Shown one piece after another: positions 1-34,441 of a stretch of DNA of 34,441 nt. Below the pieces are notes generated by a model. That model was not told the DNA's origin. It did not search any database and saw only the letters and a list, made by a program, of their open reading frames with translations. The stretch spans positions 1 to 34,441 of the IMG/VR virus record IMGVR_UViG_3300046653_000016; one strand, written 5' to 3'. The stretch comes from a virus. Numbering within the stretch: the first letter of the stretch is position 1; every line of letters starts with the position of its first letter. A program made the translations under genes and the position numbers.

Positions 1-44
1 TTCAGGTCTGGAGGCACGATAGGAACCATGAAAGTTATTCTCAT
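1..44 (-). CDS. 5' end of an unidentified gene, cut by the window edge
   Basis: On the minus strand an ATG at 44 follows a clear GGAGG ribosome site and overlaps the stop of the upstream gene in an ATGA junction, so translation is probably coupled. Only the first 14 codons (MRITFMVPIVPPDL) lie in the window. A short beta-strand-like start followed by a Pro pair is seen in RusA-type Holliday junction resolvases, which would suit a recombination operon, but 14 residues cannot establish this. It is the last visible member of the leftward early operon. Confidence 0.6.
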   Translation of the reverse strand, partial: MRITFMVPIVPPDL

Positions 45-346
45 TTGCATCCTCCGTATTTTTTCAGCTTGCGATAGTAGGTTGTTTTGCCAATGCCAAG
101 AGCAGCGCACGCTCCCGCGTAATCGTTTCCGAAGGCCGACGCTGCGTTCAGTATCGCCTCTTCCTCAAGGTCCGCAAGGAGGCGAACCTCCTGCGCGGGA
201 TCGCGGGGAATGTCATGTTCTGGCTCCGGCTCAGTCATCGCCTGGATCAGCAGCGGAGAAGATTCCAGCGCGTCAATGAGGCGGCTCAAGCGCTGCACCT
301 GGCCGCGGAGAAAGTGAAAGTCCTGCTCCATCTGCTCGGGCTTCAT
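41..346 (-). CDS. Fis-like helix-turn-helix protein
   Basis: 101 residues. The start at 346 is chosen because its ATG overlaps the stop of the DUF5131 gene (ATGA); an in-frame upstream start would run deep into that gene. The N-terminal half is charged and probably helical. The C-terminal ~40 residues read EEAILNAASAFGNDYAGACAAL then GIGKTTYYRKLKKYG, which matches the HTH_8/Fis DNA-binding pattern (acidic helix, GN, A-A-LGI-TTYYRKL-KYG). In bacteria this domain ends NtrC-type activators or stands alone in Fis. Here it has no ATPase domain, so it may be a nucleoid-type or phage regulator acting on the operon or the late promoter (inference). The family match is good; the role is not known. Confidence 0.75.
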   Translation of the reverse strand: MKPEQMEQDFHFLRGQVQRLSRLIDALESSPLLIQAMTEPEPEHDIPRDPAQEVRLLADLEEEAILNAASAFGNDYAGACAALGIGKTTYYRKLKKYGGCK

Positions 347-1467
347 GGGCGCGCCACCGGGAACTGCTTCCACTCGCGGCCATCGAGCAGGCACCCGGTA
401 GATTTCTTGCCGACGCGATAGACTATTTCCTGAGCGCATCGCGGTCTATCGCTGTTTTGGAATTCGTGGGAAGGAGCAGGATCGTCCCAATCTTGCGGAT
501 TTGGAGTCACCTCTCCGTTTTCACATGGCCCCCACTCTCCCCACTGCTTGAAAAAGAACGGAACCCCAGCAGCCGCGCACTGATCGCGAAGTGAACGTGC
601 CCAATTGGGATGCATGGGCCGCGCGCCCGGTCCACTCTCACCGCCCGCGATGACCCAATCGATGCCACGCACCCAAGGATCGTGAAATCCAAAAGATTTC
701 ACCTCCGGGCGAGATTGATCATGGTTCGTAATGCCAACCTGATCCTCGTGTTGGAATCCAAGGTATGCCGCTATGTTCACAGGCCCCAGCAGCGGCTCGC
801 AGCTCACGAACCGCACCGAAGCGGGTGCCTGAAGCAGTAGCGGGATGCGCTCATCAGCGGCCGGCTGGTTTTCAACGGAAACACCAAGCCACACGTTGGG
901 AAGTGGCCACTGAGGGTCATGAAACCCAAATCCACGATCAAAGGACTGCATTGCCATAACAACACGGTGCCGACGCCACGCCATACCTGATTCTTCGCAA
1001 CGTAGAATGTAATCCCGCATCCGTTCTGGCCGCTTGGTCAGCACCTGGAAGGTATGCTCCGGACAGAGCGCCATCACCGCAAAGATCCGGTTGCGTATCT
1101 CGTCGGTCACGGCGTCATGAAAGAGGTCGCTCATCGAATTCACGAAGATGCGGCGCGGGCGCGCAGGGCAGTCGCACTTTCTAGAGTTCTCGCATCCGTA
1201 ATCAAGCGGACCTGGTCGGCGATGCTCAACGAACGGACCCCACTTCAGCGGGTCGAGCAAATGCTTCTCGACCAGATCCACGCGCCCAGTCCAGCGCGCC
1301 TCGCCGCCGATGCGCGTTACTAAGCCCTCGTAAGGATGGCCGGGACCGCTGAAGCGCCCAGCCGTCATCTCGGCGTAGCAGTTGCGGCATCCCTCGCTCA
1401 CACGCGAGCAGCCGCGGATTGGGTTCCAGGTTGAATCAGTCCATTCGATTCCAGTTTTAGTGCCCAT
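343..1467 (-). CDS. DUF5131 (phage Gp37/Gp68 family) three-Cys protein
   Basis: 374 residues, a usual length for the family. The N-terminus GIEWTDSTWNPIRGC...GCRNCYAE carries Cys20, Cys27 and Cys30, the signature three-Cys motif of the Gp37/Gp68 family. Further conserved blocks include FVNSMSDLFHDAV, FQVLTKRPERM, WLGVSVENQ, RFVSCEPLLGP, DWVIAGGESGPGARPM and FFFKQWGEW. The Cys arrangement resembles a metal or Fe-S site, but the biochemical activity is not established. In many genomes it pairs with a TcmP partner gene; none is next to it here. The start is preceded by GGAGGTGG and overlaps the cold-shock-like gene by 11 bases. Confidence 0.88.
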   Translation of the reverse strand: MGTKTGIEWTDSTWNPIRGCSRVSEGCRNCYAEMTAGRFSGPGHPYEGLVTRIGGEARWTGRVDLVEKHLLDPLKWGPFVEHRRPGPLDYGCENSRKCDCPARPRRIFVNSMSDLFHDAVTDEIRNRIFAVMALCPEHTFQVLTKRPERMRDYILRCEESGMAWRRHRVVMAMQSFDRGFGFHDPQWPLPNVWLGVSVENQPAADERIPLLLQAPASVRFVSCEPLLGPVNIAAYLGFQHEDQVGITNHDQSRPEVKSFGFHDPWVRGIDWVIAGGESGPGARPMHPNWARSLRDQCAAAGVPFFFKQWGEWGPCENGEVTPNPQDWDDPAPSHEFQNSDRPRCAQEIVYRVGKKSTGCLLDGREWKQFPVARP

Positions 1468-1687
1468 TTACCACCTCCACATTGAAAGCTCTTGCCTGTT
1501 TGTCCTCTCCCTCGACGCGGCCGATCAAGCCCTTGACACGCGCGCCGATCTTTGGCAACTCCCGCTTGAGCGTGTAGTTTTTATGGCAAAACAACACTTC
1601 GCCCGCGTCGGTGTGCGCCCAGCATATGTCTTTGTGCGGAATTGCGTTTTCGATGAACCCGGTAAACTTCTCGCTTTGCTTGTGCAT
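1457..1687 (-). CDS. cold-shock-domain-like small OB-fold protein
   Basis: 76 residues from the ATG at 1687, which has AAAGGAA at good spacing; the longer in-frame start would invade the exonuclease gene. The pattern GFIENAIPHKDICWAHTDAG, EVLFCHKNYTL, LPKIGARVKGLIGRVEG and ARAFNVEVV follows a cold-shock domain: Gly-x-Ile strand, a 'VLFCHK' strand in place of VFVH, a Leu-x-x-Gly turn and a final A-x-NV strand. The classic RNP1 aromatic pair is poorly preserved, so nucleic-acid binding is inferred. It lies between exonuclease and DUF5131 in the same operon and could act on single strands or mRNA. Moderate confidence in the fold. Confidence 0.6.
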   Translation of the reverse strand: MHKQSEKFTGFIENAIPHKDICWAHTDAGEVLFCHKNYTLKRELPKIGARVKGLIGRVEGEDKQARAFNVEVVNGH

Positions 1688-1703
1688 GGTTTCCTTTCTG
1701 TTG

Positions 1704-2483
1704 TTACAGCAGGCAATCAAGGTCGGCATCCGTCAGTCCAAGGTCGCCGTAGTCTTCCGCAAGGCGCTCAGGCTCGGCAACCTCCGGCGCACGCTGCTTC
1801 AGCCGCTCAATGGTCGCATCCACGTCCGCGAGAAACTTATCCGTCGCCTCGCGCATCTTGGCAATCTGCGCCTCGCACTCCGCGCGGTGCAGGCGAATCG
1901 TAAACTGCACGTACCGCCTGGGCAGGATCGGGCCGAACATCGCCGGATCGTTGCTCATGCCCCCGTCGCGCGAGATGAAGTCAATCCATTGCAGCGGCGG
2001 GCAGCACATGAACGCGAAGAGCAGTTGCGGCATGTTGCCCTCTGGAATCTGGCCGGCGTCGAGGGTTTGCAGGTGCGTTGTCGTCGTCGGACCTTTGATC
2101 TCGATTGCGCCATGCTCTCCAACGAGACCATCGGGGCTGTACGCGGTGCGCTCATCATCGCCGATGATAATGCCTACCTGCTCGACCATCACAGTCTCTT
2201 CAAGCTCGTAGGCGGCGCGGGCGGCCGGTTCCGCGAAGGTTCCAGCGCGCATCGGAGCTGAGACGTACTTGTCTTGAACCGCAATCCCGCTGAGGATCTG
2301 CGCGACGATCTCCAGGCGGTACAGTCTGCGCTTGCTTCCCTCTTGACTTTTCGCGGTCATATTGCCGTCTTTGTCTTTTGCGGTGAAATCGAGGATAGCG
2401 GCGGCGTTTGATGCGGTCGCGCGGCCTAACCGCTCTTGGTGCCAATCGTCTGTGCCTTGTGCGAAGTTGCGTAGGATTCTCAT
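1704..2483 (-). CDS. YqaJ/lambda-exonuclease-like recombination nuclease
   Basis: 259 residues. The N-terminus (FAQGTDDWHQERLGRATASN) matches the start of YqaJ viral recombinases, where a Gln/Trp region is followed by R-x-TAS. The PD-(D/E)xK core is visible: the G-T-FAEPAAR helix near residues 81-89, Asp118 in SPDGLVG, and Glu128 and Lys130 in AIEIKGP. Such enzymes degrade the 5' strand of double-stranded ends, giving 3' overhangs for the annealing protein encoded upstream at 3632-4411. Its ATG overlaps the preceding stop (ATGA) and has GGAG/GGGAG upstream. The C-terminal ~60 residues are charged and helical. The call is secure; the substrate details are family knowledge. Confidence 0.92.
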   Translation of the reverse strand: MRILRNFAQGTDDWHQERLGRATASNAAAILDFTAKDKDGNMTAKSQEGSKRRLYRLEIVAQILSGIAVQDKYVSAPMRAGTFAEPAARAAYELEETVMVEQVGIIIGDDERTAYSPDGLVGEHGAIEIKGPTTTTHLQTLDAGQIPEGNMPQLLFAFMCCPPLQWIDFISRDGGMSNDPAMFGPILPRRYVQFTIRLHRAECEAQIAKMREATDKFLADVDATIERLKQRAPEVAEPERLAEDYGDLGLTDADLDCLL

Positions 2484-2677
2484 GCTCCCACTCCTGTCGG
2501 GAAAGGTGAAGGGTGCTCACTGTTTGGATCTGGCTCATTGGAAAGCATCATCTCTACCGCTAAGCACAAGCCCACAAGAACACATTTCTGTGCGTCCTTA
2601 TTGCTCCATCCTCTGACAAGTTCAAGAGCATCAGTCGCCATGAACTCGTACATCGCTACTCGTTTCTCTGCGTTCAT
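2480..2677 (-). CDS. hypothetical 65-residue early protein
   Basis: The chosen start MNAEKRVAMYEFMATDALEL at 2677 has GAGG five bases upstream and begins just after the preceding gene ends at 2685. Its stop overlaps the exonuclease ATG. The N-terminal ~45 residues look helical (ALELVRGWSNKDAQKCVLVGLCLAVEMM has amphipathic character); the tail is Pro-rich. No family recognised. Its position between the coiled-coil protein and the exonuclease makes a recombination accessory role possible, but nothing in the sequence shows it. Confidence 0.7.
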   Translation of the reverse strand: MNAEKRVAMYEFMATDALELVRGWSNKDAQKCVLVGLCLAVEMMLSNEPDPNSEHPSPFPTGVGA

Positions 2678-2684
2678 AGCGCCC

Positions 2685-3632
2685 TCAGTATTTGATGAAA
2701 AGGTGAAGGATTTCGCCAGCATTAACAGCGTCAATCAATTCCAACGCATCAGCTCTGTGCCACCCCAACTTCTCAACGCCCATAATTATTTCGTCGTGGA
2801 TTATTTTGCGATGAGCTTCATCCGCTGCGCGCTCATTCTCGACCCGCTGACGCTCGCGCTCGGCAGCTTCGCGGGCAATGCGCGCTTGCTCGGCTGCGCG
2901 GTGCTCTGCGGCCTCTTTGGCTGCGCGGGCGGCTGCTTCCTCGCGTTCTTTGATGGAGCGCTCTGCGGCCTCGGCGCGGAGGCGGGCAAGCTCGATCTGT
3001 TCTGCGTCATACTTCTCGCGGCGTCCGATAGCGTCGAAGATTTGCTGTGCGGTATAGGCTTTGGCTTGCGCGGCGCGGGTCGAGAATTCCTGCCAGTCGC
3101 GTTTCTCGGAATCGATCTCGCGCAGCCGATCGCGCATCGCTTCGACAGTGAGTGTCTGCCAGTTTTGAATCGACCAAGGTCCAGCCGCTTCAATCTCGGC
3201 CAGCGCAGCCTCGTGCGCAGCCATGCGCTCTTTCTCAGCATTCTCCAGATCCGTTACCGGCTTGCGCACCTCGACCTTGAATGCGTCCAGGTCATCGCGC
3301 ATCGACTTGCGGTCTGCGTTGACTGCTGTCACCACGGCGCGGTGCTCTTCGGTGAGGTCTGCGCCCCTCTTGTCGAGCTTCACCTTTGCGCTTGCCACGC
3401 GGGCGGAAAGCAAGATAATGCGCGCCTTGTCTTTTGGGATGGATACGTCGAGCGTGGCGAGTTGTGCGCGGACTTCCGCCTTGACCCTATCGACCATGGA
3501 GGCCAGCGCCCCAGGCGCGTAAATGAGTGAAGCTGGCGTGGTCTCGATCAGTGCCAGCGATGTGATGGGCGATTCCTCCGCGTCGGGCGCGAAGATTTCT
3601 GGTTGTGCGTGTGCTCCGGTGTTCAGTCTCAC
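2685..3632 (-). CDS. coiled-coil protein between ERF and exonuclease genes
   Basis: 315 residues with a GTG start at 3632 that overlaps the ERF stop (TAGTG) and has GGGAG seven bases upstream. After a 35-residue N-terminal arm the protein is almost entirely helical: a segment near residues 45-130 rich in Lys, Glu and Asp, then a very regular Ala/Glu/Arg coiled coil near 205-275 (EREEAAARAAKEAAEHRAAEQ type repeats). The C-terminus (GVEKLGWHRADALELIDAVNAGEIL) is a compact helical end seen in several phage proteins linked to annealing proteins. Being translated between annealase and exonuclease, it may bridge or load them (inference). Enzymatic motifs are absent. Confidence 0.8.
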   Translation of the reverse strand: MRLNTGAHAQPEIFAPDAEESPITSLALIETTPASLIYAPGALASMVDRVKAEVRAQLATLDVSIPKDKARIILLSARVASAKVKLDKRGADLTEEHRAVVTAVNADRKSMRDDLDAFKVEVRKPVTDLENAEKERMAAHEAALAEIEAAGPWSIQNWQTLTVEAMRDRLREIDSEKRDWQEFSTRAAQAKAYTAQQIFDAIGRREKYDAEQIELARLRAEAAERSIKEREEAAARAAKEAAEHRAAEQARIAREAAERERQRVENERAADEAHRKIIHDEIIMGVEKLGWHRADALELIDAVNAGEILHLFIKY

Positions 3633-4411
3633 TAGATTCTCCCATCGGCTTGCAGTTCGCGGTACCGCTTGTTCTTGGCTTCCGCGAATGCGAGCGTTGA
3701 TTTTGTATCTCCCTTGTCGTCTGCTGCTCTCTGCGCGGCCATGTACATCTTGCGCAGCTCCTCGCCGTCGCCAGCGTTGCGGATGTTGTCAAGGTGTGTG
3801 ATGTGGTCGAGTTCGTCGAGTGCGCCGGGCTGCTTTCCTCCGCCATGATTACCGTCGTCGTCTTTCTCTTTGAAACGCAGATTGAAAATCATGTTCTTGA
3901 TGTATCGCTTGGCATAGGTTACACCGCTGCCGACAGCCTGAACACGCGACATTACGCCATCGCCTTTTGGACCCTTGCCGTCGCATGGAATCGGGAGTGG
4001 ATACTCTTTAGAGTATGCCCCCAGGCTCAGAACTCCGACCACGATAAACTCGTTGTCTTTGTCGGAGGCCTTCGGCACAAAGGAAAGCGTCATGCCTTCA
4101 TCTTCGATCAGCTTATCGATCATGTTGTCGATGGCTTCAGCGGATGCGTAACGGCTGCGCGTCTGTTTATTTTCGCAGTCCTTGACAATAGGCTTGATCT
4201 TGTCTTGCATACGCCGCAAAGCTGCGTTGAAGGCGTCGCGGTCTTCATAGTCGCGTTGCTTGGCCATCTGCTCAAGGATACGGTCGGCTACCGCTAGAGC
4301 CTCTGCGCCACCGGCTTCAAGCGCTTTTTGAAAGGCGACTTGAATCATCTGCATGGGCTGCATCGGAGCGAGTTGCGTCGGTTCTTGTTTGGTGATTGCG
4401 CTATCGGTCAT
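3632..4411 (-). CDS. erf: ERF-family single-strand annealing protein
   Basis: 259 residues. ERF hallmarks are present: an N-terminal helix region, then SRYASAEAIDNMIDKLIEDEG with MTLSF near residues 86-111, a beta strand EFIVVGVLSLGAYSKE, and GSGVTYAKRYIKNMIF near 161-176, the conserved G-S/T-x-x-TYAKRY motif. The C-terminal third is acidic and variable, as usual. ERF proteins coat single strands and anneal complementary DNA, serving genome circularisation and recombination together with a 5'-3' exonuclease, which is encoded in the same operon. ATGA overlap with the upstream gene; the ribosome site AGGACG is very near the ATG. Confidence 0.92.
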   Translation of the reverse strand: MTDSAITKQEPTQLAPMQPMQMIQVAFQKALEAGGAEALAVADRILEQMAKQRDYEDRDAFNAALRRMQDKIKPIVKDCENKQTRSRYASAEAIDNMIDKLIEDEGMTLSFVPKASDKDNEFIVVGVLSLGAYSKEYPLPIPCDGKGPKGDGVMSRVQAVGSGVTYAKRYIKNMIFNLRFKEKDDDGNHGGGKQPGALDELDHITHLDNIRNAGDGEELRKMYMAAQRAADDKGDTKSTLAFAEAKNKRYRELQADGRI

Positions 4412-4659
4412 CGTCCTGCCTCCGCGTCCAGCATGGCCAGGCGCTGCTGATAGTCTGGGAAGTTTAAGAAGAAGCGCTCAACAAATGCGCGCCTTGCTGC
4501 GATCTGCTCAGGGGTGCTGACAGGCTGCGGCTCCGGCTCGTCGCGCTCCGCCTCGTAGTCTGCATCCGCATCGTAGTTGCTTTCGAGCGGCGCACAGTCC
4601 TCCGGGCAGGTGATGCCCAGCCATTCGTCTTGGGACTCGCCGCGATATTCGCGCGTCAT
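4408..4659 (-). CDS. hypothetical acidic early protein
   Basis: 83 residues, strongly acidic in the middle (a run of Asp/Glu/Ala near residues 30-45), with a helical C-terminus (EQIAARRAFVERFFLNF and DYQQRLAMLDAE). Both ends overlap neighbours by ATGA junctions, which supports real translation. No recognised domain. Its tight coupling to the ERF gene suggests joint expression only. Confidence 0.7.
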   Translation of the reverse strand: MTREYRGESQDEWLGITCPEDCAPLESNYDADADYEAERDEPEPQPVSTPEQIAARRAFVERFFLNFPDYQQRLAMLDAEAGR

Positions 4660-4970
4660 AGCGCATCTCCACCAGGATCTCCATTGGCGAATCTCACCAG
4701 AATCCCGTTCTTGAGTAGCTCGTGGATGCGCGTATTTACACGGCCCTGAACCGACTGCATCGCCTTATCGAACACTTTATTTGTGAGGGTATTTGCCACG
4801 CGCTCGGCGAGAGTTGAAGCGGCCATTGCTACGGCTTTGTTGCGTACCTCTCCCACTACTTGCCCATAGCTCGTCTGCTGGCGCAAAACAGCCACCATTT
4901 CAGCAAGCACCGTATCCTCGGCCTTCTTGCGGAGCCGCTGGACAGTTTCTTCGTCAAGCTCAATGTTCAT
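4656..4970 (-). CDS. hypothetical helical early protein
   Basis: 104 residues starting MNIELDEETVQRLRKKAEDT. The first strand-helix stretch, followed by TLAERVANTLTNKVFDKAMQ and a final segment, predicts mostly helices with a regular charged/hydrophobic pattern. It is joined to both neighbours by short overlaps. The start of the protein could resemble a tail or replisome accessory helix bundle, but I recognise no family. Confidence 0.7.
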   Translation of the reverse strand: MNIELDEETVQRLRKKAEDTVLAEMVAVLRQQTSYGQVVGEVRNKAVAMAASTLAERVANTLTNKVFDKAMQSVQGRVNTRIHELLKNGILVRFANGDPGGDAL

Positions 4971-5302
4971 ACACCAACGCCTTTCTGCTGCAATACCGCA
5001 GCCTGCTCGATCATGTCTTGCGCATCGCTCAAGTCATCGAAGCGCATCTGCTGGATGGGAACCACTTGGTATTGCGGCTCCTTGAAATCAGGCGCGCGCC
5101 ATCTTGGCAACCAGCCAGGGCCGCTATAACTCAGCTTGTGCGCGGCACGCTGTAGCTCGGTAACGTGGGTCTGCTCTTTCATCGCGTCGAGCACGCTGGC
5201 ATGGAAGCTGAGCAGTTCTGCGCTGATTTCGTCAAGATCAATATCCTCATCGACCTCGATAGTCATTGCGCAGAGGGCGAAACATGCGAAATCAAAGCGC
5301 AT
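4967..5302 (-). CDS. hypothetical early protein
   Basis: 111 residues if the ATG at 5302 is used (weak AGCAGG upstream, 11-base overlap with the preceding gene). ATGs at 5320 and 5266 are alternatives, and the acidic stretch after 5266 (MTIEVDEDIDLDEISAE) could be the true N-terminus. The central PGWLPRWRAPDFKEPQYQ is aromatic and basic; the rest is helical. No family recognised, and the start is uncertain. Confidence 0.6.
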   Translation of the reverse strand: MRFDFACFALCAMTIEVDEDIDLDEISAELLSFHASVLDAMKEQTHVTELQRAAHKLSYSGPGWLPRWRAPDFKEPQYQVVPIQQMRFDDLSDAQDMIEQAAVLQQKGVGV

Positions 5303-5624
5303 CGGGTGCCTGCTTTCCATCTGCCTTGGAGATAACCTCGTCTATCTTGTCCGCCATTTCTATAGCTAGACCAGGCGACGAGTTTCCATATTGATAGCTC
5401 CGTAAAGCGTGACTGGCAGCTATCAAAGAGTTGTACATGTTTGGCGCTTCGGCGATGAGTTGTGCATTAGCGCCTGATTCTCGCGCCTCGCAGTTATGGT
5501 TCTCATGCCACCCAAGATTGCGATTGGCAACCGTCGCCACCGGCCAATCCTTGCCGTTCCACTGGCGGCTAATGATGGGCGATCCCTCTACCCATCCCCA
5601 GGGTCCAGGCGTGAAGTTAGCCAT
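5292..5624 (-). CDS. hypothetical phage protein with FTPGPW start
   Basis: 110 residues from MANFTPGPWGWVEG at 5624, chosen for the AAAGGCGG ribosome site. Many small phage and mobile-element proteins begin with FTPGPW, then a beta-rich body (here IISRQWNGKDWPVATVANRN) and the helix ANAQLIAEAPNMYNSLIAAS, all of which are visible. The family is common in early phage operons but has no known function. It overlaps the upstream gene by 8 bases and the downstream gene by about 11. Confidence 0.75.
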   Translation of the reverse strand: MANFTPGPWGWVEGSPIISRQWNGKDWPVATVANRNLGWHENHNCEARESGANAQLIAEAPNMYNSLIAASHALRSYQYGNSSPGLAIEMADKIDEVISKADGKQAPDAL

Positions 5625-5868
5625 TTCGGTCCGCCTTTCGCACGGCCTCGACCGCTGCATAGTAGCGTGCGACCGGGCATAAGCTATGATGATGTGCTGG
5701 GTTTTCTACCGGTCCGAAGATCACGCCGCATACGCAGGAGTGATCGAGTCCGTCTGGCATGACTAGCAGTTCTGCCATGGCGAGGCCAGAGTAGATGAGT
5801 TCGATTAGCGCGTTAGAGCGCTCGGTTTCAGGGGATGGTGCGGACTTGCGGAAAGAGAAGAGAGACAT
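5617..5868 (-). CDS. hypothetical small protein with Cys/His cluster
   Basis: 83 residues. The ATG at 5868 has GAGG seven bases upstream. The first half is polar then helical (SNALIELIYSGLAMAELL). The second half has a Cys/His group, HSCVCGVIFG then HHHSLCPVARYY, spaced like a small zinc-binding site (C-x-C ... HHH-x-x-C). It is the first gene after a roughly 240-base gap, so it may start a new transcript or follow a processed one. No family named. Confidence 0.65.
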   Translation of the reverse strand: MSLFSFRKSAPSPETERSNALIELIYSGLAMAELLVMPDGLDHSCVCGVIFGPVENPAHHHSLCPVARYYAAVEAVRKADRNG

Positions 5869-6105
5869 TGCGCGCCTCGTGTTACTTGGTTGATGGTGCG
5901 TGGAAATGAATTGCGCAGGAGCCAGAATTAAGGGGACTTAAAGTGTCGCTGTGTCTTCGCCCCGCGTACCCTTGAGTCTCGGCCTTGCGGCTGCTCTAGT
6001 CCGGGCATCTGGCCTTCACGTCGTCAGTATGTCTATGTCCTGCGCTGCAAGGTGGTCCACACCGATTCCGCTTGGAGCATAGTTTCATCCTGCGCAAACT
6101 TGATA
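5869..6105. other. 237-base gap, no supported gene, possible folded RNA
   Basis: No convincing gene was found. Read on the minus strand, the middle contains a GCC-GCAA-GGC hairpin with a GNRA tetraloop and, around it, complementary GGACT (near 5997) and AGTCC (near 5940) segments that could close a larger fold. This could be a 5' leader of the gene at 5617-5868 or a small RNA. The evidence is only base complementarity seen by eye. Confidence 0.3.
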
Positions 6106-6237
6106 CTACTTAAGAGCCTTCATCGCTTCGCGCAGCAGTTCGATGACAACCTGCCGCAGGGACTTACCTTGCTTTGCCGCCTGCATCTTGAGGGACTTGT
6201 GCAGCGCGGCGTCGAATTTGGTGATGCGAAGTTCCAT
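6106..6237 (-). CDS. 43-residue ribbon-helix-helix DNA-binding protein
   Basis: The minus strand encodes MELRITKFDAALHKSLKMQA then AKQGKSLRQVVIELLREAMKALK. This is a complete ribbon-helix-helix fold: strand ELRIT, helix A (DAALHKSLKMQAAKQG), the typical G-K-S-L turn, and helix B (RQVVIELLREAM). Arc, CopG and phage repressors of this type dimerise and read DNA with the strand pair. The ATG lies three bases after the stop of the upstream ORF. No Shine-Dalgarno is obvious, so it may be translated by coupling. Three TGCGCA elements just upstream (6258-6295) could be its operators. The fold is clear; the target is inferred. Confidence 0.8.
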   Translation of the reverse strand: MELRITKFDAALHKSLKMQAAKQGKSLRQVVIELLREAMKALK

Positions 6238-6240
6238 GGA

Positions 6241-6432
6241 TCAACTGTAACACACATTGCGCACAATGCGCACAATTATTTTAACAAAGTGCGCATCGCG
6301 ATGGTGCTGACCTATTCCTGCGATCCGAGCTGCGTAGATCGGGCCAATCCATCCCCCGTATGGACTCTTGCATCCAATCAAAGAAAGCCACAAGTACAGA
6401 TCAGTGCGTTGCCACATTTTCCAAAGTTTCAT
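6241..6432 (-). CDS. hypothetical 63-residue early protein
   Basis: It begins MKLWKMWQRTDLYLWLSLIG with AAAGGA upstream, and its ATG overlaps the stop of the zinc-ribbon gene (ATGA). The N-terminus is Trp-rich and hydrophobic (membrane association possible). The C-terminus encodes VKIIVRIVRNV across the TGCGCA repeats. The coupling supports expression, but the tail coincides with a likely operator, so the real product might be shorter or the frame chance-open. No family known. Confidence 0.5.
   Translation of the reverse strand: MKLWKMWQRTDLYLWLSLIGCKSPYGGWIGPIYAARIAGIGQHHRDAHFVKIIVRIVRNVCYS
6258..6295. promoter_or_regulatory. TGCGCA repeat cluster, possible operator
   Basis: Two TGCGCACAA copies lie in tandem with a 9-base period (6258 and 6267) and a third TGCGCA begins at 6290. 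Related GCGCACA elements occur at 7318 and 7376 in the leader of the next upstream unit. They are palindromic at the core and sit directly upstream of the ribbon-helix-helix gene. Binding by that protein is a guess. Confidence 0.35.
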
Positions 6433-6698
6433 CGCGGATTCCTTTCTCCGCATTTCGGGCACGCCTTGCGCCTCTCCCGCGCGCCCAGCATTGCCCCGCA
6501 GCCCGCGCATGGCTCAAGTTTGCGCGGCTGCGGATGCTCTTTGGATGTGCGCCGGTTAACCTCTGTGCGCAGCGTGGGAGTATCGACCCGCGCCAGCATC
6601 TCGGACACCAAAGCCTTGGCAACGCTTGCGTGGACTGGCGCGTCTTCGGACATTGCCAAAAGCACTGATAGTGGGACTCCGGTAATTTCACCGTGCAT
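6429..6698 (-). CDS. small protein with C-terminal zinc ribbon
   Basis: 89 residues from MHGEITGVPLSVLLAMSED at 6698, chosen for the GGAG six bases upstream and a TAATG overlap with the preceding gene. The N-terminal half is helical (HASVAKALVSEMLARV). The C-terminal 27 residues hold CAGCGAMLGARERRKACPKC, a CxxC...CxxC zinc ribbon of the short type found in many phage and regulatory proteins. It may bind nucleic acid or protein (inference). Sits in a chain of coupled small genes. Confidence 0.72.
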   Translation of the reverse strand: MHGEITGVPLSVLLAMSEDAPVHASVAKALVSEMLARVDTPTLRTEVNRRTSKEHPQPRKLEPCAGCGAMLGARERRKACPKCGERNPR

Positions 6699-6862
6699 TA
6701 GCGTCTCCATTCGCTTCGCGCTGCGTATAACTCCGAGGGTGTTGGCCCAGGATGGTAATCATCGCTGAGCCACTTGCGGCCCTGCTCCATAGCATCAAAG
6801 CACCAGATGCAGGTGATGAGGGCTACCGCGTCGAGGATCAGGATAAGATGCGCGAAAATCAT
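6698..6862 (-). CDS. 54-residue single-TM protein
   Basis: Excellent ribosome site (GGGAGGG, five bases from the ATG at 6862). Translation begins MIFAHLILILDAVALITCIW, a 20-residue hydrophobic helix, then CFDAMEQGRKWLSDDYHPGP and a polar tail ending in Arg-Arg. The stop shares a base with the next ATG (TAATG). Topology is probably N-out with a short cytoplasmic tail (positive charges follow the helix). It could be an early membrane effector such as a superinfection or host-takeover factor, but no family is recognised. Confidence 0.72.
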   Translation of the reverse strand: MIFAHLILILDAVALITCIWCFDAMEQGRKWLSDDYHPGPTPSELYAARSEWRR

Positions 6863-6939
6863 TTATCCCTCCCTGATGCTCGTTGAGCTATTAAGCCGTT
6901 GATGCATCTCTCCAGCGACCATCCCATTTCATTCCGCAC
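6859..6939 (-). CDS. possible tiny coupled ORF
   Basis: A GTG at 6939 opens 26 codons (VRNEMGWSLERCINGLIAQR then ASGRDK) whose stop overlaps the next ATG (ATGA). The frame stays open further upstream to about 7028 with a protein-like sequence but has no usable start codon there and no ribosome site. It could be a decayed gene end or a leader coupling the next gene. Low confidence. Confidence 0.3.
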   Translation of the reverse strand: MRNEMGWSLERCINGLIAQRASGRDK

Positions 6940-6977
6940 GAGAGAGATAGCTACCGGTGCGTGGGAGATGTGAAAGG

Positions 6978-7265
6978 CTAAATTGCGCCAATCCTCTTGC
7001 GCTCGGATAGCGGGATCAAGATGCGGCTAGTGGAGTGTCCTGCGTAGACGGCGGCAGGACCGCTGCGACCATGCCATCCAGCAAGGGTTTCGGTCTCATT
7101 GCAATCCTGTAGTGGATCGGGATCGACAAACCCATCCCTCGTGATCATGTGGATTTCGCGGTTTTGGACTGTCACGGTTAGGGTGCTGGCAAAGCATGCT
7201 CCGTTGCCGTCACGGATTACCACCTTCATCGACTTGTTGCCGAGTTGCTTTGCTGTGTATTTCAT
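6978..7265 (-). CDS. hypothetical early protein, likely first of its transcript
   Basis: 95 residues. The ATG at 7265 has a near-perfect AAGGAG eight bases upstream. The N-terminal half (MKVVIRDGNGACFASTLTVTVQNREIHM) is a run of beta strands; the C-terminus is polar and basic. A -10 TATGAT (minus strand, 7317-7312) with a TTGTGC at 7342-7337 lies about 50 bases upstream. No family recognised. Probably one of the first genes made after infection because it is promoter-proximal. Confidence 0.72.
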   Translation of the reverse strand: MKYTAKQLGNKSMKVVIRDGNGACFASTLTVTVQNREIHMITRDGFVDPDPLQDCNETETLAGWHGRSGPAAVYAGHSTSRILIPLSERKRIGAI

Positions 7266-7269
7266 TTTT

Positions 7270-7630
7270 TCTGCTCCTTATGCGGTTGAGTACCGCTTTC
7301 GATCTGATGTAATCATAGCGCACATTCCGGTGCGTGGCACAACTATTTTGTGATTATTTGCACTCTTGTGACGGCGCGCACAATTTATCTGCAAGGTGCT
7401 GTATTTGCTGTAGTTATATCTTGATGCGCATATAGGGTGCGGGAGTGCGGATTGCTCTCATCTCTCAACTTTGTCGCCACAACACGCGCGCGAAAAAACG
7501 TCAAGCATTCGATTCAGTTTGATGATATTGCGATATTTCGATATTCAGGCAAACTTCGGGTTTCGGGCAATTCGCGCAGAATCGCTCTAAGTTGCACAAT
7601 AAGTTACCTTTGCAGCGCAATCAGGCTATG
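7270..7630. promoter_or_regulatory. AT-rich control region with GATATT iterations
   Basis: No supported gene in about 360 bases, and base composition is visibly richer in A and T than the neighbouring genes. It holds three GATATT copies at an exact 8-base period (7524, 7532, 7540), a doubled TTCGGG just after, and GCGCACA elements at 7318 and 7376. Such iterations mark replication origins or operator arrays; which applies is not decided by the sequence. Confidence 0.4.
7312..7342 (-). promoter_or_regulatory. putative leftward early promoter
   Basis: On the minus strand TTGTGC (7342-7337) and TATGAT (7317-7312) are separated by 19 bases, a little long for a sigma70-type promoter. The -10 is near consensus. 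It would read into the gene at 6978-7265, with a GCGCACA element between the boxes where a repressor could bind. Confidence 0.45.
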
Positions 7631-7822
7631 CTAGCATCCGCGCTCGGTCGTCACTCCGCGCGCATTGCAACGGCTCTCGCCATCGTCGCGGCTGGCCAGC
7701 TCGTTTGTCGCTGGATTGCCGCCCCCCGACCCCTGCCGACGCCGATCAGCGTAGTGTGTGCGCTGGCCGACCCCGGACTCCAAGAGGGATTTGCCTGGTG
7801 CCCTGGTGATCGCGCTCAGCAT
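7631..7822 (-). CDS. doubtful ORF after the KOW-like gene
   Basis: An ATG two bases after the stop of the 58-residue gene opens 63 codons (MLSAITRAPGKSLLESGVGQ onward). It is polar and basic with Gly/Arg-rich low complexity, and has no good ribosome site or recognisable fold. The opposite strand is also open across the same stretch, so the open frame may simply reflect high GC content. Listed because of its operon-like spacing. Confidence 0.3.
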   Translation of the reverse strand: MLSAITRAPGKSLLESGVGQRTHYADRRRQGSGGGNPATNELASRDDGESRCNARGVTTERGC

Positions 7823-7823
7823 A

Positions 7824-8000
7824 TCACGCCAGGCGCAGCGACGCTGAAGTGTGCAAGCGCACATAATCTGGTGCAATATCTGCCCACAAAACAGCGTATT
7901 TTGCACGTTCTATGCGCAGTACGGTCCCAGGCTGGCCGGCAGTTGGACAGGTTCGCAGCACGACTCGTGCGCCGATAGGGATTGCAGGTTGATCGCTCAT
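7824..8000 (-). CDS. 58-residue SH3/KOW-like small protein
   Basis: The minus strand encodes MSDQPAIPIGARVVLRTCPT, then AGQPGTVLRIERAKYAVLWA and DIAPDYVRLHTSASLRLA. The pattern IGARVVL - G-x-x-GTVLRI - YAVLWAD - YVRLHTSASL is that of a five-strand SH3-like or KOW-type barrel (G-x-x-V at the start, PGTV turn, WAD strand). Many phages encode such proteins early, some acting on RNA polymerase or ribosomes; the role here is unknown. It lies closest to the leftward promoter at 8012-8053 and lacks a Shine-Dalgarno, so its mRNA may have almost no leader. Confidence 0.75.
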   Translation of the reverse strand: MSDQPAIPIGARVVLRTCPTAGQPGTVLRIERAKYAVLWADIAPDYVRLHTSASLRLA

Positions 8001-8011
8001 GCGCAGATCGT

Positions 8012-8053
8012 ATCATATATATGTAATTGTCTTGGACAGTCAAAGACAGTCAA
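8012..8053 (-). promoter_or_regulatory. strong leftward promoter
   Basis: Minus strand: TTGACT occurs twice (8053-8048 and 8043-8038), and an AT-rich TATATATGAT run follows. From the second box, TATATA is 16 bases away and TATGAT 20. Transcription would start about 5 to 12 bases before the ATG at 8000. The -35 boxes are part of the TGTC array, so binding there would block or help the promoter. Confidence 0.6.
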
Positions 8054-8083
8054 AGATTGTCCCTCGTTGTCCTCAAATGTCAC
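8034..8083. repeat. five TGTC-type elements at 10-base period
   Basis: The 50 bases read as five decamers, GGACAGTCAA, AGACAGTCAA, AGATTGTCCC, TCGTTGTCCT and CAAATGTCAC, with (A/T)GTC at the same place in each. One helical turn per unit places all copies on the same DNA face, typical of cooperative protein arrays. Outer GGACA and TGTCC also form an inverted pair. It overlaps the leftward promoter. Confidence 0.6.
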
Positions 8084-8085
8084 CT

Positions 8086-8103
8086 AGGCAGAGGCAGAGG
8101 CAG
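8086..8103 (+). repeat. AGGCAG tandem repeat, three copies
   Basis: Three exact 6-base units lie between the TGTC array and the palindrome. This may be slippage or a short spacer; no function visible. Confidence 0.6.
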
Positions 8104-8124
8104 ATATAAAGTACAAAAGCATTG

Positions 8125-8169
8125 TCGGCGCAAAAATCTGCGCCGACGCAAAAGCGTGTGCGCTATAAT
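8125..8169 (+). promoter_or_regulatory. late rightward promoter with palindromic operator
   Basis: TCGGCGCA (8125-8132) and TGCGCCGA (8139-8146) form a perfect 8-base palindrome with a 6-base centre. Seventeen bases later is a consensus TATAAT (8164-8169), and only six bases separate it from the ATG at 8176. No -35 box is present; the palindrome sits where one would be, centred about 40 bases before the expected start, the position of class II activator sites. The transcript probably begins at or next to the ATG. A repressor site is also possible. Confidence 0.6.
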
Positions 8170-8175
8170 TCGTCC

Positions 8176-8559
8176 ATGGAAAGCAGCGCCTGGAAATACC
8201 ACTCAGATACCGGCCTGATCGAGAGCCCCACCGGCTTCAAGCTGGGCGACGGCTACTCAGGCAATGGCGCGGGTCTCAACAACCCTGCGATGGAGAGCGT
8301 GCACAACGTCGGCCCGATCCCGCGCGGTGCGTGGACGATTGGGCAATTTTTTGACGATCCAGGCGGCAAGGGTCCGGTCGTTGCGCATCTCATACCCTGC
8401 GATGGCACGGAGACGTTTGGGCGCTCGGGCTTTATGATCCACGGCGACAATTCCGCGTTAAATCACTCGGCCAGTGAGGGCTGTATCGTCGCCCCGCGCT
8501 TCATCCGCGACCAGATCACGCACGGACTGAGTGTGTGCAGTGTGCTGGAGGTCGTGTAA
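8176..8559 (+). CDS. DUF2778/Tlde1-like murein enzyme, putative endolysin
   Basis: 127 residues from the ATG at 8176; the frame is open back to 8122, but that would need a TTG start inside the promoter. Conserved blocks of DUF2778/Tlde1 are visible: GFKLGDGYSGNGAGLNNPAM near 20-39, NVGPIPRGAWTIG near 44-56, then GFMIHGDNS and SEGCIV with His89, Ser100, Gly102 and Cys103. Tlde1 proteins are L,D-transpeptidase-like enzymes that cut or exchange residues in peptidoglycan stem peptides; the H-G...S-x-G-C motif carries the catalytic Cys and His. Placed before a holin-like gene, it is the likely lysis enzyme. It has no signal peptide, so release needs a membrane lesion. Confidence 0.82.
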   Translation: MESSAWKYHSDTGLIESPTGFKLGDGYSGNGAGLNNPAMESVHNVGPIPRGAWTIGQFFDDPGGKGPVVAHLIPCDGTETFGRSGFMIHGDNSALNHSASEGCIVAPRFIRDQITHGLSVCSVLEVV

Positions 8560-8560
8560 A

Positions 8561-9340
8561 ATGGGCTTGATAAGCTGGGCCGAAAGGAAAATCGAAATGA
8601 AAATCGTTGCTGCACTGATTGAGCGAGTGTTCAAAAATTGGATTACGACCGCGCTGGGCATCTTACTGGGCTTTGCGGGCGTAGTCTCCGCCGTCTACAG
8701 CCTGATCCCCTCCACCGCCGTCTGGCAGGGCCACAACATCGCCAATACGCTCCTGGCTGCCGCCGGTGTCGCCGTCGCCCTGGCCGGCGCAATCGCCAAA
8801 GACAAGAACATCGGCATCAATCCGCCCACGCTGCCCACCAGGGTCGGCATGATCGTGCTGATGCTCCTGGCCGGGTCGATGCTCTGGCCGGCGAGCGTGC
8901 AGGCGCAGACCACCGACACTCCGACCGAGCTGCAAAACATCTACGCAGCGGGAGCGTCCTACTCAATCAATGCCAGCCCCTCCATCGCTGGCACCGCTCT
9001 GTATGCTCACTCGCTCAACAGCACAGGAACCTACGCATTCACGGTCGTAGATGCTCTGCCAGCCACGATCAAGCCGTTTACCGTCACGACCAACATCGGA
9101 GCCGGTATCGCGCAAAAACTGTTCACGCTCGGAAAAATCCCTGTTTACGTTCCCACAGCGGCGGGCATCAGTTGGAGCGGGACGAATACCGGCTGGCAGT
9201 GGTCGGGCGGCGGCCTCGCATCGATCCACGTCAAGGGCAATTACTACCTCATGCCATCCGTACGATTCCTCAAGTCCAGCGTGAGCGGCGGTACCGGATA
9301 CCAGCCGATTCTGGGCTTGCTGGTCGCCTGGGGCAAATAA
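8561..9340 (+). CDS. holin-like membrane protein fused to beta-barrel-like domain
   Basis: 259 residues from the ATG at 8561 (GGAGG nine bases upstream); a second ATG at 8597 has its own AAGGAA and would remove 12 charged residues. TM helices are seen near residues 28-49, 58-79 and 95-115. The third ends LWPASVQAQ, which looks like a signal-peptidase site. After it, about 140 residues alternate polar and hydrophobic positions with Tyr, Trp and Gly, as in small outer-membrane beta-barrels, ending in AWGK. The first two helices suit a phage holin. The fused exported domain is not part of known holins. It follows the endolysin directly and precedes a GC hairpin and the terminase genes. Confidence 0.65.
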   Translation: MGLISWAERKIEMKIVAALIERVFKNWITTALGILLGFAGVVSAVYSLIPSTAVWQGHNIANTLLAAAGVAVALAGAIAKDKNIGINPPTLPTRVGMIVLMLLAGSMLWPASVQAQTTDTPTELQNIYAAGASYSINASPSIAGTALYAHSLNSTGTYAFTVVDALPATIKPFTVTTNIGAGIAQKLFTLGKIPVYVPTAAGISWSGTNTGWQWSGGGLASIHVKGNYYLMPSVRFLKSSVSGGTGYQPILGLLVAWGK

Positions 9341-9358
9341 ACCCTGCAATTTATAGCA

Positions 9359-9379
9359 GCCCCGGTGATGATCCGGGGC
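9359..9379 (+). other. GC stem-loop before the terminase genes
   Basis: GCCCCGG (9359-9365), loop TGATGAT, CCGGGGC (9373-9379): a perfect 7-base stem. No T-run follows, so simple termination is unlikely. It may be an RNA-processing or attenuation site between lysis and packaging genes. Confidence 0.5.
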
Positions 9380-9391
9380 GAGGCCTAAGTG

Positions 9392-9877
9392 ATGGCGTCC
9401 GAAATTTACGATCCAGAAATCGCCGAAGAAATACTTGTGCGCATGAGCGGCGGCGAGAGCCTGCGCACGATCTGCGCCGACGAGGGGTATCCATGCCGCA
9501 GGACGGTGACCCGCTGGGCTGTACGCGATACGGAAGGGTTTGCCGATCGGTACGCCGCGGCGCGTCGGGCCGGGGTTGAATCGCGGATTGAGGACGCGAA
9601 CGAGATTGCCGCGGAGAGGCCAACGTACACCGATGAGGCCGGAGTCACTCGCATCGATGCGGCAGGCATCCAGCGCAATCGCCTCCGCTGCGACCAGGCT
9701 AAATGGGAAGCCTCGCACCTTCTGCGCGGCGGCATCAAGCCAAGCGCGCCGCTGGACTATGGCGACAAGATCCAGGCTGAATTGAGCGGAGAACTGGGCA
9801 TCAAGACCGTGATGGTCGCCAATCCTGTCAAGGATGCAACGCCGCGGCCCGAGCCCAAACCCGACTTCGAGTCGTAG
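9392..9877 (+). CDS. terminase small subunit
   Basis: 161 residues. The ATG at 9392 is preferred over the GTG directly before it; GAGG is eight bases upstream. The N-terminal SEIYDPEIAEEILVRMSGGE then SLRTICADEGYPCRRTVTRW is the helix-turn-helix of the terS-like family (small packaging subunits that start each gene with a DNA-binding domain). The middle (ADRYAAARRAGVESRIEDAN) is helical and may form the oligomer ring; the end is charged. The product recognises viral DNA and recruits the large subunit, whose gene begins one base after its stop. Confidence 0.85.
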   Translation: MASEIYDPEIAEEILVRMSGGESLRTICADEGYPCRRTVTRWAVRDTEGFADRYAAARRAGVESRIEDANEIAAERPTYTDEAGVTRIDAAGIQRNRLRCDQAKWEASHLLRGGIKPSAPLDYGDKIQAELSGELGIKTVMVANPVKDATPRPEPKPDFES

Positions 9878-9878
9878 C

Positions 9879-11516
9879 ATGGCGCATCCTGCGGTCATAG
9901 ACGGCGTGCTGGACGCAGCGAAGCTCTGGGAGCCCACCGCAAAGAACAAGATCATCCGACAGTCCACCTCGCACAACCGGCTGCGCGTAGGCGGTACAGG
10001 ATCAAGCAAAAGCTCAGACGCAATGATGGAGATCGTGACTGATTTCCTCTTGCGCTTCCCTGGCTGCTTTGCGCTGATCCTGCGAACGACGATGCCAGAG
10101 CTTGAGCGCTCGAACATCCCAAACTTCCGCGCATACGTTCCAAGCGATCTCTATACGTGGAACGATACAAAGCACATAGCGACGTTTTACAACGGATCGA
10201 AGCTGTTCTTTTCGCACATGCAGTACTTCACGTGGAAGGAGATGGAGGCGTATCAGTCTTCCAGTTTCCCGGTGATTTTCCTTGATGAGTGCGGAGGCAT
10301 CCCCATGGCCGTGTGGGACTTCTTCCAGGCCCGCAACCGCGTGAACCCTGAATGCCAGCCAGACGCCAATGGAGAATATCCGATTCCCTGCACGCTGGGG
10401 GCCACGAACCCCATCGGCGCATATTGGGGCGAGTACAACGACCGATTCGTGCTCAAGAAGCCGGATGGATTGCCAGAGGGTAGCAAAACAGACCGCCATG
10501 GTCGTATCTGGTCGCCTGTGCGTGGCGCGGCATCTAATCCGCACGAGCCGGCCGACTGGCGGCTTGAGTATGATCCATTCGAGTGGGATTTCGTCCACAG
10601 CACAATCATGGACAATCCGCACATGCTGGCGAAAGACCCCGGCATCGTCGCGCGGCTGAACGCCATGCCGAAGGAACTGCGTGAAAAGCTGCTCGACGGC
10701 AAGCTGGACACGACGGTGGGTCAGTACTTCGACTGCTTCGACCCCAACTTCGACGTCATCAACCTGCGCGAAGACCCGGACGCAATCATCTGGCAGTATT
10801 GGCAGCCGCGGTGGCTAGGTTGGGACTGGGGCCGCGCGCACTGGAACTCGGTTGTGTGGTTCACTAAAGCGCTGGTGCGGCGCGCCGGGGGCGAATACAG
10901 GCTCAAGACAGTGCAATATCGAGAGTACGTGGACCGCGGGCGCGATTACGTTGAAATGGCGCAGATCGTCGCCAAGATGACGCGCCTGGGCCTGCCGGGT
11001 GCAACAGATGAGGACCGGGCGCAAAAGCGCGGCTGCGATTACCGCGCGGCCTACTTCAGTCACGAGAAGTTCGCCAAGCAGATGGAAGCGGAGTCGCCAG
11101 CCGCCAAACTCAGCAAGTACATGATGGATCTCGGCTTGGCGGGCATGACGCGGGCGACAACTGACCGCGTGGGCCGCGCAACGCTGCTCTACCACCTGTT
11201 CAAGGTGCGCGAATTCGCGATTCTGGACACATGCCCGGAGACGATCAAGGCGCTCCCGCAGTGCACGCGCGATGAGGACAACCTGGAAGATGTGCTCAAG
11301 GTTGAGACCAAGGGCGACGACGTTTACGACTCGGTTGCGTTGGGTCTGTTCGGCGAGTTGGGCACCCGTCCAAAGCCGCAGGAAGAGAAAGACCGCGAGA
11401 AAGTTGAGTCGCAAGCCGACGAACGTGGTAAATTCTTGATGAGGTATAAGCTCACGCAGGAGCGCGACCAACGCGAGGCGCGGTCGGAAGAGCGGCCACC
11501 GGAGAACTGGGAATGA
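9879..11516 (+). CDS. terL: terminase large subunit (ATPase and nuclease)
   Basis: 545 residues from MAHPAVIDGVLDAAKLWEP at 9879, one base after the small-subunit stop. Walker A is VGGTGSSKSS near 37-46, and Walker B with the catalytic pair is VIFLDE near 132-137. The RNase H-like nuclease domain begins at GWDWG near 314-318 (first acidic residue) and has the C-terminal acidic site KGDDVYDSVALGL near 478-490. It powers DNA translocation into the prohead and cuts the concatemer. The stop overlaps the next ATG. Complete and of normal length. Confidence 0.95.
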   Translation: MAHPAVIDGVLDAAKLWEPTAKNKIIRQSTSHNRLRVGGTGSSKSSDAMMEIVTDFLLRFPGCFALILRTTMPELERSNIPNFRAYVPSDLYTWNDTKHIATFYNGSKLFFSHMQYFTWKEMEAYQSSSFPVIFLDECGGIPMAVWDFFQARNRVNPECQPDANGEYPIPCTLGATNPIGAYWGEYNDRFVLKKPDGLPEGSKTDRHGRIWSPVRGAASNPHEPADWRLEYDPFEWDFVHSTIMDNPHMLAKDPGIVARLNAMPKELREKLLDGKLDTTVGQYFDCFDPNFDVINLREDPDAIIWQYWQPRWLGWDWGRAHWNSVVWFTKALVRRAGGEYRLKTVQYREYVDRGRDYVEMAQIVAKMTRLGLPGATDEDRAQKRGCDYRAAYFSHEKFAKQMEAESPAAKLSKYMMDLGLAGMTRATTDRVGRATLLYHLFKVREFAILDTCPETIKALPQCTRDEDNLEDVLKVETKGDDVYDSVALGLFGELGTRPKPQEEKDREKVESQADERGKFLMRYKLTQERDQREARSEERPPENWE

Positions 11517-11671
11517 ACGAAGAACTGACAATCCCCGACGAAATCAAGGACTTGATAGCAGATCAAGCTGATTACGATGCAGGCTCTGTAGAACAGTTCA
11601 ATCGTTCACTGGTTGAGGCTTTTGATCGCGGATACTCAGCGGGAATGAAATACGAGGCAGATAGTCGATGA
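11513..11671 (+). CDS. tiny hypothetical protein 1 of the post-terminase cluster
   Basis: 52 residues: MNEELTIPDEIKDLIADQAD then a helix SVEQFNRSLVEAFDRGYSAG. Both ends overlap neighbours by ATGA. Acidic and helical. The first half resembles short phage proteins seen next to terminases, but no family is assigned. Confidence 0.65.
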   Translation: MNEELTIPDEIKDLIADQADYDAGSVEQFNRSLVEAFDRGYSAGMKYEADSR

Positions 11672-11853
11672 CTGAATCGCAGCGCATCGTACTGAACTGG
11701 AGCGCCAAGCTCAAGGCGATGGGCTGGCCCGATGAAGCAATCGCGGAGATTGTCAAAGGCCTGTGCGAGGCCGGTTACCGGGCGTGCATCGAAGAGATTC
11801 AGGCGCGGGCTGCGCAGACCGACGCGCTGATTGCAAAGGTGGCGAAGAATTGA
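11668..11853 (+). CDS. tiny hypothetical protein 2
   Basis: 61 residues, almost wholly helical (WSAKLKAMGWPDEAIAEIVK, then CEAGYRACIEEIQARAAQTD). Start overlaps the previous stop (ATGA), and the stop is overlapped by the next TTG start. No family recognised. Confidence 0.65.
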   Translation: MTESQRIVLNWSAKLKAMGWPDEAIAEIVKGLCEAGYRACIEEIQARAAQTDALIAKVAKN

Positions 11854-12029
11854 ATGATCACGAGAAATTGATTGCAGCGCTAAAGGAAATGCTCAAATAT
11901 GGCGAACATGATGGGCCATGCGACAACGAAAATGACTTTGAGTATGGACCTTGCAATCTGCATATCGCAGCAGCAAACCGACGAGAGGTATCCGCTCGCG
12001 AACTACTCAAAGAAATGGGCGAGCTATGA
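11850..12029 (+). CDS. tiny hypothetical protein 3, TTG start
   Basis: 59 residues. The start is TTG at 11850 overlapping the previous stop (TTGA), supported by AAGGTGG eight bases upstream. The body has HEKLIAALKEMLKYGEHDG, then CDNENDFEYGPCNLHIAAAN and a helical end. Two Cys/His pairs (CDNEN...C...H) could bind metal. No family recognised. The ATG start further upstream in frame would overlap the preceding gene far too much. Confidence 0.62.
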   Translation: MNDHEKLIAALKEMLKYGEHDGPCDNENDFEYGPCNLHIAAANRREVSARELLKEMGEL

Positions 12030-12439
12030 CCCTGCGTGAACTCTTCATCAACTGGCTCACGGCCTCGTGGTTCATCAAATCGCTTGAGGCGCGGATTATC
12101 GAGCAGCGCCAAGACTATACCGAGCTTATTGCCGACAAACAGAATCAAATCAAGCTCTTGCGCATTGAGCTTGCAGGCGCGAAACTGGAGTGCGATAGAA
12201 TGCGTGCAGTGCTGATGCCGTTCGGGTCACCTGCTGGCGCGGCGTTCGCGCAGCAGTACCAGACCGGCAACAAGCCGCCCGTGGTACCCGCGTTCGACGG
12301 GCCGGATGACTGGCAAGCGGAACTCAACAAGATTTACGAGAAGGAGAAAAGCGATGGCGTTTCAGAGCAGCGACGGGAAGAAGTTCAGCAACCGGCCTCC
12401 GATGATGCAGCACAATCGTTCCATGGCGGCCAAGAGTAG
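12026..12439 (+). CDS. hypothetical membrane-tethered coiled-coil protein
   Basis: 137 residues from MTLRELFINWLTASWFIKSL (ATGA overlap). The first 20 residues are amphipathic and Trp-rich, perhaps membrane-associated. Then IEQRQDYTELIADKQNQIKL and following residues to about 65 form a heptad coiled coil. The rest is Pro/Gly and acidic. This arrangement resembles phage spanin-like or i-spanin coiled coils, but no periplasmic partner is seen, so the role is open. The last 86 bases overlap the next gene in another frame. Confidence 0.6.
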   Translation: MTLRELFINWLTASWFIKSLEARIIEQRQDYTELIADKQNQIKLLRIELAGAKLECDRMRAVLMPFGSPAGAAFAQQYQTGNKPPVVPAFDGPDDWQAELNKIYEKEKSDGVSEQRREEVQQPASDDAAQSFHGGQE

Positions 12440-12695
12440 CGGCGGCGCTGGTTTGATGGGACGCAGTGATCCTCTCCAGCAGCCTGGGCAGGATGGCGGC
12501 GGCGGTGAAGACCCTGAGCAGGGCGACATGCCCATGCACACCGAGCATCACGCCGAGGGCGGCCACACGACCACGCACACATCCGGAGCCGAGAAGCACA
12601 CCGCGACCGCTGCGGAACTGGTTGCTCACCTGCAAAAGTACCTTCCCGAAGAAGAGAAGGAAATCTCGGACGATCAGGAGCCTGAATATGAGTAA
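12354..12695 (+). CDS. hypothetical His-rich acidic protein
   Basis: 113 residues from MAFQSSDGKKFSNRPPMMQH, with AAGGAG about seven bases upstream. Gly/Gln-rich low complexity leads to a His-rich stretch (residues ~60-85, HTEHHAEGGHTTTHTSGAEK). The C-terminal helix TATAAELVAHLQKYLPEEEK is acidic. Metal binding by the His cluster is possible. Start lies inside the preceding gene. Confidence 0.6.
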   Translation: MAFQSSDGKKFSNRPPMMQHNRSMAAKSSGGAGLMGRSDPLQQPGQDGGGGEDPEQGDMPMHTEHHAEGGHTTTHTSGAEKHTATAAELVAHLQKYLPEEEKEISDDQEPEYE

Positions 12696-12864
12696 GTTGA
12701 ACGCACCCTTCAATAACACGCAGCGCGACGAGGCGCTGGTGGATCACGACAGTCGACTCGAAGTTCTTGAGTCGGCGATTCTCGCCATTCAAAATCATCC
12801 GGCGCTGTCCGTGCCGGCGCTCGTGGACGCCTTGCAATCCGTCGAATCGCCCAAGCAGGAGTAG
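12688..12864 (+). CDS. tiny hypothetical protein with helical core
   Basis: 58 residues beginning MSKLNAPFNNTQRDEALVDH, with AGGAG upstream and an 8-base overlap with the previous gene. The middle (SRLEVLESAILAIQNHPALS) is one amphipathic helix. No family recognised. Confidence 0.62.
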   Translation: MSKLNAPFNNTQRDEALVDHDSRLEVLESAILAIQNHPALSVPALVDALQSVESPKQE

Positions 12865-12866
12865 CC

Positions 12867-13055
12867 GTGTACGGTACGAAGAAAGTAGACCTCGGCAAGC
12901 GTGGCTCCTTCCATATCAAAGAAGGAGCCATGACTGCTGCTGCGAAGCGCGAAGGCGTCAGCAATTCCGCCTATGAGCAGGAACACAAAGGCGACCCAGG
13001 AACGTCTGGCAAGCGTGCGCGCCTGGCCATCACCATGTCGAAATGGAAGCACTGA
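12867..13055 (+). CDS. small basic phage protein, GTG start
   Basis: 62 residues from a GTG at 12867, with AGGAG six bases upstream. The sequence MYGTKKVDLGKRGSFHIKEG then AMTAAAKREGVSNSAYEQEH is Lys/Arg-rich; the pattern 'K-GSF-x-I-KEGAM' occurs in small basic phage proteins of unknown role. DNA binding is plausible from charge only. Confidence 0.62.
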   Translation: MYGTKKVDLGKRGSFHIKEGAMTAAAKREGVSNSAYEQEHKGDPGTSGKRARLAITMSKWKH

Positions 13056-13056
13056 T

Positions 13057-13233
13057 ATGGAAATCCTTCCCGATGAGCGGATCCAACTTGACGAGATTTA
13101 CGCTATCTTCAGGCGTGCGCTGAATGCTGGGATTCCAGTCGATGCGATTCAAGAAGAGCTAGAATCTGCGTATCGATCGCATATCATGGCCGCTCGGGAA
13201 GTTTTAGCTACGGCTGCGAAGGTGGCGCACTGA
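13057..13233 (+). CDS. tiny hypothetical protein
   Basis: 58 residues from MEILPDERIQLDEIYAIFRR, one base after the previous stop. Helical throughout (AGIPVDAIQEELESAYRSHI). No ribosome site stands out, so it may be coupled to the gene before it. Stop overlaps the next start (TGATG). Confidence 0.6.
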   Translation: MEILPDERIQLDEIYAIFRRALNAGIPVDAIQEELESAYRSHIMAAREVLATAAKVAH

Positions 13234-13439
13234 TGGAATTTGAGAAGCAAAAGCCGATCATGGACGAATACCGGCGCGGGTGGGAGCGTATCTTCGCGCA
13301 GCAGGAAGCGCGGAAAAGTGACAAACGCGCGGTGCAATCGCCCCCTGCTGGTCGTGGGAGACGCGCGGGAGAAGACGACCAGCATTATCCAAACGGATGC
13401 CCGATCTTGAGCGAAGGTCCGCAGAGGGATGATTTATGA
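13233..13439 (+). CDS. tiny hypothetical basic protein
   Basis: 68 residues, start overlapping the previous stop (TGATG) with GGTGG upstream. N-terminus is charged and helical; the second half is Pro/Gly-rich, ending in QHYPNGCPILSEGPQRDDL. No family recognised; low complexity weakens the call. Confidence 0.55.
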   Translation: MEFEKQKPIMDEYRRGWERIFAQQEARKSDKRAVQSPPAGRGRRAGEDDQHYPNGCPILSEGPQRDDL

Positions 13440-13609
13440 GTCCGTTCGTATCCAAGGCGCAACGCGGCTACTTCGAGGCCAATCGTGGCAAGCTCGAACG
13501 CCAGGGCGTGAACGTGGGCGAGTGGGAAGCGGCCAGCAAGGGCAAGGAACTTCCGGAGCGCGCGAAGAAGCAGGACGTAACTCAGATGCGCAAACCGCTG
13601 AAAGGTTAG
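13436..13609 (+). CDS. small phage protein of the 'PFVSKAQ' type
   Basis: 57 residues beginning MSPFVSKAQRGYFEANRGKL. This start (P-F-V-S-K-A-Q-R-x-Y-F) is shared by short basic proteins found near portal and capsid genes of many phages; their role is unknown. The remaining residues are basic and helical. ATGA overlap upstream; the portal gene follows one base after its stop. Confidence 0.68.
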   Translation: MSPFVSKAQRGYFEANRGKLERQGVNVGEWEAASKGKELPERAKKQDVTQMRKPLKG

Positions 13610-13610
13610 A

Positions 13611-16169
13611 ATGGCTGACTCGAACGATAACCGCACCGATGCGCCGATCCTCGACGAAGAGTACCAGGAACTTGACGAGTTCGATCCGGCCAGCCTGCCA
13701 CTCGGCACGTTCGCCGCATTCGATGTCAGCGACGAGCCACTCTGGACCGACAAGGACGGCGAGCACCAGATCACGCAGGACCAGAAGAATGCCATCAAGG
13801 CGATGGTCCAGGCTGCCGCGCAGGCTGACTCAGTTCCGCACCGCATAGAGATTCAGGGTGCGTGGATGCTCGAACTGCTCGACCGCGGATTGCAGCGGAT
13901 GCGCACGACCAGCGGCGGTGGGTGGGAGCCATTCTATGGCAGCCGCACATCATCCATGGGCATGTATGGCGCGCAGCAGTCGGGCGGCTACTACGATACC
14001 AACGTCATCGGCGAGAAGAACGACACCATCACCTCGCTGCTCTCCTGCGAGATTGCCAGTTCTACGTTCTACCCTGAGAAACCGGGCGACCCGGATGATG
14101 AGGTTTATGCGCAGCAGGCCAACTGCCTGAAGCACTTCTGTGCTGAGGAAAACAACTACGGAGAACTCCAGGCAGAGGTTGGTCGTTATGCCTGTACAGA
14201 CGAGACCTCACTCGGCTACACGCGGCCCGTGGCTGACGCACAGCGCTGGGGATATGAGGACAACGCACCTGACGTTGTGCCCGAAACAGAGGACGGTGAA
14301 GATCCCGATGCCAAGAATGCAGCGCAGTCCAAGCGTCCCAAGATTCGCACCCTCACCAACATTTATGGAAAGCTCTCGCGCAAGGTTCCGTTACTCGCCC
14401 GCTCCAAAGCTGAATGGGCCTATGCGATGCTGGCGCATGAGATCGATATTTCAATCGCCAAGGCGAAATGCCCGTGGGTGGCGAAGCAGATCACCGCGGG
14501 CGACATGGGCATTGCGGAACTAAAGCTCGACCGCCTGGCGCGCCAATCTGTACAGATGGCGATGCAGAGCCAGTACGCTACCGGCGACAGCCTCATGCGC
14601 GACGTGACCGAAACCTATGTCTGGTTCCGGCCATCCTTCTACATGGACGAGTCCTGCCCAAAGAATCAGCGTTCATGGTTCTGGACCAACTTCCCAAAGG
14701 GGATGCTAGCCGCTTACGAGTCTGGAGTTTTGGCCTGGGCGCGCAACGAATCAATGGACGAGGTTCTGACCGAGTTTCATGCGCGTAGCGGAAACGGCCA
14801 GAACCGGCGCGCGCTGACCGAGAGTTTTGCCGGGCCGCAGATGCGCCTGAATGTGCTGGTTGACCTGCGCGATGAGTTCTGCCGCAAGTCCATTACCCGC
14901 GTCGGGCTCGACTCCGCAATCTGGAACGTGGACAAGATGCGCTCGTCGAGCGTCCGCGCTGGCGTCTATGAACCATTCCTTATGCCAGTCGGCCAGCGCC
15001 CCGCCACTGATACCGTCGTACAGATTCCAGGCACCAGCGGCACCCCAGACATTACCGCGTTCATCGATTGGATCAGCGGACCGCTTGCCGAGCAGCTTAC
15101 CCATGCGCAGCAATCTATGAGCGGTAGCGGCGACCCAGCCGACCCGCAGCAGACGGCCACCGAGTATAACCGCAAGGACAAGAATGCGAAAGCCAGCTTT
15201 GGAGAGTGCTGGCGCAATATCCTGCGCGGGTTCGCCAACATCAACACGCAATCGGCCGCGTGGAATGCGCGTGTCCAGCCGCCAAGTGCAAAGTTCGATT
15301 CTAATTTCCCCGGCCTTGGCCGCGTCACCGCCGAAATTGCCAAGATGAAGACTGGCGCTGGAGTGGCGCGCGCCGATGGCATGAGCGATTCGCCCGAGTC
15401 CTGGGCTGATCGGCAGGCCGCCTGGGAAAAGGCGATGAGCGACCCTGACCCGGCCATGGCCTCAATCAAGAGCGACCCGCAGAATATGGCAGCCGCCAAG
15501 CGCTTCATGCCGCCTGGGATGGTGCTGCCGGGTGTGGACGCAGTGGAGAAGCAGCAGGCGGAGTTCGATATTCTGCTCAAGACTGCGCCGATGGACAATC
15601 CGCAGTTTGCCAAGATTCAGCAACTCGTGCAGCAGGGAACCGACGCGCTCCAGCAAGGTGCAGCGCAAGGCATCGAGCCTGACCCGCAGCAGGTACAAGC
15701 GCTACAGCAGGGCCAGCAGATGATGCAGCAGACGCCGCCCATGATTTCTAGCGTCCCTGTGCGCGGTGATGGCAGCGAGAATGATGCGGTTGAGGCGCTG
15801 ATCTGCCTGCGCATGATGAACTCAGCGGAAGGGCGGAGGCTGGCGTCGAGCAAAGACAAAGACGATCAGGCGCACTTCGCCAATCTACATATGCACTGGC
15901 AGCAGCATCAGTCCAGCGCAGCCAAACTCGCAGCGCAGAATCAGCAGCCGATTCAGCCGCGTACATCGCTCTCGGTCGCGGTGGACAAGCTCGACCCGCA
16001 GGCGCAAACCAGCGCACTGCAAAAGATGGGCGTTGCAACCACGCCGGAAGCGATTCAGGCGCAAAACCAGCTTGCGCCGCATGAGGTTACGACGACCGAG
16101 CGCGGCGTGGGGCCGATGGGCAGCGAGATCGAGCGCAAAACCAGTGTTGTGGGTAAATCAATCAGTTAG
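13611..16169 (+). CDS. portal protein
   Basis: 852 residues, a large podovirus-type portal. The ATG follows AAAGG. The first 60 residues are acidic. The stem/wing region includes RTSSMGMYGAQQSGGYYDTN and later YVWFRPSFYMDESC and the helix-rich SITRVGLDSAIWNVDKMRSS. The last ~230 residues are Gln/Ala-rich helices (QLVQQGTDALQQGAAQGIEP region), like the barrel of P22-like portals. The ring formed by 12 copies is the DNA entry point and seats the terminase and tail. The assignment rests on position (after terL), size and this domain pattern; sequence identity to a named family cannot be tested here. Confidence 0.85.
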   Translation: MADSNDNRTDAPILDEEYQELDEFDPASLPLGTFAAFDVSDEPLWTDKDGEHQITQDQKNAIKAMVQAAAQADSVPHRIEIQGAWMLELLDRGLQRMRTTSGGGWEPFYGSRTSSMGMYGAQQSGGYYDTNVIGEKNDTITSLLSCEIASSTFYPEKPGDPDDEVYAQQANCLKHFCAEENNYGELQAEVGRYACTDETSLGYTRPVADAQRWGYEDNAPDVVPETEDGEDPDAKNAAQSKRPKIRTLTNIYGKLSRKVPLLARSKAEWAYAMLAHEIDISIAKAKCPWVAKQITAGDMGIAELKLDRLARQSVQMAMQSQYATGDSLMRDVTETYVWFRPSFYMDESCPKNQRSWFWTNFPKGMLAAYESGVLAWARNESMDEVLTEFHARSGNGQNRRALTESFAGPQMRLNVLVDLRDEFCRKSITRVGLDSAIWNVDKMRSSSVRAGVYEPFLMPVGQRPATDTVVQIPGTSGTPDITAFIDWISGPLAEQLTHAQQSMSGSGDPADPQQTATEYNRKDKNAKASFGECWRNILRGFANINTQSAAWNARVQPPSAKFDSNFPGLGRVTAEIAKMKTGAGVARADGMSDSPESWADRQAAWEKAMSDPDPAMASIKSDPQNMAAAKRFMPPGMVLPGVDAVEKQQAEFDILLKTAPMDNPQFAKIQQLVQQGTDALQQGAAQGIEPDPQQVQALQQGQQMMQQTPPMISSVPVRGDGSENDAVEALICLRMMNSAEGRRLASSKDKDDQAHFANLHMHWQQHQSSAAKLAAQNQQPIQPRTSLSVAVDKLDPQAQTSALQKMGVATTPEAIQAQNQLAPHEVTTTERGVGPMGSEIERKTSVVGKSIS

Positions 16170-16180
16170 GACGGTAGCGA

Positions 16181-16654
16181 ATGAGATATTTCCTAGACAC
16201 TGAATTCAGCGAACTTGGACCATCGAAACCGATTCAGTTAATTAGCGTCGGTATTGTCGCAGAAGACGGGAGAGAATTCTATATTGAGAGCAGCGAATGC
16301 GACTACTTGGAAGTTAATCCTTGGGTTCGTGCAAATGTGATACCAGGCCTAAAGGGAATCATGCTCCCACTTTCAGAGATCGCTGATCGAATCCGGGCAT
16401 TTTGTGGTCTTGTGTATGGAAAGCCTGAATTCTGGGGATACTACGCTGATTACGATTGGGTGGTTTTATGTCAGATTTTTGGATCGATGGTTGACCTTCC
16501 AAAAGGATGGCCGATGTATTGCCGAGATATTAAACAGATGTGCGATGATCTCGGAAACCCAGAATTGCCAAAACAGGGAAAAGGCGAGCACAATTCCTTG
16601 GAAGATGCGCGATGGAACTTGAAGGCCTACGAATTTCTGAAACTGAAAAGTTAG
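16181..16654 (+). CDS. DEDDh 3'-5' exonuclease, inserted between portal and scaffold
   Basis: 157 residues from MRYFLDTEFSELGPSKPIQL; AGGACGG lies six bases before the ATG. DEDDh site: Asp6 and Glu8 (LDTEF), Asp92 (YYADYDW), His137 and Asp142 (EHNSLEDARW). The run LISVGIVAEDGREFY is typical of the Rv2179c-like/polyadenylate-specific 3'-5' exoribonuclease group, so RNA is the likely substrate. Bases here are visibly richer in A and T than the portal and scaffold genes on each side, which suggests acquired cargo (moron). Its place in the late cluster is unusual; possible roles are host mRNA decay or tRNA trimming. Confidence 0.82.
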   Translation: MRYFLDTEFSELGPSKPIQLISVGIVAEDGREFYIESSECDYLEVNPWVRANVIPGLKGIMLPLSEIADRIRAFCGLVYGKPEFWGYYADYDWVVLCQIFGSMVDLPKGWPMYCRDIKQMCDDLGNPELPKQGKGEHNSLEDARWNLKAYEFLKLKS

Positions 16655-16666
16655 GACGGAGCAAAT

Positions 16667-17941
16667 ATGCCAGACGAAGGAATGAGTGCAGTAGCGGAAG
16701 TGGTAGAACCTGTCAATGCGGAAGTTGATGCAGGGGAATCAGCAGAGTCAACAGGCGCGGATGATGGCCAGCCAAAGGTCAAAGAGGGCGAAGGTGAGCG
16801 CCAGGACAACCGTCACCAGCCGGACGCGCTCAAGAAGCACATTGCCGACTTGCGCCGCCGCGCTGACTCGATCACCGATCCTGTCGAGAAGAAAGCAGAA
16901 CTCGACCGCATCAAGTTCCTGTACGACACCAGCGGAAAGGCGCGGGGGTATGAGCAGCAGTTCTCGACCGTACGCGAGGCCCGCGAGGTCAAGGCGCTGC
17001 TTGAGTCTGTCGGCGGTCGCGAGGGCGTCACGAAGATGCAGGCCACGCTCAGCGAGATTGAGCAGATCGACCGGGCGCTGTCTACTGGTGACCCGTCCGT
17101 GGTTGACCGAATGTGGGATGAAGCGCCTGACGGTATGCCTAAGATCATGCCCGCGCTGCTCGACAAGTTCGCCCAAGCCAAGCCGCAGGAGTACGAAAAG
17201 TTCATCGCGCCGCGCTCCATCGGGTACCTAGATCAAGTAGGCTTCCCGCAGGCATTCGACCGCATGGTACAGCTTTATGACGCGGGCAAGACGGACGAAG
17301 CGCAGGCGATCCGCAATGAGCTGATTCAATGGGTGAGTGGAAACCGCCAATCCGCGCAACAGCAGAAGCAGGCAGACCCGGAAGTCGAGCGCCTCCGCGC
17401 AGAACTGGCCAAGCGCGATGAGGGGCAGGAATCACAGAAGATTGACGCAGCCTACAACGACGTAGTGAACCACGCGGGAACGGTCATCGATCAAGCAGCG
17501 CGGCCATTCATCGGGAAACTAGGGCTGGACCGCGCAGAGAACGCCGCATTCCGGCAAGCGGTATGGAATCACCTTCAAGTGTCCCGCAATGAGCATCCTG
17601 ACTTCAAGACCATTGCGCCGGCCAAGCAGCGCTTGGGCTACGACAAGTGGACCGATTACGCCAATCGCTGGACCGACGACAATGCCGAGGCATCCATCCG
17701 CGCCGTGCTCAAGACTCCGCCATGGAGCCGCATCGCGTCGAGCAAAACACCTGTGACCGCCGTCACAAAATCACCAGCGCAGGTTTCCGTGCAGAAGGGA
17801 ACCGAGCCGAGCCCGAGCGAGATTGATTACGGTCCGAAGGGATTGCAGGCCGCGCGAAAGGCTGGATTCAAGGACCTGGGCGACATGCTGCTGAGTGGGC
17901 AGGCTCCGATGAAAAGTGGCGGGATTCGCAAATGGAGGTAG
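16667..17941 (+). CDS. capsid scaffolding protein
   Basis: 424 residues, AGGACGG before the ATG. The N-terminus is acidic and disordered (EVVEPVNAEVDAGESAESTG). Helices follow, with a long charged coiled coil (KKHIADLRRRADSITDPVEK and later PEVERLRAELAKRDEGQESQ). The C-terminus carries a small basic domain (SEIDYGPKGLQAARKAGFKD then ending RKWR). This profile, and its position between portal and capsid genes, fit a scaffold that drives procapsid assembly and leaves before packaging. No protease motif is visible. Confidence 0.8.
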   Translation: MPDEGMSAVAEVVEPVNAEVDAGESAESTGADDGQPKVKEGEGERQDNRHQPDALKKHIADLRRRADSITDPVEKKAELDRIKFLYDTSGKARGYEQQFSTVREAREVKALLESVGGREGVTKMQATLSEIEQIDRALSTGDPSVVDRMWDEAPDGMPKIMPALLDKFAQAKPQEYEKFIAPRSIGYLDQVGFPQAFDRMVQLYDAGKTDEAQAIRNELIQWVSGNRQSAQQQKQADPEVERLRAELAKRDEGQESQKIDAAYNDVVNHAGTVIDQAARPFIGKLGLDRAENAAFRQAVWNHLQVSRNEHPDFKTIAPAKQRLGYDKWTDYANRWTDDNAEASIRAVLKTPPWSRIASSKTPVTAVTKSPAQVSVQKGTEPSPSEIDYGPKGLQAARKAGFKDLGDMLLSGQAPMKSGGIRKWR

Positions 17942-18212
17942 AATGGATTTGCGCGGAACCGTGGGTTCGATTCCCACCCTCGCCCCATGCTTCACCGGCT
18001 AAGGCTTGGATAGGCTAGCAAGGTCAGACCGCCGCGCAATTTGACAGGATGTGCTAATATTTCACCAGCGATGGAACCGCTTGAAAAGTTCCAGCCTCCC
18101 TGGCTCTAAAAGGATATGTTTCACCCCGGAAGAGGAGCGCAACACTCCTTAAAGTCAATGGCTTCCAGGAATGCAGTAAGGCGAAAGCCTCATTTCATTT
18201 TCTGGAGTCAAT
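17942..18212 (+). promoter_or_regulatory. structured 271-base leader of the capsid gene
   Basis: No gene with good support. The stretch contains the tRNA-like 3' end at 17961-17987, then GGAAC...GTTCC (18074 on), AGGAG-CGCAACA-CTCCT (about 18134), and AGGC-GAAA-GCCT (about 18179), each a short hairpin. GGAG before the capsid ATG is the ribosome site. Two tiny frames (MEPLEKFQPPWL at 18071, and a 37-codon one from 18116 that overlaps the capsid start) might be leader peptides. Its length and folding suggest control of capsid expression. Confidence 0.5.
17961..17987 (+). other. tRNA 3'-end fragment (T-arm and acceptor strand)
   Basis: GTGGG-TTCGATT-CCCAC is a perfect T-arm (5-base stem, canonical TTCGATT loop), followed by CCTCGCC and then CCA. 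A complete cloverleaf could not be fitted upstream: there is no 5' acceptor strand, D-arm or anticodon arm, and the preceding bases are the end of the scaffold gene. So it is a fragment, perhaps an attachment-site core, a remnant of recombination with a host tRNA gene, or a tRNA mimic in the mRNA leader. Confidence 0.72.
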
Positions 18213-19535
18213 ATGCCTACCCTCAATGAAGCCGCAACAGAATCAATCGAACTTGAACAGGTTGGGCGCGAAATCGCCATCCTGTGGCCGACCTTCCGTG
18301 GCCTGTACAACGAATTTCAGAAGTCCGCGAAGAAAGTCAACATCGCCAATGTGACGCAGGCAGCGGGAACCACCCGTTCAGCCTGGCGCGAAACCATGAT
18401 CACGCAGGGTGCGTCGGGCATCAGCGTCGGCACCGGCGACGGTTCCGCGCTCGGCTCCGGCACCGGATCGCAGACTGCATCCTTTGCGATGGCCCCGATC
18501 TGGGCTTTCAACGTCACGCAGTACACCCGCCTGGCCGAACTGGCCACCAACGGCGCAGAGCGCGCGGTCGAGTCCTTCACCAAGACCGAAATCAAGCGCT
18601 CGATCAAACAGTTCTACAACGGCATTGAAGGCCTGATGAACGGCGACGGTTCCGGCGCATTCGATCAGATTCCCGCGAATGCTGTTATCACCACGGGCGG
18701 CTCCGGCGTCACCACGGCAGTGATCCAGGGCATTCAGTGCACCGCCGCTTTCGTCGATCAGCAGGTTGTACAGATTTTCCCGTCCGAAGGCGGAACTTCC
18801 CGCGGCAACGCGACCATCAGCTTTGTCAGCGTCGTTGAGCAGAAGCTGAACTTCTCGACCGCGCTCCCCGCCGGGACCACGCAGGGCGACTACATCATGG
18901 TTGCCGGAGCATCGGGTGCTGTTGGCTCGTCCGTCCTGGGCATCCCCTACTGGAATACCAACGGCAACGTTGGCACCAAGGGCGGCTTGACCATGGCGAA
19001 CTACCCTGATCGCCTGTCCACTCCAGTCATCAACCTTGGCGGCGCGCAGATTACTCCCAGCGTGGCGCAGAGGGCCTTCGTGCTGCTTACCCGCGCACTG
19101 GGCGATGATGCCGAGGAACTGGACAAGGGCGTTTGGTACGGCAAGCCCGAGCAGGTTGCCACCATCGCCGCGCAGTGGTACTCGACCCTCATCACGCAGA
19201 ACAGCGAAGGACGCGACGGTGCGCAGTTTGACCGCGCCCGCAGCGGAGTTGCGAAGGAGTTCGGCGACAGGCCGTTCATCTACTCCAACACCGCCAAGGC
19301 CGGCCGCGCTGATCTGCTCTTCCCCGAAAACTGGTCACTGGGCGAACTTTGCCCGGTTGGCCTGTATGACTTCGGCGGAGGCAACACGGTCATGCCAGTG
19401 CCCGATACCAGCGGCAACGCGGGCGCGACCTACCTAACCGCCAAGATGTTCGTCTACGAGTGGGGCGGCCAGGTCTGCAATCGCATTCCTCGCCACGGCC
19501 TGTTTGTCACCAACGCAGGCACCATGCAGATCTAA
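18213..19535 (+). CDS. major capsid protein, HK97-like fold
   Basis: 440 residues. The N-terminal arm is followed by a helix region with GREIAILWPTFRGLYNEFQK. The mid part (WAFNVTQYTRLAELATNGAE, VESFTKTEIKRSIKQFYNGI) fits the long spine helix and P-domain of HK97-type coats in podoviruses. The C-terminal half has beta-rich A-domain sequence (GDYIMVAGASGAVGSS, DLLFPENWSLGELCPVGLYD), ending in VCNRIPRHGLFVTNAGTMQI. Its position after the scaffold and its size agree. A GC-rich hairpin follows the stop. Confidence 0.85.
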   Translation: MPTLNEAATESIELEQVGREIAILWPTFRGLYNEFQKSAKKVNIANVTQAAGTTRSAWRETMITQGASGISVGTGDGSALGSGTGSQTASFAMAPIWAFNVTQYTRLAELATNGAERAVESFTKTEIKRSIKQFYNGIEGLMNGDGSGAFDQIPANAVITTGGSGVTTAVIQGIQCTAAFVDQQVVQIFPSEGGTSRGNATISFVSVVEQKLNFSTALPAGTTQGDYIMVAGASGAVGSSVLGIPYWNTNGNVGTKGGLTMANYPDRLSTPVINLGGAQITPSVAQRAFVLLTRALGDDAEELDKGVWYGKPEQVATIAAQWYSTLITQNSEGRDGAQFDRARSGVAKEFGDRPFIYSNTAKAGRADLLFPENWSLGELCPVGLYDFGGGNTVMPVPDTSGNAGATYLTAKMFVYEWGGQVCNRIPRHGLFVTNAGTMQI

Positions 19536-19543
19536 CCCAACCA

Positions 19544-19564
19544 GGGGCGCGCGCCGCGCGCCCC
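19544..19564 (+). terminator. 9-base GC hairpin after the capsid gene
   Basis: GGGGCGCGC (19544-19552), loop GCC, GCGCGCCCC (19556-19564). It is perfect and very stable but has no T-run, so it may act as a partial stop or protect the capsid mRNA 3' end, raising capsid output over downstream genes. Confidence 0.55.
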
Positions 19565-19589
19565 GCAACCTTGAAAGGACGGTTTCAAG

Positions 19590-19946
19590 ATGGAAGTTCA
19601 AGACACACGCGCAATCAGCGGCCACAAGCCAGAAGCACCCGAAGTAGAGATCAACGGCACGGTTGCCGGTTTCGTTCCCGCATTCGACCGCATTCTCGTT
19701 AAGCGCCTTCCCAAGCCACCCGAGTCAATCAGCGGCATCATCCGCCCAGAGATCGTGCAGGAGCAGGCCGCCCGCGGCTTTGTCGTTGCCGTGGGCGAAA
19801 GTGCGCACCCACTGCCGCCGGTGGGCGCAGTTGCCAGCTTCAGCAAGTTTGCCGAGGAAAAGCACTTCGACGACGAGGGCGGCGACGAGTATGCGCTCGT
19901 ATGGAATGTGGACATTCGCGGGTGGCACAATGCGCCAAATAACTGA
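19590..19946 (+). CDS. GroES-like co-chaperonin
   Basis: 118 residues. After a 30-residue N-terminal extension the co-chaperonin domain is clear: FDRILVKRLPKPPESISG near 32-49, IIRPEIVQEQAARGFVVAVG near 50-69, PVGAVASFSKFAEEKHFDDE near 77-96, YALVWNVDIRGW near 101-112. The mobile loop (PPESISGIIRP) keeps the Gly-Ile-Ile tripeptide that binds GroEL. Phage T4 gp31 and other phage GroES homologues help the host chaperonin fold the coat protein. Being just after the capsid gene, it probably serves it. AGGACGG precedes the ATG. No GroEL-like gene in the window. Confidence 0.88.
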   Translation: MEVQDTRAISGHKPEAPEVEINGTVAGFVPAFDRILVKRLPKPPESISGIIRPEIVQEQAARGFVVAVGESAHPLPPVGAVASFSKFAEEKHFDDEGGDEYALVWNVDIRGWHNAPNN

Positions 19947-20139
19947 TAGGCAATATGGCGCGTTGATGATTGCAGGGAACCATCTTGCGAGTTTTCTGAT
20001 TCAAAACAATGTTCTTCCAAATCACTTTACGACTTACGGGGAAGTTCTCGAATCGCAAGGCATGAATTATGCGGATGCGTGGGTTGGATGGAAGGCCATC
20101 ATGGATATTCGCAATGAATGTGAGGCCAATAATGCCTGA
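19930..20139 (+). CDS. hypothetical small late protein
   Basis: 69 residues: MRQITDRQYGALMIAGNHLA then SFLIQNNVLPNHFTTYGEVL and a helical end. GGGTGG upstream; it overlaps the co-chaperonin gene by 17 bases and the next gene by 8. Bases are visibly richer in A and T than the neighbours. No family recognised. Confidence 0.62.
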   Translation: MRQITDRQYGALMIAGNHLASFLIQNNVLPNHFTTYGEVLESQGMNYADAWVGWKAIMDIRNECEANNA

Positions 20140-20821
20140 CGTTGAGCGCAGACGCTGCCCGGAAGCCTTCCAGGAACTGCTGACGCGGCATGTTGGCCTG
20201 AACCGCTTCGGTACGCCCAACTTCATCATCGCCTGGGGCCAAACCTTCATGTATACCGCTGGCGGCGTATGGCCGAAGCCGCATGGTGACGGTTATTTTG
20301 GCTATCGCAAGTTGCCGCTGTCCAATTCCAGCTTCAGCGGGCGCGGGATGCCCTGCTGGATGATTCTCGAATGGCATCCGCCGGAGGACTACAGTTCGCC
20401 GGCAGCCTACTACTACGACAACCGCGACGACCTTACCGGCTTGCAGACCTTGGGCGAGTACCCGCACCAGGGCCGCTACGAGATCGCCTACCGCCTCAAC
20501 TCGCAGGAGTTCCGAGACGGCAAGATGTGCGTTGCAAACTACCATCTCGACGGCTGGATTTTCGATATGCTGATACCTTGCATTCTCGAAGGCCAGAAGA
20601 TGGACATGAAGCGGCGCTTGCAGTTCCTGCGCGAGACCGATGAGCGCGAAGAAAAAGAACAGGATCGGAAGATCGACGACGCGATTCATGCTTCAAAGCG
20701 CCACCCGCTACCATCGCAGGTCGATGACCGCGTGCGATTGATTCAGCGGCAAATGAGCGAAATGCTCAAGACTTTCGGGCGCATCCAGCCCGGATTGAAG
20801 GTTGGCAGCATCGCTGCCTAA
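20132..20821 (+). CDS. hypothetical structural-region protein
   Basis: 229 residues from MPDVERRRCPEAFQELLTRH; GAGG upstream. Tyr/Trp-rich alpha/beta core (NRFGTPNFIIAWGQTFMYTA, MILEWHPPEDY, QGRYEIAYRLNSQEF) then a charged helical C-terminus (MKRRLQFLRETDEREEKEQD). Its position between capsid and connector genes suggests a head-completion or replication-linked late factor, but no domain was recognised. Confidence 0.68.
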   Translation: MPDVERRRCPEAFQELLTRHVGLNRFGTPNFIIAWGQTFMYTAGGVWPKPHGDGYFGYRKLPLSNSSFSGRGMPCWMILEWHPPEDYSSPAAYYYDNRDDLTGLQTLGEYPHQGRYEIAYRLNSQEFRDGKMCVANYHLDGWIFDMLIPCILEGQKMDMKRRLQFLRETDEREEKEQDRKIDDAIHASKRHPLPSQVDDRVRLIQRQMSEMLKTFGRIQPGLKVGSIAA

Positions 20822-20831
20822 GGAGGACGGG

Positions 20832-21032
20832 ATGTGGATTAGCAGAAAGCTGGCAATTTACCTGAAGACGTGGAAATGGAGCAAACAAGCCCCCAAAGGC
20901 GGTTCATTTCTCGGCTGGACATCGTGGAGTAACAAGGCTATGAAGGGCACATCTTTCTATCAGTATCCTTCGTGGACATTCAACTTTTGGATTGGGCGCA
21001 GAATGTTTTGCGTCTCTCGCAACGCAGCTTAG
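20832..21032 (+). CDS. small aromatic-rich protein
   Basis: 66 residues from MWISRKLAIYLKTWKWSKQA, with AAGGAGG upstream. Very rich in Trp, Phe, Tyr and Lys (FLGWTSWSNKAMKGTSFYQY and PSWTFNFWIGRRMFCVSRNA). It could be membrane-active or a virion glue protein; no family known. The strong ribosome site supports expression. Confidence 0.62.
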   Translation: MWISRKLAIYLKTWKWSKQAPKGGSFLGWTSWSNKAMKGTSFYQYPSWTFNFWIGRRMFCVSRNAA

Positions 21033-21046
21033 GAGAGGACGGCACC

Positions 21047-21961
21047 ATGGCAACGCAGACAATCATCCCAGGATCACGAATTACGGCAGGTGCTATCAAG
21101 GATGGCCCCGGCGCGCACGAGAAATCCATCTACCTTGACCCCGACCAGATGCGCCGGGGCGAGTACACGGTCTACCTGCACTCGATCTCGAAGCGCAGTT
21201 TCGAGCAGCCGCACCCGATCTATCGCAACGTGGTGATTCCGGCGTGCCCGAAGGATAAGCGCTACATCACCTTCATGCGCATCACGCATCCGGTGCAGAT
21301 TGCGACGGTGGACCCGGACAACGTGAGCGGGCCGCTGAAGTGGTTCTTCGAGAACGCCAAGCGCGCCGCGCTATGCGTCTGCAATCCCAGCTACGTCGGC
21401 AACGACCTGGCGGCACAGGATAAGGAAATTGCGAACGAGTACCAGATTGCCTCCAGCGAAAGCAACCTCACGCAGCAGGGTGTATTTGCCTCGCTGAACG
21501 AGGTTCCGACCGAAGAAGAACTGAAGAAGGCCGAGGGCCGGCGCACTGCCTATTACAAGCGCATCTTCGAGGAGATGAACGGGCTTTTCCGATCAGACCC
21601 GAAAGTGGCGCAGGAAAGGCTTGGGCTTGACCATCACCTGGCTGCCGAGATGTTCGCAATTGATGTGGACTGGCACAAGCTGACCACGCCCAAGATTGAG
21701 TGCCCGAACTGCGGCGAGAAGATCAAAGAGAGCATCGCGTTTCATCGCGTCAACGGCGATTTGTGCGTGCTGGACTGGGAGCGGGCATATCTTGCGGGCG
21801 CGGTCAAGAAGGATCAGGTTCCCGAACCGAAACGCTGGTGGAAGGAAGAAAAGAGCAAAGAGCAGCTTCGGCAGGATGCCGTTGCGCTCGGAATCGAAGT
21901 CGATGCGCGTTGGTCTGTCGAGACATTGCAGACCAAAATCAACGACGCGCTGTCGGCTTAA
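21047..21961 (+). CDS. structural-region protein with zinc knuckle and HeH/SAP-like end
   Basis: 304 residues; AGGAGAGGACGG before the ATG. The N-terminal ~120 residues are beta-rich (EYTVYLHSISKRSFEQPHPI, YITFMRITHPVQIATVDPDN). A Cys pair CPNC near residue 225 is half a zinc knuckle, with later single Cys. The C-terminus (EQLRQDAVALGIEVDARWSV then ETLQTKINDAL) matches the HeH/SAP-type helix-extended-helix seen at ends of phage head proteins, perhaps for DNA or protein binding. Role in head-tail joining is inferred from location. Confidence 0.68.
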   Translation: MATQTIIPGSRITAGAIKDGPGAHEKSIYLDPDQMRRGEYTVYLHSISKRSFEQPHPIYRNVVIPACPKDKRYITFMRITHPVQIATVDPDNVSGPLKWFFENAKRAALCVCNPSYVGNDLAAQDKEIANEYQIASSESNLTQQGVFASLNEVPTEEELKKAEGRRTAYYKRIFEEMNGLFRSDPKVAQERLGLDHHLAAEMFAIDVDWHKLTTPKIECPNCGEKIKESIAFHRVNGDLCVLDWERAYLAGAVKKDQVPEPKRWWKEEKSKEQLRQDAVALGIEVDARWSVETLQTKINDALSA

Positions 21962-21966
21962 CAAGT

Positions 21967-22024
21967 TCTGGGGCGAGAGAGTCGCGCCGCGTCCGTCCCG
22001 CTTAAGCTTCACTCGGACCCCAGA
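21967..22024 (+). other. long-range stem before the adaptor gene
   Basis: TCTGGGG (21967-21973) and CCCCAGA (22018-22024) are complementary with about 44 bases between. It lies in the leader of the adaptor gene. Function unknown. Confidence 0.4.
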
Positions 22025-22043
22025 TTCAACAGGAGTTGCGCAC

Positions 22044-22886
22044 ATGGCCAATGTCGTTGTTGATGTAACCAGCTTCCCGACCGTCCAGACGATCACCAAT
22101 CTGGTGCGCTCGGACATTCGCGACGACATGGCCGGCTCAACCGACACGGTAGGCGAGGGCCAGATTCTCGTTGACAACCTTGCGACCAGCGTCACCATGG
22201 CCAATTTCTTTAACTCGGCCACGCGTGAGGTATGCCGAAAACTGCGCATCGTCGGCGCACCCATGCTCATCGCCGACAACTACATCCTGAAGAACATCCC
22301 GCCGATGAATGGGCCGCTGGGCTTCCAGGTGGCTGACCCTTCCGTGCAGGTGATGATTGGATTCAACGGCTACTACGACGGCACGCAGTGGCACAATGGC
22401 GCGGGGAACTCCTGGCAGCTTCCGCAAGGCTGCTATCAGGTGCTGCGCTGCTGGGAGCGGCAGACGGCCAGCCAGAACAACTTCTGCGACATGGGCGAAC
22501 CTGCGAACGGGCTCGCGGGCGTCTACCAGACCTGCGGATTTGGCCGCTGGGAGTGGCGCCAAAACATGGTTGTTCTGCCCGGATCGCTCGATTACCGTGA
22601 CCTGCGCCTGCGCTATAAGATGATCTTGAACGCGATGTTCGTCGCCAATGCGAACCCGGCAACGACCTACCTGCCCATCATGGGATGCGAAGAGGCGATT
22701 GCGCGGACCATCGACCGGCTGTATGCGGCGCGCCAGGGCGGCGCAGTCTACGAGATGCGCAAAGCTGAGGCGGATTCCGCGATCTGGGACTTACTGAACG
22801 AGGAAGTTCAGGGCAAGCAGGGAGACAACTACCAGACGCTTGCATACGGCTCAGAAGCGCCGCCGGTACTGAACGGCGGTCAGTAG
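22044..22886 (+). CDS. putative head-tail adaptor (podovirus neck) protein
   Basis: 280 residues with AGGAG nine bases before the ATG. Helices at the start (TVQTITNLVRSDIRDDMAGS) and the middle domain with ANFFNSATREVCRKLRIVGA and later LRYKMILNAMFVANANPATT then EEAIARTIDRLYAARQGGAV fit a helical-bundle adaptor that seats on the portal. The location between capsid and nozzle genes agrees. Identity with T7 gp11 or P22 gp4 is not visible by eye, so it is a role call by position and shape. Confidence 0.6.
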   Translation: MANVVVDVTSFPTVQTITNLVRSDIRDDMAGSTDTVGEGQILVDNLATSVTMANFFNSATREVCRKLRIVGAPMLIADNYILKNIPPMNGPLGFQVADPSVQVMIGFNGYYDGTQWHNGAGNSWQLPQGCYQVLRCWERQTASQNNFCDMGEPANGLAGVYQTCGFGRWEWRQNMVVLPGSLDYRDLRLRYKMILNAMFVANANPATTYLPIMGCEEAIARTIDRLYAARQGGAVYEMRKAEADSAIWDLLNEEVQGKQGDNYQTLAYGSEAPPVLNGGQ

Positions 22887-22919
22887 CAAACGCACTATCA
22901 ACCATGAGAGGACGGAAAT

Positions 22920-23177
22920 ATGAATCCCTTGGAACAAGTAATCGCAGAGGAAAAAGCAACCTACGAAAAGATGAGAGCGCAGCAAGCCAACTGTGGGCAA
23001 GCTGCAGGACTCGGAAATATGTGCCGCGAGAAGCAGGAGACGACACGCGAACGTCTTCAGCGCAGACTGCGCAATTCCAATGATGAGCATGTTCGCTTGA
23101 ATCGCGTGCTCGATATTCTTGAGCGTCATCCCGAGTTCGAGGAGTTTCTTGAGGTGCTTCGCTCAGACCTCGTTTAG
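22920..23177 (+). CDS. small coiled-coil late protein
   Basis: 85 residues from MNPLEQVIAEEKATYEKMRA; AGGACGG before the ATG. Charged and helical throughout (ETTRERLQRRLRNSNDEHVR, RVLDILERHPEFEEFLEVLR). No signal or enzyme motif. May be a chaperone-like or adaptor-bound protein. Confidence 0.62.
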   Translation: MNPLEQVIAEEKATYEKMRAQQANCGQAAGLGNMCREKQETTRERLQRRLRNSNDEHVRLNRVLDILERHPEFEEFLEVLRSDLV

Positions 23178-23182
23178 TCCAC

Positions 23183-23197
23183 GGCGCGAGGAGCGCC
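23183..23197 (+). other. short GC hairpin before the beta-repeat gene
   Basis: GGCGC-GAGGA-GCGCC is a perfect 5-base stem directly before the GAGGAGG ribosome site of the gene at 23232. Terminator-like shape but no T-run. Confidence 0.35.
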
Positions 23198-23231
23198 CTA
23201 ACCGAAGCGAACGGTCGAGGAGGCCGCGCAA

Positions 23232-24152
23232 ATGGCAAATCAAATTTTCGTCAATCCGTATCCCTTTGGGGGCGTAGATTTTACAAAGAACTCTGAGATC
23301 ATTAATGGCTCTATTGTGCTGGCAGGCGCAGCAGTCGCCTCGGGTGATCCGCTCAATTGGCAGAACCTTGTAACCGGAGTTGGCTACAACGAAAAGAATT
23401 TTGCGGGCAATGGCGCAAATCTCAACACAGGTTCGGCATTGGTTACCGCCTTTTCTGCTTCGGGTGGGACCGTCACTGCAATTGCCGCGAATAACTTCCC
23501 GGCGGGCGCGAAAATTGCATTTCTTGGAAACACTTCTGTCCTGGGTCTTCTGTTGAACGGAACGACTGCGACCGTGCTCACATCGAGTGCGACCCAGTTC
23601 ACGTTCACAAGTTCTGCGACCGGGACGGGAACCAGCGAAGTTGGTCTCGCAGTCAACATTTCCCAGGGAAGCGTCTTACCGAATGTCAACTCACAAACCA
23701 ACCTTACAGCGGCAATTACCGCCCTTTCCGCATCGGGTGGAATTGTCACCGTGACTGCTGCAAATTCATATCTTCCAGGGGCCAATATCACGTCGTTCAG
23801 CGGGTTTACCGCAGGGCTTGGCCTGGCTCTTCAAAACGCAATCGCTGCCGGTGCAAACTTTACGGTTATTCAGTCAACCGGAACCGCCTTCACTTTTGCT
23901 TCAACGGCAACAGGTGCAACGGGAACTGGGTATGTTACAGCTTTCAACGATCCGCAGCCCTACGCTGTGGATATTTGGTCGGCTGGAGCAAGCGGGTACA
24001 ACTATTCGTACTCCGAGCAGACGGGCGTTCTTTTTGTGCAACAGGGGGGAGCCTCTGTATCTAACCCTATGGCGAACCTCCCAGCCGCAGCCTATCCTGC
24101 GGGCGTACTGGCAGACATTATCAAGTTCACCGCATACTTCCAGAGAGGATAG
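23232..24152 (+). CDS. virion protein with duplicated beta domain
   Basis: 306 residues. Two related blocks of about 75 residues are visible: SALVTAFSASGGTVTAIAAN with NFPAGAKIAFLGNTSVLG near 69-110, and TAAITALSASGGIVTVTAAN with SYLPGANITSFSGF near 155-195; both end in a TFTSSATG or TFASTATG motif. The framing N-terminus (IFVNPYPFGGVDFTKNSEII) and C-terminus (YNYSYSEQTGVLFVQQGGAS) are separate beta regions. Thr/Ser/Ala/Gly-rich, secreted-fibre style. It could decorate the head or line the tail. Start chosen for GAGGAGG upstream. Confidence 0.68.
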   Translation: MANQIFVNPYPFGGVDFTKNSEIINGSIVLAGAAVASGDPLNWQNLVTGVGYNEKNFAGNGANLNTGSALVTAFSASGGTVTAIAANNFPAGAKIAFLGNTSVLGLLLNGTTATVLTSSATQFTFTSSATGTGTSEVGLAVNISQGSVLPNVNSQTNLTAAITALSASGGIVTVTAANSYLPGANITSFSGFTAGLGLALQNAIAAGANFTVIQSTGTAFTFASTATGATGTGYVTAFNDPQPYAVDIWSAGASGYNYSYSEQTGVLFVQQGGASVSNPMANLPAAAYPAGVLADIIKFTAYFQRG

Positions 24153-24155
24153 CGG

Positions 24156-27100
24156 ATGCCCGGTCAGCCGGTTGTTTTAGATAGTTTCGGTGGACTTGTC
24201 ACGACGGCGCGCCCGGAGGATCTTCCCGAGGGCGCATCGCCGCGCAACTGGGACGTTGATTTTATCGTTGGACGCTTTATCCAGCGGCCCGGCTGCAATA
24301 GCGTCTACGCGCTTGCACAGGCGGAATATGGGCCAAACGGCGGCACGTCCGCTACGACTGTCGACACCGGCTCCGCGCCCTGGGCAAATCCGGCCAGTAT
24401 CCTGCTCGACAATGAAACCTATGCCACAACCACGCTGGGCGGCCCCGCTGCTGCCAACTATGCGGTCCAGTCCATAGAGATTACGCAAGGCGGATACTAC
24501 ACAACCAGCCAGACGCCCGTGGCCACCCTGATTGGTGCTGGCGCGGGCGCGATAGTCAGTCTGACCGTCGAGACCATCACGCCGAGCATGGGCGCACCCT
24601 ACAAGACGGTCACCAGCGTGGCTGTGGATATGGGCGGCATCTATACCGTCCCGGTCACAATCGCATTCTCGGGGGCTTCCACTGGCAATGACGCTGTGGG
24701 CGTTGTTACGATGCAAGTTCTGGCCTCAACATTTGCGCTGTCTGACATTCTTCACGTGACGGGATTTGTGCTGCCGATTACATCCACCTATCAGATCAAC
24801 GGTATTGGCGTGAATCCGCGCGGGTTTGCTCCGGCTGGTGCAACGATATTTGCGCAACTGCTTAAGGCTGGAGTTCCTGTGGGAGATGTGGAAAGTATCG
24901 CTCTGCCTACAACAAATGGATATGTCGCGCTGGGAAGTCCAATTGATCTATGGCTTACAACCTGGTTGAACACCGATACCGACTCGCCGGGGTTCGGCGT
25001 GAATCTTTGGGTTGGATCAGCGTCAGCATCGACCGTTTCGCTCGATTACGTCGAAATTGTTGTTTATGGATCTCCGAAGAACGCGAATTTCAATGGAATT
25101 GGTTCGGTCAATCTGAATCAGACAGACCAAACTACGCTTCCGCTTGATGCAAATGGGCTGACATGGAAAGAGGACGCAAGTAACAACCCTGGGATTCTTT
25201 ATCTTGAGTCTGGAATCCCGCCTGTTATGGTGGGCAGCTTCCTGAAGGCTATCGATGCTAATGGTGTTGCTTTTATGGCCTATTCAGACCTCACGCAAGG
25301 AACCGCGCAGCCGATGCAGTTCAATGGCTCATGGTGCGACCGCATCACGCAGGTTGGACCGGGAGCGCCGCCGGTTTTCACGCCACAGCAAACTACGTCG
25401 GATACGTTCTCGATTACCAGTATCACGCAACCGGCGGCAAAGAGTGGAGCAACGGGGTGCTACTACCTACAATCGTCTGGGCCGGGTTCCACATCCCCCG
25501 GAAACGTGGTAACGATCTACTACAGCGATTCCACTAACTCAAGCCCACCGGTAGATTCCGATCTCGTTGCGGCATTCAACTCTGGTAATCCGGTTTACCT
25601 CTGGATCACTTCGACAGGGTTCCCGGTCACAATTGGGCCTTATTGCCAATTGGTTACATCCATTGGGGAAGCGAGTCCTCCGGGGCAACCGCGCCAGTTT
25701 TACTACTTTACGTTTAACGTCACCAACAATGCCTTCACCGAATATGCGGGGAGCGGGCATCCTGAACGCGTGGTGACGTACCAGCGCACATTGGCGACTA
25801 TGCAGACGACAGTGCCGATCCCTGGTCTTACTGTAGGAAACCAGATAAATATCGCTGGAAACTCGGCAAGCGGATACAACAATGTCTGGCCTATCGCGCA
25901 GACGCTTGACTCCGGCGCGATGGCGATCACTTCTACTTCGGTGACCGGAGGCGTAGCAACCTACAATTTCGCGGTCACCAGCGGTGCTAACCCAACGGCT
26001 GGCGAACTGGTCACTGTCACTAATACCACCAATGCAAATGGCGCTTTGAATGTCACCAATGCCAGCATCGTCAGCGTGACCGGAGGCAGCACGGGAAGTT
26101 TTACCGTAAATGTGCCGATAGCAATAAATTATTCATCGGTCCCTGAATCTGCGCAGGCGACCACGGCGGGTACACTGTTTGCTTTTGATCCGGGCGTCCC
26201 AGTGGTCAACACTTCTACGAGCCCCATCTTTGGTACTGGGACAGGAGGGACTTTGACGTTTGAAGGGGCTGCCGGCCAGTTCATCACCCCTGGAACAAAG
26301 CAGGGAAGTGTATTCTTTATCACGCGCAATGGGGCGGTGACGCGGCCCGCGCCGACTTCTACATTTGTTATTCCATCAAATTGTGGAGCGATCCTCTGCG
26401 CTCAGATTCCAGTAGGCCCCCCCAATGTGGTTGCGCGTGGGATTACCTTTACGGAGAGTGGGCAGAATGGCGTAGCAGGAGCGAACTTCTACTACTACGA
26501 CACGCCCGCATCGTTCTATGTGAACGGCATCAAGTACATATCTGATGCGCTGATCATCCCGGACAACACGAGCACGACTGCAACATTCTCATTTTCAGAT
26601 ACGGTGCTTCTCGCAAGCGATGAGATCGATATTCCCGGCAACGACTATTTCAATCTGATCGAGCTGGGCAATCCTGTATGGATGTTCCAGTATGCGAGCC
26701 GGATGCTTTACGGCCTCTGCCAGACGAAGATTCAGAATTTCCTGAACATGAGTTTCGATGGGGGATACCTTCCTACAGGCTCCTCAGCGCTTCCAATGCC
26801 GACAGGATGGAGCGCCCCAGCAACTAGCACTGGCATGGGCCTTGTGCAGTCGTTGGACTTCGGCAATGCGTTCCGAATCGTGAACCCAGGTATTTCGGCG
26901 TGGACGAATGCGCAGGTTCTCTTCCAGTCCGCCTACCAGGACTATTTGAACGTCAATATCATCCAGCCGAATACCGCATATTCGGTGCGCGTGAAGGCGC
27001 GTTCAATCGACGCGAACGGGCAGACGATCACGATCCAGCTTCCTACTTACGCGAATGGCGCTTTCTCGCCTTCGTTCTCAGGGTCAGCGTCATTCACCTT

Positions 27101-28415
27101 CAACCAAGGAAACTACGAAATTCAATCTTCTCCACTGGTTGTCGGAAATGGTCTTGCAACGGTGCCGACCACTCTTCAGCTTACGCTGGGCGTAAACGCG
27201 CTGGCGGTCGGAGCGGGTGTTGAGATTGACCGCATTGAAATATTCCCCACAAACCGCCCAGTAGACACAACGACCATCTGGACCAGTTACGCGGGAAAGT
27301 TTGAGTCGGTGGACATTAACACAGGCCAACTCGGTGTAGGCGGGGACAATGCACAGGCAGCAACTGGCGCTTTCGAGATTCTGGAGCAGCTTTATATCGA
27401 AAAGACCAAGTCGCTATGCGTAACGCAGGACTCTCCCAATTACGAGCCAAACAACTGGCAAGTGCGCCAGGCTAGCGACCGCGCCGGGGGCGTGGGGCCG
27501 AACGCTTTTGATGAGGGCGAAGAGTTCGCGGTATCTGCCAGCCGAAACGGGGTCTACTTCTTTGACGGAGGTAAGCCGCAGCCAATTCTACGCGAACTGC
27601 AGAACAATGCAAAGGGGCTCAATCTCTGGGAGTCGATCAATTGGGATGCTGGCGCGTCCATCTGGATTCGCAACGACCTGAACAACCGTCGCCTACTGAT
27701 CGGGATTCCCATGATCACGCCGAATCCATGGCTGCCACTTGCTGCCGCAGCAACCCCCACCAGCCCAAATATCATTCTGATGTGCAACTATACCGGCTGC
27801 CCGACCGGCGCAGAGATGGCGGACAGTAGTGAAGTACATGTCACGATGTTTGGTGACCTGAAGGCGCTCGACATGCGGCGCAAATGGTCTTTGTGGCAGA
27901 TTCCCTGCCCGGTAGCTGAATTTGTGCCGCGGGCGGATGGGTTTACGACGCCGCTTTTCCTCTGCAACGGGATTGCCTCAAGCAAGATTTACCAGCTTCT
28001 TCCCGGCGCGGCAGATGGAAGCGGCCAGAACACCGATGATGGCGCGGCGATCAATTGGAGCTATACCACTGCCGGAATGATCAAGGCGAAGGCTGGGCAG
28101 CAGGTTCCCAACCTGGGAGCACTGCGCAAAATCTGGTACTACCTCGCGGTGACCATGGAGGGCCTCGGGCAGGTTTCCGGAAAGCTCTATTCGAACTCGC
28201 TGGGCGCTCTTCCGCGCAACACATTCACGATTCCGCTGCCATTCACGCTCAGCTCCCCACAGCAGAACGACCAGGAGCGCGTGCTCGAGATCGGCGGCCA
28301 GCGGTTGTTCATCGAGTTCAAGTCTGTCGGATCTGGAGGGTATGCAGAAGTTGGTCCCGTTATGCTCGACGGTGAGATGGATAAGGTTTCGCCGCATCGC
28401 GGGGTGTCTTCATGA
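24156..28415 (+). CDS. very large tail-nozzle-like protein
   Basis: 1419 residues. It begins GQPVVLDSFGGLVTTARPED with LPEGASPRNWDVDFIVGRF and RPGCNSV, the opening of T7 gp12-like tail nozzle proteins (a L-D-x-F-GG-L ... GASP ... RPG pattern). Domains added to that frame include a beta unit near residues 588-670 (TSTSVTGGVATYNFAVTSGA) shared with two other virion proteins, and near 878-1030 a CBM-like jelly roll (LVQSLDFGNAFRIVNPGISA, YSVRVKARSIDANGQTITIQ). The end LRKIWYYLAVTMEGLGQVSG and following residues resemble a nozzle exit domain. The stop overlaps the next start. Normal podovirus nozzles are near 800 residues, so the extra length is inserted beta modules, likely for surface binding. 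Confidence 0.75.
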   Translation: MPGQPVVLDSFGGLVTTARPEDLPEGASPRNWDVDFIVGRFIQRPGCNSVYALAQAEYGPNGGTSATTVDTGSAPWANPASILLDNETYATTTLGGPAAANYAVQSIEITQGGYYTTSQTPVATLIGAGAGAIVSLTVETITPSMGAPYKTVTSVAVDMGGIYTVPVTIAFSGASTGNDAVGVVTMQVLASTFALSDILHVTGFVLPITSTYQINGIGVNPRGFAPAGATIFAQLLKAGVPVGDVESIALPTTNGYVALGSPIDLWLTTWLNTDTDSPGFGVNLWVGSASASTVSLDYVEIVVYGSPKNANFNGIGSVNLNQTDQTTLPLDANGLTWKEDASNNPGILYLESGIPPVMVGSFLKAIDANGVAFMAYSDLTQGTAQPMQFNGSWCDRITQVGPGAPPVFTPQQTTSDTFSITSITQPAAKSGATGCYYLQSSGPGSTSPGNVVTIYYSDSTNSSPPVDSDLVAAFNSGNPVYLWITSTGFPVTIGPYCQLVTSIGEASPPGQPRQFYYFTFNVTNNAFTEYAGSGHPERVVTYQRTLATMQTTVPIPGLTVGNQINIAGNSASGYNNVWPIAQTLDSGAMAITSTSVTGGVATYNFAVTSGANPTAGELVTVTNTTNANGALNVTNASIVSVTGGSTGSFTVNVPIAINYSSVPESAQATTAGTLFAFDPGVPVVNTSTSPIFGTGTGGTLTFEGAAGQFITPGTKQGSVFFITRNGAVTRPAPTSTFVIPSNCGAILCAQIPVGPPNVVARGITFTESGQNGVAGANFYYYDTPASFYVNGIKYISDALIIPDNTSTTATFSFSDTVLLASDEIDIPGNDYFNLIELGNPVWMFQYASRMLYGLCQTKIQNFLNMSFDGGYLPTGSSALPMPTGWSAPATSTGMGLVQSLDFGNAFRIVNPGISAWTNAQVLFQSAYQDYLNVNIIQPNTAYSVRVKARSIDANGQTITIQLPTYANGAFSPSFSGSASFTFNQGNYEIQSSPLVVGNGLATVPTTLQLTLGVNALAVGAGVEIDRIEIFPTNRPVDTTTIWTSYAGKFESVDINTGQLGVGGDNAQAATGAFEILEQLYIEKTKSLCVTQDSPNYEPNNWQVRQASDRAGGVGPNAFDEGEEFAVSASRNGVYFFDGGKPQPILRELQNNAKGLNLWESINWDAGASIWIRNDLNNRRLLIGIPMITPNPWLPLAAAATPTSPNIILMCNYTGCPTGAEMADSSEVHVTMFGDLKALDMRRKWSLWQIPCPVAEFVPRADGFTTPLFLCNGIASSKIYQLLPGAADGSGQNTDDGAAINWSYTTAGMIKAKAGQQVPNLGALRKIWYYLAVTMEGLGQVSGKLYSNSLGALPRNTFTIPLPFTLSSPQQNDQERVLEIGGQRLFIEFKSVGSGGYAEVGPVMLDGEMDKVSPHRGVSS

Positions 28416-28990
28416 GTGCAAAAGAAAAAGGTGTCTTGTCTGGTGGCCGCGCTCTCACCAAGCTGATTCAAGAGAACCCCACGCATGGCGCATTGCTGCA
28501 GAAGATCATCACCGCGGTCAACACGCTGGCGGAAAACACTACCTCGAGCGCTGTTGGCCGCAGCACTGCTCCGCCGCCCATCAATGCGCTGAACGTCAAG
28601 GTAGCCGGCGAGTATGCCCATGTGACCATCACGCACACCGGGAACATCCAGCAGGGCGTTCATTACTTCGTCGAGGCAGCAAACAACGCCAATTTCATCG
28701 GTGCGCATCCGATCCACTTTGGTACCAGCCGGACGCGCGACCCGATCCATTTGGCGGCAAACGACGATTCCGGCACTCCGCAAAAGTGGTATTTGCGCGG
28801 GTATGCGCAGTATCCGGGTTCTGACCCGTCCACGCCGGTCAACCACGGCGGAACCGAACCAACAGCTATCACGACAACGGGAACAACTCAGTTGACTTGG
28901 CAGCCATCAACCGGCAGCGGAACAGCATCGAATTCCGGCCAGCAGGCGGCTTGGGGATTCGGGAAGATCGCGCGGAGGCAGAAATCTTGA
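28412..28990 (+). CDS. tail protein with fibronectin-like domain
   Basis: 192 residues with an ATGA overlap. An N-terminal helix (GRALTKLIQENPTHGALLQK and IITAVNTLAENT) is followed by one fibronectin-III-like beta sandwich (INALNVKVAGEYAHVTITHT; GVHYFVEAANNANFIGAHPI; KWYLRGYAQYPGSDPSTPVN) and a Gly/Thr tail. Such short proteins bind tail or fibre parts. Role inferred. Confidence 0.65.
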   Translation: MSAKEKGVLSGGRALTKLIQENPTHGALLQKIITAVNTLAENTTSSAVGRSTAPPPINALNVKVAGEYAHVTITHTGNIQQGVHYFVEAANNANFIGAHPIHFGTSRTRDPIHLAANDDSGTPQKWYLRGYAQYPGSDPSTPVNHGGTEPTAITTTGTTQLTWQPSTGSGTASNSGQQAAWGFGKIARRQKS

Positions 28991-29057
28991 ACGGTAAAGG
29001 GTTTAATTTGCTATCATCAAATCGGCATTGGACGGATGCTCGCGGGGGTGTCGCCTA

Positions 29058-29618
29058 ATGTTTGGTTTTGGCTCTGGACTCGGAACAATTGCCAAGAACG
29101 CAGCCACGACTGCTGGAGACGTAGGCGCTGGCTATGGAGCGAACGCTTCCACTGTCAATTCGCAGCTCCTTCCCTTCCTTACCCGCGAACTGAACAATCC
29201 GCAGGGATACACCCAACAGCAGACCGGCTCGATGCTTAATCAGGCGGAGGCTGGAGCTGGTGGCGCCACGTCGGGGCTGAATACTGAGGCTAATCTTGCC
29301 TCGGCGCGGAATCGTAACAGCGGGGGGTTCTCTGGTGCGCTCGATGAGGCTGCCCGGACGCAGCAAAAGGCGCTTTCAGGCACATCATCTGGAATCGCCG
29401 CGGATAGCGCCAAACTCCAGCAACAGAATCAACAGTCGGCAGCGTCTGGCCTAAGCAATATGTATGGGCAGGATACTAGCGCGCAACTGAAGGCGATGGG
29501 CCTTGTGGCTCCCGATGTGAATGCGGCAACCAGTGCCAATTCTGCTCCATGGAACGAACTAACTGGAATGATCAACGCAGGCGCAAATGCGGCTTCTGCT
29601 GCCGCGAAGTGGAAGTAG
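29058..29618 (+). CDS. internal virion/ejection-type protein
   Basis: 186 residues from MFGFGSGLGTIAKNAATTAG, with a GGGGG run upstream. Gly/Ala/Ser-rich, weakly hydrophobic, then Gln-rich helix (AARTQQKALSGTSSGIAADS, QQNQQSAASGLSNMYGQD). This profile matches short internal proteins (T7 gp14-like or P22 gp7-like) that leave the particle first and open a pore in the outer membrane. Function inferred from composition and place. Confidence 0.6.
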   Translation: MFGFGSGLGTIAKNAATTAGDVGAGYGANASTVNSQLLPFLTRELNNPQGYTQQQTGSMLNQAEAGAGGATSGLNTEANLASARNRNSGGFSGALDEAARTQQKALSGTSSGIAADSAKLQQQNQQSAASGLSNMYGQDTSAQLKAMGLVAPDVNAATSANSAPWNELTGMINAGANAASAAAKWK

Positions 29619-29628
29619 GATAGAGGCT

Positions 29629-31209
29629 ATGAGCACGATTCCATACTTTCTTCGCAACCCGGCACTTGACGATCAGGCTCAGCAGCCCATGACCATGGCC
29701 CCGGCTGCTTCGCAGGGGATGGCCGCGCCGGTCGTTCAGCACCCCATGCACGCGATGGTTGCTCCGATTAAAGGAGCGCCACTGTCTTCGATGCTCCCCA
29801 TAGAAGACCCCGGCCCGGAACCCGCTGCGATGAGCCAGAGCGACATGCAGGGCATGGGGAGCGATCAGATGGCCGCACTTCCAACGTCCAAACAGCCAAC
29901 TGTGCGCACCATTACCCCCATCGAGCGCCGCGAGGATGAGCTTACGCAGGGCATGACAAAGAGGCCGGAGGGATTTTGGCAGAAGTTTGGTCACTACGCA
30001 GGGATGGCTGGTCGCATCGCAGGCGACATAGTTGCACCTGGGCAGACCGAAATGATTGTGCATGATCTCGGTAAAGAGGGTATCGGCCCGCGCGCAAACG
30101 AGTTCCGCAATCAAGAGATGCGCGGATTGGAGCAGCAAAAGAGCCAGCAGGCCTTGCAGGGTGCGCAGACGGGAAATCAGCAGGCGGAAACAAATCTGCA
30201 CAATACGCAGGAAAAAGCCGCGCAGTTGGTGGAAATCAGCCCTGAAGAAGCGCAGTCGATGGGCAACCCGGCGCTCGCGGGCGAGCAGGTTACGCAGGGC
30301 GTTTACCAGCACCTGTTGACGAATGCCAGCACCGTGCAGGGGCGGCAGAGCGTAGCCAAACTGAATAACACGACAAAGAGCGACATTGCGGACGCGAACA
30401 ACCTGACTAAGGAGAAAATCGCATCGCTCAAGCCTGAGCAGCGGGATGATCGTGCTATTCGGCTACTTGCAAAGCCACCAGACCAAAGAACGCAAGAGGA
30501 AAACGCCTACCTGGGTGGCTATGCTCGGATGATTGATATGAAAGTTACGCAGCCGGGTATAGCGAAAATGAATGCGCTTAACGCTGGCCGTCCGGCTCAG
30601 ACAGTGGATGCAGATGGCAATGTCCATTATGATTTCATTGGACACGCTATCGCAACCGGTGCAAATACCCCGGCCAGCATGAATTTCCGCACGGCGGCCG
30701 GCATGGCCAAGTTCATGACCTCCGGCAAGGGTGGCCAGACGGTAACCGCCTACAACACGGCGAACGATCACCTCGACCTGCTCGGAAAGGCAATGGATGC
30801 GCTCCAGAATGGCGACGTGCAGGGCTTGAACCAGTTGAACAATTCCTTCAAGCAGCAGTTCGGGTCCGCTGCGCCGACGAACGTGAACGCGATCAAGGCG
30901 ATGCTCGCTGGAGAACTTGCGAACGTGGCCAAGGTGACAGGCGCAACCGATCAGGAAATCAAGGAGCAGAAAGACAACATCAACCGCGCGGCGTCGCCTG
31001 AGCAGATCAAGGGCTTCATTGACACGAATCACGATCTCATGGATCAGAAGGCCTATGAGATGTACCAGCAGTACCAGCAGGGAATGCAGGGGCAGCCAGC
31101 GTTCGGCACCGGGCGACCGCTCAAGGGACCGGGCGGGGCTGGTGCGGGTCCGAAGGCGGGCGATAAAAAGAATGGTTTTACGTTTGATGGCACGGGGTGG
31201 ACAAAGTAA
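29629..31209 (+). CDS. second internal virion protein, helical
   Basis: 526 residues. ATG at 29629, with GGATAGAGG close by. First ~100 residues are Pro/Met-rich and unstructured, then long helices with Gln/Asn/Ala (QEMRGLEQQKSQQALQGAQT; NLHNTQEKAAQLVEISPEEA), and a compact helical part near 345-450 (AYNTANDHLDLLGKAMDALQ, NDKINRAASPEQIKG-like end). End carries GFTFDGTGWTK. Similar proteins in podoviruses are ejected with the DNA; homology to T7 gp15/gp16 not testable here. Confidence 0.6.
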   Translation: MSTIPYFLRNPALDDQAQQPMTMAPAASQGMAAPVVQHPMHAMVAPIKGAPLSSMLPIEDPGPEPAAMSQSDMQGMGSDQMAALPTSKQPTVRTITPIERREDELTQGMTKRPEGFWQKFGHYAGMAGRIAGDIVAPGQTEMIVHDLGKEGIGPRANEFRNQEMRGLEQQKSQQALQGAQTGNQQAETNLHNTQEKAAQLVEISPEEAQSMGNPALAGEQVTQGVYQHLLTNASTVQGRQSVAKLNNTTKSDIADANNLTKEKIASLKPEQRDDRAIRLLAKPPDQRTQEENAYLGGYARMIDMKVTQPGIAKMNALNAGRPAQTVDADGNVHYDFIGHAIATGANTPASMNFRTAAGMAKFMTSGKGGQTVTAYNTANDHLDLLGKAMDALQNGDVQGLNQLNNSFKQQFGSAAPTNVNAIKAMLAGELANVAKVTGATDQEIKEQKDNINRAASPEQIKGFIDTNHDLMDQKAYEMYQQYQQGMQGQPAFGTGRPLKGPGGAGAGPKAGDKKNGFTFDGTGWTK

Positions 31210-32504
31210 TGCCGCAATACTACGACCCAAATACGGGAAAACCAATTGCAGCCCCGAGCGCACAGGGAGCGGGAAAGCAATACTACGACCCCGACACCGG
31301 AAAGGCCGTTCGAACTCCTGACGGCCATGGTGAAGTTTTGCCCCCCGCGCCGTCCATGACCGCCAATCCGCGCGGCGAGGGAACCTATCCGATGTGGGAC
31401 ACTGCCGGGAAGATGCACCAGATTCCTTTTTCCGCAGTCAATTCTTACTCCAAGCAGGGATTCAAATTTGACACCAACCCCATCAAAGACCCGGCGAACA
31501 AGGACCGCAACGGCCTAGACCCATCGCAGGCATATCAGAGAGACTTGAGCTACGCGACGACCGGTCCGGGGCATGAAGCGGAATATGCAGCTTCCGACAG
31601 GAATGCTCCGCTCTTCATGCAGGCGGTCAGCGGAGTAGTGAAGGGTATTGGCACGCTCGGCAAGCCGGTGATGGATGTTGTCGGCAGGGTGGGCAGAGTT
31701 CCGCAGAGCGCGATAAACAGCAGCCTTCAAGCGCAAACGCCCATGGAGATGGCGGCAAAGGTTGGAACTATGGGCGCTGTGGCCGCCCCTGCCGCAATGA
31801 TGGCTCCCGCCGCAACTGCTGGTGGTCTAGCTGGCGGAGGCCTCGGCGCGGGTGCTGGGCACATGGCCGCGAACGCGATTGGCGCAAGTCCCGAGAACGC
31901 CGCGCTCATGGAAGACGCTGGCGGCATTCTTGGCGGCATCGGAGGCGCAAAGCTGGGCGGCCCAATCTATGATCTTCTGCCAAACAAGGCACGTGCAGTC
32001 AATACCCTCAATGAAGTGTCGCAAGCGGCCAAGGATGTTCCTGTGCAGATGACGGCAACAGACCCGGCAGTGGGAGGCTTCAAGCAGTATGTCGCCACAG
32101 GTGGACGCGGCACGCCGGTAATCAACAAGCTGGCGAAGCGCATGGCCGCAACAGACGAACAGGGGCCGTTGATGTTCCCTGAAGCGCGCCAATTCTACAC
32201 GAACGTAAGCCGTTCTTCGGCGCGCCCCGGATTCCTACGCCGCGCAATCGAATCGCCTTCTTCCCCCGACATGCGCAGGAACCTGGGGAATGTGCGGGAG
32301 GCGATGAGCAACGATCTGACCGATACGGCTGGATCGGTTGGCATGGGCGACAAATACACTCAAGGAATGACGGAATACAAAAACGCGGCGAGACTCAATC
32401 GGGCCGCAAAGGTCGGCGGCACAATAGCCGCTGAAGAAGCTCTCAGGCGCAGCGGATTACTCGGCAAGATCGCATCCGGCGCTGCAAACATGGCAGGAAG
32501 ATAA
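31209..32504 (+). CDS. third internal protein, with membrane-active Gly/Ala segment
   Basis: 431 residues; the ATG shares a base with the previous stop (TAATG), with GGGGTGG upstream. The N-terminus has two near-identical units, QYYDPNTGKPIAAPS and QYYDPDTGKAVRTPD. Near residues 175-225 lies a Gly/Ala/Met-rich hydrophobic stretch (APAAMMAPAATAGGLAGGGL) that could insert in membranes. The end is helical and basic. The series of three such genes between nozzle and fibre genes is typical of the ejection apparatus. Confidence 0.6.
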   Translation: MPQYYDPNTGKPIAAPSAQGAGKQYYDPDTGKAVRTPDGHGEVLPPAPSMTANPRGEGTYPMWDTAGKMHQIPFSAVNSYSKQGFKFDTNPIKDPANKDRNGLDPSQAYQRDLSYATTGPGHEAEYAASDRNAPLFMQAVSGVVKGIGTLGKPVMDVVGRVGRVPQSAINSSLQAQTPMEMAAKVGTMGAVAAPAAMMAPAATAGGLAGGGLGAGAGHMAANAIGASPENAALMEDAGGILGGIGGAKLGGPIYDLLPNKARAVNTLNEVSQAAKDVPVQMTATDPAVGGFKQYVATGGRGTPVINKLAKRMAATDEQGPLMFPEARQFYTNVSRSSARPGFLRRAIESPSSPDMRRNLGNVREAMSNDLTDTAGSVGMGDKYTQGMTEYKNAARLNRAAKVGGTIAAEEALRRSGLLGKIASGAANMAGR

Positions 32505-32516
32505 GGAGCAATAACC

Positions 32517-33245
32517 ATGCCCACGATGAATTTGAGTGCGTTCGCACCTCTACCCGAAGTGGTTCTACCCGGTAAACCAGCGTACCTCTACGGATCACTC
32601 GCCACCGACACGCAGGATACGCTTCTGCAGGTGACAAACGTCGCGCTGACGAGCAACGTCGCAACCGTGTCGGTCTACGTCCGCGCGGGCAATATCCCGG
32701 TTATCGGCAACCTGATCTCGATTGCGGGCACGCAAGGGGCCAGCGGCGCGTTCAATGTATCGTCAACCGCGTTGAACGGCGTCACGATCAGCGCCACTAC
32801 CGGCATCGGCACAGTTACCTTTGCGCTGACCCACGCTGACGTTCCAAGCGCGGCGGACTCCGGGCAGGCCCTCGTACCCATCCAGGAGGTTCCCGAGACG
32901 CTGGCTGCCAACACGAGCGTGCCAGTCTATATCCCCTCGCAGGAACCGAACGACATGGGCGAGAAGAGCATCACGACTGCGGTCACCTTTCCGACCATGC
33001 CCACCGCGGTCACGGTGAAGCTCTACTCTGCGATCAACCTGCCAAAGAACCTTCCAGGCGCCGCGGGTTCCGAGTGGACGCTGGCCGGCACGGTGGCGAC
33101 GGTGGCGGCGTCCGCGCAAAGCGTCGGGCCTCTGACCACTTTTGACACCTCTGCGGCAGCCGTAAACCTTGCCGGCCGATTCTTCTGCCTGCAAGCCACG
33201 GGCCTCACGGGTACCGGCACCATCATTGCAAAGCTGATCTCGTAA
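32517..33245 (+). CDS. beta-rich virion protein sharing a domain with the nozzle
   Basis: 242 residues with AAGGAG upstream. Residues ~36-115 (LLQVTNVALTSNVATVSVYV, GNLISIAGTQGASGAFNVSS, TFALTHADVPSAADSGQA) repeat the pattern of the domain near 588-670 of the nozzle-like protein (VTGG-VAT..., GELVTVTNT, GALNVT, ...VPESAQ). The second half is another beta domain (VTFPTMPTAVTVKLYSAI). Probably a decoration or fibre-attachment protein. Confidence 0.65.
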   Translation: MPTMNLSAFAPLPEVVLPGKPAYLYGSLATDTQDTLLQVTNVALTSNVATVSVYVRAGNIPVIGNLISIAGTQGASGAFNVSSTALNGVTISATTGIGTVTFALTHADVPSAADSGQALVPIQEVPETLAANTSVPVYIPSQEPNDMGEKSITTAVTFPTMPTAVTVKLYSAINLPKNLPGAAGSEWTLAGTVATVAASAQSVGPLTTFDTSAAAVNLAGRFFCLQATGLTGTGTIIAKLIS

Positions 33246-33255
33246 GGGAGCGCAT

Positions 33256-33759
33256 ATGGCAACCTACTACCGGCGCGACGACGATGTGCAGAATGGCCTT
33301 GGCGAAGCCATGCCCAATATCGCCGTCACCTATTACGCGCAACCGGGCGGCGCGCTGGCCGCGATCTATGCAGACTCAGCCGGGACCGTTCCCATTGCAA
33401 ACCCGCAATACACGAACGGCCTGGGGCAAGCTGTGGCCTATTTGGCGGCGGGAACCTACACCATCACGTTTTCTGGTGCGCAGATACAGACGCTCACATA
33501 TCCGGACCAAGTTGTAGGCGGGGCAGGAGGTACGCCCGGAACGAATACCCCGCCGATAACGCCCGTTCCGGCCGCCGATGGCACCGTGCGTATTTTCACT
33601 CTTTCTCAAGCTCCCCCCAACCCGGTAGGAGATCAGTTTTTCGTGGCGGGTTCACTGGTGAAATATGGCTTGGCCTACACCGTAAGTGGAACGACACTCA
33701 CATGGATCGCAGCGGTGCCGCCGCAAGAGGGCGACACAATGGAGTATTTCATCCTATGA
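33256..33759 (+). CDS. tail fibre/upper baseplate-like protein
   Basis: 167 residues. The N-terminus AVTYYAQPGGALAAIYADSA with GTVPIANPQYTNGLGQAVAY and LAAGTYTITFSGAQIQTL follows the short-fibre pattern 'V-x-Y...LAxLYsDaaGtxxlxNPvxtdxxGqxxfyxxxGtYxl'. A Gly/Pro linker leads to a second beta domain (DGTVRIFTLSQAPPNPVGDQ). Links fibres or the spike to the tail. Stop overlaps the next ATG (ATGA). Confidence 0.72.
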   Translation: MATYYRRDDDVQNGLGEAMPNIAVTYYAQPGGALAAIYADSAGTVPIANPQYTNGLGQAVAYLAAGTYTITFSGAQIQTLTYPDQVVGGAGGTPGTNTPPITPVPAADGTVRIFTLSQAPPNPVGDQFFVAGSLVKYGLAYTVSGTTLTWIAAVPPQEGDTMEYFIL

Positions 33760-34441
33760 AAAAGATTCTGTTTTTCCTCGTGTTCTCGGCTCTGGCGGCG
33801 GCGCAGGTTTCGCCTCCGTCTACGCAGTCACGCGTTGCGGGTCGATTCGTGGCCTACAACTACGGCCTATGGTCGCTGCCGGTCTACACAATGCCGAGCG
33901 GCACCGGATCGCAGACCTTCACGCTATCGAACTCGACTGCTCGATTGCAGGACGGGCGCGTTATTATGCCGTTCGCTGTGAATGCCCCGCTGCGCGTTGG
34001 AACCGAGACGGTGACCGTAACGGCGGTGGGCGCAGGCTGCATCATCAATTCGACCGTCATCGGCGGCTGCTCGATCACGGCGACATTCACCTTGCCGCAC
34101 ACAATCGCTGATCCCGTCGCTTCGGGAACCTGGGGGCTGCAAGAGGCGCTGAACGATGCCGCGGCGTCCGGCGGTGGAATCGTCGTAACCGACAGTGCGT
34201 GGGCGTCCCTAGGAGGCACTAACGCAATTTCCAATGCGGCTACGCTGGGAACCGGAACCTTCATCGAATCGATCTCTTTTGGATTGCCGCCAAGCTCAAT
34301 CCCCACAACCGCTTTTTATCTCGATGGGGGACGCACAGACAATTACACGCCTACTGGATCGCAGATGCTGCCGTTTAAGACTCTGGACACGCTGGCTGCT
34401 GGCATCGCCGCATATGTTGCGGGTGGAGGAACTGGACCCAT
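33756..34441 (+). CDS. signal-peptide-bearing tailspike, partial
   Basis: At least 228 residues, running off the right edge with no stop. ATGA overlap. The N-terminus MKKILFFLVFSALAAAQVSP is a textbook Sec signal (Lys pair, hydrophobic core, A-x-A site at AAAQ), which is very rare in a tail protein. After a beta region with a Cys pair (GAGCIINSTVIGGCS, residues ~93-107) comes GTWGLQEALNDAAASGGGIV near 125-145, the entry motif of pectate-lyase-like right-handed beta helices in phage spikes, and later QMLPFKTLDTLAAGIAAYV, another turn signature. Likely a polysaccharide-binding or cleaving spike. Completion needs the next part of the genome. Confidence 0.75.
   Translation, partial: MKKILFFLVFSALAAAQVSPPSTQSRVAGRFVAYNYGLWSLPVYTMPSGTGSQTFTLSNSTARLQDGRVIMPFAVNAPLRVGTETVTVTAVGAGCIINSTVIGGCSITATFTLPHTIADPVASGTWGLQEALNDAAASGGGIVVTDSAWASLGGTNAISNAATLGTGTFIESISFGLPPSSIPTTAFYLDGGRTDNYTPTGSQMLPFKTLDTLAAGIAAYVAGGGTGP

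Follow-up and report, generated by a model that had tools for sequence, protein, structure and literature searches.

A fused, probable phage lysis protein, joining a holin-like module to a predicted outer-membrane barrel, suggests a new way through the outer membrane

A single phage gene is predicted to encode a holin-like module, an internal signal peptide and a small outer-membrane beta-barrel, and this fused, probable lysis protein suggests a new way through the outer membrane. The gene lies in IMG/VR virus record IMGVR_UViG_3300046653_000016, possibly a fragment, which we analysed over its whole length of 34,441 nt (34.4 kb; hereafter the window), following up an earlier note on the same DNA. 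We lean slightly, at a little better than even confidence, towards reading the gene as a lysis polyprotein, that is, a holin made together with an outer-membrane barrel that signal peptidase releases and that takes the spanin slot. We read it as a polyprotein because a signal-peptidase-type site (x-A↓Q, followed by Gln) is present in 33 of 33 fused relatives, as in most stand-alone barrels; at the pattern level, then, a cleavable Sec signal precedes the barrel in both. The family offers a concrete, cloneable candidate for the outer-membrane step in phages that infect Acidobacteriota, a diderm group that has been little studied.

The fusion gene and its predicted topology

The open reading frame, read from the sequence, has 259 codons and occupies 8561-9340 on the plus strand (Table 1). 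Hydropathy places three hydrophobic helices in the 259-residue product, at residues 31-49, 60-78 and 95-113, where the earlier note had counted two and perhaps a third. The signal-cleavage-like site that it had pointed out is also present, as SVQA↓Q after residue 115, between helix 3 and the C-terminal domain. Lysine and arginine number 5, 0, 3 and 0 in the successive segments of the product, the positive charges lying ahead of helix 1 and in the loop from helix 2 to helix 3, and the other two loops having none. This distribution therefore predicts an N-in topology, with a helical hairpin and with helix 3 taking the C-terminal domain to the outside of the inner membrane.

Some phages carry the two halves of the fusion as separate genes, and a frameshift artefact was named in advance as an outcome that would overturn the reading of a single gene. 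An independent contig (L031), however, is 93% identical to the window across the fusion region, and the fusion recurs in dozens of independent contigs. For the whole gene, pN/pS between the window and L031 is 0.14; because it is 0.07 for the holin module, 0.22 for the signal helix and 0.23 for the barrel, both halves are, by this comparison, under purifying selection. The possibility that two ordinary genes were joined by a sequencing, assembly or frameshift error, which we give practically no chance, is ruled out by L031 and by this selection.

Table 1. Features of the window, and loci with related modules (positions are those of the window unless a locus is named)
Feature	Position or loci	Strand	Basis
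Tlde1-like peptidoglycan enzyme, presumed endolysin, without signal peptide	8179..8559	+	Pfam Tlde1_dom, E 4.9e-11, above cut-off
Shine-Dalgarno GGAGG, first start	8547..8551	+	sequence
N-terminal extension of long form (MGLISWAERKIE)	8561..8596	+	12 in-frame codons between starts
Shine-Dalgarno AAGGA, second start	8584..8588	+	sequence
Holin-like module, short form (residues 13-93; helices 31-49, 60-78)	8597..8839	+	hydropathy
Predicted internal signal peptide (third helix, residues 94-115), ending VQA↓Q	8840..8905	+	
Predicted mature exported domain	8906..9337	+	AF2 model, Foldseek, charge count
Predicted barrel core, 8 strands, short loops (residues 124-259, 136 aa)	8930-9337	+	
Terminase small subunit	9392..9877	+	Pfam Sf6_terminase, E 4.1e-23
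Terminase large subunit	9834..11516	+	PHROG 979, E 7.6e-20
N-module type A	window, L031, L008, L036; L061 similar		
N-module type B	L003-L007		
N-module type C	L032-L035, L037-L040, L043, L062, L073, L075		
N-module type D	L048		
N-module type E	L054, L055, L060		
Barrel II behind type A	L079, L085		
Barrel II behind type B	L083		
Barrel II behind type C	L092-L095, L097, L113, L118, L120		
Barrel II behind further N-module type	L091		
Coiled-coil-like neighbour proteins	L038:7166-7474, L078:3100-3420, L083:3983-4303, L092:3747-4292		

The C-terminal domain

Structure prediction and a homology search with the C-terminal domain had both been put forward as checks on the small outer-membrane barrel that the earlier note read from the letters; the structure prediction agrees with it. 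The AlphaFold2 model of the window domain, made from an alignment of 21 relatives and covering the C-terminal domain, has a pLDDT of 86 and eight antiparallel strands with short turns and loops, closing as in OmpX and OmpA; it is a predicted barrel, not a globular soluble domain. The best-ranked Foldseek matches in the PDB are outer-membrane barrels, namely OmpX (E 7.6e-5), a designed transmembrane barrel, OmpA, NspA (TMq 0.74), Ail, OprF and PagL, and among viral models the matches are phage 'outer membrane beta-barrel' proteins at TMq of about 0.8. Only 8 of the 136 barrel residues (6%) are charged, and the C-terminus has the G-x-x-hydrophobic-x-aromatic pattern of outer-membrane barrel signals, its Gly invariant and its Trp nearly so in the 21-relative alignment. 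We rejected a soluble, avidin-like calyx on the grounds that outer-membrane barrels rank far above it in Foldseek and that so few residues are charged; chance barrel-like composition is ruled out by the model and the fold search.

The barrel belongs to no sequence family in Pfam, PHROGs or NCBIfam. It has no significant match to the Lom/Ail/OmpX family in Pfam, PHROG or PDB sequences, the PDB sequence search returning zero matches, and neither the whole protein nor the barrel has relatives in 50,697 phage records. The homology search found this domain, here called barrel I, in about 50 viral contigs and three acidobacterial genomes, with identities to the window copy of roughly 60-98% across diverse phages. 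Some copies stand alone behind a plain signal peptide and about half lie behind a hydrophobic N-module. One acidobacterial copy (L103) sits on a contig of 1.69 Mb, and the MAG and genome matches of the family are acidobacterial; the best explanation is that the window phage is a phage of Acidobacteriota.

Two starts

Both starts of the window gene (8561 and 8597) are ATG codons with a Shine-Dalgarno site, GGAGG and AAGGA respectively. This much of the earlier description stands, but the stretch between them, which it had called 12 charged residues, holds four charged residues with a net charge of zero. The extension shows zero differences between the window and L031, and the 12-codon spacing is kept in L031, L008, L036, L078 and L085, with 13 in L080. 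A Shine-Dalgarno match of at least 4 bases lies at the second in-frame start in 28 of 29 fusions, compared with 9 of 109 other internal ATGs, the loci behind these counts sharing ancestry and so not being independent. Within a holin type the spacing is constant (12 codons in type A, 26 in C, 32 in B and 16 in E). Type C retains the ribosome site AAGGA while its codons vary between AAG-GAG and AAA-GGA, and thus the nucleotide signal itself seems, from these alignments, to be selected; the type C extension has a pN/pS of 0.71, with saturated sites.

Two conserved in-frame starts, each with its own ribosome site, form the arrangement of dual-start holin/antiholin genes. The module shares with lambda S105/S107 and the class II holins a small hydrophobic hairpin and an N-terminal dual start with two ribosome sites, and with canonical dual-start holins a position beside an endolysin without a leader, immediately ahead of the terminase genes. 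It differs from the canonical genes in having no sequence match to them, in the signal peptide and exported barrel added to it, and in a start spacing of 12-32 codons in the fusions rather than 2.

The lysis setting and the holin assignment

The gene order in the window is lysin, holin-barrel, small terminase, large terminase, an order similar to that of P22, in which the terminase genes follow those for holin, lysozyme and Rz. The Tlde1-like enzyme that had been placed directly upstream is recognised by Pfam, and its gene ends 1 base before the fusion gene starts; its homologues adjoin the fusion in L003, L006, L031 and L083. Tlde1-domain enzymes are known mainly as secreted toxins. As presumed endolysins they are widespread in this collection, occurring at window 8179-8559 and in L003, L006, L014, L035, L037, L083, L089 and L092.

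In a stretch from 4.5 kb upstream to 3.5 kb downstream of each locus, a lysin-like gene lies near 39 of 57 loci, most within a few hundred bases. Eight families are represented: Pfam recognises the Tlde1-like, phage lysozyme, glucosaminidase, Hydrolase_2, VanY and M15_3 seeds, and two further families (seeds in L063 and L103; 6 loci), unrecognised by Pfam, were named by eye. L050 additionally carries a glycosyl hydrolase 108 gene. Judged by eye, the lysin seeds have no signal peptide, and being leaderless they would therefore need a hole to leave the cytoplasm. Proteins of about 100-180 residues, with a coiled-coil-like N-terminal part and a single C-terminal helix, also recur beside the fusions (Table 1); their layout is XhlA-like, and three that were scanned have no Pfam match.

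With two hydrophobic helices and the signal helix in a short module, beside an endolysin that has no signal of its own, the N-module likely functions as a holin. The helices might instead be an anchor only, improving the targeting of the barrel or raising its dosage, with the holin elsewhere. In favour of an anchor, the holin modules have no significant match among the catalogued holin families of Pfam, PHROGs and NCBIfam (the best match of any module being PHROG 126 at E 0.09, for type E only), and the window record may be a fragment. Against it, no other small multi-helix gene in the window is convincing, the fusion has the dual starts, and the modules are also found as separate small genes beside lysins (L058, L050, L089). 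Moreover, separate holin-like genes are rarer near fusions (1 of 33) than near stand-alone barrels (8 of 21; Fisher p = 0.001), a contrast that keeps its direction at three looser thresholds. We consider an anchor quite unlikely and retain the holin assignment in what follows.

Exchange of holin and barrel modules

The plan of holin module, signal peptide and barrel recurs in more than 30 related loci, which share ancestry, so that counts across the family are not independent. The holin module is of several unrelated types and the barrel of two sequence-unrelated types (Table 1). Used as the sole query, the type A module recovered type A fused to a different C-terminal domain in L078-L080. Barrel II is modelled with eight strands (pLDDT 77), its best fold matches being NspA, OmpX, OprF and PagL at E 0.003 or worse. 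No sequence relation between barrels I and II is detectable, and we dropped the idea of a single sequence family; in acidobacterial genomes barrel II gave marginal matches alone, which were left unused.

All four pairings of holin types A and B with barrels I and II occur on one phage backbone: A-I in the window, A-II in L079, B-I in L003 and B-II in L083. Compared with L003, the window DNA is 88% identical over 8114-8569 (the lysin gene and first codons), has no match in the holin module between 8569 and 8845, and is 84% identical over 8845-9340 (signal peptide and barrel). L003 and L083 are 90.5% identical over 3587-4505 (lysin, holin B and signal peptide), without match in the barrel, and 93% identical again over 4918-5094. 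The breakpoints fall at the signal peptide, and in L003 and L083 the holin module is replaced as a unit. Judging by these alignments, related viruses exchange holin and barrel halves like cassettes, and such natural swaps provide ready chimeras for testing the holin and outer-membrane parts separately.

Split forms are found as well. In L058, where a glucosaminidase-type lysin precedes the pair, a separate type E module gene stops one base short of a stand-alone barrel gene; L050 has the same spacing between a type A-like two-helix gene and the barrel reading frame that follows, and the separate holin of L050 has no relative in the phage records searched. L089 has the type E module alone, directly after a Tlde1-like gene, and no barrel of this family was seen there. 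In L042 and L053, large-phage contigs of which one is 360 kb, a stand-alone barrel I adjoins a DNA polymerase gene, away from lysis genes.

Spanins and other outer-membrane factors

The earlier note had proposed that the gene replaces a separate spanin, and indeed a lipobox scan of the window finds no o-spanin-like lipoprotein. Across the fused loci there are lipobox candidates at 6 of 33, compared with 3 of 33 on the opposite strand, by a crude and non-exhaustive scan that recovers the o-spanins of lambda (Rz1), T7 (18.7) and P22 and missed P2 LysC. L060 encodes, at 8421-8615, a 64-residue lipoprotein of o-spanin size, 16 bases after the holin-barrel fusion. Nor is the fusion protein itself of spanin form, that is, a lipobox lipoprotein with an inner-membrane partner or its own C-terminal helix. 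In a survey of 677 phages of Gram-negative hosts, spanins were not found in 91 (PMC6139136), and what disrupts the outer membrane in spanin-less phages is described as open in a 2026 paper (PMC12819732).

With spanins (Rz/Rz1; the u-spanin T1 gp11) the fusion shares an outer-membrane-directed component and the slot between lysin and terminase; it differs in having no lipobox and no coiled coil, in its barrel, and in being predicted to be cut from its inner-membrane part. The barrel resembles OmpX, NspA, OmpA and phage Lom in its Sec signal, eight strands, few charges and C-terminal pattern, but it has no detectable homology to them, its loops are very short, and it lies behind a holin module and is kept in lysis cassettes. 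Disruptins (phiKT) are likewise proposed non-spanin disruptors of the outer membrane; they are short amphipathic helical antimicrobial peptides, whereas the cargo here is a 136-residue barrel. In the literature searched we found no description of a holin fused to an outer-membrane barrel, or of a holin whose C-terminus is a cleavable signal.

A proposed mechanism and its rivals

We propose that translation from the two starts would yield a longer and a shorter version of a canonical holin with two helices, probably an antiholin and a holin, and that the third helix would serve as a signal peptide, sending the C-terminal domain through Sec. Signal peptidase I would cut after VQA, the holin half would stay in the inner membrane, and the released domain of about 144 residues would fold via the BAM machinery into a minimal eight-stranded outer-membrane barrel. 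The holin would set the time at which the leaderless Tlde1-like endolysin is released. The barrel, equal in amount to the holin, would serve the outer-membrane step instead of spanins, most likely weakening or permeabilising the outer membrane once the peptidoglycan is cut. Cleavage and an outer-membrane location we hold to be very likely; for disruption of the outer membrane by the barrel the chances seem evenly balanced.

The earlier idea of a one-protein route through both membranes needs revision, as the conserved signal-peptidase site predicts two products in two membranes, and the linker of about 8 residues from cleavage site to barrel could not span the periplasm in a single bridging protein. 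One could still imagine an uncut protein whose holin end sits in the inner membrane while the barrel stays in the periplasm, wholly or partly folded; after peptidoglycan loss the barrel would enter the outer membrane and draw the membranes together as a spanin-like fusogen. One polypeptide would then join both membranes, which would fit the missing spanin candidates, but a cleavage site common to every fusion and to stand-alone barrels, together with split versions made as two proteins, renders this very improbable.

The main rival is a surface or receptor-blocking role. Here the gene would still encode a holin and an outer-membrane barrel, with the barrel a late surface modifier that has no part in rupture, and blocks a phage receptor or keeps new virions from adhering to debris, in the manner of T5 Llp or the lambdoid Lom. 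The known roles of phage-encoded outer-membrane barrels are mostly at the surface, the rapid swaps of barrel type within one backbone are as expected in receptor conflict, and the large-phage copies in L042 and L053 lie away from lysis genes. On the other side, the barrel model has short loops only, barrel I is better conserved across diverse phages than expected for a receptor-facing protein, the association with endolysins is strong, most fused cassettes have no spanin candidate, and a lipoprotein occupies the same slot in L116. We regard the surface role as somewhat unlikely, and prefer a role of the barrel in outer-membrane lysis because of the lysis cassette, the lack of spanin candidates and the lipoprotein in L116. 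Several observations count against the polyprotein reading, namely that the holin modules match no described family, that the L042 and L053 barrels lie beside DNA polymerase, and that L060 has its lipoprotein.

More tentatively, minimal phage beta-barrels that signal peptidase releases from holin polyproteins may constitute an outer-membrane lysis factor of a third kind, next to spanins and disruptins. If so, one gene might supply the inner- and the outer-membrane steps, and holin and outer-membrane cassettes might be exchanged where the signal peptide joins them, the cargo being a barrel, a lipoprotein or a phospholipase-D-like domain; we hold this reading to be possible, at somewhat less than even confidence.

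Other cargo behind holin-like modules

L116 encodes, at 3905-4819, a type C holin-like module followed by a lipobox signal (LPVMGC) and a helical lipoprotein domain, with no barrel. Beside the stand-alone barrel of L049 lies a stand-alone lipoprotein (7350-7946) to which this domain is related (E 2e-9). A separate protein of L049 (8308-9282) combines a pair of holin-like helices and a linker with an internal signal peptide and, as enzyme cargo, a phospholipase-D-like domain (PLDc_2, E 3.8e-19); its module plan is that of the fusions.
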